NCBI GenBank assembly: GCA_021810905.1 | Contig: JAJZQH010000003.1 | Span: 65,897-129,896 of the forward strand | DNA length: 64,000 bases | Reading direction: 5' to 3' | DNA from: a bacterium | GTDB lineage: Bacteria > UBA10199 > 2-02-FULL-44-16 > JAAZCA01 | Shown here: in pieces, positions 1-64,000 of the stretch | Position numbering within the stretch: position 1 is the stretch's first letter | Layout: each line of letters opens with the position of its first letter | Program-made: the position numbers and the translations under genes | The notes under the pieces: model-generated | Seen by the model: the letters and a program-made list of their open reading frames with translations, nothing else | What the model was told of the DNA's origin: nothing | Databases searched by the model: none

Positions 1-141
1 AAACGTATGATCACTATTAATAAAAAAGGAGCTTTAGTTGCTTCCGCAGCTGTCCAGATAGAGCGCGATCAAAGACAATATGAGTGTATTGGGAAGGAAT
101 TGAAATGTAACGTATCGCATAAATATTGGAAAGGGAGATGA
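1..141 (+). CDS. possible 3' end of an unrecognised gene, or short ORF
   Basis: Frame 1 is open from the window edge to a TGA at 139-141 and contains an ATG at 7. The 46 readable residues are rich in Lys, Arg and Gln and end in HKYWKGR. I recognise no family. It may be the tail of a gene lying outside the window, in the same direction as the helicase-nuclease gene that follows, or chance. Bases 142-263 hold no convincing gene. Confidence 0.25.
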   Translation, partial: KRMITINKKGALVASAAVQIERDQRQYECIGKELKCNVSHKYWKGR

Positions 142-263
142 TTTGAGATCGTCAAACGGAACAACGAGTACGCAAACATTTCAAAACGTTAGATCCTCCG
201 ACCTCTTGCTCCGTCTTGCATTGTTGTTAAATTAATTGAGGAGTTACTGAGGTAGGCGATTCT

Positions 264-3200
264 ATGACATCTAAAGAATGTGACATGAAAGCAACTCATG
301 CAGGGCAAACAGGCATCCCCATGTTTGTTTCAGACCTCGCCACGTACTTCATGGAGTTCTTGGAAACAGATTTTCACAAGCATCGTTTACCTAAGCGATC
401 CATCAAATACCACGACTCCAAAGGTCTTTTTCTCGGCTTGAATGTTCGTAAATACGAAGGTTGTCATGCACTACTGTGGCGGGTCATCAAGGAAGATTTT
501 CAAAAAGAAAGCCATTTTACGGTAAAAAGAGGACAATACACGACTCGAATCCCTACCCAAATATCGGACCTCATTAAACGCCAAGTTGAAGAAATCCAAC
601 CAAATGAGATCGAGCGGATTCTCACGTCGGCAGTTGAAGTTCTCAAGAAAGAGTCGAGTGATCATCGTACTGAAGTCGATGTAGCTTTGAATGAAACCAT
701 AGAACAAATTGAAAATGCGGTTCGAGACGTTTTGATCAAGCCCCTTCTGGAGAGCGTTGAAAAACCGATCAGAAATCAGAGCACATCTGCAATTGAGTCG
801 ATTGTTTCAATAGAAGACGGACTAACTGAGGTTCTCGTTTCTTCTACCGACGACATCATTTCTGAATGCATAAATAGCCTGATAGCGAGGCAGTCTTGTG
901 ATGTTCGGGCAGAGCTTGGAAGAGAATTTAACATCGAAACATTTAGGTCAAAGATACTCGAATTTTTCGATACTCTGTCCATTAACGATCTATATTTTGA
1001 ATTTCAGGAACTTCTCGACAACAAACACATCCTCGATAAGACCGAGATTTATCTCTATTTCGGGGATATTCAGTACAGCAAGAATGTTTATCCCATCTTC
1101 TATGTGCCTCTTTCAATCGAGAAAAAAGGCGATATGTTCTCGATCATCCTCGATTCATCTATTTACATCAATAAAAAGGCACTGGAATATATAGTACAGG
1201 AATTCAATAAGGAATCAGGACGGTACGGACGAATAGCGGCGATCAGTCAGCGGATATTATATCCCCGAGAACACGCCGAGCGCTTTCTTGAAGTCATCCA
1301 AAGCATATTTGACGATCTTGCAGACTACTTTCAACTTTCTGAGAAACTTAATCTCCAAACACAGCAGAGACAAGTGATTAGGGGTGCAGCAATAACTCTT
1401 TCGAACTCTTGCCATTTCTGCATTTTTGACAGATCAGATGAGGCATTGGTCAACGATTATGAGGAGATTCTCGAGGCGTTATCATCCGAAAATAATCCTC
1501 TCGTCGGTATATTCAACAAACTGATCCATGCGTTCATCAAGGAGGAACCGGTACGGATACGTAGAGAAATTCAGGACGAATGGGATAAATCCGAGATATG
1601 TGACAGATTAGTCTATGCCTCTCCCATTCCGCTCAATGCAGAGCAGCGCCAAATATTGAATGCTGTCAAGAACGAGCAATGCAAGTTCATTGCGGTAGAG
1701 GGGCCTCCCGGGACAGGGAAAAGCCACACTATAACAGCAATTGTCTTCGACGCCATCCACGATGGCAAATCGACGCTAGTCTTATCTGACAAGAAGGAGG
1801 CATTGGATGTGGTCGAAGACAAGCTTACGGAAACATTGAACAGAGTGCGATTTGCGGACAAATTTCAAAATCCAATTCTAAGACTCGGCAAAACCGGAAG
1901 TACGTATAATCAGATTCTCTCCACAACATCTATTCACGATATTGAACACAGTTTTCGCGCCATCAGAAATCGCAAAGATGCACTAGAGACCAATATCAAG
2001 GAGAGAAGGGCCAAGCTCCAGCAGGACATCAGTCAAACAGCGGAGGTCTACAGATCTATTGATCTAAAGGACATATATCGTTTCATACAACTGGACAAAG
2101 AATGGGGAGAATCTACAAGTTGCCCTGTAGTCGTAGAGGAATTTGATACATTATCAGCTGACGAGCAATACTCCCGAGATGTATTGCAGAACTTTGTGTC
2201 ATCACTCGAGAATGTCGACGAACTGCTTAAAGATTCAAGAGAGTGGGGCACTCTGGGTGACCTTCTATCTGAAATTTGTGGATCGACAAAAGGAATAAGA
2301 CAATGCAAGGGCCTCGTCGAGTTCCTGAATTTGCTGGCATCGTTGAGCGACAAATACAGCTCAACATTAGAACACCTCAGAGTTTTTGAACGGTTAAGTA
2401 ACGACGGTCTCAAGAGACTATCGGCCTATATAGGAGAGTGCGAATCATTGGGAGCAGGATGGCTTGGCTATCTATTTAAGAAAAAACGCCTGTGCGAATT
2501 GAATGAGAGATTTAATAAAGAGATAAAATGTAGAGAGTATATCGATGTCAGGAAAATGCTGGCTATCCTTAAGGCATCTGTATCCGTCCTGAATGATGCT
2601 AGAGCAGGTAATGATAATGCGTTGATTTCATCACTCTTTGCCGAAGGCGCTGATTATATTGAGACAACACACCGCTTCCTATCCCGACTCGGTCGTGACG
2701 TGCAGATGATGGATTTGAATAGTCTGTTTGAGAGTCTCGAAATTATAGAGCGTTTCGCGGAAGCGCATCCGCGGACAGCGAAGGTAATGCGGTTCGATTT
2801 AGAAAATATCGATACGGTAACGACAAATGCGTTGCGCGACCTCGATGAGGATGCCCTTTCTCGTCTTGAAACCTATATTGCACTTCGTTCCACAACTATT
2901 GAGTCGTTCAATTCACTACCTCAATATGATTATAAGCGAAGTCTTGAAGAGCTTGAGGAGCTGCTAACACATGAGATGACCTATCTTCTCGACAAGAGAT
3001 TGTTGGACTTTTACGAGAACAACACTTCTACGGCTAAGACGCTCCGTGACAATATTCGCCTAAAGACTCGATTTCCGAAAGAGGAATTTAGAAAACTCAA
3101 GGAGGCATTTCCCTGTATCATTGCTGGAATTCGTGATTATGCAGAATTCATACCATTGGAGTCTGAAATATTCGATTTAGTGATCATCGATGAGGCATCA

Positions 3201-4874
3201 CAGGTGAGTATTGCGCAGGCATTCCCCGCTCTAATACGCGCGAAGAAAGTCATGGTGCTTGGTGACAGGAGGCAGTTTAGCAACGTCAAGTCAGCGCATG
3301 CGCGATCAGACACAAACCGCGACTGGTTGAGCCGATTAGATGAAAGCTTCAGGACAAATGTGTCAACAGATTTAGCGGAGCTTCAGCGGTTGACGAAATT
3401 TAACATCAAGACTTCAATTCTTGAGTTCTTTGAGTTTATTGCAAACTATGATCTCATGCTACTTAAACACTTTAGGGGTTATCGCGAACACATTTCCTAT
3501 TCGAGCAAATATTTTTATCGTGGAAATCTCCAGGCCGTGAAGATCAGGGGCAAACCGATCGATGAGGTAATTAAGTTTACAAATCTTGAGCACAACGGGA
3601 AGTTGGAGCCGGTGGAAAATACGAACGCACTCGAGGTTTCATTCATTATTGAGGAGTTGAGAAGGCTTAAGGCGGAAGACGTCATTGCTACGGTCGGCGT
3701 GATAACCCCACATACGAATCAGCAGAAATTGATAGCTTCTGAAATCTCGAAACTTCCAGATCGGGATTATTATTATGATAAGCTAAAGCTCAAGGTGATG
3801 ACATTCGACACCTGTCAGGGTGAGGAAAGAGATATCGTCTACTACTCTATGGTGGCAAATCCCGCTTCAGATCGCCTGTGGGGGGTGTTTCCGAAGGACC
3901 TTACCGAAATCGATCTTGAGGAAAGCGGACAGATAAAAGCGCAGCGCCTAAATGTCGGATTGAGCCGCGTTAAGGAACAAATGCATTTTGTCCTGAGTAA
4001 GCCAATTGAGCAGTTCAAGGGGGCAATACGAGAAGCACTACAGCATTATTCAACGGTGCTTACGGAGACGAAACGATTGCCGGAGACGTGCGATGTTGAT
4101 CAGACATCACCAATGGAGGCGAAACTTCTTGAATGGATTAAGAATACCAAGTTTTTTCAAATGCATTCATCCGTAATAGAGTTGAGAGCACAGTTTCCGA
4201 TAGGTGAATACCTGAGACAGTTGGACAAATCGTATGCACATCCGAAATATCGCGTCGATTTTTTAGTAATCTATTCAGACAAAGATGGGACTCAGCAGAA
4301 GATCATCATTGAGTACGATGGGTTTAAAGAGCATTTTGAGCAGTACGCAGATGTGAATGAATTCAACTACACATATTACTATAAGGATGATGACATTGAG
4401 AGAGAAAAGACTCTCGAAGGCTACGGTTACAAATTCATCAGAGTTAATCGATTTAATCTGGGTAAAGATCCTGTGCAGGCGCTGAATGCAAGACTCGTGA
4501 CAGCCACCAAGAAACGGGCGAGCGGCGAGAAGCTTCTCTTCACGTCGGACTTACATGAGATAGTCAATGGAATGTCGGAAGGAACACTTAAGGTATGTCC
4601 AAAATGTGGTGAGGTTAAGCCGATAGCTGACTATCGTGATTTATCACTCTCATCTGGCGAGGGGCGAATATGCAGAAGCTGTAAGAAAATGAAGAGGACA
4701 CACGTTGTTAGGGCACTCGAAGAGAGAGAAGCTAAGTCTCACCGAGCAGTTGAAAGCGCCAGTGTGAAATGCCCTATGTGTAAATCGAGCATGGTGTTGC
4801 GCACAGGTAGATACGGAAGATTTTTCGGGTGTAGCCGTTATCCTAAATGTCGAGGTACTCGACAATATTCATGA
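264..4874 (+). CDS. large SF1 helicase fused to PD-(D/E)XK-type nuclease and two zinc ribbons
   Basis: 1536 residues. The N-terminal ~450 residues are not recognised and look partly coiled coil. An SF1 (Dna2/NAM7-like) helicase core follows: Walker A GPPGTGKS near residue 480, Walker B VIIDEASQ near 975, a GVITPHTNQQ segment, motif TCQGEERDIV and the C-terminal motif NVGLSRVKEQ near 1230. A DUF559/Vsr-like nuclease region has YRVDFLV near 1330 and IIIEYDG near 1350. It ends with a CPKCG...CRSC ribbon near 1445-1475 and a topoisomerase-type C4 zinc finger (CPMC...GCSRYPKC) near 1503-1530. Helicase-nuclease fusions of this build are common among anti-phage proteins, but no defence family is assigned here. 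Base composition is clearly A/T-richer than the housekeeping genes, and toxin-antitoxin and ORF6N genes follow, which suggests horizontal acquisition. No strong Shine-Dalgarno was seen. Confidence 0.85.
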   Translation: MTSKECDMKATHAGQTGIPMFVSDLATYFMEFLETDFHKHRLPKRSIKYHDSKGLFLGLNVRKYEGCHALLWRVIKEDFQKESHFTVKRGQYTTRIPTQISDLIKRQVEEIQPNEIERILTSAVEVLKKESSDHRTEVDVALNETIEQIENAVRDVLIKPLLESVEKPIRNQSTSAIESIVSIEDGLTEVLVSSTDDIISECINSLIARQSCDVRAELGREFNIETFRSKILEFFDTLSINDLYFEFQELLDNKHILDKTEIYLYFGDIQYSKNVYPIFYVPLSIEKKGDMFSIILDSSIYINKKALEYIVQEFNKESGRYGRIAAISQRILYPREHAERFLEVIQSIFDDLADYFQLSEKLNLQTQQRQVIRGAAITLSNSCHFCIFDRSDEALVNDYEEILEALSSENNPLVGIFNKLIHAFIKEEPVRIRREIQDEWDKSEICDRLVYASPIPLNAEQRQILNAVKNEQCKFIAVEGPPGTGKSHTITAIVFDAIHDGKSTLVLSDKKEALDVVEDKLTETLNRVRFADKFQNPILRLGKTGSTYNQILSTTSIHDIEHSFRAIRNRKDALETNIKERRAKLQQDISQTAEVYRSIDLKDIYRFIQLDKEWGESTSCPVVVEEFDTLSADEQYSRDVLQNFVSSLENVDELLKDSREWGTLGDLLSEICGSTKGIRQCKGLVEFLNLLASLSDKYSSTLEHLRVFERLSNDGLKRLSAYIGECESLGAGWLGYLFKKKRLCELNERFNKEIKCREYIDVRKMLAILKASVSVLNDARAGNDNALISSLFAEGADYIETTHRFLSRLGRDVQMMDLNSLFESLEIIERFAEAHPRTAKVMRFDLENIDTVTTNALRDLDEDALSRLETYIALRSTTIESFNSLPQYDYKRSLEELEELLTHEMTYLLDKRLLDFYENNTSTAKTLRDNIRLKTRFPKEEFRKLKEAFPCIIAGIRDYAEFIPLESEIFDLVIIDEASQVSIAQAFPALIRAKKVMVLGDRRQFSNVKSAHARSDTNRDWLSRLDESFRTNVSTDLAELQRLTKFNIKTSILEFFEFIANYDLMLLKHFRGYREHISYSSKYFYRGNLQAVKIRGKPIDEVIKFTNLEHNGKLEPVENTNALEVSFIIEELRRLKAEDVIATVGVITPHTNQQKLIASEISKLPDRDYYYDKLKLKVMTFDTCQGEERDIVYYSMVANPASDRLWGVFPKDLTEIDLEESGQIKAQRLNVGLSRVKEQMHFVLSKPIEQFKGAIREALQHYSTVLTETKRLPETCDVDQTSPMEAKLLEWIKNTKFFQMHSSVIELRAQFPIGEYLRQLDKSYAHPKYRVDFLVIYSDKDGTQQKIIIEYDGFKEHFEQYADVNEFNYTYYYKDDDIEREKTLEGYGYKFIRVNRFNLGKDPVQALNARLVTATKKRASGEKLLFTSDLHEIVNGMSEGTLKVCPKCGEVKPIADYRDLSLSSGEGRICRSCKKMKRTHVVRALEEREAKSHRAVESASVKCPMCKSSMVLRTGRYGRFFGCSRYPKCRGTRQYS

Positions 4875-5026
4875 AAAAAAATAATGGGTCAAATCCTGGC
4901 AATATACAAGTTGGCCGAAATGCGTCGAGCGTATTTGACGGGGTTCGATTTTCGATACGTTGTACAAGTCATGACTTGATCTTTCGCGTTTGGACATTGG
5001 ACGCAATTACATCTGACAGCTCATGA
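4871..5026 (+). CDS. possible small ORF overlapping the helicase stop
   Basis: An ATG at 4871 overlaps the helicase TGA as ATGA and opens a 51-codon frame ending in TGA at 5024-5026. The peptide begins MKKNNGSNPGNIQVGR and has no recognised domain, signal peptide or membrane segment. ATGA overlaps usually mark translationally coupled genes, but there is no independent evidence that this frame is expressed. Confidence 0.25.
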   Translation: MKKNNGSNPGNIQVGRNASSVFDGVRFSIRCTSHDLIFRVWTLDAITSDSS

Positions 5027-5107
5027 ACGGGTTGATGAGGCGCATCGCGGAGGGAGAGGTTTTTTCTGGCCTCTGCTATGCAGTCGGATGAAATAATCTC
5101 CCGTCAT

Positions 5108-5139
5108 CGTTCTCAGTATCTCCGTTTTCCGGATCTTTT
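5108..5139. repeat. dispersed 32-bp repeat, copy 1
   Basis: The word CGTTCTCAGTATCTCCG, followed by a T-rich stretch and GGATCTTT, occurs here, at 5944 and at 6760, with a degenerate copy at 10069. All lie next to the toxin-antitoxin/ORF6N cluster or other hypothetical genes, which suggests duplicated or mobile intergenic sequence. Confidence 0.6.
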
Positions 5140-5242
5140 AACTCCGATCTGATGTGCATTCGCGGAACAAAGCGGCACTCCGTCATCCATTTTTCATTGC
5201 CCACTTCCGTCATTCTTGTGACCAATTTTTTAACTATTCCTA

Positions 5243-5270
5243 TTGACAGTGCACCCATCAACGGTATAAC
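5243..5270 (+). promoter_or_regulatory. sigma-70-type promoter for the HigBA-like pair
   Basis: TTGACA at 5243-5248 and TATAAC at 5265-5270 are separated by 16 bp. Transcription would start near 5277, almost at the GTG start at 5279, so the toxin mRNA may be leaderless or nearly so. Confidence 0.55.
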
Positions 5271-5278
5271 ATTTTTTT

Positions 5279-5560
5279 GTGATCGTCTCATTTGCGTGCA
5301 GGGAAACAGAATCTCTCTTTTACGACGGGCATCCGAAAAGACTGCCCGCAGATATCATCAAGACCGCGCGGCGCAAGCTCATGATGATTCATGCCGCGCA
5401 CGCAATTCGTGATCTTGAAGTCCCGCCCGGCAACAGGCTCGAGCTGCTCAAGGGCGACAGAAGAGGACAGTACAGCGTTCGCATCAACGATAAGTGGAGA
5501 ATCTGTTTCAGATTTCAAAATGGCCAGGCTTCGGATGTGGAAATAACCGATTATCATTAG
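5279..5560 (+). CDS. higB: HigB/RelE-family toxin of a toxin-antitoxin pair
   Basis: 93 residues, the usual length for HigB-type mRNA interferases (plasmid killer family). The RelE fold is supported by the early ETESLFYDG segment, the NRLELLKGDRRGQYSVRIN core and the C-terminal WRICFRF...VEITDYH end, which are typical of HigB. The family cleaves mRNA at the ribosome. The start is GTG; no Shine-Dalgarno is visible and a good promoter ends only 8 bp upstream. The antitoxin gene begins 12 bp after the stop, giving the toxin-first order characteristic of higBA. Confidence 0.88.
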   Translation: MIVSFACRETESLFYDGHPKRLPADIIKTARRKLMMIHAAHAIRDLEVPPGNRLELLKGDRRGQYSVRINDKWRICFRFQNGQASDVEITDYH

Positions 5561-5572
5561 GGGAGATGGAAA

Positions 5573-5875
5573 ATGGCTAAAAAAAGCATGCGGCCGATAC
5601 ACCCCGGCGAGATCCTCAAGGATGAATTCCTCATCCCTATGAACATCAGCCAGAGCAAGCTCGCGCGCGATATCGACGTGCCCCACCGCCGTATCAATGA
5701 GATCGTGCTTGGCAAACGTGGCATCACATCCGATACCGCTATGCGGTTCTCAGCGTATTTCGGCACCGCTGCTGAATTCTGGATGAACCTGCAGACGACG
5801 TACGATCTGAGGATTCTGGCCAACGAGCGAGGCACGGTCTACGATAAACTCCCTCATGCAGAGAATGCTGCGTAG
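5573..5875 (+). CDS. higA: HigA-family antitoxin, XRE helix-turn-helix
   Basis: 100 residues of the HigA/VapI family, with the hallmark RPIHPGEILKDEFL start followed by a helix-turn-helix (SQSKLARDIDVPHRRINEIVLGKR) and the TAMRFSAYFGTAAEFWMNLQ segment. It would bind the HigB-like toxin and repress the shared promoter. GGGGAGATGG lies just upstream of the ATG. The last codons and the sequence after the stop are duplicated at about 6677, beyond the neighbouring ORF6N gene, so this 3' end has been copied. Confidence 0.9.
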   Translation: MAKKSMRPIHPGEILKDEFLIPMNISQSKLARDIDVPHRRINEIVLGKRGITSDTAMRFSAYFGTAAEFWMNLQTTYDLRILANERGTVYDKLPHAENAA

Positions 5876-6192
5876 GATATTCGAAAGCTGCCACTAAACG
5901 ACTGAGTAACATCAGCGCATGTTCTAATCTTCCCTCCCCTCTCCGTTCTCAGTATCTCCGTTTTCCGGATCTTTCTCTTCGATTCTGAATCACCGCCATT
6001 GAGTCGCTCGTGCGGCGACCCTGGCGGCTAGTCTTCCCTGATAAATCCGATCGTCTTCTTTTTTTCCGAAAGCGGGCTCATTAGTTTTCTGATCGCGTCG
6101 AAGAGCGAGACGATCGCCTTGTCGTGGGTCGCGACTGCATTTTCAAGGTCGTCGATCTTTGCAGCGAGTTCTTTGTGCGAGGCGATCAGCTG
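5861..6192. repeat. ~330-bp direct duplication, copy A
   Basis: This stretch (higA 3' end, an intergenic repeat and the 3' third of the ORF6N gene) is repeated with few changes at 6677-7006. The two copies flank the 5' part of the ORF6N gene and its palindrome. Confidence 0.8.
5944..5975. repeat. dispersed 32-bp repeat, copy 2
   Basis: Same word as at 5108-5139, lying between the antitoxin gene and the ORF6N gene inside duplication copy A. Confidence 0.6.
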
Positions 6193-6558
6193 CTTCAGTT
6201 TCACAAATGCCCTGACTACGTAGATGCTTGCCTTTATGGCTTGCCCGGATCTCAGTATGTTTGCAGCCATCAATGCTCCGTGCTCGGTAAAGGCGACAGG
6301 CGAATATCGTTTGCCGCCGTGCTTTCTCTCAAATATACCGTGCAGCGATCTGAGAGAGGCTATTTCGTCGGTGCTGAGCCGAAACATGAAGTCTTCCGGG
6401 AAACGATCAGTGTTTCGATTAACCTGCTCTAGAAGGCGTTTAACAGTGACCCCGTAGATTGTTGCCAGGTCAGTGTCGAGTAAAACGCGATACCCTCTGA
6501 TAGACATTATTTTGATTTCAATGCCATCAAGACAAATCAATGACTGGTTCTTGGTCAT
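6028..6558 (-). CDS. ORF6N-domain DNA-binding protein
   Basis: 176 residues. The N-terminal ORF6N domain has SIRGYRVLLDTDLATIYGV, KRLLEQVNRNTDRFPEDFMFRL and YSPVAFTEHGALMAANIL; the C-terminal ~60 residues form a helical, probably coiled-coil tail. ORF6N domains occur in phage antirepressors and in many chromosomal proteins of unknown role, and are thought to bind DNA. GGAGA precedes the ATG by 7-8 bases. A long perfect palindrome lies 31 bases upstream of the start and is a likely autoregulatory operator. The gene faces higBA and has two decayed relatives further right. Confidence 0.88.
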   Translation of the reverse strand: MTKNQSLICLDGIEIKIMSIRGYRVLLDTDLATIYGVTVKRLLEQVNRNTDRFPEDFMFRLSTDEIASLRSLHGIFERKHGGKRYSPVAFTEHGALMAANILRSGQAIKASIYVVRAFVKLKQLIASHKELAAKIDDLENAVATHDKAIVSLFDAIRKLMSPLSEKKKTIGFIRED

Positions 6559-6588
6559 ATATAATCTCCATGATGATCAATGGGTTAC

Positions 6589-6621
6589 AATCTTGAGGTC
6601 GCAATTTGCGACCTCAAGATT
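6589..6621. promoter_or_regulatory. perfect palindrome upstream of the ORF6N gene
   Basis: Two 16-bp arms (left arm AATCTTGAGGTCGCAA) flank a single central T. The equivalent palindrome at 7164-7204 carries matched changes in both arms (GTCGCAA to GTCACAA, with TTGCGAC to TTGTGAC), so symmetry has been preserved. This suggests an operator or RNA hairpin under selection. Confidence 0.65.
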
Positions 6622-6676
6622 ACAACATGCTGAATTTCAAAATAATTATCAGTTGATTCAACAACGCGAGCCCCGA

Positions 6677-7006
6677 GAGAATGCTGCGTAGGATATTCGA
6701 AAAATCACGTCGACTGCCACTGACTGAGTAACATCGGCGCAGGTTCTAATCTTCCCTCCCGTTCTCAGTATCTCCGTTTTCCGGATCTTTCTCCTCGATT
6801 CTATCACCGCCATCGAGTCGCTCGTGCGGCGAGCCTGGCGGTTAGCCTTCCCTGATAAATCCGATCGTCTTCTTTTTTTCCGAAAGCGGGCTCATCAGTT
6901 TTCTGATCGCGTCGAAGAGCGAGACGATCGCCTTGTCGTGGGTCGCGACTGCATGCTCAAGGTCGTCGATCTTTGCGGCGAGTTCTTTGTGCGAGGCGAT
7001 CAGCTG
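6677..7006. repeat. ~330-bp direct duplication, copy B
   Basis: Near-copy of 5861-6192, including the copied end of the antitoxin gene and the C-terminal coding part of the ORF6N gene. Confidence 0.8.
6760..6791. repeat. dispersed 32-bp repeat, copy 3
   Basis: Same word as at 5108 and 5944, inside duplication copy B. Confidence 0.6.
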
Positions 7007-7140
7007 ATCGCCTAGATCAATGCCTTGGTGGAAACTTCGTAGATTGAAGCGAGGTGGTAATCCAATATTATCCGTTCTCCACGAATAAGAAGGATTCTCT
7101 TTTCAATGTATTCAGTCGGGACGATTGTGTTTGTCTTCAT
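6842..7140 (-). pseudogene. decayed ORF6N-domain gene
   Basis: Reading leftward from an ATG at 7138-7140, the frame gives the start of an ORF6N domain (IEKRILLIRGERIILDYHLASIYEVSTKALI) over 42 codons and then meets TAG. Sequence encoding the normal C-terminal tail (IASHKELAAKIDDLE through EKKKTIGFIREG, stop at 6842-6844) follows in another frame. The middle of the domain is missing. The N-terminal part differs clearly from the intact neighbour, so this was a separate paralog that suffered an internal deletion, possibly by recombination with copy A. It keeps its own upstream palindrome. Confidence 0.8.
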
Positions 7141-7163
7141 GAATCTCCTTGATTATCGGATGG

Positions 7164-7204
7164 TTACAATCTTGAGGTCACAATTTGTGACCTCAAGATT
7201 GTAA
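7164..7204. promoter_or_regulatory. palindrome upstream of the ORF6N pseudogene
   Basis: Two 20-bp arms (left arm TTACAATCTTGAGGTCACAA) flank one central T, 23 bp upstream of the pseudogene start. It matches the 6589-6621 palindrome with compensatory substitutions. Confidence 0.65.
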
Positions 7205-7297
7205 GCTGTTGAATCATAAAGAAAAATATACATAGGATTGCGATTCATGAATGTTCCCCGCGGCAAACCGCGGGGTATCACCGGCAACATCTCCGAT

Positions 7298-7370
7298 CAC
7301 CCTCACCCTTCCCTCTCCCCTCAAGGGAGAGGGTGGCGGAAACCCCGCAGCAAGCTGCGGGGAATCATCT
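7298..7370. repeat. 73-bp palindromic intergenic repeat, copy 1
   Basis: Two consecutive hairpins (CCCTCTCCC...GGGAGAGGG and CCCCGCAGC...GCTGCGGGG). A nearly identical 73-bp copy lies at 34614-34686. This resembles a REP/MITE-like intergenic element. Confidence 0.7.
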
Positions 7371-7520
7371 CATTGAACCTCGCGCGGCTTGAGTCATCCG
7401 GCACATCAATAAAGCAAGATTCATGCCCGAAAAATCGATATAAAAATCAAGGCGAAGAATATGCGAACCGCTGCGAAACACAGCAGTGCTGCATGAAATT
7501 CGGCAGCAGCGGAAGTTTTC

Positions 7521-7597
7521 TTAGTCCTCCCGAGTGAATCCGATGCTCTTCTTTTTCACGGAAGGCGAGGACATGAGTTTTCTGATCGCGTCGAAGA
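7521..7597 (-). pseudogene. remnant of a third ORF6N-type gene tail
   Basis: Read leftward, this encodes FDAIRKLMSSPSVKKKSIGFTRED and a stop, matching the C-terminus of the ORF6N protein at 6028-6558. Nothing upstream extends the similarity, so it is only a 3' remnant. Confidence 0.6.
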
Positions 7598-7755
7598 CGC
7601 GATACGATGGCCTGCCGACCTAAATCTCCAACGATTTCGGCTCATCCTGAAAGTTTGTGTCTGAAAGGCGATGAAAAAACCGAAAGGATCAGGCGATCAA
7701 ATGCGACGAACTGCGATCCAATCGATGATACTGCGAGCAAAGCGAGAGACGGCGA

Positions 7756-7956
7756 TCAGGGCGATCGCCTCATGAGCCCCCAGATCATCCGGCTGAGCTC
7801 GTTGAGCCGTGATTTGAGATTCACGGTCCGCTCCTGACTCGTCAGCCCGAAGGCGCGGGCCAGATCGGGGCGCTGCCGTGAGGCAGCGCATGCTCTCTCG
7901 ACTTTGTCTTTCTCGTCTCTCCTGCTCTGAATCTGCACGTCTGAATCTCGTTTCAT
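7756..7956 (-). CDS. small basic hypothetical protein
   Basis: 66 residues, very rich in Arg, Asp and Glu, predicted almost entirely helical. No family is recognised. There is an ATG but only a weak ribosome-binding site. It lies in a region of repeats and fragments, and other frames are also open here, so this may not be a gene. Confidence 0.25.
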   Translation of the reverse strand: MKRDSDVQIQSRRDEKDKVERACAASRQRPDLARAFGLTSQERTVNLKSRLNELSRMIWGLMRRSP

Positions 7957-8035
7957 TTTTCTCTCGCAGAATTTTCGATAAAAGCCGAGGAGACTGCTTG
8001 CGTCTCCCCGGCTCTCTCTGACCGAAAATCATTTC

Positions 8036-8611
8036 CTACGGGCAACTGCCGATGTGCGGTTCGCCTATGCAGGCAGGCGTTTTTTTCCTTGGCGCAATGC
8101 AGGCGTCGAGGCTTGCGGCGAATGAATCGCGCTCGTATTGACCTGCTGGAAACACTGCTGGAAACAGACTCAACATCTCCACTATTCCACGGGTCAGTGT
8201 GCATTGGGTGTATCTTGCTTCGATGGCCTCCATTTCTTTGTTGAATGGATGATCCGTCCTGTCGTCGTCCTGAGACGACAGATATCTGAGCGCTACACCG
8301 AGCATATCTTTTGCCTGTCGTTCATAGAGAAGACGGGCCGTGGAACCTGGTTGGCCGACGTATCGATCGATGAAGGCATCGGGAGATGCGCGATAATATT
8401 CCAGCTCTTGAAATGCGCACCTGAAATCAGGATCGCAGGACGTAACGGCCTTGTCTCTCGCGATGCTGGCGAGAAAATCTTTTTCCGTCGGTGTCCGCGC
8501 AAGTGCAGCCTCCCTGTTTGCAACGCCCTGGTCTCCCGAATTTAACATCGACTGATTCTGTTCGTTGTAGATCCTGGCAATATATTCGATCGTCTGTTGA
8601 ATCGTATTCAT
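8036..8611 (-). CDS. hypothetical protein
   Basis: 191 residues from the ATG at 8611, chosen because GAGGAGG lies 7 bases upstream. The protein is soluble with no signal peptide and mostly helical; its C-terminal third contains several cysteines (CTLTRG, LDACIAP, PACIGEPHIGSCP). No family is recognised. It stands alone between a repeat-rich region and a non-coding stretch. Confidence 0.65.
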   Translation of the reverse strand: MNTIQQTIEYIARIYNEQNQSMLNSGDQGVANREAALARTPTEKDFLASIARDKAVTSCDPDFRCAFQELEYYRASPDAFIDRYVGQPGSTARLLYERQAKDMLGVALRYLSSQDDDRTDHPFNKEMEAIEARYTQCTLTRGIVEMLSLFPAVFPAGQYERDSFAASLDACIAPRKKTPACIGEPHIGSCP

Positions 8612-8963
8612 GATAAACCTCCTCATTGAATCTGGTTGAAGGAAACATACGGGGATTCTCTAAAAAACCGAGAGTCGCCCGACAAAAATGGCGATGAAAT
8701 ATTATTCGGCTGGGCTCAGGCCAGCCACCAGACGAAGGGAACAGAGGAATGAACCGGGAAGAGCGCGATAGACTTATCCGCCTTGTGATCGACTGTAGAA
8801 CTCCTGAAAAACGCGGTTTCCATATTACATCTCTCTTGAGCCTCGTTTGAGTGCGGATGAAGCGCAGCATGCGCCTCTGATGTATCTATGCACTAGTACG
8901 TGAGGGCGTATCTGTCAAGCCCTATTTGAAAAACTGAATCTCGATTTGGCTCAGGCGATAAAA
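8612..8963. other. intergenic stretch without a supported gene
   Basis: No gene with a plausible ribosome-binding site is seen. A small hairpin (GGCTGG...CCAGCC) lies near 8710-8727. The region probably carries the promoter of the leftward gene ending at 8036, but no clear -35/-10 pair was found. Confidence 0.4.
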
Positions 8964-9896
8964 TCAGCGCAAATGGATACAGCACTGGCGTTCCTGACCA
9001 TCTTTGCCTACGGCTCTGATATGGAAGGTCTGCTCTGAAACACCTCCGTCAACAGGACGTTCGGGGATGCATGCCAGGACCCAGTATCGCCCATTGCGCT
9101 CGGGAATTTTCCACGCCCTCCAGTTTTTTATACCTTGTGGAAAAACCGGTTCGAGAAGACCGCTGCAATACTGCTGCGTGGGAGGACAGTTACTTCCCAT
9201 GCCCAGACTCGGCCTGTAGTAATGTCCGGTAGCAGGAGCGAAAGTGCCTGCACCTACGACCACCGGCTTGGGCAGATCTACAGTCCATTCGAACTTATAG
9301 ACCCGTTCTCCATGGCTGCACAAGTCAGGGTCTTTGAAATAAAACCACAAGCTTTTGGACGGCAGTGAGACGGTGGCGCCACACGCCACACCTGGAAAAT
9401 TCGGAACAAGTAACTGGATGCCGGCGGAATCCGCATCGCCGCAAACCCGATCTGTTTGCCTTGCATCGCCTGAAGAAGTTTCGCTAATCGGAGCATCAAT
9501 CAAATCCGCGACAGCTCGATCGAGCACGTCCGCATCCGGCGCAGCAGATTCATTCCGATCACCGATCCCTGCATCAGTCGCATTGTCTCCATCAGGGTCC
9601 GCAGACGTGCTGACTGTAGAAGCCTGTTGCGATTGATATGGAACTCCGGAACAGCCTGTAAACAGAGCAAGCGAAAAACCGCCGACTGCAGCCAGTCTGG
9701 AAAATGGATAACGACCAGAAGGTCTTTCGTAGCAATCAACTGAAGCGGCATTCAAATCAATTTTTCCCCCTCCCTCGAGCTCACTGACCGAATCGTCAGT
9801 ATCCATAATTGCCGGATCCTCGATATCCATAGCCGACGTAGCGCAAGATACTGCGCCACTCATGCCCGACAGACCCACATCCGGAAATGTGCCCAT
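8964..9896 (-). CDS. hypothetical protein with internal hydrophobic segment
   Basis: 310 residues; GAGGAGG 6-7 bases before the ATG supports this start. After an unusual acidic N-terminus of ~65 residues comes a hydrophobic stretch ending in a lipobox-like LFTGCSG near residue 82, then an Asp/Ser/Ala-rich linker and a C-terminal domain with several Cys and aromatic residues (FEWTVDLPKPVVVGAGTFAP, CPPTQQYC, YWVLACIPERP). If translation began further in, it would be an ordinary lipoprotein, but no good internal start with a ribosome-binding site was seen. Function is unknown. Confidence 0.65.
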   Translation of the reverse strand: MGTFPDVGLSGMSGAVSCATSAMDIEDPAIMDTDDSVSELEGGGKIDLNAASVDCYERPSGRYPFSRLAAVGGFSLALFTGCSGVPYQSQQASTVSTSADPDGDNATDAGIGDRNESAAPDADVLDRAVADLIDAPISETSSGDARQTDRVCGDADSAGIQLLVPNFPGVACGATVSLPSKSLWFYFKDPDLCSHGERVYKFEWTVDLPKPVVVGAGTFAPATGHYYRPSLGMGSNCPPTQQYCSGLLEPVFPQGIKNWRAWKIPERNGRYWVLACIPERPVDGGVSEQTFHIRAVGKDGQERQCCIHLR

Positions 9897-10305
9897 CTTC
9901 GCCTCCTCATCGGGGTCAGGGAAATAACCTCACCTGCGTCGTCCTTATTACATATTCATCAGCGGCATGTCTATATTTAACGGGCTCCAGAGAGCCGATA
10001 AAAAACCGAGGGAAAAGGGGTCAAGCATTAACGAGATACATTCAGATTTCGTTTTTATTCCCTCTCCCCGTTCTCAGTATCTCAGTTTTCTCGATCAATG
10101 ACGAGCTGCTGCGAAACGCAGCAGTGCTGCATGAATTTCGGCAGCTGGTCGGTCGTGTCGTCAGGTTGGGCTGCGGCTCTTCCTCGCAATTTCAATGCCC
10201 TGCAATTCCTGCTTCGATTTCCATGCAGCGGCATGCGCCTTGCATCAACGGAAGATGTATTCCGTTGACAGGTTGCCACGTGAACAATAGAGAATCGGAG
10301 GCCGC
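9897..10305. other. intergenic stretch with repeated words
   Basis: It contains a degenerate copy of the 32-bp repeat (10069-10096) and the word CAGCAGTGCTGCATGAA near 10120, also found near 7482. A TTGACA near 10264 may belong to a promoter for the rightward gene at 10306, but no good -10 is visible. No gene is supported. Confidence 0.4.
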
Positions 10306-10818
10306 ATGACGAATAAGAAGGTCGTTGAAAAAAGGGCTCGGCTGGATACCCCGGTGGAGAAGTTGGGCAAGAAGGAGACGTTGATGCACTACAACGCGAT
10401 CCTCATTGAAGAGCTGAATGCAAAGATGCAACTCGTCCTTGAGTGCGTAAAGGCATCCCACGAGGAGACGGGCAGGCGTTTTGTGTCCCTGGAGGAGAAA
10501 TTCGAGCAGCGGTTTACCGCGCTGGAGCTCGCCTTGCGTGTACAGAAGGACGATACAGACAGACGCTTTGCGTCTCTTGAAGAAAAATTTGAGCAGCGGT
10601 TTACCGCGCTGGAGCTCGCCTTGCGTGTACAGAAGGACGATACAGACAGACGCTTTGCGAAGTTTGAACAACGATTTGACACGCTGGAACTCGGTTTGCG
10701 CAGCCTCAAGGACGACATGGCGGATATGGAACGCAGGCTCAGTTCGAAGATCAACCGTATCGCCGAGCGGTGCGAGAATCACGAATGCCGGCTTGGCGCC
10801 ATTGAAGCGAGGCAATAA
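10306..10818 (+). CDS. coiled-coil protein with near-identical 29-residue repeats
   Basis: 170 residues, almost entirely helical and highly charged. Heptad-like units RFxSLEEKFEQRFTALELA, each followed by LRVQKDDTDR, occur twice nearly identically and once degenerately between residues ~57 and ~135. The two best units are almost identical in DNA as well. The N-terminus (KKVVEKRARLDTPVEKLGKKETL) is basic. No enzymatic domain or membrane segment is present. It is probably a structural or oligomerising protein. A GNAT acetyltransferase gene follows after 4 bp, so the two are likely co-transcribed. Confidence 0.75.
   Translation: MTNKKVVEKRARLDTPVEKLGKKETLMHYNAILIEELNAKMQLVLECVKASHEETGRRFVSLEEKFEQRFTALELALRVQKDDTDRRFASLEEKFEQRFTALELALRVQKDDTDRRFAKFEQRFDTLELGLRSLKDDMADMERRLSSKINRIAERCENHECRLGAIEARQ
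10487..10662 (+). repeat. tandem 87-bp coding repeat
   Basis: A unit of 87 bp (29 codons) is repeated within the coiled-coil gene. From GAGCAGCGG at 10504 and at 10591 the two copies are identical for about 70 bases. The preceding bases differ mainly at synonymous positions. Confidence 0.8.
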
Positions 10819-10822
10819 ACCT

Positions 10823-11392
10823 TTGAAAGCCGGTCGAATTGTCGGACGATATATTCTCGACGGAAGCGAGGTCGTGTTACGCTATCCCGCTCGCGGCGAT
10901 CTGGATGCGTTGCTCAAGTTTATCAACGCGCTTGTGGCGGAGCGGGCCATGATCGTCGTGGAGAAGAGGCTCTCGCGGGCGCAGGAGGCGCGGTGGCTTT
11001 CCACACGGATCAAGGATATCGAGGCGGGGCTCGTCGTGCATCTCGTCGCGGTCATGGACGGTGCGATCGTGGGCGGCGCCGAGGTCTTTGCGAATCCGGA
11101 GCCGTGGCGGGAGCATGTGGGAATTTTCACCATCGCCCTCAGTGCGCAGGCGCGGGGCCGCGGCATCGCAAGGCGCCTCTTTGAGGCGCTGCTCGTCGAA
11201 TCGCGGAAGCGCTTCAACATGAGGATGCTGCAGCTGGATCTTAACGCCAGCAACAAGCGTGCTTATCGCTTTTACCAGAAGATCGGATTCCGGAAAGCGG
11301 GTTTGATCAAAGGAGGCCTGAAACACCGAGGCCGCTACATGGACCAGATCGTCATGATCAAAAAACTCAGAAAGCCGGCAAGCCGCCGCTGA
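10823..11392 (+). CDS. GNAT-family N-acetyltransferase
   Basis: 189 residues from a TTG at 10823, with GAGG about 12 bases upstream. The GNAT fold is shown by the beta4-alpha3 acetyl-CoA loop (FTIALSAQARGRGIARRLFEALL, with the Q/RxxGxG/A pyrophosphate motif) near residues 97-120, and by LDLNASNKRAYRFYQKIGFRKAG near 136-160. The substrate cannot be told; the overall pattern resembles RimI/ribosomal-type or small-molecule acetyltransferases. The frame is open further upstream, overlapping the coiled-coil gene, but the conserved fold begins only after the TTG. Confidence 0.8.
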   Translation: MKAGRIVGRYILDGSEVVLRYPARGDLDALLKFINALVAERAMIVVEKRLSRAQEARWLSTRIKDIEAGLVVHLVAVMDGAIVGGAEVFANPEPWREHVGIFTIALSAQARGRGIARRLFEALLVESRKRFNMRMLQLDLNASNKRAYRFYQKIGFRKAGLIKGGLKHRGRYMDQIVMIKKLRKPASRR

Positions 11393-11503
11393 AAGACCGA
11401 ACTACGGAAGCGCAGGTTATGATCTTCCATCTCCTCTCCGTCAGCCTGCGTTGACACGCCAAAACCGATTGCCTGTTGAAATGAAGATGAAGGAGGAGCC
11501 TTC

Positions 11504-12184
11504 ATGGTTACAGAGAATGTAAAACAGACTTTCGAGAAAATTGCCGAAGATTACGACGAATTGATCCGCAAGGTCGTCCCACAATACGAAGAGCAGCACG
11601 ATGTGATCCTCTCCCTCATCCCGTTCGACAGAGGACAAAAGATCAACGTGCTCGATCTGGGCGCGGGGACCGGGCCTCTGGCGGAGCTCGTGCTTCGGAA
11701 TTTTTCGCAGGCGCACGTTGAGGCGATGGATTTGTCTGAAAAGATGCTCGAGGTCTGCGCGAGGCGGCTTGCGAAGTTTGAAAAAAGATTCGTGCTGCGA
11801 TGTCAGGACTTCGAGCACATGGAGCTTCGCAACAAATACGATGTGGTCATGGCCGGGCTCGCGATTCATCACCTCTCGCATGAAGCAAAGAGGAGGTGTT
11901 TTTCAAAGATCCGCGAGGCGCTGAATCCCGGCGGCGTCCTCATCATCCGCGATCTGGTCAAGGGGCCTGGGCCGCGTCTGGATGCGATGTACGAAGAGCT
12001 ATGGGACGCGCATATGAGGAAGAACGGCGTCGAGCCGGAGAAGATCCGCGAAAACGGGCGAAAAAACGACATCCCGGCTACGATGCAGGAACATCTGAAT
12101 TGGCTGCGGGATGCGGGCTTTGAAGAAGTCGACTGCGTCTGGAGATTCCAGAAATTCGCGATATTTGCGGCATTCAAAGGCTGA
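11504..12184 (+). CDS. class I SAM-dependent methyltransferase
   Basis: 226 residues; AAGGAGGAG upstream of the ATG fixes the start. Motif I VLDLGAGTGPLAELVL (residues ~48-63), motif II VEAMDLSEKMLEVC and the post-motif DVVMAGLAIHHLSHEAKRRCF...LNPGGVLIIRDL place it in the Rossmann-fold methyltransferase 11/25 group. The substrate is unknown. Family members modify small molecules, quinones or tRNA (a CmoA-like layout is possible but not shown). It seems to be a single gene. Confidence 0.85.
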   Translation: MVTENVKQTFEKIAEDYDELIRKVVPQYEEQHDVILSLIPFDRGQKINVLDLGAGTGPLAELVLRNFSQAHVEAMDLSEKMLEVCARRLAKFEKRFVLRCQDFEHMELRNKYDVVMAGLAIHHLSHEAKRRCFSKIREALNPGGVLIIRDLVKGPGPRLDAMYEELWDAHMRKNGVEPEKIRENGRKNDIPATMQEHLNWLRDAGFEEVDCVWRFQKFAIFAAFKG

Positions 12185-12399
12185 ACCGATAGCGCTGCAA
12201 CCGCATGCCAAATATGATTTATCGTGCATTTGCGCGGCCATGTGCACACATGAAAAGGACCATCTCTCCCATGGCGCCTAAAAAATCGACGAGTTTTTGA
12301 ACGGTGGGAACGCGGCGGTCCTTGATGAAATAAGAAAGATATATTCCGTTGACAGACAGCAGTACGCTGCCCTTAGAAAATCGAGCGAGGTTCTCAAAT

Positions 12400-12771
12400 A
12401 TGCAATATTCCATCGCGCTGGACCTTCAGCAGAGGATGTGCGAGATCGTGCGCCGCCTCAATCTCACGCATATCGATTGCAACCGAGTCGTCTGTATCAG
12501 GAGCTGCGGGAGCAAGGCCAGGAGGGTCATCGCCAGGTGCCACGCCCTGCCCAAGATCATGCAGTTGGCAATGGAGGTGAGGGCGCATTATGCGATCGAA
12601 TTTCTCGAGCGCTTCGAACGCCTCTCGCAAGAGGATCAGGACATGACGATCATTCACGAATTGATGCACATCCCAAAGACGTTTGGCGGCGGCTTCAGGC
12701 ACCACGATTTTGTCTGTCATAAAAACGTGGAAAAGCTCTACAGGATGTACGTGGAGTCACGGCCTGGTTGA
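12400..12771 (+). CDS. predicted zinc metallopeptidase
   Basis: 123 residues from the ATG at 12400. The motif HELMHIPKTFGGGFRHHDF near residues 86-104 matches a family of small predicted metallopeptidases in bacteria and archaea: HExxH zinc ligands plus downstream histidines. The conserved SCGSKARRVIARCHALPKIMQLA segment precedes it. No signal peptide, so it is cytoplasmic. The frame is also open to a TTG at 12349, but the family normally starts near the chosen ATG, which has GAGCGAGG ~11 bases upstream. The substrate is unknown. Confidence 0.8.
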   Translation: MQYSIALDLQQRMCEIVRRLNLTHIDCNRVVCIRSCGSKARRVIARCHALPKIMQLAMEVRAHYAIEFLERFERLSQEDQDMTIIHELMHIPKTFGGGFRHHDFVCHKNVEKLYRMYVESRPG

Positions 12772-12876
12772 GCTATCCTTGCTCCTTCGCCACGATTCGA
12801 ACGACCTGTAAATAATACTATATTTATGAATGATTTTCCGGTAGTGAAATCCCCGCATCATCGGGGGAATTTCCGC

Positions 12877-13173
12877 ATGAGAAAATCTTCGTTCTTCCTC
12901 TGTTCCCTCGCGGTTGAGGTCGTGGTGCTGGGCCTGCTCCTCACGCACGCCTCCTTCCACAGAGAGGCCATGCGCGAAGGCATCGAGGAAAAAGCGGCCA
13001 TGGTCCGCTCGCTCGGCCTCACGGATCTCTGCCTCTTCACCGACGCGCGCTACACCCGGAATCTCTCCCAGGCGGATCTCTTTTCAGCGTTCCAGGATAA
13101 TCCATTGTCGCTGGATCACTTTCCGTCCGGTTCGTTCACCACTCCTCCAATATGGATTATGAGACGCAGATGA
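12877..13173 (+). CDS. small membrane-anchored protein opening the NosL/ABC operon
   Basis: 98 residues from the ATG at 12877 (the frame also opens from 12826). One N-terminal membrane segment (FFLCSLAVEVVVLGLLLTH) is followed by a periplasmic domain with SLGLTDLCLFTDARYTRN, LSQADLFSAFQDNPLSL and HFPSGSFTTPP. I recognise this conserved-looking tail only as a small protein of unknown function that fits next to ABC/NosL genes. The possible ribosome-binding bases sit in a small hairpin (CCCCG CATCAT CGGGG). Its TGA overlaps the next ATG (ATGA), so it is the first gene of a coupled operon reaching to 18856. Confidence 0.75.
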   Translation: MRKSSFFLCSLAVEVVVLGLLLTHASFHREAMREGIEEKAAMVRSLGLTDLCLFTDARYTRNLSQADLFSAFQDNPLSLDHFPSGSFTTPPIWIMRRR

Positions 13174-14369
13174 GATCACCGATCGAAAGGCAGCGCGGCA
13201 TCATCGATTTCACCCTCTCCTCGCTGATGCGCAGGAAGGTGAAGAATGTCGGCCTCCTTTGCCTCTATGCGCTCATAGTCTTTATCCTCGCCTCGGCGAT
13301 CTTTTTCACGTCCTCCATAAAAAAAGAGGCTTCGCTGATCCTGCGAGGGACGCCGGAAATCATCGTTCAAAAAATGGCGGCGGGCCGCCACGATCTCTTT
13401 CCGCTGCGCGACATGGAAGCCGTGAAAAATGTCCGCGGCGTGGCCGCGGTCGAAGGCCGGCTGTGGGGATATTATTTTGACGATCGACTCGGCGCCAACT
13501 ACACGCTGATAGTCCCGCCCGCCGCGCGAAGCTCCGCCGAACCTTCCGAAGCGCGGCCGCTCTTCTGGTTCAATGCCGCGGCCCTCGAGCCCGGGACGAT
13601 AGTCATAGGCGAAGGCGTCGCGCGCGTCGGCAAACTTTCCAAAGGCGATTCTATTGCATTTACGGCCTATGACGGCAGCACCATCGACCTCAAGGTCGCG
13701 GATACGCTTTCGTCTAAATCGGAGCTCGTCTCCTCGGATCTCATCCTGATCGGCGAAGAGGATTTCAGAAAGCTCTTCGACATAGGCAAAGATTACGCGA
13801 CAGACATAACCGTCGAGGTCAAAAACCCCCGAGAGATCCCCACGGTGGCTTCGAAAATAACCAGAGTCCTGCCGGATACGCGGCCGATCGTCAGAGACGA
13901 GATACTCAGGACCTACGATTCGATCTTCAACTGGCGGGGCGGGATGATGATCGTGATCCTCTCCGCGGCCATACTCGCGTTCGTCATCTTCGCCTGGGAC
14001 AAGGCCTCGGGCCTGAGCGCAGAGGAACGGCAGGAGATCGGAATCCTCAAGGCGGTCGGATGGGAGACTTCCGACGTCATCCTGATGAAATTCTGGGAAG
14101 GCGCAATCGTCTCGCTTACGGCTTATTTCGCAGGCGTGATCCTGGCGTACGTTCACGTCTTCTTAACGGGTTCGTTGATATTCGAACCCGCACTCAAGGG
14201 CTGGTCGGTGCTATATCCGCATTTTTCCCTGACTCCGTTCATCAGCGCGGAACAGCTGATCACGCTCTTCTTCCTCACCGTGGTACCCTATACGATCGCG
14301 ACCATAGTCCCCACGTGGCGGGCCGCGATCATCGATCCAGATGCAGCGATGAGGCAGACGGGGGAATAA
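13170..14369 (+). CDS. FtsX/LolC-type ABC transporter permease
   Basis: 399 residues from the ATG overlapping the previous stop (an ATG at 13152 in frame is the alternative). The architecture is MacB/FtsX-like: one membrane segment (VGLLCLYALIVFILASAIFF) near residue 30, a ~210-residue periplasmic domain, then three membrane segments in the last 150 residues, with the cytoplasmic coupling segment RQEIGILKAVGWETSDVILMKFWEG. Such permeases extract or scaffold substrates at the periplasmic face rather than import solutes. The adjacent ATPase and NosL genes suggest a role in metal or cofactor handling, which is inference. Confidence 0.85.
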   Translation: MRSPIERQRGIIDFTLSSLMRRKVKNVGLLCLYALIVFILASAIFFTSSIKKEASLILRGTPEIIVQKMAAGRHDLFPLRDMEAVKNVRGVAAVEGRLWGYYFDDRLGANYTLIVPPAARSSAEPSEARPLFWFNAAALEPGTIVIGEGVARVGKLSKGDSIAFTAYDGSTIDLKVADTLSSKSELVSSDLILIGEEDFRKLFDIGKDYATDITVEVKNPREIPTVASKITRVLPDTRPIVRDEILRTYDSIFNWRGGMMIVILSAAILAFVIFAWDKASGLSAEERQEIGILKAVGWETSDVILMKFWEGAIVSLTAYFAGVILAYVHVFLTGSLIFEPALKGWSVLYPHFSLTPFISAEQLITLFFLTVVPYTIATIVPTWRAAIIDPDAAMRQTGE

Positions 14370-14372
14370 CGC

Positions 14373-15053
14373 ATGATCGAGCTCATCAACGTGAAGAAGG
14401 TCTTCAACGCCGGCAGGCCGAGCGAATTCACGGCGCTGGGCGGCATCAGCCTGAATATCGAGGACCGGAAGGTCACGGTCCTCAAAGGACCCAGCGGTTC
14501 GGGCAAGACCACGCTCCTGTGCATCATCGGCTGCATGAGCAGGCCTACGGCGGGCCGCGTGAGGCTCGATGGCCGCGAGATCAGCGGCCTTCCGGAGAGG
14601 TTTCTCACCGACATCAGGAGAAAGGGCTTCGGCTTCATCTTTCAGGTGCCGAATCTCATAAGGGGAATGTCAGTCCTCGAAAACGTCATGCTGCCGGCCT
14701 ACCCCCTGGGGGAGCCGCACGCGCGCCTGAAAGAGAGGGCGATCAGGGGGCTGAACGACTTCCACGTCTCGACCAAGGCGACCTCGAAAGTTGAGTGGCT
14801 TTCCGGAGGCGAGGCGCAGCGCGTCGCCATCGTGAGGGCGCTGATCAATGACCCCGACGTCATTATCGCCGACGAGCCCACGGCGCACCTGGATACGCAT
14901 CTCTCGTACCTCTTCATGGAGATCGTCGAGAATTTCAAAAAGGAAGGCAAGACGGTGATCATCGCGAGCCACGATCCGCTGGTCTGTGAATCCAGGATCG
15001 TCGATAGCGTCATCAATATGCGAGACGGCAGAATAGAGGGCGAATCGTCGTGA
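14373..15053 (+). CDS. LolD/MacB-type ABC transporter ATPase
   Basis: 226 residues. Walker A GPSGSGKTTLL (near 39-49), signature LSGGEAQRVAIVRAL (near 143), Walker B VIIADEPTAHLD (near 165) and the switch histidine in IIASHDP are all present, so it should be active. The length and the QVPNLI-type Q-loop fit the LolD/FtsE group that partners FtsX-like permeases. It begins 3 bp after the permease stop, and its TGA overlaps the GTG start of the next gene. Confidence 0.9.
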   Translation: MIELINVKKVFNAGRPSEFTALGGISLNIEDRKVTVLKGPSGSGKTTLLCIIGCMSRPTAGRVRLDGREISGLPERFLTDIRRKGFGFIFQVPNLIRGMSVLENVMLPAYPLGEPHARLKERAIRGLNDFHVSTKATSKVEWLSGGEAQRVAIVRALINDPDVIIADEPTAHLDTHLSYLFMEIVENFKKEGKTVIIASHDPLVCESRIVDSVINMRDGRIEGESS

Positions 15054-16045
15054 TCCTGCACCCTGAAGTCATCGCCAACCTCCTGGCTTCTTACGCAGCC
15101 ACTTTTATGGTGATTTATGCAACATTCTATGGCGTTCAAATACTCAGGCGCTGGGACATACGCAGCGGCGATGAGTTACAGCTCGCGCTCGAACGGAAGA
15201 CCTACCTGATCTCCACGGTGCTCACCTACGTCTTCGCGCTGCAGCTCTTTTCCATATTCCTCTACGTATTTACGGCCGACGCCCTCTGCCCGCTCTTCGT
15301 AGGGGCGATGTGCGCCGCAGGCACTCTGAACGTCAACGCGTTCGGCTACCCCACCCTCCTGATCAAAATTCTCACGTTTATGCTCGCGGGGCTCTGGCTG
15401 ATTCTGAATCACGCGGACAATCAGGGATACGATTACCCGCTTATCAAAAAAAAATACTCCCTGCTCGCGTTCATCGTCCCATTCATGATCCTGGAGACTA
15501 TCCTCGAGAGCGCCTATTTTCTCGGACTGAAAGCGGACGTGATCACCTCCTGCTGCGGGAGTCTCTTCAGCATCGAACGCGAGGCAGGACTCGGTTTCAT
15601 ACTTGTCTCGCTTCCGGAAAGGGCGATGGCCTGGATCTTCTACGTCTCAATGCTGTGCACGTTGACGTGCGGAATATTCTTTTATCGCAGGGGGAGGGGC
15701 GGATATCTCTACTCCATTCTGAGCGCCATGATGTTCGTGGTCTCGATAATCTCCATCGTCTCGTTCATCTCCCCTTATGTCTACGAACTGCCGACGCATC
15801 ACTGTCCGTTCTGCATCGTCATGCGCGAATATCATTATATCGGCTATTTTCTCTATATGCTCTTGTTCACGGCTGCGGTCTGTGGCATTGGAACGGGTGC
15901 GCTCCTCCCCTTCCGAGGGGTGCAGAGTCTCACGCCCGCGCTGGGCATATTCATCAGGAGGCTCGCGATCGCATCGACGGGCTCTTACGCGGCGTTCACC
16001 GCGATCGTAACTTGCGAAATCGCCTCTTCGAATCTCATGATGTGA
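15050..16045 (+). CDS. polytopic membrane protein with CC and CPFC cysteine motifs
   Basis: 331 residues from the GTG overlapping the ATPase stop. About eight hydrophobic segments are visible. Two cysteine sites stand out: TSCCGSLFS near residue 165 and HHCPFCIVMREYHYIGY near 258-274, which sit at predicted membrane or loop borders. Adjacent His and Cys residues suggest metal binding or thiol exchange. I do not recognise a named family. Its position between an ABC transporter and a NosL-thioredoxin protein makes a role in copper or another thiophilic metal, or in redox delivery, plausible but unproven. Confidence 0.75.
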   Translation: MILHPEVIANLLASYAATFMVIYATFYGVQILRRWDIRSGDELQLALERKTYLISTVLTYVFALQLFSIFLYVFTADALCPLFVGAMCAAGTLNVNAFGYPTLLIKILTFMLAGLWLILNHADNQGYDYPLIKKKYSLLAFIVPFMILETILESAYFLGLKADVITSCCGSLFSIEREAGLGFILVSLPERAMAWIFYVSMLCTLTCGIFFYRRGRGGYLYSILSAMMFVVSIISIVSFISPYVYELPTHHCPFCIVMREYHYIGYFLYMLLFTAAVCGIGTGALLPFRGVQSLTPALGIFIRRLAIASTGSYAAFTAIVTCEIASSNLMM

Positions 16046-16962
16046 TGATGCGAGCAAAGACCTACATCGGAGCAGCGCTGGTGCTGGCCCTGGTCCTCTT
16101 CATTTTCAGGGCCAAACCCGCATTGGGCCAGGAACCGTCGGTCGCCATCAAGAAAAGCGACCGCTGTCCCGTTTGCGGCATGTTCGTATACAAATATCCA
16201 AAGTGGGTGGCGCTCGCGGTCTTCGGTGACGGAGAATATTTTTTCTACGACGGCGCCAAGGACCTGTTCAAACATTATTTCAACGTCCAGAAATTTTCTC
16301 CCGGAAAGAACCCGGAAGGGATCCGAGAGATCTTCGTTACTGACTATTACGAGGTGAAGCTGATAGAAGCGAAGTCTGCTTACTACGTCATCGATTCGAA
16401 CGTGCTTGGCCCGATGGGCCACGAACTGCTGCCGTTCAAGGACCGCGAATCCGCTCAGGAGTTTCTGGAGGATCACAAGGGTAGATCCATCCTTCGATTC
16501 GATGAGGTAACTCCGGAGGTCATCGCATCACTCGATCGACGGACCGAAAAACCGGTTCCTTCCGTAACGCTCACAGATTTCAACGGAAAGAACGTGCAGC
16601 TCTCGGAGCTCATCGGCGGCAGGGTGGCGCTTCTGCACTTCTGGGACATCAAATGCCCTCACTGCAATACGGACGCGCTCGTTTCGATCGACGGCCTTTA
16701 TCAGAGATACAGGGACAAGGGTTTCGTGACGGTGGCCATCCAGGAGACGAGGCCGGAAAAGGGTGATGCGGGAATCCGGAAATACGATGGCGTGACCTAC
16801 CCCATGCTCATCGACGCGTCTGGAAAAACGGCCAGGCGATTCGGCGTCATCGCCATGCCCACGACGCTTTTGGTGGACGAAAAAGGCGTCGTACGAAAAA
16901 CGATCGAAGGCGATTCCGGAATCGATGCGTTGGAAAAGCTGTTAACGAAGCTGTTGAAATAA
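16045..16962 (+). CDS. secreted NosL-domain/TlpA-like thioredoxin fusion
   Basis: 305 residues from the ATG in the TGATG overlap with the previous stop. A signal peptide (IGAALVLALVLFIF...ALG) leads to a NosL-like domain with CPVCGM near residue 38 and FFYDGAKDLFKHYF, as in the copper-binding NosL accessory proteins of nitrous oxide reductase. A linker is followed by a TlpA/ResA-like thioredoxin domain with the active site FWDIKCPHCNTDA near 205 and the cis-Pro loop IAMPTTLLVDEKG near 273. No nosZ gene is in the window. The fusion suggests coupled metal binding and disulfide reduction in the periplasm (inference). Confidence 0.85.
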   Translation: MMRAKTYIGAALVLALVLFIFRAKPALGQEPSVAIKKSDRCPVCGMFVYKYPKWVALAVFGDGEYFFYDGAKDLFKHYFNVQKFSPGKNPEGIREIFVTDYYEVKLIEAKSAYYVIDSNVLGPMGHELLPFKDRESAQEFLEDHKGRSILRFDEVTPEVIASLDRRTEKPVPSVTLTDFNGKNVQLSELIGGRVALLHFWDIKCPHCNTDALVSIDGLYQRYRDKGFVTVAIQETRPEKGDAGIRKYDGVTYPMLIDASGKTARRFGVIAMPTTLLVDEKGVVRKTIEGDSGIDALEKLLTKLLK

Positions 16963-16971
16963 GGGGGTAAC

Positions 16972-18408
16972 ATGACGGCATTCGCCAGATTATGGTCAGC
17001 GATGACGATCTGTCTCCTGCTGCTTCCCTCTTCCGCTGCCCTTGCCGATGAGGGGCATAAGCGCGAGAGCTGCAGGGTATGCGGCATGTATATCGACCAG
17101 TATGAAAAGACCTCGGCCGAGCTCGTTTTCAAGGAAGACAAACATGGCGGCAGGAAGGAATACACCTGCGGCGTGGCCTGCATGCTGCGCGAGGTCGAGG
17201 AAGCGGGAGGCGTATCCTCGTTCAGCTCCGTGAAGGTCCACGACTGGATATCAGGAGAACTCGTAGACGCACAGAGCGCGACCTATGTCGTCGGCAGCAA
17301 GGTGATTCCGGACATGATTCCTAACTACATCGCCTTTTCAAGCAGGGAGGAGGCGAAGGCCTTCGCGGCAAGACAAGGCGGAGAGCTGATGACCTTCGAT
17401 GCGGCGATGGCGGATATTTCGCCTGTCGGAACCACCGCGCCCTTCCGCATACGCACGGCGGTAACGCCTGGCAGTGGCAATTTCAGCGCAGGCGCGGTTT
17501 ACGGCTATGTCTTCAAAAACGAACTCAGAGTCGGTCCCGATCACATGGATCCGGGACAATTCATCAACAGTAACCCTGCGCAACCGAAGGCCCCGAATGA
17601 AGCGAGGACTCAGCAGGCCGCTCTCTTCTTCAATTACTCCCCCACGGATCGCATCTCGCTATTTCTGAACGCGCCCTGGCTCTGGAGGATGAGTGACATA
17701 TTCGTTCGAGATCCAGCCACGGGACAGGTCAATGGCAAGTCAGAGAGCAGCAACGGCGTCGGAGATATCGCCATCGAAGGACGATATAACTTCTGGCACA
17801 GCACGCGTTTCGACAAGTTCGCAACCATCCTGATCGGAACGAGCATTCCCTCCGGCGACTTCGACGGGGCGAGGACGCTCGACCCGATCAGCGGCAGGCA
17901 ACTCGTCGTTAAATCTCCTGCACTGCAGATTGGCAAAGGTGTCCCTGCCTTCAGGGGAGGACTGCTCTACTCGCAGCGATGGAAGAAATTCTGGCTCCAC
18001 GGCTCGGTTACCTACGACGTGAATCCTGAAAATTTTGACGACTTTGCGTTCGGCAATATCGGCACGCTCGGCATGGCCTTGCACTACACGCCGACCTATG
18101 ACCTCATGCTCGGAGTAGAGATGGACGGCAGTTATACATGGGAAAATACGGACAGCGGCTTCGATATCCGCAACAGCGGAGGCGTCACTTCAAATGCCGC
18201 ACTCGTCTTCGATTACAGGTTCCTCAATGCCTTAGGAGGAAATTTCAAATTGCGCGGAGCGATCGGACTGCCGGTATATGAAGACCTGAACTACGGCAAC
18301 GTGACCAATCCGAAATCCGGCATGCCGTTCCAGCAGGTGCAGCTCGGCGGCGGCTTCTTCGCGAACCTGGGTTTACAGTGGACGATCCGTTTCGCTCCAA
18401 AATACTAG
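16972..18408 (+). CDS. NosL-domain protein fused to outer-membrane beta-barrel
   Basis: 478 residues; GGGGG lies 5-6 bases before the ATG. After a signal peptide (cleavage near ALADEG), residues ~27-150 form a second NosL-like domain (CRVCGMYIDQYEKTSAEL, then CGVACMLREVEEAGG). The remaining ~320 residues look like a 'transporter' beta-barrel of the phenol-degradation meta-pathway type (alternating strands, GVGDIAIEGRYNFW, IPSGDFDG), ending in an aromatic PKY terminus. A metal-binding domain at the mouth of an outer-membrane barrel is unusual. Last but one gene of the operon. Confidence 0.82.
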   Translation: MTAFARLWSAMTICLLLLPSSAALADEGHKRESCRVCGMYIDQYEKTSAELVFKEDKHGGRKEYTCGVACMLREVEEAGGVSSFSSVKVHDWISGELVDAQSATYVVGSKVIPDMIPNYIAFSSREEAKAFAARQGGELMTFDAAMADISPVGTTAPFRIRTAVTPGSGNFSAGAVYGYVFKNELRVGPDHMDPGQFINSNPAQPKAPNEARTQQAALFFNYSPTDRISLFLNAPWLWRMSDIFVRDPATGQVNGKSESSNGVGDIAIEGRYNFWHSTRFDKFATILIGTSIPSGDFDGARTLDPISGRQLVVKSPALQIGKGVPAFRGGLLYSQRWKKFWLHGSVTYDVNPENFDDFAFGNIGTLGMALHYTPTYDLMLGVEMDGSYTWENTDSGFDIRNSGGVTSNAALVFDYRFLNALGGNFKLRGAIGLPVYEDLNYGNVTNPKSGMPFQQVQLGGGFFANLGLQWTIRFAPKY

Positions 18409-18514
18409 TGCGAATTCATCCGGACGCTGATTTTACATTGACGTCCCTGAGTTCTCTCAAGTAGTTATCAGCATATTGAATGCAATTTTACACTCACCGA
18501 AAGGGGAAATAGTC

Positions 18515-18856
18515 ATGAAGAAGATCGGAAAATGGGGTCTGGTCGGAGTGATGTTCCTCGCGCTGGCGTTTGCTATGTCGTCGATGACCGCTTCGGCCGC
18601 GGGCAAGGAAGAAAAAGGATCTGCAAAGACGCTGAAGATTGAGAAGCTCGTCCCAATCGTAAATCCGACGTGCCCCATCATGGGCACGGCCATGGATAAG
18701 ACCGCTCCGGAAAACATGACGCGCATGTACAACGGACAGAGGATCGGCTTCTGCTGCGGAGAATGCCTGACGAAATGGGACGCGATGAGCGATAAGGAAA
18801 AAGACGTTGCATTAAAAAATGCGATGAAGCCTGCCAGGACAAAGCCTGCCAAATAG
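18515..18856 (+). CDS. small secreted Cys-rich, YHS-like protein
   Basis: 113 residues from the ATG at 18515 (AAGGGG upstream). A signal peptide ends near TASAAG. The mature part has a compact motif: VNPTCPIMGTAMD, then a short spacer and GQRIGFCCGECLTKW, four Cys with Met and His-poor surroundings, reminiscent of YHS/heavy-metal-binding domains. The Lys/Ala-rich tail is probably flexible. It follows the NosL-barrel gene in the same direction and precedes a strong terminator. A periplasmic metal carrier is the likeliest role. Confidence 0.75.
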   Translation: MKKIGKWGLVGVMFLALAFAMSSMTASAAGKEEKGSAKTLKIEKLVPIVNPTCPIMGTAMDKTAPENMTRMYNGQRIGFCCGECLTKWDAMSDKEKDVALKNAMKPARTKPAK

Positions 18857-18905
18857 CAGCATCGATCTGAACAGCTGCGGTTTCTGTAAATTTTTTATTC
18901 GACCG

Positions 18906-18946
18906 GCGGCGTGCGATAGCGATATCGCACGCCGCTGAATTTTTTC
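18906..18946 (+). terminator. Rho-independent terminator of the NosL/ABC operon
   Basis: Perfect 13-bp stem (GCGGCGTGCGATA at 18906-18918 with its complement at 18923-18935), loop GCGA, followed by a run of six T. It separates the plus-strand operon from the convergent transsulfuration genes. Confidence 0.85.
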
Positions 18947-18948
18947 CC

Positions 18949-20088
18949 TTAAATTGCCTTAAGCGCGGAGGATACATCCGACAGAAGATCGTCCGTATCC
19001 TCGATTCCAACGGAAAGCCGGACGAGGGAATCGTCGATTCCAAGGTTCGACCTGACTGCACGAGGAATGGATGCGTGGGTCATCGTGGAGGGTTGCGATA
19101 CGAGCGATTCGACCCCGCCCAGGCTCTCGGCGAGGCAGAAGAGCTTCAGTTTTTTCATGAATTTCGTCGCGGATTTACCGCTGTCAAATCTCACCGCCAC
19201 TATTCCGCCGAATCCGGACATCTGTTTTGAAGCCAGCTTGAACTGCGGGTGGGATTTCAGTCCAGGGTACATGACTTCTTTGATAGCGCTTGCCCCCTTC
19301 AAAGAATCAGCGATCGCCAGCGCGTTTTTTTCATGCCAGGCCATCCTGAGCGCCAGCGTCTTGACTCCTCTCGAGATAAGCCAGCAGTCGAAAGGAGAAG
19401 GGTTCAAGCCCAGCGCCTTTCTGAAGAAATCAAATCGTTCTTTCAGCGATTCATCGTTCGTAATCAATGCCCCGCCTATGACATCGGAATGGCCGTTGAG
19501 ATATTTCGTCGTGCTGTGAATGACCACGTCCGCGCCGAGGTTGAGCGGCTGCTGAAAACACGGCGAGGCGAAGGTATTGTCGACGATGACCTTTATTCCG
19601 CGCGAATGCGCGATCCCGCAGACGCTTGCGAGGTCCACGATGTTCAGCATGGGATTTGTCGGGGTTTCGACGAGAAACCATCTGGTCTCGGAGCGAACCG
19701 CCTTTTCCCACGCCCGTGCGTCTGCGCTTCTTACACGGGAATTTTGCACGTCATAATTGGCGAACACGGCGTTGAGCAGGCGATATGTTCCGCCGTAAAG
19801 ATCTTCATTCGTAACGATGTGGCATTTACCGATTGTGGAAAGCCAGGCGGTCAGCGCGGCCAGACCGGAGCTGAAAACCCTCGCGTATTTTCCGTTCTCC
19901 AGGGCGGCGAGAGTCTCTTCCAGCCGCGAGAAGTTCGGATTGCCCGCGCGCGTATATTCGTACTCGCCGTACGGCACCCCAGGATTTTTCTGGGCGAACG
20001 TCGACGTCTGAAAAACAGGCGGGATGACTGCGCCGGAAATTTCCTCGGGGGTCTGTCCTATGTGAATGCACTTTGTTCCGGTTTTCAT
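18949..20088 (-). CDS. cystathionine gamma-lyase/gamma-synthase family PLP enzyme
   Basis: 379 residues from the ATG at 20088 (the frame opens further up but overlaps the preceding gene). Cys/Met-metabolism PLP family: EYEYTRAGNPNFSRLE, substrate-binding ETPTNPMLNIVDLA, PLP Asp in VIVDNTFASP and the Schiff-base Lys in VIHSTTKYLNGHSDVIGG. The family either forms cystathionine from an activated homoserine or cleaves it to cysteine. Because a cystathionine beta-synthase-type gene lies 17 bp upstream, lyase activity in reverse transsulfuration (methionine to cysteine) is the better guess. Confidence 0.88.
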   Translation of the reverse strand: MKTGTKCIHIGQTPEEISGAVIPPVFQTSTFAQKNPGVPYGEYEYTRAGNPNFSRLEETLAALENGKYARVFSSGLAALTAWLSTIGKCHIVTNEDLYGGTYRLLNAVFANYDVQNSRVRSADARAWEKAVRSETRWFLVETPTNPMLNIVDLASVCGIAHSRGIKVIVDNTFASPCFQQPLNLGADVVIHSTTKYLNGHSDVIGGALITNDESLKERFDFFRKALGLNPSPFDCWLISRGVKTLALRMAWHEKNALAIADSLKGASAIKEVMYPGLKSHPQFKLASKQMSGFGGIVAVRFDSGKSATKFMKKLKLFCLAESLGGVESLVSQPSTMTHASIPRAVRSNLGIDDSLVRLSVGIEDTDDLLSDVSSALKAI

Positions 20089-20105
20089 TCTGCGGCTCGC
20101 TTTCT

Positions 20106-21056
20106 TCAAATCAGCTTCTTCCGTTCCATCCATTCGTCCGAATGACATTTGCTGAGATAATTGCGCCCGGTGTCAGGAAGAATCACCACGATGTTTCCCT
20201 GAATCTTCGTCCGCTCGACATATTTGACAGCAGCGGCGAGCGCAGTGCCCGCCGAGCCGCCAGCCAGAATCCCCTCTTCCCTCGCCAGGCGCCTGGCCAT
20301 GACAAAGGATTCCCGATCCGTAATGGTGACGTATTCATCGACTACGGATTTATCAAATGTGGCAGGGAAGAAATCCTCGCCAATGCCTTCGACTAGCCAT
20401 GAGCCGCCCTTTCCTCCGGAGAGGATCGAGCCCACTGGATCTGCGACTATGATTTTAATTTGAGGATTACGCTCTTTCAAATATCTGCCGCAGCCGGAGA
20501 TCGTGCCGCCGGTACCCACGCCCGCGACAAATGCGGCTATTTTGCCAGCCGCGTCATTCCATATTTCAGGGCCCGTCGTTAGATAATGCGCCTTTGGATT
20601 TTCGGGATTCGTAAACTGGCTCGGGATGAACGAACCGGGCGTTTCACCGGCCAGCCTGTTTGCATAGACGTTGTAATTCAGCGGGCTGTCGGGCGGGACA
20701 TCGGTGCGCGTGACCAGGACCTCCGCACCAAACGCCTTCAAGGTCGAAATCTTTTCCTCGCTCATCTTGTCGGGCACCACGAATATGCATTTGTATCCCT
20801 TTGCGGCCGCAACTTGGGCGAGGCCCAAGCCCGTATTGCCCGCAGTCGCCTCGATTATTGTCGATCCCTTGTGAAGCAGTCCCTCTTTTTCCGCCGACTC
20901 TATCATACGCAGCGCGATCCTGTCCTTGATGCTCCCCCCGGGATTCACCGCTTCATTCTTGACCAGAAACGCGGCTGACAATTGTGCGCCGATGCTGCCG
21001 AGCTTGATGAGCGGCGTTCGACCGATGCTCTCTAAAATTGAATTATATATTGGCAT
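20106..21056 (-). CDS. cystathionine beta-synthase-type PLP enzyme
   Basis: 316 residues; GAGGAGC before the ATG at 21056. Fold type II PLP enzyme of the CysK/CBS family with the Schiff-base Lys in NPGGSIKDRIALRMIE (near 43), the ATAGNTGLGLA loop and the glycine-rich GVGTGGTISGCGRYLKE loop. The segment KCIFVVPDKMSEEKISTLKAFGAEV and the later GSIL...VEGIGEDF favour cystathionine beta-synthase over O-acetylserine sulfhydrylase. It lacks the C-terminal regulatory CBS-domain pair of animal enzymes. Probably condenses serine with homocysteine; operon with the gamma-lyase/synthase and the upstream kinase. Confidence 0.85.
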   Translation of the reverse strand: MPIYNSILESIGRTPLIKLGSIGAQLSAAFLVKNEAVNPGGSIKDRIALRMIESAEKEGLLHKGSTIIEATAGNTGLGLAQVAAAKGYKCIFVVPDKMSEEKISTLKAFGAEVLVTRTDVPPDSPLNYNVYANRLAGETPGSFIPSQFTNPENPKAHYLTTGPEIWNDAAGKIAAFVAGVGTGGTISGCGRYLKERNPQIKIIVADPVGSILSGGKGGSWLVEGIGEDFFPATFDKSVVDEYVTITDRESFVMARRLAREEGILAGGSAGTALAAAVKYVERTKIQGNIVVILPDTGRNYLSKCHSDEWMERKKLI

Positions 21057-21072
21057 GAAAAAAAGCTCCTCG

Positions 21073-22962
21073 TCACCTGCTCCTATAAGGATAAGCCACG
21101 ACGACTTTCAGGTCGTCGCGGTCGTCGATCTTGATCGTATCCCACGCCGCTATCTTGTAGACGACGTTCTCTCCTCCGCGCGCCAGGTATGAATAGTAGC
21201 CGAGGCCATTGGGTTCCGAGCGGATCTTCTCGCCCAGCATTCGAAGCTCAGGAAATTTTGCGTATATCTCATCGGTGAAGAGAGAGCGGCCTATCTGGTC
21301 AGGATCCTCATCGTAGAAGATGAGGCCGTCGCCGCGCATGCACCATACCTGATATTCGCTCTTGAGCGGATCGAACGACATCGCTGCAGGAATCGCTTTT
21401 TCAGCCGTGTAGAGAACTGCGAGCACGCCTATTTCCGATGATCCGCGCTTTATGGGCGATGCAATGGCAAACACATGCGATCCGTCCGGCATCCGAACCA
21501 GTCCGCTGGCGCTCTGTTTGTTCGCATCGAATCGTGCGGCCGATTCGCGTGCGAAGACGGTAGAGAGGGCTTCTGCCGTATCGCTCCGCTCAGGATACAT
21601 CGCGGCCACTTTTCCCTCGGGAGTTATCGTAGCGAGCGCCAATGCATCTTTGTCTATGCCGACGAGTTCCTTAAGAAGTGCGACAGCCTTTTCGTTGCTT
21701 ATGGAACCGTAACCGGCGATGCGGCGCGTCGATTTGTCCAGCGCCTTTATCACGGACGTAAAATCACGGCCAGCGCTCTCAGCGGCATCGCTGGAGAGAT
21801 TGATCGCGGAACTCGACAGAGCTGTCACGTCAACCAGCGCGCGCTCAGCCCGCGCGCGAGCGACGCGCGCATCCGCCGCAAAATTCAGCGCGAGACCGGC
21901 GCCTGCTACGATGGAGACTATCACCACTGCTGCCGCGGCTATCGCGGCCTTGTTTCGCGAGACGAAGCGCGCGAAGAGCTCGCGCCTGGAATAGGCGTAC
22001 ACGCTCACGATCCTGCCGTCGCGAAACGCCTTCAATTCGAAGGCCAGTTCGGCCGCATCCTTGAAGCGGTTCTCCTTGCGCTTGGCCATCGCCTTCTCGC
22101 ATATCGCCGCGAGTTCCGAAGGTATTGAAGACCTGCGTGAGCGAGGAGACGGAGATGGTTCGAAGCTGGCGACCTGCTTCATCACTTCCCTGGGGGTGCC
22201 GGCGTAAGGTTTCTCGCCCGTGAGCATGAGAAAGAGTATTGCGCCGAGCGCGTAGACGTCGCTCTCGGTGCCCACGTCGCCGAATCGTTTGTCGATTTGT
22301 TCAGGCGACATATACGACGGCGTTCCAACGAGCGCGCCCTGCATCGTGTGAAAGCTGTCCGCCATCTCCTCGAGCGAGGGAGCCGCGGACGGTATCTCCT
22401 CCTCGGAATCGGCTTCCTCATCGAGCCGCTTTGCAAGCCCCCAGTCGAGGATGATCGCCTCTCCGAATTCGCCGAGCACGATGTTGGAGGGCTTGAGATC
22501 GCGGTGGATGATCTTCCTGGAGTGCGAGTAACCCACTGCATCGCAAATGCTTATGAACGCAGGCAGCAGGGCGAGCCTCATTCTAAGCTCATCCTCCTCG
22601 CGGAACGCCACGCAGGACTCTATCGCCTCCTTGAGGCGGCGTCCCTGCACGCGCTTCATCACGTAGAACGGAATCCCGTTCGCCTTTGTGCCGAATTCAT
22701 AGACTGGAATAATGCCGGGATGCTCGAGCTGGCCGCTGATTCTGGCCTCGCGCACGAAGCGCGCAAGGACGCGAGTTTTGTTGGCGCCCAGCTTCTCCTC
22801 GATAGGCTCCTTGATGGCTACCTCGCGGCCGATCTTCTTGTCGAACCCCAGAAAGACCCGGCCGATCCCTCCCTGGCCGAGCATGCCTCGAAGCGTGAGC
22901 TCCTCCGCATAAGGCGCCTCTATTGCTTCATCTTGCGTATGTTTTGGATTCTCGTCGGACAT
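21073..22962 (-). CDS. receptor-type Ser/Thr protein kinase with extracytoplasmic Cache-like sensor
   Basis: 629 residues from the ATG at 22962. The kinase domain covers ~20-320: glycine loop LGQGGIGRVFLG, catalytic Lys in VAIKEP, HRDLKPSNIVL catalytic loop, DWG instead of DFG, GTPSYMSPEQ activation end and SDVYALGAILFLMLTG. A membrane segment near residue 347 (AAIAAAAVVIVSIVAGAGLAL) is followed by a coiled stretch and a Cache-like sensor domain (ATITPEGKVAAMYPERS ... DGLIFYDEDPDQIGRSLF). DWG and a catalytic D are compatible with activity. It lies 16 bp upstream of the transsulfuration genes, so it may be co-transcribed; a regulatory link is inference. Confidence 0.88.
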   Translation of the reverse strand: MSDENPKHTQDEAIEAPYAEELTLRGMLGQGGIGRVFLGFDKKIGREVAIKEPIEEKLGANKTRVLARFVREARISGQLEHPGIIPVYEFGTKANGIPFYVMKRVQGRRLKEAIESCVAFREEDELRMRLALLPAFISICDAVGYSHSRKIIHRDLKPSNIVLGEFGEAIILDWGLAKRLDEEADSEEEIPSAAPSLEEMADSFHTMQGALVGTPSYMSPEQIDKRFGDVGTESDVYALGAILFLMLTGEKPYAGTPREVMKQVASFEPSPSPRSRRSSIPSELAAICEKAMAKRKENRFKDAAELAFELKAFRDGRIVSVYAYSRRELFARFVSRNKAAIAAAAVVIVSIVAGAGLALNFAADARVARARAERALVDVTALSSSAINLSSDAAESAGRDFTSVIKALDKSTRRIAGYGSISNEKAVALLKELVGIDKDALALATITPEGKVAAMYPERSDTAEALSTVFARESAARFDANKQSASGLVRMPDGSHVFAIASPIKRGSSEIGVLAVLYTAEKAIPAAMSFDPLKSEYQVWCMRGDGLIFYDEDPDQIGRSLFTDEIYAKFPELRMLGEKIRSEPNGLGYYSYLARGGENVVYKIAAWDTIKIDDRDDLKVVVAYPYRSR

Positions 22963-23049
22963 GCTCCGCCCCCGCGATGCAGGACATAATATCATCGCAA
23001 AACGAGCGGCACAATTTGTTTGAGTGGGAAAAAAATAAACCTGCCGGCC

Positions 23050-24852
23050 TTAGTACTCCGGCATCTCGCGGCGGTGGAAGACAATCTTCTTCGGATCGGG
23101 AGCGCTCATACCCGGATATTTGGTCAAATCGCTAAGATCGTCGACTCGAGTGACGGTCTTGGTGATATCTTCGTTGAAGAGATCACCTGTCCCGTCGTCG
23201 TAGGTAGCTTCCCAATGAGGTGTCCTGAAGCTGATGAAGCGCAGATCGATGTCGTCGTAATACGGTCCGGGTATCGGGTTGATCATGCAGAAGTCCTTGG
23301 TGATCGGAATGCACGGGCCCTCGGATTCCTTGTATAATCCGTTCCAGAGCAGGATGATGCGGTCGATGTCCTCCGTCTTGGTTTTGCAGGAAGTTTCCTG
23401 ATCCCATTCATCTTTGCATTTCTCCGCCTCTGCCGAGGCATAGCACGGCACGCCGTCCTTGCATTCCTTCAGATCCTTGAGCTGGAACGCAGCGTGCGTA
23501 GCGGAGAGTTCCAATATCTTGTTATAATAACTGTACGATGCGCCCGACTCTCCGTACATGGTAAAATAATTGAGATCGTCTTCAAGACTCTTCGTATCAT
23601 GAGGCGACAGGTCGCTGCTGAGGAACAGGGCCGTGAAGCTCGATCCATCGTCCATACCCCACACATCCTGATATAAGATAGCTGCCTTTATTTCATCAAC
23701 AGAATCGGTCGGGTATTTCACGCGGAATTTTAGGGTCTTTGTCTGCTCATTATTGCACGAATCAGCGACCTTGACCGTAAGTTCTTCGACCGGCTCATAG
23801 TCCTTTCCTTTATATTCCTTATCCAGGATCGATATCGGAAGCGGCCCGTTGTATTTGAACGCACCCTGCAGGTTGAACTCTTCGTGCGATGAAAGCGCGT
23901 ATGCAGCCTGGGCCGCTGGATCGGGCACTTCCATGTATCCGCCATAGGGGATCGGAATTTTTATCGTTTTTTCTTTATCAGCGTCCTTCCACGTAGCGTT
24001 GCCGGTCAATGCGCCCTCTTCATCTGCATTATTACACGATCCTTCGTCTGCAAATCTGTATGTCCATCCTGGATCGCCTGCATTCTTTCCCTTTGTGTGG
24101 CAGTAATAGCTCTTCTCCACCTTGCTCTCGAGACTCCAAGTATACGGCGCCTTGCCTCCAGTGACCTTGAAGTTAAGTTTCTGATCTGAACCGCCGAGCG
24201 GCACGGTCCACTCGCCTTTTGACATATCCGTGTGCGGGTCGAATTTTACGAGCTCGATCGTGAGCGGATCGCTACAGTCGCCGGTCGCAACGATCTGTTG
24301 AATCGGTTCGGCTAATTCTAATTTCGGAATGTTCAATTCAATATAGCCTGTGACTTGGCCATCCGTCACTTTCAGCGTAATCTCGACCGATGCGCTGTTC
24401 GACTCGTTCTCAATGTCCTTTGCGGTGACCGTCACCGTGAAGGTGCCGGCTTCCTCCGGCGCCCCGCCGATCCTCTCAGTCTTGCTGTTCACATTCTCGA
24501 TGTCCATGCCCTCGGGCAGTTCGCCTTCAAGCGTCCAGTTGTAATCGCCGCTGCCGCCGCTCGCGTGAATGATGACGGATGCGTTCTTGCCGATCTTCAT
24601 AGTCTTGGCAGGCGTTGAAGTGGAGACCTTGACCGGAACCTGGCCCCCGCCTTGCGTCGAGTTGTCGTCGGCCGTGTCGTCCGTAGTGCTGTTCGCGGAA
24701 TCGTCGCCGTTGCTGAACGGATTGTCGATCTGCGTCTGGTCGGGGTTTGCGGCCTGCGTATCCGAATCGCTTCCGCCGCCACCGCCGCAGGAAGTGATGG
24801 CACACGCCAATGCCAGGGACATGATGATTGCCGCAATTTGAAAGATCTTCAT
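23050..24852 (-). CDS. surface lipoprotein with Ig-like putative domains
   Basis: 600 residues from the ATG at 24852, with GGAG 5 bases upstream. Signal peptide with lipobox AITSCGGGG, then a ~60-residue Asp/Ser/Thr/Gln linker. Two He_PIG/cadherin-type beta domains follow: one near 75-160 (ASGGSGDYNWTLEGELPEGM, VTVTAKDIENES) and one near 200-370 containing several Cys. The C-terminal half (DEIKAAILYQDVWGMDDGSS onward) is not recognised; the same phrase type (LQDVWKYDDGRP) ends another lipoprotein at 39282-40358, suggesting a shared module. Likely outer-membrane exposed. A sigma-54 promoter lies upstream. Confidence 0.75.
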   Translation of the reverse strand: MKIFQIAAIIMSLALACAITSCGGGGGSDSDTQAANPDQTQIDNPFSNGDDSANSTTDDTADDNSTQGGGQVPVKVSTSTPAKTMKIGKNASVIIHASGGSGDYNWTLEGELPEGMDIENVNSKTERIGGAPEEAGTFTVTVTAKDIENESNSASVEITLKVTDGQVTGYIELNIPKLELAEPIQQIVATGDCSDPLTIELVKFDPHTDMSKGEWTVPLGGSDQKLNFKVTGGKAPYTWSLESKVEKSYYCHTKGKNAGDPGWTYRFADEGSCNNADEEGALTGNATWKDADKEKTIKIPIPYGGYMEVPDPAAQAAYALSSHEEFNLQGAFKYNGPLPISILDKEYKGKDYEPVEELTVKVADSCNNEQTKTLKFRVKYPTDSVDEIKAAILYQDVWGMDDGSSFTALFLSSDLSPHDTKSLEDDLNYFTMYGESGASYSYYNKILELSATHAAFQLKDLKECKDGVPCYASAEAEKCKDEWDQETSCKTKTEDIDRIILLWNGLYKESEGPCIPITKDFCMINPIPGPYYDDIDLRFISFRTPHWEATYDDGTGDLFNEDITKTVTRVDDLSDLTKYPGMSAPDPKKIVFHRREMPEY

Positions 24853-24902
24853 CAATACTCCTTATCAAGGATATGGCTGGACCAATCCTATTCCATTAGT
24901 TA

Positions 24903-24918
24903 TGCAATCGACATGCCA
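24903..24918 (-). promoter_or_regulatory. sigma-54 (-24/-12) promoter
   Basis: On the minus strand: TGGCAT, 5 bp, TTGCA, close to the sigma-54 consensus TGGCAC-N5-TTGCW, about 50 bp upstream of the lipoprotein start at 24852. Confidence 0.6.
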
Positions 24919-24999
24919 TGTGTAGCATTTGATTTGGAGTGATAAATGTCTTTAATATCAGCCGGTTAACATTTGAATAGAAGTTGAGGAGAGCCTCCC

Positions 25000-25989
25000 G
25001 TGGTGACTGGAATCATCAAATTAGCAACCTGCCTGATCATCGTCGTTGCAATGGCGGCCTCCTTTCCCGGCATGGCAATTGCTCAAGTCAGCGCTCCATC
25101 GACGATTCCGGATTTTGTGAAGATGCCTGATGACGGATACCGCCCGCTCACCGAACTGATCGCCAGCGCTTCCCGCACCATAACGGTAGTGACGCCGTCG
25201 CTCACGGACCCCGTGATCCTGGGCGCCCTGAAATCGGCGCGGGCAAGGGGCGTAACGATCCGCGTGATGACCGGCAGTTCCTCCGTGATCGCGGGCAACA
25301 GCGCGGAGGCGCAAAAAATATTCGCCGAGGCAAAGATACTCACGCTCCGGCCGAATTCCGCGTTCCATGAGACCCGCGAATCCGCAATTATCGTGGACGG
25401 ACGTACCGCAGCGGTGTCGACCTCGCCCCTTACCGAGCAGGCCTTTGCAAAAGGACGCGCGTTCGTCTGCGTATTTCTGGATCCGAGATATGCGGAGGAA
25501 TTGACCAGTGCATTCGATGCTGATGCGGAGAGAAAGATTTTTCGACCCGGCTTTGTCTACACGGCGTTCAGCCCGGAGAGCGCGCGAGGCGCGGCAAAAA
25601 ATATAATCAGTGCGGCAAAGAATTCTCTGTGGATATATGCGGAATCGATAGCTGATGAAGATATCGAGAACGCGCTGGTGAAGGCTGCAAAATCAGGCGT
25701 AATGGTGAAGGTGCTCACAAGCGATGCGAGCGCGGCGTCAATGCCCGGCATAGTTCGCCTGACTCAGGGCGGGTGCCTGGTGCGCATTCAGGCATCGCCG
25801 CAAATAACGGGGAGCGTAATCCTTGCGGATACCGTGACCAACGTGGCGGCGGCGTTTGTGGGCTCTCAGTCGCTTGCAATCGCGTCATTCGACGAAAACA
25901 GGGAACTTGCAGTGATCGTCCGCGATGCGCATCGCATTAGCGTGCTGCGCTCGACCTTCGAGAAGGATTGGACTGCAGCACAACGATGA
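25000..25989 (+). CDS. secreted phospholipase-D-like protein with degenerate active sites
   Basis: 329 residues from GTG at 25000; GAGGAGA upstream. Signal peptide ends near GMAIAQ. Two PLD-like repeats: residues ~50-175 (LTELIASASRTITVVTPSL, ARARGVTIRVMTGSS, FHETRESAIIVDGRTAAVSTSPL) and ~190-325 (SAAKNSLWIYAESIADEDIENALVKAAKSGVMVKVLTSD). The first keeps a His but lacks the HxK lysine; the second has no HxKxxxxD motif at all. It therefore has the PLDc_2 fold but is probably not a normal PLD catalyst, perhaps a binding protein. It stands alone, divergent from the lipoprotein gene. Confidence 0.75.
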   Translation: MVTGIIKLATCLIIVVAMAASFPGMAIAQVSAPSTIPDFVKMPDDGYRPLTELIASASRTITVVTPSLTDPVILGALKSARARGVTIRVMTGSSSVIAGNSAEAQKIFAEAKILTLRPNSAFHETRESAIIVDGRTAAVSTSPLTEQAFAKGRAFVCVFLDPRYAEELTSAFDADAERKIFRPGFVYTAFSPESARGAAKNIISAAKNSLWIYAESIADEDIENALVKAAKSGVMVKVLTSDASAASMPGIVRLTQGGCLVRIQASPQITGSVILADTVTNVAAAFVGSQSLAIASFDENRELAVIVRDAHRISVLRSTFEKDWTAAQR

Positions 25990-26075
25990 ACATCACCAGT
26001 TCGCGTAACCTGGCGAAGCGCTGGAAACCAATCTCCTTGCGTCATTGATAAGCGTATGGATCGCCCGGCGCTGCA

Positions 26076-26894
26076 TCAGTGCCCCATGAAGAACATCTGC
26101 ATGACGAAGAGCACTATCTCTATTGCAATGAGAATGATTATCGCCCATTCGAGAACGTTTGCATGTCGGTACTGGAGGAGATCGGCGATCAGCTCGAGGT
26201 TTTCCTGGATCATCCGAAGCTTGTAATCAACGGTCTTGTAGCGATCCTTCAGTTCGAACATCTCAACTGCTTCGCGGTAGAGGTTGTCGAGCATCTGGTC
26301 GTCCCAGGTCTCGTCCGGCTTGTCCAGGAGATAGAGCGACGCCACCAGATCCTGCTTTGTGGTGATGCACTGACCGATGAATTTTTTGATATCGGTCGCG
26401 GATCGCTGGAGTCTCCCGCGCTGCTTGAGCGCCTGGCCGATATCGCCGGTCTCGCGCAGCAGGTCGTTGACCTTGAACTCGAAATATTCGAGCGCGGTGG
26501 ATTGCGCGAGGATGAATGCGATGAGCTCCACGCGTTCGATGGTGAGCCTGTCGAGCGACGCGCGCTCGAAACCTACCGCGTTCTTCTCGCCGTGCCTTAT
26601 ATCGACGGTGAATTCCTCGCTGGTCAGCATCTCCGGCTTCTGGCCGATGAGCATCCTGATCTTCTCGATCACCGCGCGCTGGCGTTCGGGCTCGACGTTG
26701 AAGAATATCACCGAGCCGAAACGATAGATTAAGAAGAAGCGATCCTCTCCCTCCTGATAGACGAGTTTCGTGGACGACTGCGTGCGCGCCGTGATGTTGA
26801 AGAGCCTGTCGATCTCCTTGAGCTTCAAGGTTTCGGTAAGGTGATATGCGTGGAAAAAATAACGCGGGGCGAATTCGAGTTCTTTTTCTTCCAT
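26076..26894 (-). CDS. Rmd1/YagE family (DUF155) membrane protein
   Basis: 272 residues from the ATG at 26894, preceded by GGAG at good spacing (another ATG at 26900 overlaps the upstream stop). The DUF155 features are present: an N-terminal alpha/beta part with DRFFLIYRFGSVIFFNV, the helical RTGDIGQ-like stretch and the end YRHANVLEWAIIILIAIEIVLFVMQMFF, a C-terminal membrane anchor after a conserved LEW. In eukaryotes Rmd1-type proteins act at mitochondrial membranes; the bacterial role is unknown. It is coupled to the phosphoesterase gene upstream. Confidence 0.88.
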   Translation of the reverse strand: MEEKELEFAPRYFFHAYHLTETLKLKEIDRLFNITARTQSSTKLVYQEGEDRFFLIYRFGSVIFFNVEPERQRAVIEKIRMLIGQKPEMLTSEEFTVDIRHGEKNAVGFERASLDRLTIERVELIAFILAQSTALEYFEFKVNDLLRETGDIGQALKQRGRLQRSATDIKKFIGQCITTKQDLVASLYLLDKPDETWDDQMLDNLYREAVEMFELKDRYKTVDYKLRMIQENLELIADLLQYRHANVLEWAIIILIAIEIVLFVMQMFFMGH

Positions 26895-26896
26895 TT

Positions 26897-27742
26897 TCAT
26901 CTCCTGTTATTCAGGACAAAATCATCGCGCAATGCGCCGTCGCGATCCACCACCTTCACCGCCACTCGAGGCCCGTCGACAGTCACGAGCGTGAAATGGT
27001 TGAATGGAATATTGGCGTAGGATCCGTACAAAGGCGCGCCCCCGCCTCCGGTCACCACGTATTCGACTCCGTCCACGTTCATGCGCCTGTACGTATGCTC
27101 ATGGCCCTCGAAGACGATATCTACCTTCTTCTGCACGAGAAGGCGATGGAGTTCGTCCCTCGCCTCGGGATATTTATCGAGCGAATCGCCCCTGTGAGTG
27201 GCGCCCTGCCACATGAAGAGGGGATGGTGCACGAAGACGAACTGATGTTCGTATCGCGCGGGATCGAGGGTGTGCGCAAGCCACGCGAGCTGCCGGCCCG
27301 CGATGCGCTTCTCATCCGCGGGGTCGCAAGAGTTGAGCACTGCGAAGAGGCTCGTGCCGTACGTCCAGCTATAATACGTCTCTTCACCGGGCAGATCCAC
27401 CTCGTCCTTCCAGACCTGCTGACTCTTCTCATCGTCGATGTCGTGATTGCCCGGGGTGAAATAGTACGGGACGGTAATTATCTTTGAGGTCTCCCTGAAA
27501 TGGGCCCATTCGCTGCGATCGCCCGGATGCGGGATCAGATCGCCGGTGTTCACCACAAACGCAGGATTCGTCCGCATCAATGCCTTGAGGACCTTGACGT
27601 AGACCCGATCTCCGGAGCGATTGTCTCCGAGAACCGCGAACATGAATTGGCCGGAGTGGTTTTTTGAAACGCCCGCGGCAAAGGTCTGCGCCGAAAGGGC
27701 TACGAATAGAATGCAGAGAATTATTTTAGTAATTTTGCGCAT
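26897..27742 (-). CDS. secreted calcineurin-like metallophosphoesterase
   Basis: 281 residues from the ATG at 27742, supported by GGAGG 7 bases before. A signal peptide (ITKIILCILFVALSAQTFAAG) precedes the metallophosphoesterase signature: FAVLGDNRSGD, VVNTGDLIPH, TPGNHDI, FVHHPLF and FEGHEHTYRR, so all dinuclear-metal ligands are present. The domain order and GGGGAPLY end resemble purple-acid-type phosphatases. The physiological substrate is unknown. It shares an operon with the small lipoprotein before it (57 bp gap) and the Rmd1-like gene after it (4-bp ATGA-type contact). Confidence 0.88.
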   Translation of the reverse strand: MRKITKIILCILFVALSAQTFAAGVSKNHSGQFMFAVLGDNRSGDRVYVKVLKALMRTNPAFVVNTGDLIPHPGDRSEWAHFRETSKIITVPYYFTPGNHDIDDEKSQQVWKDEVDLPGEETYYSWTYGTSLFAVLNSCDPADEKRIAGRQLAWLAHTLDPARYEHQFVFVHHPLFMWQGATHRGDSLDKYPEARDELHRLLVQKKVDIVFEGHEHTYRRMNVDGVEYVVTGGGGAPLYGSYANIPFNHFTLVTVDGPRVAVKVVDRDGALRDDFVLNNRR

Positions 27743-27798
27743 CTCGACCTCCACTTTCAGGCCGATAGTGCGCATGACCGGCACGAGATTTCAAGTGC

Positions 27799-28029
27799 TC
27801 ATGGACATCCGTCCCAGCCCGGCTGGCAGTCACGTGGAATCATGGCTGAATCGAGCTGAGCGACCGGCGAGAGATCCACGTTGTGGAGGGCGAACTCCGT
27901 TGTCTCGCCGCCACTGCCGCTCTCATCATCCGTATCGGCGATCAGGCGGCTCCCCCCGCAGGATGCGAGGAAAGAGATAAGCGAGACCAGCACTGCGAGA
28001 ACTGCCCATCTTTTGATCGAGGGAAACAT
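27799..28029 (-). CDS. small lipoprotein
   Basis: 76 residues; AGGAGG 5-6 bases before the ATG. Signal peptide with lipobox LASCGGS near residue 24, then an Asp/Ser/Gly/Glu-rich mature part ending in CQPGWDGCP, where two Cys may form a disulfide. No known family. It is the first gene of the operon with the phosphoesterase and Rmd1-like genes, and a near-perfect sigma-54 promoter lies 58 bp upstream. Confidence 0.75.
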   Translation of the reverse strand: MFPSIKRWAVLAVLVSLISFLASCGGSRLIADTDDESGSGGETTEFALHNVDLSPVAQLDSAMIPRDCQPGWDGCP

Positions 28030-28387
28030 CTGAACCTCCTTTTGGCTCCCCCAAAAGGTCCCGGGTTTTCACCAAGCATTAAAATAAGCAAGTAATGTGC
28101 CAAAATACGTCAGAATGCGGTCGATTATAATTAGCTGATAAATAAAACTATTTTAAACAGGTCGCCCGTTGAAATCGATAAAATCGAGGTTTACTGTCAG
28201 CTTTCCCGACAGTTAGTACCCATAGCGTCAGAAGAATTGACGCTCTAACTATTTGTATAAATTCAGCGAGTCATCTCTGGAGCCCCATGTTGCTGACGCT
28301 ATTTTCTTCGCAAAAAAAATCAAACAGGTTGCAAATGCGCCCTTGCGTGATAGCAGTTTCACGTTCATCCATTTCAGGGAGGCTCTA
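28030..28387. other. divergent intergenic region
   Basis: A/T-rich region between a leftward lipoprotein gene and a rightward transporter gene. It holds the sigma-54 promoter at 28087-28102 and a small hairpin (AGCGTCA...TGACGCT, about 28224-28244) on the way to the transporter gene. No further gene is supported. Confidence 0.5.
28087..28102 (-). promoter_or_regulatory. sigma-54 (-24/-12) promoter
   Basis: Minus strand TTGGCAC, 5 bp ATTAC, TTGCTT: an excellent match to the sigma-54 consensus, 58 bp before the lipoprotein start. Confidence 0.75.
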
Positions 28388-29491
28388 ATGGAACAGGCTG
28401 GAACGTGGGGAAAGAGGCTCGCGGCACTCGGTATCGCGGCGCTTTGCTTCGGCTACTTCGCGTCGTACGTGCCTTACTCGATGATGACCAAGATGATCAC
28501 GAAGGGGCTCTGCTGCGGGCTTGATGGAAAAGGTCTAGACGGTTTCGCCATCCAGCCGATTGCGGTACTCGGAAGTTTCGTCGCCATGTATGCCTTCATC
28601 ACGATCAAGGGCTGGTGGAAATTCGCAACGCACTCGAAGATCTTCGGCATCTCTGTTCCGAGGCCGCAGTGGTTTACGTTCCTCTCCGGAATCTGCACCG
28701 CCGGCCAGATCATCACTACGACTCTCGCCTATACGTTCGGCGGCATCAGCATCGTCTTCGCGATGCTGCTCATGCGCGGCGGCGTTCTCATCATGGCCCC
28801 GGTCGTTGACCTCCTCGTCAAGAAGCGCAGGCGCCACATCTACTGGCCGTCATGGGTCGGTGCTCTGCTGAGCATGGGCGCGCTTTTGATCGCCACCTCT
28901 GAAAAGACCGGATACAATCTCACGCTGATCGCGGCCATCGATATTGCGCTCTATCTCCTGGGCTACTTCTTCCGCCTCTTTATCATGAGCACGTGGGCCA
29001 AGAGCACGGACGACGACGAGCGCAAGCGTTACTTCGTAGAAGAGCAGATGGTGGCGAATCCGCTGCTCTTCGCATCCCTCTTTGCCGTGAGCCTTTTTGG
29101 CATCAATGCGGAACCGACAACGATTGCAGGCGCGCTGTGGACGGGGTTCGCCGCGTTACCATTCCAGGGTTACTTCCTCTTCATCTTCATGCTCGGCGTC
29201 TTCTCTTACGGCACCGGGCTCTTCGGGAGCCTCATCTATCTCGACGGCCGCGAAAACACCTTCACTGTGCCTGCAAACCGCGCGTCGAGCGTGCTGGCCG
29301 GCGTCGTGGCAAGCTACCTGCTCGCCTTCATCTACGGCCAGCGGCTGCCGAGCTTTGAGGAGCTCGCGGGCGCAGGGCTCATCATCCTTGCGATATTCTT
29401 CCTCGCCCACCGCTCCATCGTGGAGAAGCGCGCGATAGCGCTGCGACAGGCGCAGCACAAGGCCCTGGAGCAAGCAGCCCAGACGGCGTAG
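28388..29491 (+). CDS. DMT/EamA-like multi-pass transporter
   Basis: 367 residues from the ATG at 28388, chosen for GGGAGG upstream (the frame is open from 28253). About ten hydrophobic segments are visible in two halves, as in drug/metabolite transporters, e.g. ALGIAALCFGYFASYVPYSM and YFLFIFMLGVFSYGTGLFGS. The early YSMMTKMITKG...CGLDGKGLDGF loop and the NRASSVLAGVVASYLLAFIYG segment are distinctive. The C-terminal tail is Ala/Gln-rich and cytoplasmic. The substrate cannot be predicted. Convergent with the P-loop gene on the other strand. Confidence 0.75.
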   Translation: MEQAGTWGKRLAALGIAALCFGYFASYVPYSMMTKMITKGLCCGLDGKGLDGFAIQPIAVLGSFVAMYAFITIKGWWKFATHSKIFGISVPRPQWFTFLSGICTAGQIITTTLAYTFGGISIVFAMLLMRGGVLIMAPVVDLLVKKRRRHIYWPSWVGALLSMGALLIATSEKTGYNLTLIAAIDIALYLLGYFFRLFIMSTWAKSTDDDERKRYFVEEQMVANPLLFASLFAVSLFGINAEPTTIAGALWTGFAALPFQGYFLFIFMLGVFSYGTGLFGSLIYLDGRENTFTVPANRASSVLAGVVASYLLAFIYGQRLPSFEELAGAGLIILAIFFLAHRSIVEKRAIALRQAQHKALEQAAQTA

Positions 29492-29509
29492 CGTAGCTGA
29501 CTTTTGCAC

Positions 29510-30229
29510 TTAACCAGCGAACAGCTCCCACAGCTTTTCGAGCGCTGCGCCGTAGCGCGGGCCGAGTACTGCGGGATCCGTGGATTCGGGTTCGTTGTTC
29601 ATTGTGACGAATGGGACGTTGGCGCCTGAGAGCTTCACGTGCCCGCTCTGTTCGCCGTGCGTGAGTAAAGGCCAGTCGTCCTCGCTGTAAAATCTCTTCA
29701 TGTCTTCGTCCGGACATTTGTGCGCGAGCACCGTATGCTTGAGCTTCTCCCTGTACCTGGCCTCATTGCGCCGCGAGGATTCATCAGCTGAAACGTCGAT
29801 GTAGAGTATGGCGGCGCGTTCGTATAAGGGCCGCGAAAGGCGAGCGAGCGAAGGTGCGTACGGTCGCTCGCCTCCGCGAGAGAATTCTATCAAGAGAGTA
29901 TGATCGCGATAGAACTCAGGATCGGGCAGAAACTTCCGGCTGACCTCGGCGTCGATCTTCTCCATGAGAAAATCAAAGAGATCGGCGGAATCCAGAATAT
30001 ATCCGCTGCCCGCGCGCTTTGAATGGAGCCTGCGTCCCTTGACGTTCTCCCACAGATCGTCCTCTAGAAATTTTTCCCACAGCCACACGAAGTCGTCGAG
30101 CACCTGCATCTTGCCGATATGAAAGCGCCGCGCGCGCTCCTCATCGGAGAGCTTTGTCATGAAATCGAGGAACTCGGATTTACCCGATGCGGGACGACCG
30201 AGGATAAAGAGATGATCGAATGTGTTCAT
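29510..30229 (-). CDS. uncharacterised P-loop protein, paralog 2
   Basis: 239 residues. The P-loop is at the very N-terminus (LFILGRPASGKSEFLDFM, residues 7-24). The rest is shared with the paralog at 30668-31411: HIGKMQVLDDFVWLWEKFLEDDLWE, FYRDHTLLIEFSRGG, ERAAILYIDVSADESSRRNEARYREKLKHTVLAHK and VPFVTMNNEPE. The layout (N-terminal P-loop, later conserved Arg-rich helix) resembles small-molecule kinases, but I cannot name a substrate. It ends an operon running diadenylate cyclase, paralog 1, DUF559 remnant, paralog 2. Confidence 0.75.
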   Translation of the reverse strand: MNTFDHLFILGRPASGKSEFLDFMTKLSDEERARRFHIGKMQVLDDFVWLWEKFLEDDLWENVKGRRLHSKRAGSGYILDSADLFDFLMEKIDAEVSRKFLPDPEFYRDHTLLIEFSRGGERPYAPSLARLSRPLYERAAILYIDVSADESSRRNEARYREKLKHTVLAHKCPDEDMKRFYSEDDWPLLTHGEQSGHVKLSGANVPFVTMNNEPESTDPAVLGPRYGAALEKLWELFAG

Positions 30230-30236
30230 GGTATTT

Positions 30237-30278
30237 CCTCTCCCCTCCTTTATAAGGAGGGGCAGGGGGAGGTAGATC
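30237..30278. repeat. palindromic G/C-rich intergenic repeat, copy 1
   Basis: CCCCTCCTTTATAAGGAGGGG followed by a GGGGGAGGTAGA tail. Related copies lie at 30644-30688, 37811-37915 (inverted pair) and 43319-43405 (inverted pair). The left part also supplies the region just before the start of the P-loop gene. Confidence 0.7.
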
Positions 30279-30642
30279 CTGCGACCAATTTCTCGTATAA
30301 ATCCTCTACAACATTACTCAAATTCTGCATTATTTCACGATTAGTTTATCTGATTACCTGTAAACCTAATGATTTTAAATATTCATCTCTTTTTGCATCC
30401 TTGACTATCTGAATCGCTTCACCATGGGTCTCCCCATCTATCTCAACAACAATTGATTTATGCGCACAGTAAAAGTCAACGATATAAGGACCAATCCCAT
30501 GCTGTCTCCGAAATTTCAATCCTGATAATTGGTGCGATCTGAGAACCCGCCACAGACGCCTTTCTGGTTCCGTCATGTTTGAACGTAGTTCACGTTTAAA
30601 ATTGAGTTTGTGAGGATCTCCTTTAAGCGCATTCGGCGACAT
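30250..30642 (-). pseudogene. DUF559 (Vsr-like) endonuclease gene interrupted by a stop codon
   Basis: The open part (98 codons) matches DUF559 proteins: LRSNMTEPERRLWRVLRSHQLSG, LKFRRQHGIGPYIVDFYC and IVVEIDGETHG, the last two carrying the Asp and Glu of the Vsr-like active site. It stops at TAA after LGLQVIR, exactly where family members continue with F-x-N. The same frame after the stop reads TNREIMQNLSNVVEDLYEKL, the expected end of the domain, so the TAA is a nonsense change rather than the natural end. The final stop falls in the palindromic repeat. The catalytic core precedes the break, so a shortened protein might still fold. Confidence 0.7.
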
Positions 30643-30643
30643 G

Positions 30644-30688
30644 ATCTACCCCACCCTAACCCTCCCCTTACAAAGGGGAGGGAATAGC
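30644..30688. repeat. palindromic G/C-rich intergenic repeat, copy 2
   Basis: Inverse orientation of the 30237 element: TCTACCCCACCCTAACC, then CCTCCCCTTACAAAGGGGAGG. It sits between the DUF559 gene and P-loop paralog 1. Confidence 0.65.
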
Positions 30689-31411
30689 ATTTCGAAGCTT
30701 CCACAACTTGTCCAAGGCCGGGCCGTAGCGCTCGGCCAGCGGACCGCGCTCCTTCAGCTCCGGCTCGTTGTTCATCGTGACGAACGGCACACGCACGCCC
30801 TTGACGTCGAGCACGCCTTCCGGCCTGCCGGACGTGTACGAATCCCAATCGTCGAGCCTGTAGAATGCATCCATAGTTTCGCGCGGGACCATGTGCGCGA
30901 GGATCGAGTGGGCGAGCTTCTCCTCGTAGCGCGCAACGTTGCGCCGCCACGATTCGTCGAACGAGACCTTAACATAGAGTATGGCGGCACGTTCGAGAAT
31001 CTCTTTGGACAGAGCAGGAAGCGCCTTGCGGTAGCCGTCATTGCCGCCACGTGCGAATTCCACGATGACCGTGCCGTCCCGGTAGAACCCGGGATGAGAG
31101 ATATAGCGCGCCGCTGCCTCGTGATTGAATCGCGTGAGCATCAGGTCGAAGAGTTTGCCCATGCCTGGTTTGAGCCCGTAGTTGGAATCGTAGCGCTTTG
31201 AGAAGAGGCGTTCGCAGCCCGCTTCCTCCCAGAGATCGTCCTCCATGAATTTATCCCACAGCCACACGAAATCATCCAGCTCCTCGAATTTTCCTATGTG
31301 ATATCTCTCCGCCCTCTCCGCGTCTGAGGTCTTCTTCATGAAATCTATGAATTCCGACTTGCCGGCTGCGGGCCGGCCCAGCAAAAGGATGTGATCAAAT
31401 GTCGTGGTCAT
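30668..31411 (-). CDS. uncharacterised P-loop protein, paralog 1
   Basis: 247 residues; GAGGAGG before the ATG at 31411. N-terminal P-loop LLLGRPAAGKSEFIDFM (residues 9-25). Shared with paralog 2 are DDFVWLWDKFMEDDLWE, FYRDGTVIVEFARGG, ERAAILYVKVSFDESWRRNVARYEEKLAHSILAH and VPFVTMNNEPE. Both paralogs keep all these blocks, so both are probably functional. It begins only 9 bp after the stop of the diadenylate cyclase gene, suggesting co-expression. Confidence 0.78.
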   Translation of the reverse strand: MTTTFDHILLLGRPAAGKSEFIDFMKKTSDAERAERYHIGKFEELDDFVWLWDKFMEDDLWEEAGCERLFSKRYDSNYGLKPGMGKLFDLMLTRFNHEAAARYISHPGFYRDGTVIVEFARGGNDGYRKALPALSKEILERAAILYVKVSFDESWRRNVARYEEKLAHSILAHMVPRETMDAFYRLDDWDSYTSGRPEGVLDVKGVRVPFVTMNNEPELKERGPLAERYGPALDKLWKLRNAIPSPL

Positions 31412-31420
31412 TGCGCCTCC

Positions 31421-32587
31421 TCATTTTCCTTCGTCTGCGGGCCTGAGCGTGAGATCCACTGCTTGCGGATGCACGGACTCCACGGTGATGCCGCGAGGTA
31501 TGTGGGCTATATCTGTTTTCTGAATTTCGACCATCTGCCGGCCGGGCTTCGCGCCTTCGAGATCTATCGTTGCCTTGATAGAATCCTGGTTCAAGAGCCT
31601 GAACGCGCGCTCGTCGCCCGAGAGCGTAACCGAGAGCCTTTTCGGCGTTGCGCGATCGACAACGAGCTGCAGGGGAAGATTTCCGTATTCTATCGGCACC
31701 ATATAATCGCGCTGCATAACTCCCTGGCCCTGCGCAAATACCGCCCACAGCCCGGCCGCCAGAAGGATGGCAGCGATCTTCTCCCTCTGATTCACCGTGA
31801 GCATTCGCACTATGAACTTCTTCTGACGGATGGGAAATTTCTCCTTGAGAAATTCCTCGATGGCTGGTTCGAGCTTTGAGGGATCGTCCAGCACGTAGAG
31901 ATCCCCGTCTCTTCCGATGGAGATCGTGCCGCGCTCTTCGGAAACTACTATGCAAATCGCATCGCATCGCTCGGCAAGCCCGAGCGCAGCGGCATGGCGC
32001 GTGCCGAATGAGGCGATCCTCTTCGGGTCCTTTGAAAGCGGGAGATGGGATGCGAAGCGAACTATTTTTCCCGATCTTATTATTACAGCGCCGTCATGCC
32101 CCGGAGAATGGGGATCGAAGATGCTGCGAAGCAGCGGCTCGCTCGGAATACCATTAAGCAGGCTGCCTCCTTCTATATGCCGATCCGTCGGATCGTTTCC
32201 CTCAATAACGATAAGCGCTCCCACGCGCTCGCGGGAGAGATCGACGGCGGTGCGAGCCAGCGCCAGGGCAAGAGGAATGGCAGCAGGCGGGGCGTGACGC
32301 CCGAGCCCCCATAGTGCTACGCGTTCGAAAAAGCGACGCAGCTCCTCCTGAAACATCACGATGATGGCGATGAGAAGAACGGCGAAGAAGCCCTGCAGAA
32401 TCGCCGTGGTGAGGTAGAGATTGAAAAAGCGCGCAAGCGCGAAGACCACGCCGAGAATCACTATCCCAACGAGGACCAGAAATGCGCGGGTCTTCTTGAA
32501 CCAGACAAGCCCGGCGTAAATGAGCATCGCCACGATCGCGATATCCACTATATCCGCAATATCTATGTTTTGAATGAATTCCGGCAA
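31421..32587 (-). CDS. cdaA: diadenylate cyclase CdaA fused to a YbbR (CdaR-like) domain
   Basis: 388 residues from a TTG at 32587 that has AGGAGG six bases upstream; this gives the usual CdaA start PEFIQNIDIADIVDIAIVAMLIY. Three membrane segments (to ~residue 80) precede the DAC domain, with the catalytic DPHSPGHDGAVII near 165 and GTRHAAALGLAE near 200, which convert two ATP to c-di-AMP. After ~residue 255 a second membrane segment (IAAILLAAGLWAVFAQ) leads to one YbbR-type repeat (VPIEYGNLPLQLVV through VHPQAVDLTL). CdaA and its regulator CdaR are normally separate adjacent genes; here one polypeptide carries both. An ATG at 32620 is an alternative start. Confidence 0.88.
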   Translation of the reverse strand: MPEFIQNIDIADIVDIAIVAMLIYAGLVWFKKTRAFLVLVGIVILGVVFALARFFNLYLTTAILQGFFAVLLIAIIVMFQEELRRFFERVALWGLGRHAPPAAIPLALALARTAVDLSRERVGALIVIEGNDPTDRHIEGGSLLNGIPSEPLLRSIFDPHSPGHDGAVIIRSGKIVRFASHLPLSKDPKRIASFGTRHAAALGLAERCDAICIVVSEERGTISIGRDGDLYVLDDPSKLEPAIEEFLKEKFPIRQKKFIVRMLTVNQREKIAAILLAAGLWAVFAQGQGVMQRDYMVPIEYGNLPLQLVVDRATPKRLSVTLSGDERAFRLLNQDSIKATIDLEGAKPGRQMVEIQKTDIAHIPRGITVESVHPQAVDLTLRPADEGK

Positions 32588-32693
32588 GCCAGGCCTCCTG
32601 CCCGCAGACAGCTCCTGCATAGACGCAGCAAGGCACAATGTCAAAGGGTCTCACCCGGCAAGCCGTGAAATACGAAATTCTGAAAAAAATAAC

Positions 32694-33209
32694 TCAGTAC
32701 TCGATAGATATCGACGGCAGTTGTGCGGGAAAGCGTCCGAAGTTGTCGTCCTGAAGCCTCATCGGTGCATCGGTTTCCGACGGCTGCGGCAGGATGCGAA
32801 ATACAAAAAGACCGGCGTCGATGCCCGAGTTGAAGTATGAATCCAGGCGTGACACGGAAAACATGGAGGACGTGGGACCAGTCTCCATTTTGATCGAGGG
32901 CTGCGTATCAGCGATTTCTCGGCCGTCAATATCCAGGCGATGGATATCGCCTATGCCCATCGCCAGATTTCCCAATATGCCGCTCAACATGAAGCCGAAC
33001 CTTGAAATACCGTTCCATGCTGCACGCACGCCCCTGTTTTCGCGCTGCATATCCAGGGAATAATATTCGCAACCCGGCGTAAGCGGAAGCTGCACTGCAT
33101 AGGATGTGCTGCGGATCTCATCATAATGCGCGACCCACTGATTCGTGCAGCCTGCGGGATTCGAACTCCAGAGAGAAACGGTTTGAAACGGCGCTCGATT
33201 GTCTGCCAT
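32694..33209 (-). CDS. hypothetical protein
   Basis: 171 residues from the ATG at 33209, with GGAGG about 7 bases upstream. No signal peptide. The sequence looks like a soluble beta-rich domain (TVSLWSSNPAGCTNQWVAHYD, VQLPLTPGCEYYSLDM, FRILPQPSETDAPM). The middle AWNGISRFGFMLSGILGNLAMGIGDIHRLDI is moderately hydrophobic. No family is recognised. Leftward single gene ahead of cdaA. Confidence 0.6.
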   Translation of the reverse strand: MADNRAPFQTVSLWSSNPAGCTNQWVAHYDEIRSTSYAVQLPLTPGCEYYSLDMQRENRGVRAAWNGISRFGFMLSGILGNLAMGIGDIHRLDIDGREIADTQPSIKMETGPTSSMFSVSRLDSYFNSGIDAGLFVFRILPQPSETDAPMRLQDDNFGRFPAQLPSISIEY

Positions 33210-33351
33210 AATCGCCTCCATCTTTGTGAATGTTATCCGATCACGGTTTATTCCCGCAAATGCCCGTATTGTCAATCCCGCGGACGCTCTGTTGCGCGGA
33301 GCACACAAATTTGCTGACGCTCGATCTCAAAGCTGCTAGATCGGCCGGCCT

Positions 33352-34602
33352 ATGGAAGTCGAATTAAATGAGCTGGAAGGCACGCCGATAGAGACGAAGG
33401 GCGGCGTGCTTCGCGCGTTCAGGCACAGGAATTTCGCTCTCTTCTTCTGGGGTCAGCTCATATCCATGCTCGGCACGTGGTCGCAGACCCTGGCGATCTC
33501 ATGGCTCGTATGGCGCATTACCGGCTCAGCCCTGTGGCTCGGGCTCATAGGGTTTACGATTCAATTCCCCACGCTGATCTTAGGCCTGCACGGGGGCGCG
33601 GCAGCGGACCGCTTCGACAGGCTTCGCTCGCTCACACTCATGCAGGTGCTGCTCATGCTTCAAGCTGCAGCGCTTGCCGCACTCACGCTCACCCACGTGG
33701 TTCAGCTGTGGCAGATATTTGCGCTCAGCATCGCGCTCGGTTCGTTCTACGCGTTTGAATTCCCGATCAGGCAGGCGTTCGTGATGGACATAGTGGGCAA
33801 GCGCGATCTGCTCAACGCGGTCTCTCTCACGGCTGCGATGTTTCATCTCACACGCACATTGGGTCCCGTGGTGGCCGGCGCAATAGTGGCGTGGAAGGGC
33901 GAAGGCATCTGTTTCCTCTTCAATGCGGCTACCTTCATCGCATTGATCGCGGCTTTGAAAATGATGAACCGCACGCAGATACCGGCCGTTGCACGCAGCT
34001 CCGAACCGATGGGCCGGGCTATAAAGGAAGGGCTCAGACATATGTCGAGGGTGCCGTCCGCCAAACTCGGGCTCCTTCTTGTCACGATACTTTCCGGCAT
34101 AGGGATGCAGTTCACGACCCTCATGCCGATATTTGCGGATCATGTCTACGGCGGCGGAGCTGCCCAACTCGGATTGCTTATGGGCGCGTCCGGCGTCGGA
34201 TCGCTGACCGGCGCTCTGTGGCTTGCGCGCAGGCAGAGCCAGGAGAGGCTTCTCACGCTCGCCGCAACCTCGGGTGTCATGTTCTCCCTCGCGCTAATCG
34301 CGTTTGGAAACGTGCCGACCATCACGGCAGCGCTCCCGATACTCGTGCTGATAGGTCTTAGCCTCACCCTCGCCTTCTCGAGCATCGGCACGATGCTGCA
34401 GCACAAAACCCCTGACCACCTGCGCGGCAGGATGATGAGCCTCTACACCATGACTTTCATGGGCTCGGCTCCCTTCGGCAGCATCATGGCCGGGGCTTTG
34501 GCCAGGGTTATTGGCGTGCAGATGACGGTGGCGGCCTCTGGAGTAATCTGTCTTGTAGTCGTATTCTGGATACTGCTGCGCGCGAAATCGATAGAAGCTT
34601 GA
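33352..34602 (+). CDS. MFS transporter, enterobactin-exporter-like group
   Basis: 416 residues with about 11-12 membrane segments. The MFS_3 (EntS-like) pattern is seen in FRHRNFALFFWGQLISMLGTWSQTLAISWLVWRITGSALWLGLIGF at the N-terminus, GGAAADRFDRLRSLTLMQ (the cytoplasmic loop motif GxxxDRFxRR/K) and FAFEFPIRQAFVMDIVG-like segment 4. The C-terminal half repeats the fold (LLMGASGVGSLTGALWLARR). These proteins export siderophores or hydrophobic compounds; no biosynthetic genes are nearby to suggest a substrate. The ribosome-binding site is weak. Confidence 0.85.
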   Translation: MEVELNELEGTPIETKGGVLRAFRHRNFALFFWGQLISMLGTWSQTLAISWLVWRITGSALWLGLIGFTIQFPTLILGLHGGAAADRFDRLRSLTLMQVLLMLQAAALAALTLTHVVQLWQIFALSIALGSFYAFEFPIRQAFVMDIVGKRDLLNAVSLTAAMFHLTRTLGPVVAGAIVAWKGEGICFLFNAATFIALIAALKMMNRTQIPAVARSSEPMGRAIKEGLRHMSRVPSAKLGLLLVTILSGIGMQFTTLMPIFADHVYGGGAAQLGLLMGASGVGSLTGALWLARRQSQERLLTLAATSGVMFSLALIAFGNVPTITAALPILVLIGLSLTLAFSSIGTMLQHKTPDHLRGRMMSLYTMTFMGSAPFGSIMAGALARVIGVQMTVAASGVICLVVVFWILLRAKSIEA

Positions 34603-34613
34603 GCAAGTCTAGT

Positions 34614-34686
34614 CACCCTCACCCTTCCCTCTCCCCTCAAGGGAGAGGGCGGCGGAAACCCCGCAGCAAGCTGCAGGGAATCATCT
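34614..34686. repeat. 73-bp palindromic intergenic repeat, copy 2
   Basis: Nearly identical to 7298-7370 (two hairpins). It lies just after the MFS gene stop. Confidence 0.7.
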
Positions 34687-34908
34687 TTTTGATGGAAATG
34701 CGCCCTTTTCGAGCCCTTTTCGGGGGCAGATTGCTCCTTTCTGATGTAGGAATAGCGCAGTTTGCGGACATTTGTCGATTTTTTGTCAAAATCAAAGATT
34801 GCCAGCAACTTTGGCCCTCTTCCTGCCGATAATATATATAGATACAGTAACCAGCTGCCCGATAAAGTGTCTTGCCTCCTGCTTCACATACCTGAGATAA
34901 TTCCATAT
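34687..34908. other. intergenic region with probable promoter
   Basis: Beyond the repeat this region becomes A/T-rich, with ATAATATATATAGATACAG near 34831-34850 that could hold a -10 element for the metallopeptidase gene. No gene is supported. Confidence 0.35.
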
Positions 34909-35301
34909 ATGGAAATCAATAGATTCAGGCGAATCGTTGCGCAGGCCATAGACAAGCTGCCGGATGAGTTTCGCGCTGCACTTGAAAATATAGAAGTCGT
35001 GGTCGAAGACTGGCCCACGGACGAAGAATTGGACTTCTTCGAAGAGCGCGAGGACCTGGACGAGGGGGAGGGCGACGATCTGCTCCTCGGCTTATATCAA
35101 GGCACTCCGCTCAACCAGCGCAGCACCCTGTTCTATTCTGGTGAATTGCCCGACAAGATCACCCTGTTTCGCAAGGCAATAGAGGAATATTGCGCCAGCG
35201 ATGAGCATGCCATGCCCGAGGAGATCAGGCGCACCCTGCTGCATGAAATCGGCCATTATTTCGGCATCGAAGAGGATCGACTCAAAGATCTTGGTTATTA
35301 G
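34909..35301 (+). CDS. zincin-like metallopeptidase domain protein
   Basis: 130 residues from the ATG at 34909 (the frame is open from 34762, but the extra part is not conserved-looking). The family (PF06262-type small zincins) is shown by the start RFRRIVAQAIDKLPDEFRAALENIEVVVED, the LLGLYQGTPL segment, the KITLFRKAIE phrase and the zinc site TLLHEIGHYFGIEEDRLKDLGY, with HExxH and a downstream Glu/Asp. The acidic insert EEREDLDEGEGDD is at the usual variable place. Cytoplasmic; substrate unknown. Confidence 0.88.
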   Translation: MEINRFRRIVAQAIDKLPDEFRAALENIEVVVEDWPTDEELDFFEEREDLDEGEGDDLLLGLYQGTPLNQRSTLFYSGELPDKITLFRKAIEEYCASDEHAMPEEIRRTLLHEIGHYFGIEEDRLKDLGY

Positions 35302-35451
35302 ACTATTCGTTTCTCAAAATAACCGACAATATTTCGACACACGTCAATGCCTTGACTCATAAACTCACCCTTTCTTGAGAATTACTCCATGTCGCATAAT
35401 AAACATCCTTAAATTACAATAAGTTAATTTCTTAATACTCCCCGTCCTATT

Positions 35452-35467
35452 TGGCACACGGCTTGCT
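35452..35467 (+). promoter_or_regulatory. sigma-54 (-24/-12) promoter
   Basis: TTGGCAC, 5 bp ACGGC, TTGCT is essentially consensus, 40 bp upstream of the ATG at 35508. The upstream 100 bp is A/T-rich, as expected for an enhancer-activated promoter. Confidence 0.78.
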
Positions 35468-35507
35468 CTAATTAAGCATGGTGAAACAATATAAAGAGGG
35501 GGAAGTC

Positions 35508-36035
35508 ATGAAAAACCGCCACGGAGTCAGGCCATTTCTGGAGGAATTGCGCGGCGCAATCTCCGCCCTGCAAAAGATGAAACCGGGTGAAACGCACGTG
35601 TTATCGATCAATGCCAACTACGGGCATTATCAGCTCGTAATAGGTCCGGGGCCTGAAGGGGAAAACAAAGGTAGCAGGCCAATAGAGATCAACGGAGAGA
35701 TACACCACCTGTTTCTATCGCACGACTCCGTGCGCGCACAGCCTTCGCGCGAGCAGGTGACGGAGAACTTGCGGAATACGGTGATCCTGCGTGGCTGTAA
35801 AATCCATATCAAGGACCCCATGGGTGATGGCGATCATCTCGCCGAAGTGAATCATGACGGCAACGGCATGCATGCGCGCGAATATATCAACCTCGCGGGC
35901 CAGGAGGGCGAACATCTCATAAATGAAATGGAACACGACGAGCGGATGTCTCTCGAGGCATACAAGATAGTGCAGAAGGACATCCTGACCGCACTCAAGG
36001 AACACAAGGAGGAATCACTGGAGTCGGTGGACTGA
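35508..36035 (+). CDS. hypothetical protein under sigma-54 promoter
   Basis: 175 residues from the ATG at 35508, preceded by AGAGGGGG (an ATG at 35478 in frame is less well placed). The protein is soluble, His/Glu-rich, with GETHVLSINANYGHYQLVIGPG and KIHIKDPMGDGDHLAEVNHDG in the middle and a helical acidic C-terminus (EGEHLINEMEHDERMSLEAYKIV). No family or localisation signal is recognised. The clear upstream -24/-12 promoter implies expression under a sigma-54 activator. Confidence 0.72.
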   Translation: MKNRHGVRPFLEELRGAISALQKMKPGETHVLSINANYGHYQLVIGPGPEGENKGSRPIEINGEIHHLFLSHDSVRAQPSREQVTENLRNTVILRGCKIHIKDPMGDGDHLAEVNHDGNGMHAREYINLAGQEGEHLINEMEHDERMSLEAYKIVQKDILTALKEHKEESLESVD

Positions 36036-36042
36036 TTTCCAT

Positions 36043-37803
36043 TTATTTCAACGATATCCCCAGTTCATCAAGCTGCGCTTTTGAAACTTCTGACGGACAC
36101 TCGGCCATGAGGTCTGCGGCGCTCGCGGTCTTTGGGAACGCGATCACGTCGCGGATGGAGTCGGTGCCCGTGAGAAGCATGATGAGTCGATCCAGGCCGA
36201 GCGCGATTCCGCCGTGCGGCGGCGCGCCGAACTCCAGCGCGTCGAGAAGAAAACCGAACTTGAGGCGAGCCTCTTCATCAGCGATGCCGAGTATCTTGAA
36301 GATGCGGCTCTGCAGCGCCTGGTCGTGGATACGGATCGAGCCACCGCCCACCTCGGAGCCGTTCAACACCACGTCGTACGCGAGCGATCGCACTTTTCCG
36401 GGGTCGGTATCGAGCATCGCAATATCTTCAGGTGTAGGAGCGGTGAACGGATGATGTACTGCCATATGCCTGTGCTCGTCGCCGCTCCACTCAAGCAGTG
36501 GGAAATCCACGAGCCAGAATATGTCGATCTTAGATTCGTCGATGAGGTTGAATTTTTTTCCTATGGCAAGTCGCACGCCTCCCAACGCGTTGCACGCGTA
36601 ATCGTGATGCGCGTCGGCGACCATCAAGAGCGTATCTCCATCTTTCAGATGTGCAGTCGCAGCGATTTTTTTCTTCTCATCGTCGGAGAGGAATTTGGCG
36701 ATCGTGCCGGACCATCCTTCGGCGCCTACCTTTATCCACGCGAGCCCCTTTGCGCCAAGCGACTTCGCAACGCCCTCGAGCCCTTCTATCTCCTTGCGCG
36801 AAAGTTCATGGCTGCCCGCGTTGAGCCCCATCACTGCGCCGCCCGCTTCGACGATCGATGCGAATGCCTTGAAGCCCGCGCCGCGGAACGCATCGGTGAG
36901 CGTGCAGAGCTCGAGCGCGAACCTGCGGTCAGGGCGATCGCTTCCGTATCTCAGCATCGCTTCGTGATAAGTCATGCGCTCAAACGGGAGCTTGAGCTCA
37001 ACATGCTTGATCTCGCGGAAGACCTTGGAGAAGAGGCCTTCCATAATCTCAAACATATGCTCGCGATCAAAGAATGACGCCTCCACGTCCACCTGCGTGA
37101 ACTCAGGCTGGCGGTCTGCGCGCAGGTCCTCGTCGCGGAAACATTTTACGATCTGGAAGTAGCGGTCGCAGCCCGCCACCATCAGCAGCTGCTTGAATAT
37201 CTGCGGGCTCTGCGGGAGCGCGTAGAACTTGCCACGGCTGATGCGCGATGGGACGAGGTAATCGCGCGCGCCTTCGGGCGTGCTCTTGGTGAGAACCGGA
37301 GTCTCTATCTCCATGAATCCGCTCTCGGTGAGATAGTTGCGGATGACCTGCGCGGTCTTGTGCCTCAATGCGAGGATATTCTGCAGCTTCGGCCTGCGCA
37401 GATCGAGATAGCGATATTTCAGACGCACGTCCTCCGATGCGTCCGTATCATCCTCAACTACGAAGGGCTGCGGTTTTGCGGCGTTGAGCACGGTGAGAGA
37501 ATCGACCGATATCTCTATTTCACCGGTCGCCATTTTCTGATTTTCCTGACCCTCGGGCCGCATTGCCACGACGCCCTCGATCTCGAGCACGTATTCGTAG
37601 CGCACGCCCTCTGCCAAGACCACGATCTCTTTGGGTGCGGTCGCGGGATTTATGACGACCTGCGTGATGCCGAAGCGGTCGCGCAGGCCCAGGAATATAA
37701 GCCCGCCGAGATCGCGGCGCGAACCAACCCAGCCTTGGAGGACGACTCTCTTCCCGATCTCTTTTGCGGTCAGTTCTCCGCAGGTGTGCGTGCGTCGTTT
37801 CAT
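36043..37803 (-). CDS. aspS: aspartyl-tRNA synthetase
   Basis: 586 residues, the usual size of the bacterial-type enzyme. The N-terminal OB-fold anticodon-binding domain ([26 protein letters not shown]) is followed by the class II core: motif 1 near [25 protein letters not shown], motif 2 [20 protein letters not shown] and motif 3 [15 protein letters not shown], with the large bacterial insertion (GAD) domain between motifs 2 and 3. Because GatCAB genes are also present in the window, the enzyme may be non-discriminating and also charge tRNA-Asn; this cannot be read from the sequence with certainty. AAGGA precedes the ATG. Confidence 0.97.
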
Positions 37804-37810
37804 CGAGTCC

Positions 37811-37915
37811 TTCTTTCCCCCTCCTTTGTAAGGAGGGGCCGGGGGAGGTAGGCCAAGGGGTTTTTCACGGGTCTACCCCTCCTAACCTCCCCTTATAAAG
37901 GGGAGGAAATTCTGA
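37811..37915. repeat. inverted pair of palindromic G/C-rich repeats
   Basis: Two copies of the 30237-type element (CCCTCCTTTGTAAGGAGGGG...GGGGAGGTAG, then CTACCCCTCCTAACC...CTCCCCTTATAAAGGGGAGG) face each other around a short spacer, between hisS and aspS. Confidence 0.75.
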
Positions 37916-37920
37916 TTCAC

Positions 37921-39192
37921 TCAGATATCCACCTGTACGAAATGTTGCGGCAGGTCTTTTATTCGCACTTCGTGTTGCTCGCCCGAGCGCATATCCTTAA
38001 CAGAGGCGACACCCTTGGCGATTTCGTCATCGCCCACGATCACCACCGTCTCAGCATTGAGCTTTGACGCGCGCCGCATCTGCGACTTGAGCGAGTGAAT
38101 TGCAAAATCCCATTCCACACGCACGCCGTCGCGCCGCAGTGTCTGAATTACCGGAAGGACCTCAAAGCGGGCGCGATCGCCCATCACCACGAAGAAGATC
38201 AGATCCTCGGCTGGAAGCGGCTCCTTATTCTGCTCGATGAGCAGCACCAGCCGCTCAACGCCAAGCGCACAGCCGACACCCGGCACGTCCGTGCCGCCGA
38301 GCGATTTGACAAGCCCGTCGTATCTGCCTCCCGCGGCAACCGCATTCTGGGAGCCGAGCTTCGTAGTCGTGAACTCGAATGCGGTGCGCATGTAGTAATC
38401 GAGCCCGCGGACTATCCGGTAGTTCTCTACGTACGCAACGCCCATAGCTGCGAGCGCACGCTTCACTTCATCATAGTGCGCACGGCAGGTCTCGCACCAG
38501 TAATCAGGAAGTGATGGGGCGCCTTTCGTGAGCTCCGCGCACGCCTCATTCTTGCAATCGAGCACGCGCATCGGATTTCGCTCCAGGCGGCGCACGCAGT
38601 CCGCGCACAATTTTGATTCGCTCTTTTTTAGAAACGCGAGCAGCGCCGCGTTGAAAGACGGCCTGCAATCAGGACAGCCAAGCGAGTTGATTTCGAGCGT
38701 GACATCGGCCGCGCCGGATTCGGAAAGAAACTGCGAGATCATTGCCATGACCTCTGCGTCCGCTATAGGGCTATCCACGCCGAGGAGTTCGCAACCTATC
38801 TGGAAGAACTGGCGCTGTCTCCCTTTTTGCGGACGCTCGCGGCGGAACATCGGCCCCATGTAATAGTATCGAGCGAGCGGTTCGGAGAGAAACGCGCCTG
38901 ACTCGATATATGCGCGCACTACCGACGCCGTGCCCTCCGGCCTCAGCGTGAGCGACTCGCCGCCGCGATCCTCGAAGGTATACATCTCCTTCTCTACGAT
39001 TGCGGTATTCTCGCCGACTCCGCGGCGGAAGAGTTCCGTGGGTTCCGCGATCGGCGTGCGGATCTCGCTGTAGCCGTAGCAGCCGAACACGCCGCGCGCC
39101 GCGGCCTCAACCTTCTGCCACAGGCGCGACTCGGGCGGCATGACATCTGCCATCCCCTTTACTGCGGTGAATTTCTGCGGACGCTGGTTCAT
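37921..39192 (-). CDS. hisS: histidyl-tRNA synthetase
   Basis: 423 residues, typical length. Class II features: the start KFTAVKGMADVMPPESRLWQKVE, motif 1 region YSEIRTPIAEPTELFRRGVGE, motif 2 GPMFRRERPQKGRQRQFFQIG, the HisRS signature LDYYMRTAFEF and motif 3 GCALGVERLVLLI. The HGTP anticodon-binding domain follows. An insertion with four Cys (CPDC...CADC, and CKNEAC...CETC) lies at about residues 175-235 and may bind zinc. Followed on the same strand, after an inverted repeat pair, by aspS. Confidence 0.96.
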   Translation of the reverse strand: MNQRPQKFTAVKGMADVMPPESRLWQKVEAAARGVFGCYGYSEIRTPIAEPTELFRRGVGENTAIVEKEMYTFEDRGGESLTLRPEGTASVVRAYIESGAFLSEPLARYYYMGPMFRRERPQKGRQRQFFQIGCELLGVDSPIADAEVMAMISQFLSESGAADVTLEINSLGCPDCRPSFNAALLAFLKKSESKLCADCVRRLERNPMRVLDCKNEACAELTKGAPSLPDYWCETCRAHYDEVKRALAAMGVAYVENYRIVRGLDYYMRTAFEFTTTKLGSQNAVAAGGRYDGLVKSLGGTDVPGVGCALGVERLVLLIEQNKEPLPAEDLIFFVVMGDRARFEVLPVIQTLRRDGVRVEWDFAIHSLKSQMRRASKLNAETVVIVGDDEIAKGVASVKDMRSGEQHEVRIKDLPQHFVQVDI

Positions 39193-39281
39193 ATATGTTG
39201 AAAAGTTGGAGTATCAGAGGAAAAGCCGCGCTGTCAACGCAATTGCCTTGATATAAAAGGGAATTCAAGTACTATTAACAA

Positions 39282-40358
39282 ATGCGCCTGGCTCGATACG
39301 CCGCTGTTGTCGCTTTCGCCCTCTCCTGCGCCGGGTGCTGGAGCCCGTTTCAGAATCCCTTCTCCAATCCATTCAGCGGTGGTAGCGACGACAGACCGGA
39401 AGTCACACCAAGTAGAGTGACACAGCCCTCAAAGAAATACGCAGTCGCCGTCGGCGGGGTCATGCCGGGCCGTGACGAAATCGTCATTTTCGATACATCG
39501 GGAAATCCGAGAGACTTCGGTACCTCGACGCTGACCTGCACACCCGATGACTCAATCATCAAACTGGCCGCAAGGACCGGTTATGACACCGAGGCAGCAG
39601 GCAGCGGGGTAAAGGTCACCGCGGTTTCGCCCGGAGTAACCGCGGTGCGCTGCAAACTCGACAGCAACGACATGAGCGAGGTGTATGAGGTCACAGTACC
39701 GCCGCAGTCGCTGATCCAGATACTCGTCGCTGAGGCGGGGCAACAACTCTCCGAAGAGGCGAAGATAGACGAAGACGCTGGCGCTGATGTCGTGGCGCTC
39801 GACAGCTCAAGCCCCACGGCGGAGGCGCTGGGCTCGGTCATCAGAAACAGGATCGAGCTCATAAACCAGAAGGACCGTCCGGCGCTCTTCAACGCAAACC
39901 CGGACGATTACGACGCAGATCCACCTGCTTCGTATTATGACGCTGTGATAATGGCCCAGGGCCAATTCTCGCCTACGGCCGCTGCTGACTCGTCCAACGA
40001 TATTTTCATGGAAGCGGAGCGGCGCGCGTGGCTCTCCGGAGATGAGCGCGTTGCATACGATCAGGCGGTCATCACCGCGGCAGGTATATTCAACGGAGAC
40101 ATAGCAGACACCGCCGGCAGTTCGTTCGCCTTTCGCACGCCCACAGATGATGAATGGGCCGCAATATCCCAGGCGTTCGCAGTCGCCGCCGTGAATATGC
40201 CGGCGAACGCCGGCTTCAGCGACGCATCTTTTCCTGATCTCGATCCGATCCAGATACTGGTCCTGCAGGATGTGTGGAAATACGACGACGGCCGGCCCGC
40301 GTTTGTCTTCGCGCGAAGCCGGCCGGAGAACTCGTATGCGGTGGTCAATGTTCCGTGA
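39282..40358 (+). CDS. lipoprotein of unknown function
   Basis: 358 residues; signal peptide with lipobox LSCAGCW at Cys ~19. A short Asn/Pro/Ser-rich linker leads to a beta domain (YAVAVGGVMPGRDEIVIFDTSG, GVKVTAVSPGVTAVRC) resembling bacterial Ig-like domains, then a helical region (VAEAGQQLSEEAKIDED) and a C-terminal domain with YDQAVITAAGIFNGDIADTAG and LQDVWKYDDGRPAFVFARSR. The helical domain could be enzymatic but no family is certain. Convergent with the FG-GAP lipoprotein gene. Confidence 0.7.
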   Translation: MRLARYAAVVAFALSCAGCWSPFQNPFSNPFSGGSDDRPEVTPSRVTQPSKKYAVAVGGVMPGRDEIVIFDTSGNPRDFGTSTLTCTPDDSIIKLAARTGYDTEAAGSGVKVTAVSPGVTAVRCKLDSNDMSEVYEVTVPPQSLIQILVAEAGQQLSEEAKIDEDAGADVVALDSSSPTAEALGSVIRNRIELINQKDRPALFNANPDDYDADPPASYYDAVIMAQGQFSPTAAADSSNDIFMEAERRAWLSGDERVAYDQAVITAAGIFNGDIADTAGSSFAFRTPTDDEWAAISQAFAVAAVNMPANAGFSDASFPDLDPIQILVLQDVWKYDDGRPAFVFARSRPENSYAVVNVP

Positions 40359-40365
40359 TGGAGCG

Positions 40366-42198
40366 TCACTTCATACTGCCTGCGCCTGAGACTGAAATTC
40401 CGAACTTATCTGTTTGAACCATGCCTGTGTACTTAACAGGAGCTGCTCCTCCATATAAATATACCGCGTTGGCGCCTGGTGAGCCGACCAGATAATCCAC
40501 CTTGCCGTCGGAATTGACGTCGCCGATTCCGGATACGCTGAAACCAAACAACTCTTTAACCGCAGATCCGCCGTTCGCCTGAGGAGGACCTCCACCACCC
40601 ATGTATACGTAAATATTCCCGGTCCCATTGTTTCCATCAGGAGCTCCAATAAGCAAATCCGTTTTTCCATCCCCACCAAAATCACCAACACCGGCGACAG
40701 AATATCCGAAGTGCTGATCGTCGATCTGGCCATCGAATTTTGTTCCGTCAGCAAGCATCGTATTTTTAAAGGCAGGCCCGCCTTTGAAAACATAGACCGA
40801 ACCTCTTGTTTTGCCCGCTATCTGATTGAATGGTGCGCCAACGGCCACATAATCAATCCCAACGCCGTCGTAATCACCGATGCCGGCAACCGCGGAACCA
40901 AAGTTGGAATTAGCCTCTCCGGTTATCGCAATCAGGGCATCGCTCGTCTGGAGATTTCCCTTCATCAGGACAGAACCGCTGAAGAGATACGCCTTGCCTG
41001 TTGCCACATTCTGCATACCAGGCTCGCCGATTATTATATCCAGGACTTTGTCTCCATCGATATCGCCTGCAGAGGCCAGGGATTCACCAAACTGATCTTT
41101 GGCCGCGCCTGAAATCATCGTCTTCGCTATAGTATCCGCGCCAACCTTGTTGGAATTACCGGCGAGCAGATTCTCGCCGCTGAAGAGATAGGTTTTTCCA
41201 GTGTTGTTCGCAAAGCCCGGGGCACCGACAATCAAATCGTCAAATCCATCACCATTGATATCGCCCGCGCCAGCCACTGCGCTCCCAAATAATTCGTACG
41301 TAGTGAGCCCCTGACCAACGACAGATGCATCTGCCTTGGATGCATCAGTATTACCAGTTATCAATTTTTTCCCGCTGAAGACGTATACGGCGCCCACACC
41401 ACCTTTACTGTTAACTGTTTCCACAGGTGCGCCGACTGCTACATCCGCGTATCCATCGGCGTTCAGATCACCAACTATCGCGACTGTTCGTCCCAACTTC
41501 GTTTTCGGTGTTACTCCTAAAATGACGGCAATGTCCTTGCCATTTGGTGCATCTCCACTGATTACATACGCAGCGCCCTGCTGATTATTCGCATCAGTTG
41601 CGCCCACTACAAAATCCGGCACGCCGTCACCGTTCACGTCACCGGGCGTCATCGTTGTAAATGATTTGTCTACAGGTTCAATCGCGCCGCCTGCTTCGGA
41701 GAGCGCTTCATTTGATATCTGCAGCGAGTACTTTGTCCTGGCCGCGAGCCTTGACTTGGGCTTGAAGGTCATCGTCAGCTTGTCAGCACTCCAGGCGATA
41801 TCTCCATCGACCTTGTTGCTCTTGGAATCGATGAGCGAGGTCGCCTTTTCGACTTCAGCCTTATTCATCGCCTCGGAGAACGCCGCTTTGATGGAAATGA
41901 CGAGAGGGCTGAACGGAAAATCGAGGACGTCCATCTCCGTGCCGTCTAGTTTGACGAGCTTGAGATTGACCGTCGGAACTCCAGCGGCTCCAGGCGTAGA
42001 TCCAGGCGTGACCCCTTGAGTGCCGGTACCCTCGGAAGGTGTGCCACCTGCGTTAACGCCCCCGCCGAATTCGAAGTTGCCGGCTGGGACCGGACCTCCG
42101 CCGCCCTGACTATGGCAGCCCGCGTAAGCGATCAAAAGTACAGGCGCAATCGCGACAATACTCACCACCCTCAGAACTTTGAATAATCTGTTCGACAT
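40366..42198 (-). CDS. FG-GAP repeat (integrin-alpha-like) lipoprotein
   Basis: 610 residues from the ATG at 42198; GAGGAGG lies 5 bases upstream. Lipobox IAYAGCHS. After a Gly/Pro/Thr-rich linker, residues ~70-180 form an Ig-like (SbsA/Big_5-type) domain (FSPLVISIKAAFSEAMNKAEVE). Then come about seven FG-GAP blades, each with a calcium-binding loop such as DVNGDGVPD, DLNADGYAD, DINGDGFDD, DIDGDKVLD, DYDGVGID, DFGGDGKTD and DVNSDGKVD. The blades fold as a beta-propeller used in adhesion or ligand binding. Likely surface exposed. A weak sigma-54-like promoter lies upstream. Confidence 0.88.
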   Translation of the reverse strand: MSNRLFKVLRVVSIVAIAPVLLIAYAGCHSQGGGGPVPAGNFEFGGGVNAGGTPSEGTGTQGVTPGSTPGAAGVPTVNLKLVKLDGTEMDVLDFPFSPLVISIKAAFSEAMNKAEVEKATSLIDSKSNKVDGDIAWSADKLTMTFKPKSRLAARTKYSLQISNEALSEAGGAIEPVDKSFTTMTPGDVNGDGVPDFVVGATDANNQQGAAYVISGDAPNGKDIAVILGVTPKTKLGRTVAIVGDLNADGYADVAVGAPVETVNSKGGVGAVYVFSGKKLITGNTDASKADASVVGQGLTTYELFGSAVAGAGDINGDGFDDLIVGAPGFANNTGKTYLFSGENLLAGNSNKVGADTIAKTMISGAAKDQFGESLASAGDIDGDKVLDIIIGEPGMQNVATGKAYLFSGSVLMKGNLQTSDALIAITGEANSNFGSAVAGIGDYDGVGIDYVAVGAPFNQIAGKTRGSVYVFKGGPAFKNTMLADGTKFDGQIDDQHFGYSVAGVGDFGGDGKTDLLIGAPDGNNGTGNIYVYMGGGGPPQANGGSAVKELFGFSVSGIGDVNSDGKVDYLVGSPGANAVYLYGGAAPVKYTGMVQTDKFGISVSGAGSMK

Positions 42199-42254
42199 AA
42201 AAACCTCCTCTGACAGAACCCCTTGGGGTTCAATAATCACCATTGCTATTAATT

Positions 42255-42270
42255 AGCATATTCCGTGCCA
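42255..42270 (-). promoter_or_regulatory. possible sigma-54 promoter
   Basis: Minus strand TGGCAC, 5 bp, ATGCT: -24 element perfect, -12 element one base off (ATGC for TTGC). About 57 bp upstream of the FG-GAP lipoprotein start. Confidence 0.45.
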
Positions 42271-42394
42271 TTGCATCGCAAAAAAACGAGCTCAATAACG
42301 CTGCGTTGCAAGTCTCACCGCTAATAAACGACGATCATTTTGATAATTCAGAGTGAACCGTCAGAATTCAGACATGTGCACACAAAACAGGGCT

Positions 42395-42436
42395 TTTGCC
42401 TGCCGGCAGGCATGCTTCGCCTGCGCTCGCAATGAC
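42395..42436. repeat. palindrome with GTCATTGCGAGCG-type word
   Basis: GCCTGCCGGCAGGC followed by the complement of GTCATTGCGAGCGCAGGCG. This word is a widespread intergenic repeat in environmental bacterial genomes. Confidence 0.5.
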
Positions 42437-42458
42437 AAACGAAAATGAATTGACCATG

Positions 42459-43310
42459 CTAGCGCCGCTCGGCAACGTCATCGGCAGGAACCTGAGGCGG
42501 GAGTCCAAGATCGTAGCCCACACTCGCGATCACGTCTGCATCCAGCGGGAGCGACGCCTTTCTCACGTATCCCTCGAACAGTGCGTTGTCGCAGATGACG
42601 TTGACTAGCCTGGGATTGCCTTTGGAGAGTTCGTAAATCCCCTCGAGCGCGGATGCGGAAAAGACCTGCTGGCTTGTGCCGGCATGAAAGAGGCGGAAGC
42701 GGATGTAATCCACAAGCACGTCCGGCGGAAAATTCTTGAGCTGAAAGCGCATTGCCATGCGCTGCTTTAGCGCAGGCTCACCTGAGAGGCAGCGATCCAG
42801 TTCGTTCATGCCGAACATCACGATGGAGAGGAGCTTCGCATGCGCGAGTTCGAGGTTCAGAAGCCCCCTGATCTCCTCCAGGACTTCGGGAGAACGAAGC
42901 ATATGCGCCTCATCGATGAGGATCACGGCCTTGCGCCCGGATTCTGCAATGGCGTTGAGGCGTTCATAGAGGCGGCCCAGCACGTCGACCTTGCCGCCGG
43001 TCAAGTCTTCGGCCCCTACCTGCTGCGCGATCCGGCGCACCAGCCATTCGCCGGTGACGTCCGCATGCAGCACAACGATCAACGCGGCCTCATAGTCATC
43101 CTCAGGCAGCGCTTCGAGGAGCCTCCGCGCGAGCAGTGTCTTGCCGGTGCCGACATCGCCCACGAGCACGGCGAGCCCTCGCATACCTTCCACCGCGTGC
43201 TTGAGCCGCATGAACGCCTGATCGTGCTGATCGTTGTGATAATAGAAGTTCGTGAGCGGCACGATCGAAAACGGCTCCTGCTGAAGGCCGTAATATTGGA
43301 GGTGGTCCAT
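42459..43310 (-). CDS. ExeA/GspA-type AAA ATPase
   Basis: 283 residues; GGAGGAG upstream of the ATG. The start YYGLQQEPFSIVPLTNFYYHNDQHDQAFMRLKHAVEG is characteristic of ExeA-like general secretion ATPases. Walker A is GDVGTGKTLLARRLLE near 51-66, Walker B KAVILIDEAHML near 130, sensor and Arg-finger region FPPDVLVDYIRFRL and RLVNVICDNAL at the end. It lacks the C-terminal peptidoglycan-binding domain of full-length ExeA. ExeA helps assemble the type II secretin. A TPR gene precedes it and a prepilin peptidase gene is 3 kb away, so a role in secretion or pilus assembly is likely. Confidence 0.88.
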   Translation of the reverse strand: MDHLQYYGLQQEPFSIVPLTNFYYHNDQHDQAFMRLKHAVEGMRGLAVLVGDVGTGKTLLARRLLEALPEDDYEAALIVVLHADVTGEWLVRRIAQQVGAEDLTGGKVDVLGRLYERLNAIAESGRKAVILIDEAHMLRSPEVLEEIRGLLNLELAHAKLLSIVMFGMNELDRCLSGEPALKQRMAMRFQLKNFPPDVLVDYIRFRLFHAGTSQQVFSASALEGIYELSKGNPRLVNVICDNALFEGYVRKASLPLDADVIASVGYDLGLPPQVPADDVAERR

Positions 43311-43318
43311 AATTGTTC

Positions 43319-43405
43319 AACTCCTCCCTCCCCTTTGTAAGGGGAGGGTAAGGGCGGGGTAGATCACGGTCTACCTCCCCTTACCCCTCCTTACAAAGGA
43401 GGGGG
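43319..43405. repeat. inverted pair of palindromic G/C-rich repeats
   Basis: Same family as at 30237 and 37811: CCCTCCCCTTTGTAAGGGG...GGGGTAGATC and its inverted partner ending CTCCTTACAAAGGAGGGGG. It separates two leftward genes. Confidence 0.75.
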
Positions 43406-43413
43406 ATGAATAA

Positions 43414-44964
43414 TCACACAAACGAAATACGTTTTTTCTTTTGTTCTTTTGTCTGCTCTTGCTTGCGAGCTTCTTTCTTTGGCTCGGACTTGATCTCAGG
43501 CTTTGCCTCAGGAGGAGGCTTGGCGACTCCCTTGTTTTCGCTCTCCGCGAGTTTTGCCTCTATCATGGAAATGCGTTCGCGTATGGCGGCATCTCCACAA
43601 CCCGCATCCAGGCAGGCCATGTATGCAGCCAGCGCCTTGCGCAATTCGACAACCGATTCTTCTCCCAGTCCCATGCTGCGATAGGCAAACCCAAGCTCAA
43701 AGGAAGCATCCGCCTTTTTTCTGTTCGCCGCAATATCGAATGCGGGCGCCGGTTTGATCTGCCCCTCTTTACGTGGCGCCTCTTTCGGCTGTTCCTCGAT
43801 CTGCATTTCCTCCGGCTCTTGCGGAGCCACAGCCGCTGGCGCCGGCGCGGCCTCTTCAGCGGGTTCCGCCTTTGCCTGAAGCTGAGGTTTTTCTTCCGCA
43901 GCTGCAGCTTTTGGCGCAGGCCTTTTGCCTGGCGGCAAGGTCTCCTCCTCCGGCAACTTCTCTCCGCGATCCTCCGCCTCCTGCCTTCGCTGCTCTTCCG
44001 CCTCCAGCTCTTGCCGACGAACCAATGCGAGCTCGATTAGCTCGTTCACCGCACCGGGCCTCAATTCCTCCACGCGATCCGCAAGACGCTCCTCTTCGTC
44101 CGGGAGCATGACCAATATTTGAAGGAACGCGTCGAGCGCTGCATCGATATTTCCCTGACCCTTGTAGAGATCGGCCAGCATCATATACTTGACGCGCGCA
44201 GTTTCGGTCTGATTCTGAGAGGCGTAGATCCCGGCCTGCAGCTGGAGCAGATCAGGATCGCTTTCAACCATATCCTGCCCTTGTTCGAGCCATTTCAGCG
44301 CCTTTTTGTGATCGCCCACAGAGGCATAGATGCCGATCAATTTGCGCATCATCTCGAAGTTCGAAGGTCTGTGCGCCAGGATTTTCTCGTAGAGGTCGGC
44401 CAGTTTCCCGCGGTCCGCCTGGGATTCTTCAAGCTGTTTTGAATACGCCTCGTACTGATCGATGGCCTCGTCGATTTTGCCTTCGCGCTGACAGAGTTCA
44501 GCGAGCCTGATCCTCGCGGAGCCATCCTTTGGATTGAGCTGCACGATCTTGCGCCGTATATCCACAACCCGCTCGTGCATACCCTTCATATCCAGGGCAG
44601 ATGCCAGGATATCGTACTGCCTTACTGCATCCGCAGTAAGCCCCATCCTCTCATACAGGCCGGCCAACTCCTCGTTGACCTCGATCATTGCCGGATTGAG
44701 TCGAAGTATGTTCTTGAAGACCGTGACGGCCTTTAGAAAGAATCCCTCGGCCGTGTATCCGCCCGCCACCTCGCGGTAAATCCGGATGGCTTCGTTGATC
44801 TGTTTGCGTTTGGTATATAGCTCGGCGATGCGGAGTTTGATGCGAAGATCGGTTGGATCGGCCAGCAGGAGTTTTTCGTATTCGCGGATCGCCTTATCGA
44901 ATTTTCCCTCTTCTATAAAGGCCCGCGCGAGTTCCAGTATCTTTTCCTTGTTGAGGATGCTCAT
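43414..44964 (-). CDS. TPR-repeat protein with acidic Pro/Ala linker
   Basis: 516 residues. Residues ~5-310 are made of about eight TPR-like units (e.g. LARAFIEEGKFDKAIREYEKLLLADPTDL, LAGLYERMGLTADAVRQYDILAS, ADLYKGQGNIDAALDAFLQILVMLPD). A Glu/Pro/Ala/Lys linker spans ~325-425, then a further TPR-like pair (ADASFELGFAYRSMGLGEESVVELRKAL) and a highly charged Lys-rich tail ending KKKRISFV. No signal peptide, so cytoplasmic scaffold. Organisation resembles FrzS/TPR scaffolds next to pilus or secretion ATPases. Upstream of the ExeA-like gene on the same strand. Confidence 0.85.
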   Translation of the reverse strand: MSILNKEKILELARAFIEEGKFDKAIREYEKLLLADPTDLRIKLRIAELYTKRKQINEAIRIYREVAGGYTAEGFFLKAVTVFKNILRLNPAMIEVNEELAGLYERMGLTADAVRQYDILASALDMKGMHERVVDIRRKIVQLNPKDGSARIRLAELCQREGKIDEAIDQYEAYSKQLEESQADRGKLADLYEKILAHRPSNFEMMRKLIGIYASVGDHKKALKWLEQGQDMVESDPDLLQLQAGIYASQNQTETARVKYMMLADLYKGQGNIDAALDAFLQILVMLPDEEERLADRVEELRPGAVNELIELALVRRQELEAEEQRRQEAEDRGEKLPEEETLPPGKRPAPKAAAAEEKPQLQAKAEPAEEAAPAPAAVAPQEPEEMQIEEQPKEAPRKEGQIKPAPAFDIAANRKKADASFELGFAYRSMGLGEESVVELRKALAAYMACLDAGCGDAAIRERISMIEAKLAESENKGVAKPPPEAKPEIKSEPKKEARKQEQTKEQKKKRISFV

Positions 44965-44982
44965 CTTGACTGCAGTTAAAAG

Positions 44983-45056
44983 TTGAAAGCTGAAAGTTAA
45001 AAAAAAATCCGTAAGCGACTTTCCTTTTAACTGTTAACTTTTAACTTTCAACTGTT
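44983..45056. repeat. intergenic short-word repeat forming a long imperfect hairpin
   Basis: Left arm AGTTAAAAGTTGAAAGCTGA and right arm TTAACTTTTAACTTTCAACT are built of the word AACTTT(C/T)A and its complement. Related words recur at about 45640-45715. Confidence 0.6.
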
Positions 45057-45581
45057 TTAGGGTAGCTCTGCTATGCCCCTTTGAGCTGCCTCATTGCCGG
45101 GATCGTGATCGAGTATCGAGCGATAGATATCTCTGGCCTTGTCGTAGTGTCCCTGAGAAGCGAAAATCCCGGCCATCGTCACGGTATCCCAGGATACATC
45201 GCGGCCGGTCGCACGCGCATGGGTAGCGGCGGCGGGCGTTGTCCGCTCCTGCGAATGTTCGTCATTCCGCAATTCCTCGATCTTAATCACAAGGCTGCGG
45301 GCCATACGGTTTTCGGGAACCATGGACAGGACGCGATTGAGTTCAGCCTCTGCCTCTTCCCAGTTGCCGCGCTTCATGTGGATTCGGGCCATCACGATTC
45401 TGCCGGAGACGAGGTTGGGGTGCTGCTTGAGGCCCTCGCGGCATACCTTCATCGCAGCATCCAGCATGTCATACATCAGGAAATACTCCGAGATGGGTGC
45501 GAAGACTATTGACGATGGATCGTCTTGCCACTGCTTGTAGTATTTGAGAAAGAGTGAATTGTTGAGGAGTTCTGGATGCAT
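45057..45581 (-). CDS. TPR-repeat protein
   Basis: 174 residues from the ATG at 45581; the frame stays open to 45743 but that extension is intergenic in character. Two to three TPR-like units: LMYDMLDAAMKVCREGLKQHPNLVSGRIVMARIHMKRGNWEEAEAELNRVLSMVPENRMA, then a linker (HSQERTTPAAATHARATG) and VTMAGIFASQGHYDKARDIYRSILDHDPGNEAA. No signal peptide. The ribosome-binding site is weak, so the start is uncertain. It lies upstream of the larger TPR gene and is probably part of the same functional group. Confidence 0.7.
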   Translation of the reverse strand: MHPELLNNSLFLKYYKQWQDDPSSIVFAPISEYFLMYDMLDAAMKVCREGLKQHPNLVSGRIVMARIHMKRGNWEEAEAELNRVLSMVPENRMARSLVIKIEELRNDEHSQERTTPAAATHARATGRDVSWDTVTMAGIFASQGHYDKARDIYRSILDHDPGNEAAQRGIAELP

Positions 45582-45696
45582 GGCCCGTGCATTCGAATAC
45601 ACGAAACGAGTTTGAGAGGCAAGAATATAGCTCAACGCTGAAGGCTCAAATCTGAAAGTAAAATTTTGGAAATCACCGGTCGTTGCTGTGAGCTTT

Positions 45697-45915
45697 TCAG
45701 CTTTCAGGAAATACCCGGTCTTTGTCGGTGAGCTTGAGGCCAAGCGCCAGGAGTATCTTGCGCATCGTGTCCATCCTGCACTGCAGCCCGCTCTCGACGC
45801 GGTCTATGGTGAGAGCCGAGAGACCTGCCTTGCGTGCGAGTTCCGCCTTGCTCATGAGAAGCTCTTCGCGGAATTGACGAACATTGTTGGGAATAATTTT
45901 CTTTTCTTTGATCAT
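45697..45915 (-). CDS. XRE-family transcriptional regulator
   Basis: 72 residues from the ATG at 45915 (a GTG at 45924 in frame is possible). A single helix-turn-helix domain of the Cro/C1 type: NVRQFREELLMSKAELARKAGLSALTIDRVESGLQCRMDTMRKILLALGL. The segment LSALTIDRVESG is the recognition-helix region. No ligand or oligomerisation domain is attached. It is the most upstream gene of the leftward TPR/ExeA group and may regulate it. Confidence 0.85.
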   Translation of the reverse strand: MIKEKKIIPNNVRQFREELLMSKAELARKAGLSALTIDRVESGLQCRMDTMRKILLALGLKLTDKDRVFPES

Positions 45916-46093
45916 CGATATCACCGCCGAATGAAAAGGGCCTCTCGGGCCCCTACCTGCTTCATATTCAGAGATATTATACTCTCAAAATCTAAAAAAT
46001 GGTCAAGTATTTTTAAAATATATTTTAAATTATATTCAATTAATATTAATTATCATTAATTATGATAATTAAAGCGATAATAATTTCAATCAG

Positions 46094-46897
46094 TTAGCGA
46101 AAAAGGCTCAGATACCACCTGATCATGGGGAGGCCGGCGAATAAATACACAAGACCGGCTGCGGCGAGGAATGGGCCAAAGGGTATCGCATATTTCATAT
46201 CTTTACGAAGCGCGAGTATGACCCCAAGGCCCACCAGAGACCCGAGGAACGAGGAGATAAGCAGGATCACGATGGCAGCCCGCCAGCCGAAAAAAGCCCC
46301 GAGCATTGCGATGAGCTTTATGTCTCCGCCGCCCAACCCTTCCTGTTTCTTGAGTTTTTCATAAGCGATCGCAACTAAATACAGAGATCCGCCGCCGATG
46401 ATGATCCCTGTCACGGAATCGATCGCGGCACTCATGTAGTGACCCCTGTTATCGAGAAACACGTGCACCAGAAAACCTACCGCGATGCCGGGAAGTGAAA
46501 TCACATCCGGAATGATCATGTGCGCCAGATCTATTCCGGAAACGATGACAAGAGGCACTATGAAGAGGCAGAGATAGATCAAATATCTGAGGGGCTCCCC
46601 GAAATGCCACCACGCAAGGAGTGATAGTCCAATACAGATGAGTTCCACGAGCGGATACATGAGGGATATCCGGTTGTGGCAGCTTCTGCAGCGGCCGAGC
46701 AAAAATACATAGCTGAGGACAGGAACGTTCTCCCAGAATGCCAGCTTATGACCGCATGAGGGGCAGTGCGAACCGGGCCACGCAACGGACTCGCCCCTGG
46801 GCATGCGCCATATGCATACATTGGCAAAACTCCCAAGGACGGAGCCAAGCAGCCCGGCGAAAATGTACAATATCCACATCGGCATCTCACTCAACAT
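46094..46897 (-). CDS. pilD: type IV prepilin peptidase/N-methyltransferase
   Basis: 267 residues from the ATG at 46897 (an ATG at 46885 is also possible). The N-terminal part has the zinc motif CPSCGHKLAFWENVPVLSYVFLLGRCRSCHNRIS and the GSFANVCIWRMPRGESVAWPGSHC start typical of bifunctional PilD/GspO. The aspartyl protease sites are GIDLAHMIIPD near 155 and GGGDIKLIAMLGAFFGW near 215, both with intact Asp. About eight membrane segments. It processes type IV pilin or type II pseudopilin signal peptides; no pilin gene is present in the window. Confidence 0.93.
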   Translation of the reverse strand: MLSEMPMWILYIFAGLLGSVLGSFANVCIWRMPRGESVAWPGSHCPSCGHKLAFWENVPVLSYVFLLGRCRSCHNRISLMYPLVELICIGLSLLAWWHFGEPLRYLIYLCLFIVPLVIVSGIDLAHMIIPDVISLPGIAVGFLVHVFLDNRGHYMSAAIDSVTGIIIGGGSLYLVAIAYEKLKKQEGLGGGDIKLIAMLGAFFGWRAAIVILLISSFLGSLVGLGVILALRKDMKYAIPFGPFLAAAGLVYLFAGLPMIRWYLSLFR

Positions 46898-46979
46898 GCG
46901 CGCAGAGTAGCATAGCCAAGCGACAAAGTGTACATCGTACAGTTGACGCTGGGCGAAGCGCTGTGTTACAGCGAGGCAT

Positions 46980-47282
46980 ATGCCAAAGGCGCCGCGGCCC
47001 GAAAATCCGTACTTCGAAAAACTCAACGTCCAGAAGAGGCGCAAGATCGCCGAGGCTCGCCACAAGCGCATGGCCAAGGAAGATCTGGAACGGCTCAAGA
47101 GACTTCACTGGCGCAAATGCGGCAATTGCGGAATGGAACTGGAAGAGCTCCCGTTCAAGGGCGAGACCGTATTCAAATGTTTCAGCTGCGGAAGCGTGCT
47201 GCTTCCCGATGGGGCGCTGGAACATCTCTGCGGCGAAGAAAAACGCATCATCGAGGCGCTGCTCGACCTGTTCAAGTTCTGA
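46980..47282 (+). CDS. TFIIB-type zinc-ribbon protein
   Basis: 100 residues; GCGAGG lies just upstream of the ATG. A basic helical N-terminus (KLNVQKRRKIAEARHKRMAKEDLERLKR) precedes a zinc ribbon of the zf-TFIIB type: KCGNCGMELEELPFKGETVFKCFSCGSVLLPDG. Unknown function in bacteria; it may bind nucleic acid or act as a structural zinc protein. First gene of the gatCAB operon, its stop lies 3 bp before gatC. Confidence 0.82.
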   Translation: MPKAPRPENPYFEKLNVQKRRKIAEARHKRMAKEDLERLKRLHWRKCGNCGMELEELPFKGETVFKCFSCGSVLLPDGALEHLCGEEKRIIEALLDLFKF

Positions 47283-47285
47283 TCC

Positions 47286-47591
47286 ATGATAAAAAAAACT
47301 TCCGACATCAAAGAGGTTATTGAGAAGACGGCGTCGCTCGCCAGGCTAAGCTTCGAATCGTCGGGTTCGAGCAGGTTCGCAGAAAAAGTCGAATCAGTGC
47401 TTTCATATGTCGCGCAGCTCAACGAACTGGATACGTCCGGCATAGAACCCACATCGCACGCGGTTCTGGTGGGATCCGGCCTGAGGGAAGACAAGGCGCA
47501 TGATTCCGGGGCCAAGGATCTCATTCTCTCAGCAGCGCCCTCGCGCGACGGTCCGTTCATACAGGTTCCGAAGGTGATCGAAGGTGAGTAA
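47286..47591 (+). CDS. gatC: aspartyl/glutamyl-tRNA amidotransferase subunit C
   Basis: 101 residues. GatC family: [50 protein letters not shown], with the usual belt-like C-terminal [33 protein letters not shown]. It holds GatA and GatB together in the tRNA-dependent transamidation of misacylated Glu-tRNA-Gln or Asp-tRNA-Asn. Its last codons overlap the GTG of gatA by 8 bp. Confidence 0.95.
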
Positions 47592-49062
47592 TAATCCCAA
47601 ATCCCAACTCTGCCAAATGACGGCTGCGCAACTCTCATCCATGCTGCGTGAGAGAGAAATCAGCTCTCTTGAACTCACAAAGGCCTATCTGGATGAAATT
47701 CAGCGCCGCGACAAGAAACTCAACTGCTACGTGCTGCAATGCCCTGAACTCGCCCTCGAGCAGGCCTCTCGCGCGGATGAACGCCTTGCGAAAAAAGACA
47801 GCCTCACACCTTTCACGGGCCTTCCAATAGCGCTGAAGGACATATTTATCACGCAGGGCGTTGAGACCACGTGCGCCTCAAAGATACTGAAAGGCTATAT
47901 CCCGCCGTACGATGGCAACGCCGCGAGCCGCCTCAAGGCGGCAGGGGCCGTGCTGCTCGGCAAACTCAACATGGATGAGTTTGCGATGGGATCCTCCAAC
48001 GAGTTCTCGTCGTTCGGTCCGGTCAAAAATCCCTGGAACCAGGAATGCACGCCTGGAGGATCGAGCGGCGGCTCTGCGGCAGCTGTGGCAGCGGGGCTCG
48101 CGCCGATAGCGCTCGGCACGGACACCGGCGGATCGATACGGCAGCCAGCAGCGTTCTGCGGTACCGTCGGCCTCAAGCCGACATATGGCAGGGTCAGCCG
48201 CTACGGAGTGATTGCCTTTGCGAGTTCGCTCGATCAGGTCGGTCCTATCGCGCAGGACGTGCGCGATTGCGCGATGATGCTTGGTGCGATAGCAGGCCAT
48301 GATCCGATGGATTCTACATCGATCGAGACGCCCGTGCCCGACTATGTCGCAGCGCTCAAGGGAGACGTGAAGGGAAAGACCATCGGCGTGCCGGCGGAAT
48401 ATTTCGTCTCCGGCATAGATACGGAAGTAGAATCGGCAGTTCGCGCCGCGGCAAAGACACTCGAAGGTCTGGGGGCCAGAGTAGTTGAGATATCTCTGCC
48501 TCACACAAAATACGCATTGGCCTGTTACTATATCATCGCGCCGGCCGAGGCCTCGGCCAACCTCGCGCGCTATGACGGGATCAGGTTCGGGCATCGCGCG
48601 AGCGGCAACCACGATCTGGCCGACCTCTTCAAGGCAAGCCGCACCGAGGGATTTGGAGCTGAGGTCGCCCTGAGGATAGTCGTTGGAACGTACGTGCTGT
48701 CGTCCGGCTACTATGACGCGTATTACCTCAAGGCGCAGAAGGTACGAACTCTCATCAAGAACGATTTTCTCGAGGCGTTCAAATCGTGCGATGCAATACT
48801 CGCGCCCGTCACTCCGACTCCTCCGTTCAAACTGGGCGAGAAGACCGACGATCCGATCCAGATGTATCTGAACGACATATTCACCATACCTGTAAATCTG
48901 GCGGGGCTGCCCGGCATGTCGCTTCCCTGCGGCGTAACTGGCAGCGGGCTGCCGATAGGCATGCAGCTCATAGGCAAGCCGCTGGATGAAGCCGGGCTTA
49001 TGAATATAGCCTATGCATACGAACAGGCGACAGCGTGGCACAAGAATATACCAGTTTTCTAA
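47584..49062 (+). CDS. gatA: glutamyl-tRNA(Gln) amidotransferase subunit A
   Basis: 492 residues from a GTG overlapping gatC (AAGG about 9 bases before). Amidase-signature enzyme with Lys-cisSer-Ser triad: the Lys in [10 protein letters not shown] near residue 82, the cis-Ser in [17 protein letters not shown] near 158 and the Ser in [15 protein letters not shown] near 182. It hydrolyses Gln or Asn to supply ammonia to GatB. Length, motifs and the neighbouring gatC and gatB make the assignment certain. Confidence 0.97.
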
Positions 49063-49171
49063 CAGTGGTACGTTAGTACTTTGGTACAACTTCTTTGGGC
49101 AGCACGTGACGTTCATGGTTTTTACCAACGTACTAACGAACCAACGTACTAACGTACCAATTTGATAGATC
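49063..49171. repeat. intergenic short-word repeat (ACGTACT words)
   Basis: Between gatA and gatB: left side GGTACGTTAGTACTTTGGTAC, right side AACGTACTAACG and CCAACGTACTAACGTACC. The words are mutually complementary, so the spacer can fold into a long hairpin. A similar spacer follows gatB. Confidence 0.6.
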
Positions 49172-50608
49172 ATGTCATCCTACGAGGCAGTCATAGGCTT
49201 AGAGGTTCACGCGCAGCTCTCTACCGAGAGCAAGATGTTCTGTGCGTGTTCCACCAGCGCGGGCTCTCCGCCTAATACGAACATCTGCCCGGTCTGCACC
49301 GGTCAACCGGGAACGCTCCCGGTCGTTAACCGCAGGGCGATCGAGATGGCGATCAAGGCCGGCCTCGCGCTCGGATGCAAAATAGAGCGGCGCAGCATCT
49401 TCGCCCGAAAAAATTACTTCTATCCGGACCTGCCGAAGGGCTACCAGATATCACAGTACGAATTCCCTCTCTGCCTTGGCGGCGGTGTTACGATCAGCAC
49501 TGAAGGCGGCAAGAAAACCATCTCTCTCATTCGAATCCATCTTGAGGAAGACGCTGGCAAATTATTGCACGACTACGGCCATCCAGATATGAGCCACGTG
49601 GACTTCAACCGCTGCGGCGTCCCGCTCATAGAAATCGTTTCCGGTCCTGATATGCGCTCTCCAAAGGAGGCTGGCGATTACCTGCGCACACTGCGCAATG
49701 TGCTCGTCTATCTTGACGTGTGCGAGGGCAACCTGCAGGAGGGTAATTTCCGCTGCGACGCAAACGTATCGATCCGTCCCGTCGGCCGGAAAGAATTCGG
49801 AACGCGCACGGAGATGAAGAACCTCAATTCCTTCAAGGCGGTCGAACGCTCGATAGCATATGAGATAGAGCGCCAGACAAAGGTGCTGGAGAGCGGCGGC
49901 ACGGTGAGCCAGGAGACGCGGCTGTGGAACGACGTCGCGGGAAGGACCGAATCGATGCGGAGCAAGGAAGAGGCGCACGACTATCGCTATTTCCCGGACC
50001 CGGACCTGCTCCCGCTCATCGTGGAGGAGGATTGGATCGCGCGGACTCGCTCCGGTCTCCCGGAACTGGCCGGCGCCAAGGCTGAGAGATTCGTATCGAA
50101 CTACGAAATCCCTCGTGCCGATGCGCTGGTGCTCACCGACGACCGAGCTCTCGCGGATTACTTCGAAGCGGTAATCGCCTCCGGCGCCCCCGCACGGAAA
50201 GCGGCGAACTGGATAACCGCCGAACTCATGCGCGAGATCAAGGACGACGAGCGAGGGATCGCGGCATGCCCGATAGCACCTGCGAATCTGGCAGGGCTCA
50301 TAAAGTTAATAGAGGAAGGAAAAATTTCCGGAAAGATCGGCAAAGATGTATTCGAAATGATGTTCAAGACCGGCCGGGCTGCAGCGGAAATCGTTGCTGA
50401 GCTTGGCGTCGAGCAGATATCGGATTCTTCGGCGATAGAGTCCGCGGTGGACAAAATCATCGCCGAAAATCCGAAACAGGTGGAGCAGTACCGCGGCGGC
50501 AAGACAGCAGTGCTCGCCTATTTCGTGGGACAGGTTATGAAAGCCACAAAGGGTCAGGCGAATCCGCAGATGCTAAATGACATATTGAAGAAGAAATTGG
50601 AAACATAG
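49172..50608 (+). CDS. gatB: aspartyl/glutamyl-tRNA amidotransferase subunit B
   Basis: 478 residues. GatB hallmarks: YEAVIGLEVHAQLSTESKMFC at the start, CPVCTGQPGTLPVVNRRA with Cys for zinc, YFYPDLPKGYQISQYEFPLC, IHLEEDAGK and DFNRCGVPLIEIVSGPD of the kinase-like core, then the YqeY-type C-terminal domain (KDVFEMMFKTGRAAAEIVAE). It activates the misacylated tRNA carboxylate and receives ammonia from GatA. No asparaginyl- or glutaminyl-tRNA synthetase is in the window, so the actual substrate(s) cannot be told. Confidence 0.97.
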   Translation: MSSYEAVIGLEVHAQLSTESKMFCACSTSAGSPPNTNICPVCTGQPGTLPVVNRRAIEMAIKAGLALGCKIERRSIFARKNYFYPDLPKGYQISQYEFPLCLGGGVTISTEGGKKTISLIRIHLEEDAGKLLHDYGHPDMSHVDFNRCGVPLIEIVSGPDMRSPKEAGDYLRTLRNVLVYLDVCEGNLQEGNFRCDANVSIRPVGRKEFGTRTEMKNLNSFKAVERSIAYEIERQTKVLESGGTVSQETRLWNDVAGRTESMRSKEEAHDYRYFPDPDLLPLIVEEDWIARTRSGLPELAGAKAERFVSNYEIPRADALVLTDDRALADYFEAVIASGAPARKAANWITAELMREIKDDERGIAACPIAPANLAGLIKLIEEGKISGKIGKDVFEMMFKTGRAAAEIVAELGVEQISDSSAIESAVDKIIAENPKQVEQYRGGKTAVLAYFVGQVMKATKGQANPQMLNDILKKKLET

Positions 50609-50737
50609 TCGTACGTTAGTACTTTGGTACGTTCGTACGTTGGTTACGGCTGTGCGCTGATACGGACGTTTTTTCCTTGCCAAATCACGACGATTATAAC
50701 GAACGTACCAACGTACTTACGTACCACTTGGGAGGAA
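50609..50737. repeat. intergenic short-word repeat (ACGTAC words)
   Basis: Left side GTACGTTAGTACTTTGGTAC and GTTCGTACGTTGG, right side CGAACGTACCAACGTACTT. Same design as the spacer before gatB but with a different interior. Confidence 0.6.
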
Positions 50738-51796
50738 ATGGGTATTCACATGGACCTCATCAAGACAATCGAATGGAAAGACGACAAGGTGATTATCCTC
50801 GACCAGCGGCGTCTGCCTAACGAGGAAGTGTACAACACCTATGAGGATTACCTTGGAGTCGCGCAGGCAATCCATGGAATGGTGATCCGCGGCGCTCCGG
50901 CAATCGGCGTAGCGGCGGCTATGGGCGTTGCATTGGGCGCCATGGGAATCGGCGTCGGGACGTTCGATGCCTATTATGAAAAGCTCATCGCAATCTGTAA
51001 CAGAATCGCATCAACCCGGCCTACCGCTGTCAATCTCTTCTGGGCGCTGGACAGGATGAAGGCATGCGCGCTCGCGAACAAGGATCGGCCCCTGAATCAG
51101 ATAACGGAAATACTCAAGGCCGAGGCGCTGGGCATCTACTCAGAAGACATCGAATCGAACAGGATGATCGGGCGCAACGGACAAAAACTCCTGCGCGACG
51201 GCATGACGGTGCTCACGCACTGCAACGCCGGTGGGCTGGCTACGGCTGGCTACGGTACCGCCCTCGGCGTGATTTACGCCGCCAGCGAAGCTGGCAAGCG
51301 CATCCACGTGATGGCTGACGAGACGCGGCCCAGGCTGCAGGGCGCCAAGCTCACCGCGTGGGAGCTGCAGAAGCACGGGCTGCAGGTAACTGTAATCGCG
51401 GACACGATGGCAGGGCATTTCATGAAAAAGGGAAAGATAGACGCCGTGCTCGTGGGAGCCGATCGCATAGCGGCCAACGGAGACGTGGCGAACAAGATCG
51501 GAACATATCAGGTAGCTGTGCTCGCGGCGCGACACAAGATTCCCTTCTACGTCGCAGCGCCGGTTTCAACCATCGACCCGAAGATAAGTTCAGGAGAAGA
51601 AGTACCCATCGAGGAGCGCGACCCGCAAGAGGTCACGCATATCGGATCGATTCAGATCACGCCCAAATATGTAAAGGTGGAGAACCCGTCATTCGACGTG
51701 ACGCCCGCGGAGCTTGTCACCGCAATAATCACCGAACGCGGAGTCTGCGAACCGCCGTACGCCGAATCGATAGCGCAAATCCTGGGCACTGCCTAG
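50738..51796 (+). CDS. mtnA: S-methyl-5-thioribose-1-phosphate isomerase
   Basis: About 352 residues from the ATG at 50738; an ATG at 50750 is equally possible, since GGGAGG is close to the first and far from the second. eIF2B-alpha-like family with MtnA-specific blocks: [64 protein letters not shown] (catalytic Cys), [18 protein letters not shown] and [20 protein letters not shown] (catalytic Asp). It converts methylthioribose-1-phosphate to the ribulose form in methionine salvage, linking with the transsulfuration genes at 19-21 kb in sulfur amino-acid metabolism. Confidence 0.95.
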
Positions 51797-51911
51797 TTGC
51801 CAGCAACGCCAGCAATGCGAGAAACGCCAGCAACGTTAAAAAAAAACAAGTTGAATTCTCAAAGCTGACTATCAAGTCTGCTTGCGTTGCTTGCCGCTTT
51901 TAATAGGCAAA
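51797..51911. repeat. intergenic short-word repeat (CAACGCC words)
   Basis: GCCAGCAACGCCAGCAATGC and AACGCCAGCAACG on the left, and TGCTTGCGTTGCTTGCCGC on the right, which is the complement of the same words. Third example of the spacer design seen around gatB. Confidence 0.55.
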
Positions 51912-51935
51912 GGGCCGGTCCTCCCGAACCGGCCC
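51912..51935. terminator. GC-rich hairpin between convergent genes
   Basis: 8-bp stem GGGCCGGT/ACCGGCCC with an 8-base loop, and a second small stem (CCCGG/CCGGG) near 51952-51967, between mtnA and a leftward gene. There is no long T-run, so it is a weak candidate terminator for either direction. Confidence 0.45.
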
Positions 51936-51977
51936 AAGGAAAAGGCATTGACCCGGCTTTCACCGGGCCCGAAGAGT

Positions 51978-52229
51978 TCAATTCAAAGATTCCTTATAAA
52001 GCAGATCCCTCAGTACATTATGAGGACGCGAGCCGCTCACTACCTTTACGGGCTCCCGTTCGCTCGAAGTGTTTATTATCTGATAGATAAACCGCTGCTG
52101 GTTTGCGTTATGGGGGATGTAGATGCCGCCGCAGGAGAGGACCGCGGGCTCATCGGATTCCTGCTCGCCTTCCACGCCGCGTATCTCCCGAAGGAGCAGA
52201 TTGCCTATCGATTCCCTGGTGCTCGCCAT
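51978..52229 (-). CDS. small hypothetical protein under sigma-54 promoter
   Basis: 83 residues from the ATG at 52229; GGAGGG lies about 8 bases upstream. Soluble: a helical start (STRESIGNLLLREIRGVEGEQESDE), then AVLSCGGIYIPHNANQQRFIYQIINTSS. No recognised family. It is monocistronic between convergent terminator-like hairpins and its own upstream -24/-12 promoter, so it looks like a regulated stand-alone gene. Confidence 0.65.
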   Translation of the reverse strand: MASTRESIGNLLLREIRGVEGEQESDEPAVLSCGGIYIPHNANQQRFIYQIINTSSEREPVKVVSGSRPHNVLRDLLYKESLN

Positions 52230-52255
52230 ATCCCGTCCCTCCACAACCCTTTATA

Positions 52256-52271
52256 AGCAAGTGCTGTGCCA
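52256..52271 (-). promoter_or_regulatory. sigma-54 (-24/-12) promoter
   Basis: Minus strand TTGGCAC, 5 bp AGCAC, TTGCTT: excellent consensus match, 27 bp upstream of the ATG at 52229. Confidence 0.75.
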
Positions 52272-52390
52272 AGACGACGAACACCGTACGAGCGCCTAAA
52301 TACATGATTTTCCGGACGATCATCACAAATGATTATGCGACGTATACATTTCTGAGTTTACAATTACCCAGGAGCGTCAAAAAAAAAGTC

Positions 52391-52422
52391 AAAAAAAAGC
52401 CCGCCGACATTCAGTGGCGGGC
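52391..52422 (-). terminator. Rho-independent terminator
   Basis: On the minus strand the stem GCCCGCC...GGCGGGC (52416-52422 with 52399-52405) is followed by eight T. It ends the leftward gene at 52450-53589. Confidence 0.88.
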
Positions 52423-52449
52423 CTTCCCCTATTCGTATGTGAGCGCAGA

Positions 52450-53589
52450 CTATTTCTTCCTCCTCACGAGCGGCAGCAGCGTTGCGAGTAGAATAACAAA
52501 TCCAAACGGATTGGGTGCTGCCGCGGGCATAAGAGTGCAGGGACTGCCCTCATCATAAAATTTCAGTATGGGTGGGGTTGCGGTAGTGCTTGTATCGCTC
52601 GATTCACTCGTAGTGCCAGCTCCAGACGGCGACACAACCGGCGTTTTGCCTTCCTCTTCCGTGACTGCGCCTGCGCCAGCGTCAGCGGACGGCTCCGTAT
52701 GCTCGTTACCGGATGGCGGATTCTTCACTATTAAGCCCGGAATCTTGGAATATATTGGCGCCTTATTGTCGCCAGACTGCCCTTGACCGGGCGTTGTTGG
52801 CCATGCACCTGTAGGACATGCATCACCAAGAGTGTCACCATCGCTGTTTTCCTGCTTGGAATTGGAAACGCCCATACAGTTGTCCACGCTGTTAGGGACT
52901 CCGTCTTTGTCTTCGTCTTCGCACACATCGCCTATATTATTATGATCCAGATCGATCTGATCGAAATTATCTTTATCGCAGTCATCGATCGCGTCGGGCA
53001 CTCCATCCCCATCGCCGTCAGGAGACGGACTCAGTTCTTTCTTGATATGTGGACTAAATGCAGCTGGAGCTAATGGATCCCTAGAGCTGTCATAAAAGGC
53101 ATAGGAATAGCTCTGCGCCGGTGGGTAGCAGAATTCATTAACACAGTGATCAATAGTTTTATCGATAGTTTTGGAAATCGCATCATTCAAATATTCACAC
53201 CTGAAGGCGCAGTCACCGATATCAACACATGAGCCTGGCACATCAATCCTCGATTCCTCAGAAGTCACCCACGCGCCATCTTTTGTGGTGTGTTGAGTAG
53301 CGACCGTATTGAGAATATTCAGTTTGATATTAGTCTTCGCATATTCTCCACATGGATTTCCAGGGAGCTCGAGTAATGATGTTCCTTTTGCGGTTGCAAG
53401 AGGAGGGGGCTTCGTATCCAATTTTCCGTAGATATAGTACTTGTACTCACCGGCGACCTTGACAACAGCATACGAACCTTCATCCTGAGAGAGTGAAATG
53501 CTCAGAGCTCTTGATGATGCGGGTTGCGCCGTTATCGCGAGAAAGACGAACAGCGCGGCGATAATTAATGGCAGTTTAGATTTATCCAT
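52450..53589 (-). CDS. secreted protein with thrombospondin type 3 repeats and C-terminal sorting signal
   Basis: 379 residues. Signal peptide (LPLIIAALFVFLAITAQPASS). The N-terminal ~175 residues form an unknown Cys-containing domain. Residues ~190-265 hold calcium-binding TSP3-like loops: DGDGDGVPDAIDDCD, DLDHNNIGDVCEDEDKDG, VPNSVDNC and NSDGDTLGDAC. A Ser/Thr/Pro/Gly-rich stalk follows, and the very C-terminus is PNPFGFVILLATLLPLVRRKK: a short motif, one membrane segment and a basic tail, the layout of exosortase/rhombosortase/MYXO-CTERM-type sorting signals. It is probably displayed on the cell surface. Preceded by a sigma-54-type promoter. Confidence 0.82.
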   Translation of the reverse strand: MDKSKLPLIIAALFVFLAITAQPASSRALSISLSQDEGSYAVVKVAGEYKYYIYGKLDTKPPPLATAKGTSLLELPGNPCGEYAKTNIKLNILNTVATQHTTKDGAWVTSEESRIDVPGSCVDIGDCAFRCEYLNDAISKTIDKTIDHCVNEFCYPPAQSYSYAFYDSSRDPLAPAAFSPHIKKELSPSPDGDGDGVPDAIDDCDKDNFDQIDLDHNNIGDVCEDEDKDGVPNSVDNCMGVSNSKQENSDGDTLGDACPTGAWPTTPGQGQSGDNKAPIYSKIPGLIVKNPPSGNEHTEPSADAGAGAVTEEEGKTPVVSPSGAGTTSESSDTSTTATPPILKFYDEGSPCTLMPAAAPNPFGFVILLATLLPLVRRKK

Positions 53590-53624
53590 AAAAACTCCTT
53601 TACCAATCGCCCCATAGTCTAATT

Positions 53625-53640
53625 TGCAAATATCGAGCCA
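53625..53640 (-). promoter_or_regulatory. sigma-54-type promoter
   Basis: Minus strand TTTGGCTC, 5 bp GATAT, TTGCA: -24 GG and -12 GC correctly spaced, with one mismatch in the -24 box (TGGCTC for TGGCAC). 36 bp before the gene start. Confidence 0.55.
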
Positions 53641-53872
53641 AATCTCCCCGAATGAGCGCAGATAAATGAGCTAAACATGCTATCACATATAACACTTTGA
53701 TATATTTGGATTGTTACTAAAAAAATAACGTTAGTCCGAGTACAGTAACCGAAATTTATTCGGAATTATGACATTTCAATATGATAAAATGAGACATGAG
53801 TCGTCAAAATGTTGACTATCGCGGCAGATCATAAAATTTGATTCTCTAAATGGCGACCTGGTTTGCACAGCG

Positions 53873-55522
53873 CTACACCATCGCTTTCTTATCGCGGCGG
53901 CGGCGGTGAGCCGTGATGCCAAATCGATGCGCCTCGTCGCGTATGCGCATGAGCAACAGGAGTTCCTTTGAACCGCGTTTGAGATTGAGCGGATTCTTTC
54001 GGCCTGGGATGAATACCTGATCCGCGTGACCCTTTTTCTCCCCCTTTGCGATCGCCGCTACCGCAATCCTTGCACCGCATTCGGCGATAGCGCGCACGGC
54101 TACCGCGAGCTGACCTTTGCCGCCGTCAACGAGCAGCAGATCCGGCTCTGGCCTGCGCGCGCCCTTGCTGCGGATCGGCACCTCGGGGTTGAAGCGCCTA
54201 GAGAGGAGCTCGAACATCATCGCGTAGTCGTCGGGCGTATCCTTTGTCCTTATGTTGTAGATGCGATAGCCGGCCTTGTCCGGCTCTGTTCCCGCAAATG
54301 CGACGAGCGAACCGACCGCCTCGCGGCCGCTTGTGTTGGAGATATCCACGCACTCAATTGTGTCTATGTTCCCGCTCACCTTGAGCCTTTTCGCAAGACG
54401 TTCGAGCAGATCGGCCTCCGTGCGGCGCTCGCCCCTCGATACCAGTACCTCGCGCGCGTTGGTATGTGCCAGTTCCACGAGCCGCAACATCTCGCCGCGC
54501 GCAGGGACGGAGAGAGCGGCTGTCGCCCCCCTGCGCTCCTTGAGTATCTCCTCAATGGAAGAGATGCCCTCCGGTTCATGTTGGAGGAATATCCTCGGCG
54601 GTATTTCGTCTCGTTCCGCGTAGCGCTGGATCAGGAATTCCTCCATGAGCGCCGTGTCGTCGCCGAATTTTTTCGAGAAGGTGAAGGTGCGCGTGCCGAT
54701 GAGCGCACCGCCGCGCACCTGCAACACGCATATAGACACATCGTTCGCCTGCCTTGCCATGCCGATCGCGTCGTGATCCTTGCCGTGGATGCTCACCACA
54801 GCCTGCCGCTCCATGAGCCCTCTCAGCATTGCGATCGCGTCGCGTAGATTCGCCGCATCTTCGTAGCGCTGCGCCTCCGACGACTCGAGCATGCGCTCTT
54901 CGAGTATGCGCATGAGCTCGGCGCTGCGGCCCGAAAGAAAGAGGACCGCCTGCTCCACCTGCTTCGCGTAATCCTCTTTTGTGACGAGCGCCACGCACGG
55001 TCCGGTACACCTGCCGATGTCGTGTTTGAGACAGGCGCGAACGCGATTTGCAAACTCGCGATCCGAACAGGTGCGCACGCGGAAATAACGCGTGATCTGT
55101 TCCACCGCCTCGCGCGCCGCGGCGGCCGAGTTGTATGGCCCGAAATAGAGCGCTCCGTCCTTCTTCGGCCTGCGGGTTAGAGATATTCCAGGCGATGGAT
55201 GCTCCATCCCGAGCCGGATGGATACGTACGTTTTGTCGTCGCGCAGATCGATATTGTAGCGCGGCCTGTGCTTCTTGATGAGCGTGTTCTCAAGGAGCAG
55301 CGCTTCGGTTTCAGTATCGGTGACTATGTATTCGATATCTGCTGCGCGCTTGACGAGGAACTCGACCTGGGCCCTGTCGTCTCTGCCAGCGGCAAAATAA
55401 CTGCGCACGCGATCGCGCAGGCGCCTGGCCTTGCCCACGTAGATGACCTCGCCGTGAGAATCCTTGAAGAGGTAAACGCCCGGCTTGCGGGGAAATGATT
55501 TTATTTTATCCGTCAGCGTCAT
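53873..55522 (-). CDS. uvrC: excinuclease ABC subunit C lacking the C-terminal HhH domain
   Basis: 549 residues from the ATG at 55522; the frame continues upstream through an intergenic repeat. GIY-YIG nuclease (KPGVYLFKDSHGEVIYVGKA), Cys-containing linker (CLKHDIGRCTGPC), UVR domain (EAQRYEDAANLRDAIAMLRG) and RNase H-like second nuclease (ECVDISNTSGREAVGSLVAF, LLLVDGGKGQL, RIRDEAHRFGITAHRRRRD) are all present. The protein then stops (KKAMV). Usual UvrC proteins continue for ~50-60 residues with a helix-hairpin-helix pair after this point (IPGIGPKRR...), and no such sequence is found in any frame downstream. Either a natural short form or a truncation. Confidence 0.93.
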   Translation of the reverse strand: MTLTDKIKSFPRKPGVYLFKDSHGEVIYVGKARRLRDRVRSYFAAGRDDRAQVEFLVKRAADIEYIVTDTETEALLLENTLIKKHRPRYNIDLRDDKTYVSIRLGMEHPSPGISLTRRPKKDGALYFGPYNSAAAAREAVEQITRYFRVRTCSDREFANRVRACLKHDIGRCTGPCVALVTKEDYAKQVEQAVLFLSGRSAELMRILEERMLESSEAQRYEDAANLRDAIAMLRGLMERQAVVSIHGKDHDAIGMARQANDVSICVLQVRGGALIGTRTFTFSKKFGDDTALMEEFLIQRYAERDEIPPRIFLQHEPEGISSIEEILKERRGATAALSVPARGEMLRLVELAHTNAREVLVSRGERRTEADLLERLAKRLKVSGNIDTIECVDISNTSGREAVGSLVAFAGTEPDKAGYRIYNIRTKDTPDDYAMMFELLSRRFNPEVPIRSKGARRPEPDLLLVDGGKGQLAVAVRAIAECGARIAVAAIAKGEKKGHADQVFIPGRKNPLNLKRGSKELLLLMRIRDEAHRFGITAHRRRRDKKAMV

Positions 55523-55574
55523 GGGTCGCGTGATTCGTGAATCGTGATTCGTGATTCGCAAACATCGAAATGAT
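55523..55574. repeat. intergenic short-word repeat (CGTGATTCGTG words)
   Basis: GCGTGATTCGTGAATCGTG and ATTCGTGATTCGC upstream of uvrC; the complement CGAATCACGAGTTACGAG appears on the other side of the porin terminator (about 55605-55635). Fourth example of this spacer design. Confidence 0.55.
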
Positions 55575-55604
55575 AAAAAGGCCGGAACTTTTGGTCCCGG
55601 CCTT
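55575..55604 (-). terminator. Rho-independent terminator of the porin gene
   Basis: On the minus strand AAGGCCGGGA, loop, TTCCGGCCTT and then five T; it follows the porin gene by about 35 bp. Confidence 0.85.
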
Positions 55605-55638
55605 CGAATCACGAGTTACGAGTTACGAGTCACGGCCT

Positions 55639-56814
55639 TTAGAACATCGCCGAAGCCATAAGCGTTGCGTTGTGGATGTGCCTGTTCTGCGTGCCGCTTA
55701 TATCGTCGAAATCTGTCGTGAACGTGTACGCTGCCTGAAGCTTGAGGTTATTGTCGAAGATATAGTAGTTCACACCGCCGCCGAACTGCCACGAATTGTT
55801 GTCCGGTCCCTGCCTGATTATCTGGCCCGCCTGGCCGGCGATCTCAAACTTCTTGGGGAGGATATAGTATCCGGCAGAGGCATAGTAACCGATATCCGTG
55901 AGCTTGGGCCTCGCCCATACTGCCGTTCCGATGGATGTCATCTTCGTCTTGCGATAGTAGCCCTCGGTATTGAACGCAAACCCGCCCCAACGCAGCCCCA
56001 CTCCCAGAGATGAGGTCCACAAGTACGATATATTTGCACCTGTGTCTGGATCTGTGCGTTTCCCCTGATAATCCGTTCCAATGCTCACCGTGAGCTTGGG
56101 CGTGGATGAGCATTCGAAGTCGGTCATGCTGCCCGGCACTGGATCGAGGATGTTGACGCCGGTGCGCATACCGAAGGACATCTTCATGTCCGGGTTGACC
56201 GTGTAGTTAGACTCAGAACCGTTGACAGCGGAGAGCGAATAAAACCACTTCCAATAACCTCCGGAGAAGTTGACTCCAAGGCCCGCAGGCGTGCCGAAGC
56301 TGGGTCTGAGTGCAGTGATCTTAGTGACTCCGTCGGTCTGCGTGTTGGTGATCGGCGGCTCGGGCAGGAGATACCATGCCGAACTTGTCTCCGTGATCAT
56401 GTCGAGAGGCAGACCCACCATGCCGACGGTGACCACAAACTGAGGGATCACCTCTACGGAGGCGACCGCTCCATCCATGTTGACCGTATCGAATGTCGTA
56501 TTTGTGATCGGGTTAGAGGTGTCTACGGACTGAACCGCGTGTTTGAGAGTGAACCCCAACGATACGATATCATGGAAATTCGCCTTTACGCCGAGCTGCG
56601 CCCTGCGGATATCCCATGACAACTGTTTTGGCGTGGTCTCTGATTTCTGAAAATAGAACTTCGTCTGCACGCGGCCGTTGAATTTAAGCTGGAACGATTC
56701 GTCATCGTTCTGAATGAAAAAACCGTTATCGTAACCTACATTCTGCGCAAAGGACGCTGCAGGCATTCCAACTACGAGCAGAACCGCAGCAATGAGGATC
56801 CACAACTTTTTCAT
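55639..56814 (-). CDS. phosphate-selective porin O/P-like outer-membrane protein
   Basis: 391 residues; AAAGGAG before the ATG. Signal peptide LWILIAAVLLVVGMPAASFA. The mature protein is a beta-barrel of the OprO/OprP type: FNGRVQTKFYFQKSE, SWDIRRAQLGVKANFHDIVSLGFTLK, many alternating amphipathic strands and a terminal Phe (LMASAMF), the usual signal for barrel assembly. Substrate preference cannot be read. Single gene with its own terminator. Confidence 0.85.
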   Translation of the reverse strand: MKKLWILIAAVLLVVGMPAASFAQNVGYDNGFFIQNDDESFQLKFNGRVQTKFYFQKSETTPKQLSWDIRRAQLGVKANFHDIVSLGFTLKHAVQSVDTSNPITNTTFDTVNMDGAVASVEVIPQFVVTVGMVGLPLDMITETSSAWYLLPEPPITNTQTDGVTKITALRPSFGTPAGLGVNFSGGYWKWFYSLSAVNGSESNYTVNPDMKMSFGMRTGVNILDPVPGSMTDFECSSTPKLTVSIGTDYQGKRTDPDTGANISYLWTSSLGVGLRWGGFAFNTEGYYRKTKMTSIGTAVWARPKLTDIGYYASAGYYILPKKFEIAGQAGQIIRQGPDNNSWQFGGGVNYYIFDNNLKLQAAYTFTTDFDDISGTQNRHIHNATLMASAMF

Positions 56815-56880
56815 ATCCAGCTCCTTTCGATGCCAAAAATTTATCGAATTCTAGAGAATACTTCCCGCAATATCAAGTAA

Positions 56881-58245
56881 TTATTTGATCTCAGCTGCGG
56901 CCTCCACAAATGAGACCGACCCCGCTTGAGCAGCAAAAGTCGCTGTCCCGGTTGCGAGGTCGACCGCTGCAAGGTCGGACGTTGCGGCCAGGACCGTCGG
57001 GGCCGACTCCAGCGGCCACGGGCATGAGCGGCCGTCCGTGCGCTGGATCAGTTTCAGTTCTACTTTATCCCAGCCGAACAGCTCCTTCTGACCGTCAACA
57101 GGGATCATCCATGCCGCCAAACCCTCATGCATTCCGGCGGTCTCCACGCCGACAAGCCCCTGCGCCTCTCCCGCACATGCGACCGACAGACCGCTATTCG
57201 CAGATACCGCATGAAGCTCGATCGGCGAATCGGATGATGCCGCCTTTGCGATTTCAAGGGATTCGATCGTGATTCCAGTCAAGTCGGAGAGCCTCACTAC
57301 AGACGATCCAAAGAGCTTCGGATTCACCCTCTGAAACGTCACATAGCCATTGCCATCTTCAAAATCTACCCTCTCTCCGACCAGTGCTCCTATCGTTTTG
57401 GGCTCGGTCTGGCCCACGAGTTCCGGGCCGGAATTGCCCTGCACATACAGACCGATGCGCACGTTTACGTTTGCAATTGCCGGGTCCGACAGATCGAAAC
57501 ACGTAAACGGAAAACCAAGTGCGGAGAAGAGGATGCCTCCGGAACGGATGGCAGTCATGGATGCATCGTCTATCTGGCACTGATAAGTAGTCTGGCCGTC
57601 ATCCACCCTATCGGCAAAGAGATAGAAGCGGGGCGTAACTCCTGTGGGGACATCATACTCGAAATAGAGCTTATCGATCGCCAGTCCATTGGTCCTTGCA
57701 GGGGCCATGGCCGTGACGCTGCCCGCATCGACTGATGACTGCCTCAGGAGGGCCACCGCCTTGCCATTTGTGGACCATATCGGCGCATTGAGCATCGAAT
57801 CAAAGCTGAACTCCGCAGATTCGCCCACGATTATGTCTTCAGCTCCTATAGCCTCGGGACAACCCGCGCTGTCCTGCTCGACGAAGAGGAGTTTGAACCT
57901 CACTGCCGATGATGGGTGATCCGCCGAGACTTCCTGAAGGGGTATTGAGAGGTGGCCGTAATATACGCCGGCTGAGGCCAATGGCGCCATCCCGTCGGCT
58001 TGCGAGCTGCAGGCCAGATCCTTGCCAGTACCGACGTCACGCAGGTATACGGAGAATTCGCCCTGCCCCAGGTATTCGTCCTCTACCCCGCCGTTGATGA
58101 AGAATTGATCGATCGCTATTGCGTCTAAAACATTGGCATCCAGGATAGGTCCGGAAATTTCGTCGTTTCCGCCTCCGCCCCCCGAGCATCCTGAGGCAAA
58201 CAGAACAGAGGCGATAACAGCTCCAAGGGCGAATGCGCGCTTCAT
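56881..58245 (-). CDS. lipoprotein of unknown function
   Basis: 454 residues from the ATG at 58245, fixed by CTGGAGGACGC upstream (GGAGG). Lipobox LFASGCSGGGGG, as in several other lipoproteins in the window. The mature part looks all-beta with repeated short domains (YGHLSIPLQEVSADHPSSAVRFKLLFV, RFYLFADRVDDGQTTYQCQIDD, VRIGLYVQGNSGPELVG). Paired Cys could form disulfides. No family is recognised; probably outer-membrane exposed. Confidence 0.72.
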   Translation of the reverse strand: MKRAFALGAVIASVLFASGCSGGGGGNDEISGPILDANVLDAIAIDQFFINGGVEDEYLGQGEFSVYLRDVGTGKDLACSSQADGMAPLASAGVYYGHLSIPLQEVSADHPSSAVRFKLLFVEQDSAGCPEAIGAEDIIVGESAEFSFDSMLNAPIWSTNGKAVALLRQSSVDAGSVTAMAPARTNGLAIDKLYFEYDVPTGVTPRFYLFADRVDDGQTTYQCQIDDASMTAIRSGGILFSALGFPFTCFDLSDPAIANVNVRIGLYVQGNSGPELVGQTEPKTIGALVGERVDFEDGNGYVTFQRVNPKLFGSSVVRLSDLTGITIESLEIAKAASSDSPIELHAVSANSGLSVACAGEAQGLVGVETAGMHEGLAAWMIPVDGQKELFGWDKVELKLIQRTDGRSCPWPLESAPTVLAATSDLAAVDLATGTATFAAQAGSVSFVEAAAEIK

Positions 58246-58327
58246 GCGTCCTCCAGAAATTTGGCGCATGATAGCACAGTCGAAAAAGGAAAAGAAGGCC
58301 AGATTGACGTTTAGAGGGCGGAAGAAA

Positions 58328-60310
<1,983 letters not shown>

Positions 60311-60311
60311 G

Positions 60312-60731
60312 TCAAAATCCTTCGGCCTGCAGCCCGGCCGCCTGCGCCGCTGTACCCTGCCGCACGTCATGAGTCAAAAAGAGGAGCGGCTTTTTGAGTT
60401 GGTGCTCTGCGAGGAGCGCCGTAGCGATGTGGATTGCATCCAGCGTCCCGACAATCGTGGGAAAAGGTTCCGCTGCCCTGCGTAAAATTGTAGGCTGGAT
60501 GGCGATGACGTTGATTGCGGCACTCGTGGCCGTGAGCAGCCGCACGCGCAAGGCCACCTCTTTCTCAGGCCACCTGCTCTGGATGCGCAACCTGTCTATG
60601 ACACGCAGCGCCTCAACGCGCATAAGTTCGCTTGCGTAGAGCCTGGTGAATTTATCCAGACCAGACCACGCGCCTCGCTCGCCCAGGATGTGACGCAGGA
60701 CAACGGATGTATCCAGAAACGCGATCTTCAT
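60312..60731 (-). CDS. PIN-domain toxin (VapC-like)
   Basis: 139 residues. The PIN fold acidic residues are all present: D7 in [10 protein letters not shown]40 in [11 protein letters not shown]98 in [11 protein letters not shown] and D122 in FLTHDVRQG, so it should be an active Mg-dependent RNase. The start overlaps the antitoxin stop by 4 bp (ATGA), and the uvrB GTG follows 2 bp after its stop. The pair belongs to the VapBC/Phd-PIN type. Confidence 0.88.
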
Positions 60732-60997
60732 TCCGTCTCCAGATCGTCCCGCCGATCCTCTTTCAGAGACTTCAGGGAGTCGGTACCTGAAAGCGCAGGA
60801 GGGATCCTGATCTTTTTGAGCGCACTCGGCTGCCCGCTGGCGGGCGCGATGACCAGTTTTTCCTCTGGTTCGCCGTATGGTATTACCCGCGCTATCGGAG
60901 TCTTGCGGTCGGTGACCACGAGCTGTTCCCCATGGCGGATGCGATCGAGATAGTGGCTGAGTCGACTCTTGAACTCGGCGATCTTGATATGCGTCAT
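60728..60997 (-). CDS. Phd/YefM-family antitoxin
   Basis: 89 residues. The N-terminal DNA-binding/dimer part has IKIAEFKSRLSHYLDRIRHGEQLVVTDRKTPIARVIPY, characteristic of prevent-host-death/YefM antitoxins. The C-terminal half ([32 protein letters not shown]) is likely unstructured until bound to the PIN toxin. It is first in the operon and probably autoregulates it. Confidence 0.88.
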   Translation of the reverse strand: MTHIKIAEFKSRLSHYLDRIRHGEQLVVTDRKTPIARVIPYGEPEEKLVIAPASGQPSALKKIRIPPALSGTDSLKSLKEDRRDDLETE

Positions 60998-61184
60998 GAC
61001 TATATTAGGACATATGTGGTCACCTAAGTCAATATCGTTTGCACAAAAAATCTCCCGCCCATCGCGCTCATCCCGAATATTGTTTCATCGGGATTACGGG
61101 CGAAGGGCGAGAGCACTGCGCTCTTCGGTTCGCTGCAAGTGCAGCAAACCAGGGTGATCGATCTGGACTCCCTTCAGGCACGCT

Positions 61185-61241
61185 CCCTGATTCCGTGAAA
61201 TCAGGGACTCCGGCTTGAAGCTCTTTGCTCCCCATCGGGAG
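61185..61241 (-). other. hairpins flanking the DGR template repeat
   Basis: Two stems lie downstream of the template repeat in the sense of its transcription: CTCCC/GGGAG with loop CATC at 61228-61241, three bases from the repeat, and CCCTGATT/AATCAGGG at 61185-61206. They may shape the 3' part of the template RNA. The stretch 60998-61184 carries no gene. Confidence 0.45.
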
Positions 61242-61243
61242 TG

Positions 61244-61361
61244 CTGGGCCGCAACCCACCGAAAGCCGATATTGTTGTTGCGATTATCGGGATCGTTGTT
61301 GTTGCGATTGGCCGCCCGGAGGTTCTGCGGATTATTGTTGTTCCACGAACCCCCGCGAAGC
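61244..61361 (-). repeat. DGR template repeat (TR)
   Basis: 118 bp matching the variable repeat at 62853-62970 without gaps. All 15 differences fall where the TR has A on the minus (coding) strand; the other 87 positions and 16 further adenines are identical. The minus-strand reading encodes the same frame as the target's end with Asn-rich codons ([20 protein letters not shown]). It lies 12 bp after the reverse transcriptase stop. The TR RNA would be the template for A-mutagenic copying. Confidence 0.95.
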
Positions 61362-61373
61362 TGCCCTTATCGA

Positions 61374-62414
<1,041 letters not shown>

Positions 62415-62428
<14 letters not shown>

Positions 62429-62768
62429 CCCTGCCCCTCTGCTGTTTGATCCAGCCGCCAAGTTGCACGCCGAGCTCGTTCATCATTTTTGAGATGACTT
62501 CGTAGCGGTGCAGATTGATGAATTTCAAATCCTTGCACATGCGAACATAGTACCTCGCTTGCTCGAGTCTGATATTCGCATGCTGCAGTGACGCGATCTT
62601 GTCGCGGGAATAACACGCCGACAACAGCGACTCAAACACGTCGAACACCGCCTGTTCAAGACGCTCGCCAAGCAGATATCTGTCCGAGCGCGGGAATTTC
62701 GCCACTTGCGGAATGAGATACATCAGGAAGTCATAGGTCTTTGCTATAATCTGTGGAGCATTGGTCAT
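62415..62768 (-). CDS. avd: Avd-like DGR accessory protein (four-helix bundle)
   Basis: 117 residues from the ATG at 62768; a longer frame starts with TTG at 62819 but runs through a hairpin. Family features: IAKTYDFLMYLIPQVAKFPRSDRYLLGERLEQAVFDVFESLL, then IRLEQARYYVRMCKDLKFINLHRYEVISKMMNELGVQLGGWIKQQ, the five-helix/four-helix-bundle pattern of Avd. It is basic and would bind the reverse transcriptase and template RNA. Its stop overlaps the RT start by 14 bp. No ribosome-binding site is visible, as the start sits directly after a hairpin and T-run. Confidence 0.9.
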
Positions 62769-62774
62769 AAAAAT

Positions 62775-62806
62775 TTGGATGGTCGCTCCAACGAGCGACC
62801 ATCCAA
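62775..62806 (-). promoter_or_regulatory. long hairpin between the DGR target and avd
   Basis: Perfect 14-bp stem (TTGGATGGTCGCTC/GAGCGACCATCCAA) with a four-base loop, 46 bp downstream of the variable repeat and followed on the minus strand by five T and then the avd ATG. It could be the DNA hairpin/cruciform that DGR targets need downstream of VR, or an attenuating terminator limiting avd-RT expression. Confidence 0.7.
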
Positions 62807-62831
62807 GGGTAAAAAACAAAAGTGTAAAAGT

Positions 62832-63821
62832 CTACAAAGGTTTTCCGGAGTCCTGGGCCGCAACCCACCGAAAGCCGAAACTGTCGTGGCGATCATCGGG
62901 ATCGTCGTAGCCGCGATGGGCCGCCCGGAGGTACTGCGGATCATCGTTGAACCACGAACCCCCGCGAAGCGATTTGCATTTGCCGCTCGTGGGACCTGTC
63001 GGATCGATTACAGCATCTTTTGAATACGGCACGTACCAGTTCTGCATCCACTTCCATACGTTTCCGCACATATCGCCAAGGCCATTCGCAAGACGGGGAT
63101 ATGTTCCTACATCCGCAGTAGTCTTTGCACCATAATGAACTTGGTCCTTCGTCGGCCTCCCGCTCAGGGTCGCATATTCGCGCAGCTCGCGAGCGTCAAT
63201 CACGCGCGTAGAAGCAGTTCTGTATGGTTCATGACCGTTTCCGTTACTTGCTTGCATAACCCGCGCGGCATATTCAAACTGTTCTTCAGTCGGCAGCGCC
63301 CCGCCATGAAGAGATGCATATACAAATGCCTCATACCAACTCACCTCCACTACAGGTTGCCGGGGACGATCAAAACCGCATGAAGGACGGTGATCCGGAA
63401 TCTCCACGGACTTCAGCGAATCCGCGAAAGTCCGCATTCCGCCGATCGTCACGATATCTCCTGCCCCGGGGAAAAGCTGACTCACGGGTATCTTGTCCAC
63501 CGCTGCTCTCACTTCTTTTTCGCTGCCGCCAAGGGCGAGCACTCGCTCGACGCCCGTATCGGGATGCGCTCCGATCAGGGCTACGCGCCGGTCTCCAAGT
63601 GAATCGACGAAATTTCCGTATTGCCCATTCGTCTCATCATCCCTGCGCATCTGAAACGTAGAGATAGTGACTTCATGCACCGGCTTTTCGTCCGGTTCTC
63701 CGGTCTCAGAACCCATGGGAAACGTGCCGCCTTCGATCGTCACGAGCTCGTCGTTGGCGACTGCCGCTGCGAAATTCTGCGCGGCAAATGCATTCAACTC
63801 TACCCCGGCAAGGACTGTCAT
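62832..63821 (-). CDS. DGR target protein with FGE-sulfatase/C-type-lectin fold
   Basis: 329 residues from the ATG at 63821, chosen because GGAGG lies 8-9 bases upstream (a TTG at 63836 would be the longer option). The fold is the formylglycine-generating-enzyme/sulfatase-modifying type: VTIEGGTFPMGSETGEPDEKPVHEVTISTF, PVVEVSWYEAFVYASLHGG, ALPTEEQFEYAARV and NGLGDMCGNVWKWMQNWY. The variable repeat forms its end (SLRGGSWFNDDPQYLRAAH to [14 protein letters not shown]), as in other DGR ligand-binding proteins. No signal peptide or lipobox is seen. It is the first gene of the DGR cassette. Confidence 0.93.
   Translation of the reverse strand: MTVLAGVELNAFAAQNFAAAVANDELVTIEGGTFPMGSETGEPDEKPVHEVTISTFQMRRDDETNGQYGNFVDSLGDRRVALIGAHPDTGVERVLALGGSEKEVRAAVDKIPVSQLFPGAGDIVTIGGMRTFADSLKSVEIPDHRPSCGFDRPRQPVVEVSWYEAFVYASLHGGALPTEEQFEYAARVMQASNGNGHEPYRTASTRVIDARELREYATLSGRPTKDQVHYGAKTTADVGTYPRLANGLGDMCGNVWKWMQNWYVPYSKDAVIDPTGPTSGKCKSLRGGSWFNDDPQYLRAAHRGYDDPDDRHDSFGFRWVAAQDSGKPL
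62853..62970 (-). repeat. DGR variable repeat (VR)
   Basis: 118-bp partner of the template repeat within the 3' end of the target gene. The 15 substitutions change 13 of the encoded residues, all on the lectin-type surface: TR Asn codons have become Phe, Asp, Tyr, His, Gly and Ser, and one Ile has become Phe. Confidence 0.95.
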
Positions 63822-63915
63822 GGCGACACCCTCCAATTAAGGTTATGTTCTCTTATCGCACTTCTGACAGAAAGGTTGCGCGGTTTTTTTGTTTTTTTTC
63901 GAAGTATTCCAGACC

Positions 63916-64000
63916 TACTTCAGCCGCCACTCCGTAGTTCCGTCCGGACGGTCCTTGATCTCTACGCCCATGTCGGCGAGCTCCTTGCGGATCGCGTCTG
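63916..64000 (-). CDS. cysS: C-terminus of cysteinyl-tRNA synthetase (partial)
   Basis: The last 27 codons before a TAG at 63916-63918 read DAIRKELADMGVEIKDRPDG then TTEWRLK. This is the typical end of CysRS (ADxIRxxLxxxGIxLeDtpxGt-W). The rest lies outside the window. It is read in the same direction as the DGR cassette, whose first gene starts 95 bp further on. Confidence 0.8.

Follow-up and report, generated by a model that had tools for sequence, protein, structure and literature searches.

A NosL domain joined to an outer-membrane barrel: a candidate for copper handling at the outer membrane within a conserved gene run

Introduction

What would a bacterium gain by building a NosL domain and an outer-membrane barrel into one protein? 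The question is posed by a gene in the window, by which we mean the whole stretch of 64,000 nucleotides analysed here (contig JAJZQH010000003.1 of assembly GCA_021810905.1, lineage UBA10199). It bears on a step that is poorly known, the passage of copper across the outer membrane. TonB dependence is stated for the few outer-membrane transporters that are specific for copper (PMC12914433). NosL of P. denitrificans, which serves the CuZ centre, has attomolar affinity for the one Cu(I) that it binds (PMC6530538), and the COG4313 barrels are described as a family with only two members characterised in some detail (PMC4493636).

The fusion protein

The gene, at 16972-18408 (+), runs in a single frame from ATG to stop with no internal stop and encodes 478 amino acids, identified as a NosL-barrel fusion by reading frame, Pfam, structure model and alignment. 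Residues 1-25 (16972-17046, +) probably form a signal peptide, as judged from the sequence and from a helix at residues 2-25 of the model; this stretch lacks a lipobox cysteine, and by the same reading no lipobox precedes C34. The NosL domain follows (residues 30-148; 17059-17415, +), with a match to PF05573 over residues 30-144 (68.6 bits against a cut-off of 24, E 8.9e-19) and sequence matches to the solved NosL of the NosDFYL complex (7osf, E 1.4e-5) and to 7og7 (E 9.7e-4). It carries the motifs CRVCGM (residues 34-39; 17071-17088, +) and CGVACM (residues 66-71; 17167-17184, +). A pattern drawn from the two motifs matches the window once and none of 100 shuffles, which speaks only for the rarity of the pattern, derived as it was from the fusion gene itself. 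A conserved linker and presumed barrel plug, recognised by alignment and including SPxGxTxPFR (residues 149-169; 17416-17478, +), leads into a barrel of the COG4313/FapF type, assigned by structure match (residues 170-478; 17479-18405, +). Phenol_MetA_deg (PF13557), the Pfam name for the COG4313 channel type, matches residues 245-395 with 21.2 bits against a cut-off of 22; the same model exceeds its cut-off in four of five scored relatives of this family and in both proteins of the second family described below. A scan of the window with Rfam gave zero matches at the gathering score.

An AlphaFold2 model built on 13 aligned rows contains both folds in one chain (mean pLDDT 81.7, pTM 0.77). Aligned with VIA-align, residues 29-149 match Shewanella NosL (7og7; Z 15.2, 2.4 A, 118 residues aligned, 26% identity), and a second NosL structure, 7osg, is matched with Z 13.6. 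Residues 159-472 match Pput2725 (4rl8; Z 26.0, 2.1 A, 254 of 267 residues aligned), and residues 150-472 match FapF (5o65; Z 25.0, 2.8 A, 261 aligned); the top Foldseek matches are the 4rl8 and FapF barrels too. The modelled barrel has 12 strands when 253-263 and 266-276 are counted as one kinked strand, and strand 5 is followed by a PTG motif (PTG in 23 of 25 fusions, PSG in two). The linker coincides with the N-terminal segments of 4rl8 and FapF, whose alignments begin at 159 and 150.

With such a fold the barrel would be expected to insert in the outer membrane. An even strand number in an outer-membrane barrel puts the N-terminus on the periplasmic side, so the NosL domain would lie in the periplasm. 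The first-pass annotation had read a signal peptide, a NosL-like domain with both cysteine motifs and a 'transporter'-type barrel in one unbroken frame, and all of this stands, the signal peptide as a probable one, with a barrel of about 309 residues and both folds recovered in one predicted chain.

Conserved residues

Are the residues that could hold a metal kept? Twenty-five full-length fusions were aligned, including that of the window and excluding broken, contig-cut or truncated copies (L018/L045, L107, L011, L020/L044, L046, L047, L048 and L062). C34, C37, G38, M39, C66 and M115 are invariant in all 25, and the C70 position is cysteine in 24. The CXXCXM motif of the NosL family, as C34-C37-M39, and a further conserved methionine, M115, are therefore present in every row (for the definition of the CXM and CXXCXM motifs see PMC6530538). 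The genome-scan pattern required CxxCGM and CxxCM, so rows obtained through it give a biased picture of how well those residues are conserved: seven of the 24 relatives were found by it directly (L025, L021, L023, L016, L017, L022, L015) and three through their genomes (L036, L097, L099), while the remaining 14 came from a profile that lacked the motif pattern and was built from the pattern-found rows and the window. Taken with what is known of the family, this conservation leads us to infer that the fused NosL domain binds Cu(I).

The barrel differs in its make-up. Its sequence is free of cysteine in 24 of the 25 fusions and has no methionine conserved in at least 24 of them, so that no metal path through the barrel is visible. 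D226, D265, R271, H343, H371, E383, D385 and R473 are kept in 25 of 25. Mean top-residue frequency is 0.804 in the linker (149-169), 0.703 in the NosL part and 0.631 in the barrel. Stretches of the linker's length score as high or higher at 20 of 433 positions, or at 30 of 433 when 10 representatives below 65% identity are used; the linker is thus among the most conserved stretches, yet not the top one.

The first-pass annotation had gone on to suggest a direct handover of metal to or from the outer membrane at the periplasmic mouth of the barrel. The ligand residues are conserved, and barrel topology would place the NosL domain on the periplasmic side; the handover itself, its direction and copper as the metal stay proposals, taken up below.

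Distribution, descent and a second fusion

The 25 fusions come from the order of Methylocaldum and from metagenome-assembled genomes titled Deltaproteobacteria, Desulfobacteraceae and Nitrospirae, among others. By the order of Methylocaldum we mean the order of the genome of Methylocaldum sp. 14B (G056, L025); one locus (L021) is placed there by title only. A pattern scan of one genome per species (84,980 species) gave 18 loci, 13 of which encode the fusion or a part of it (L011, L013, L015-L018, L020-L026); two hold plain NosL (L012, L028) and three are chance-like (L014, L019, L027). By profile search, an intact single-frame fusion occurs in 15 of 201 genomes sampled from the order of Methylocaldum, and five more genomes have pieces or broken copies (G050, G051 contig-cut, G109, G136, G158); so patchy a distribution implies that the fusion is no general need of this order. 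The same kind of search gave full-length fusions in the phylum of G049 (three of 395 genomes) and in that of G047 (two of eight); the G047 phylum also contains a pair of fusions of another type and a single copy whose frame is broken. Among 46 genomes of the window's own phylum the fusion is present in its own genome only, and a single-protein query of the order and phylum returned that genome and one weak barrel. Viral contigs scanned with the protein and with the pattern gave no relatives, and a plasmid search with the fusion protein gave no fusion and three weak records. That the fusion is restricted to the window genome was ruled out by the relatives in several lineages.

Several genomes hold copies that are frame-broken (L018/L045, at L018:7054-7999, and L107:1444-2887) or reduced to the C-terminal barrel (L046, L047, L048, L062). 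Because such copies exist, the gene seems also to have been lost at times.

Related parts turn up in other arrangements. Three long frames from the order of Methylocaldum have a COG4313-like barrel past residue 500 (L054:1-2478, L055:1156-3627, L058:1-2340); in L054, the one of the three that was scanned, DUF3570 precedes the barrel stretch, and the DUF3570 family includes flavinylated members (PMC8238504). Two open frames of about 420 residues end in a NosL domain (L063:652-1938, L064:1-1233), and the N-terminal part of the first has no Pfam match.

In a tree of the 25 fusions, the window sequence is sister to a set of 14 that come from the order of Methylocaldum or bear the title Methylovulum (support 99/97), and two others from that order branch outside the group. 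This position, together with the finding of no relative in the window's own phylum, suggests from sequence comparison that the window fusion was acquired by transfer from a lineage of the Methylocaldum order or one near it. The GC content of the gene run (0.558) is not exceptional for this DNA, where 6-kb windows span 0.446-0.576, and composition therefore neither supports nor refutes a recent transfer.

Did the coupling arise only once? A second fusion (L108:1351-2901, +, and L109:1261-2901, -) combines a different NosL type with a different PF13557 barrel. In the NosL-domain tree the fused domains of the first family cluster, the one solo row among them being the frame-broken L018; with the divergent L061 included, this group has low support (SH-aLRT 52 in a quick tree), and the NosL trees, built from few columns, include long branches. 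Constraining both fused sets to one clade was rejected (p-AU 0.0058; 29 vs 55 rows, few columns), in a tree with unsettled bootstrap from which the rows L061 and L096:4877 were omitted and in which the fusion copy of L061 in L096 was kept. Since the single clade is rejected, the NosL-barrel fusion seems, on these sequences, to have arisen at least twice, and a second, separately placed fusion suggests that the coupling is useful.

The second-type proteins have a His/Met-rich stretch (HTHH, MTMEMHM) after the NosL domain, and a solo NosL adjoins them. Solo relatives of their barrel occur on plasmids (eight matches), and the three of these regions that were inspected show no evident tie to copper: the surroundings are DsbD and cytochrome c maturation genes in Ruegeria, FeoB in Methylosinus, and neither in Methylocystis.

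The gene run

The fusion gene lies in a run of genes on one strand. Ahead of the run is a promoter-like site (12787-12816, +) with nine of 12 consensus matches, a weak one, with four such sites in the region against 3.7 expected. The first gene (12826-13173, +) encodes a small protein of 115 residues with one hydrophobic stretch near its N-terminus, by sequence reading; it has no Pfam match, and its homologues stand at the same place, the head of the run, in relatives. An FtsX/LolC-type ABC permease follows (13152-14369, +; Pfam FtsX E 7.3e-8, TIGR02212 lolCE E 6.1e-15, below cut-off), and then an ABC ATPase of the LolD/FtsE/MacB type (14373-15053, +; ABC_tran E 9.2e-29, LolD model E 1.2e-49, below cut-off).

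The fourth gene (15050-16045, +) encodes a polytopic membrane protein of 331 residues that is linked to NosL genes in several lineages. An alignment of eight shows C88, C168, C169 and HCPFC (C252, C255) invariant, that is, invariant CCG and HCPFC motifs. It has no Pfam match at E <0.1, no PDB sequence at E <=1 and no notable NCBIfam match, and its AlphaFold model, built on six rows, is too poor for use (pLDDT 48). It is followed by a fusion of NosL with a TlpA/ResA-like thioredoxin bearing CPHC (16045-16962, +; NosL E 4.8e-32, AhpC-TSA E 3.2e-19, ResA E 4e-19, below cut-off). After the NosL-barrel gene, the last gene before the hairpin (18515-18856, +) encodes a YHS/TRASH-like protein that is small and probably secreted and has the motifs CPIMG and FCCGEC, for which Pfam YHS gives E 0.1 only and which has no match at E 1e-5 in 21 related loci. 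The terminator-like hairpin (18904-18937, +), 15 pairs and then a T run, has the longest stem among the region's sites, which number 13 against 6.2 in shuffles.

Two neighbouring genes upstream deserve mention. Directly 5' of the run lies a putative phage metallopeptidase (12349-12771; PF18894, E 1.3e-19), and at 10306-10818 a coiled-coil-like protein has the internal repeat EEKFEQRFTALELALRVQKDDTDRRFA twice, spotted by eye.

The same order recurs elsewhere. Of 13 methanotroph-group loci searched by tblastn, 12 carry, on one strand, the small protein, permease, ATPase, membrane protein, NosL, thioredoxin and fusion (L089-L093, L101-L104, L020, L021 and L024; L020 and L024 end within the fusion gene). 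In the remaining locus, L018, there are NosL, thioredoxin and the broken fusion, with no ABC match upstream. NosL and thioredoxin are two genes in the relatives' runs and one gene here, so that the window holds a second, local fusion. Among eight other loci, three (L096, L097, L098) share the permease, the ATPase and the membrane protein, and in L098 the contig ends within the membrane-protein gene; two (L094, L016) have at least two extra NosL genes each; and three (L095, L099, L100), or three of all 21 loci, have no partner genes by tblastn. Neighbour clusters whose scanned members are DsbD_2, DsbD and an HMA P-type ATPase lie near nine, seven and six of 17 loci, respectively.

In L096 (G303) the fusion set stands beside an N2O-reductase propeller protein (nosZ), NosD, an ABC ATPase, NosL and an ABC-2 permease; after these nos genes come a thioredoxin, a NosL-cytochrome c protein, NosL and the fusion. 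The NosL-cytochrome c protein (L096:7658-8407, +; Cytochrome_CBB3) is a further NosL fusion, two genes upstream of the NosL-barrel gene.

Metal and target

Which metal does the fused domain hold, and for which enzyme? Copper is the likely metal, given the NosL family and the gene context of the relatives. The 25 fusion-carrying genomes include 14 with pMMO/AMO, 22 with a haem-copper oxidase over cut-off and one with N2O reductase; the last count comes from one propeller model, and since the pMMO and NosZ models matched none of 14 control genomes, absences are to be taken as absences by these models. The window genome (99.5% complete) has no match to the pMMO, NosZ, COX1 or Cu-oxidase_3 models. 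A general tie to N2O reductase was rejected, with NosZ in one of 25 genomes, and so was methane monooxygenase as the sole target, with 14 of 25 genomes and none in that of the window.

Proposed mechanism and alternatives

How would a NosL domain and a barrel work together? Our best reading is a copper acquisition or delivery system in which an outer-membrane channel bears its own chaperone. The simplest mechanism is that copper is caught at the inner mouth of the channel, which is perhaps metal-gated, and is then passed to the soluble NosL and the ABC complex. The C-terminal barrel would insert in the outer membrane, and the NosL domain, in the periplasm, would hold Cu(I) through C34/C37/M39, C66 (and C70) and M115. 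Metal occupancy might open or close the channel through the linker, an idea that comes from the position of the linker, in the alignments, at the presumed plug region: in the solved COG4313 channel about 14 N-terminal residues fold into the lumen (PMC4493636), and the N-terminal periplasmic part of FapF is thought to control a helical plug (PMC5557850). The TlpA-like thioredoxin could keep the cysteines reduced, the metal could be handed to a separate NosL, and the LolD/FtsX-type ABC complex might power the loading or release step, a role modelled on that of the ABC transporter in the N2O-reductase pathway. Import is preferred over export because a channel backed by a very tight periplasmic binder would behave as a sink.

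The folds, the invariant residues, the in-frame fusions in several lineages, the second fusion placed apart in the NosL tree, the co-linear run, the neighbouring DsbD_2, DsbD and HMA P-type ATPase clusters, the nosZ neighbourhood in G303, the copper enzymes of the host genomes and the Cu(I) affinity of P. denitrificans NosL all favour the copper-channel reading. Counting against it are the lack of a cuproenzyme match in the window genome, the partnerless loci (three of 21), the patchiness (15 of 201), the single NosZ among 25 genomes, a barrel with no visible path for metal and a linker that ranks below other stretches in conservation. A further point against comes from the solved COG4313 member, which was considered an improbable route for hydrophilic molecules (PMC4493636). 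On balance, that a COG4313/FapF-fold channel with a periplasmic Cu(I)-binding NosL works with the gene run in copper traffic between the outer membrane and copper handlers of the periplasm seems to us about evenly poised between right and wrong. The fuller version is decidedly more tentative and may well fail in one part or another: a non-TonB copper port in which Cu-NosL shifts the plug and opens a 12-stranded channel, and Cu(I) caught inside passes through NosL, thioredoxin and the FtsX-ABC complex to cuproenzymes, of which methane monooxygenase would be one wherever a methanotroph has pMMO.

The rival that survives best, though we think it rather improbable, is that the barrel merely stands in for the lipid anchor of classical NosL, keeping the chaperone at the outer membrane's inner face, and that the channel is closed or serves an unrelated cargo. 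Canonical NosL, by prediction, is a lipoprotein of the outer membrane (PMC6530538) and the fusion reads as lacking a lipobox, and in the solved COG4313 channel the N-terminus nearly occludes the lumen (PMC4493636). Against this, a barrel would be a costly anchor, charged and histidine residues of the barrel (the eight listed above) are conserved in 25 of 25 fusions, and a different barrel was apparently recruited separately in L108 and L109.

Export or detoxification, with NosL collecting periplasmic Cu(I) or another soft metal and the barrel releasing it outward, is unlikely. It would accord with a window genome that matched none of four cuproenzyme models, with an HMA P-type ATPase cluster (one member scanned) near six of 17 loci, and with a distant solo barrel (23% identity over 54% of the query) that sits amid metal-resistance genes on a Manganitrophus plasmid. 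Yet the scanned proteins of the run include no RND/Cus-type or other energised partner from periplasm to outside, the ABC complex is of the LolD/FtsX type, and the neighbours resemble assembly factors (NosL, thioredoxin, and the nos cluster in G303). Ranked behind export, and unlikely too, is passage of an organic copper ligand or other amphipathic molecule through the channel, with the NosL domain stripping or loading the metal. COG4313 members have been tied to the uptake of hydrophobic or amphipathic molecules (PMC4493636), but no gene for biosynthesis of a ligand was recognised among the scanned neighbours, which make up part of the neighbourhood.

An artefact, either a fusion made by chance or a frameshift or a C-terminal part that is no barrel, can practically be dismissed: some relatives are broken (L018/L045, L107) and the window copy is not, 24 further fusions are open in one frame, contrary to the separate-gene relatives that the first-pass annotation had named as a refutation, and the model and fold match argue for a barrel.

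Comparison with known systems

Both NosL and the barrel belong to known families; within the open-licence literature, where no description of a NosL-barrel fusion was found, the combination and its conserved run appear unreported, in line with the first impression that the fusion was undescribed. The recurrence of the fusion within a conserved gene cluster, in some methane oxidisers and in other bacteria, points to a so far undescribed route of copper handling at the outer membrane. Some methanotrophs rely on copper to oxidise methane, and a channel that brings its own copper chaperone, set in a fixed gene run of theirs, would be a directly testable candidate; if the copper-channel reading is true, it would supply an outer-membrane part for the NosL pathway and a function for part of the COG4313 family.

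The likeness to NosL (PF05573) lies in a Pfam score over cut-off and in the fold matches to 7og7 and 7osg, and CXXCXM is common to the fusion and clade II NosL (PMC6530538). Unlike the canonical NosL of N2O reductase assembly, the fusion has no lipobox, is joined to a barrel and has the extra C66/C70 pair, and NosZ is matched in only one of the 25 fusion genomes and not in that of the window. The run shares an ABC transporter with NosDFYL, but that of the window is of the FtsX/LolD type and that of NosDFYL of the ABC-2 type; NosD and the ABC-2 type NosY are absent from the window run and present beside the fusion in G303.

With the COG4313 (Phenol_MetA_deg) channel Pput2725 (4rl8) the fusion shares a 12-stranded barrel and a segment before strand 1 at what would be the plug position; it differs from such channels in the large metal-binding domain in front, and its PF13557 score falls just short of the cut-off (21.2 bits vs 22). 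FapF (5o65) has the same barrel (Z 25.0), and in FapF, too, one of two PTG motifs comes after strand 5 (PMC5557850); FapF has a coiled coil where the fusion has NosL, and the scanned proteins of the run include no amyloid genes.

Copper acquisition at the outer membrane is known from OprC/NosA and CrtA, and NosA was once linked to N2O reductase (PMC8610252, PMC12914433). These are 22-stranded TonB-dependent barrels with a plug domain, whereas the barrel of the fusion has 12 strands in about 309 residues, and no TonB-dependent receptor domain was found by Pfam in the scanned run proteins. In gene content the run resembles the Fet system (FetMP-FetABCDEF) of Campylobacter jejuni, which has an 8-TM CxxC protein, ABC permeases with an ATPase, and thioredoxins (PMC10783030). 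The FTR1-type permease FetM and P19/FetP are absent from the seven scanned run proteins, and NosL and an outer-membrane channel stand in their place. The outer-membrane step of the Fet system is stated in that paper to be unidentified (PMC10783030); the window run includes an outer-membrane channel.
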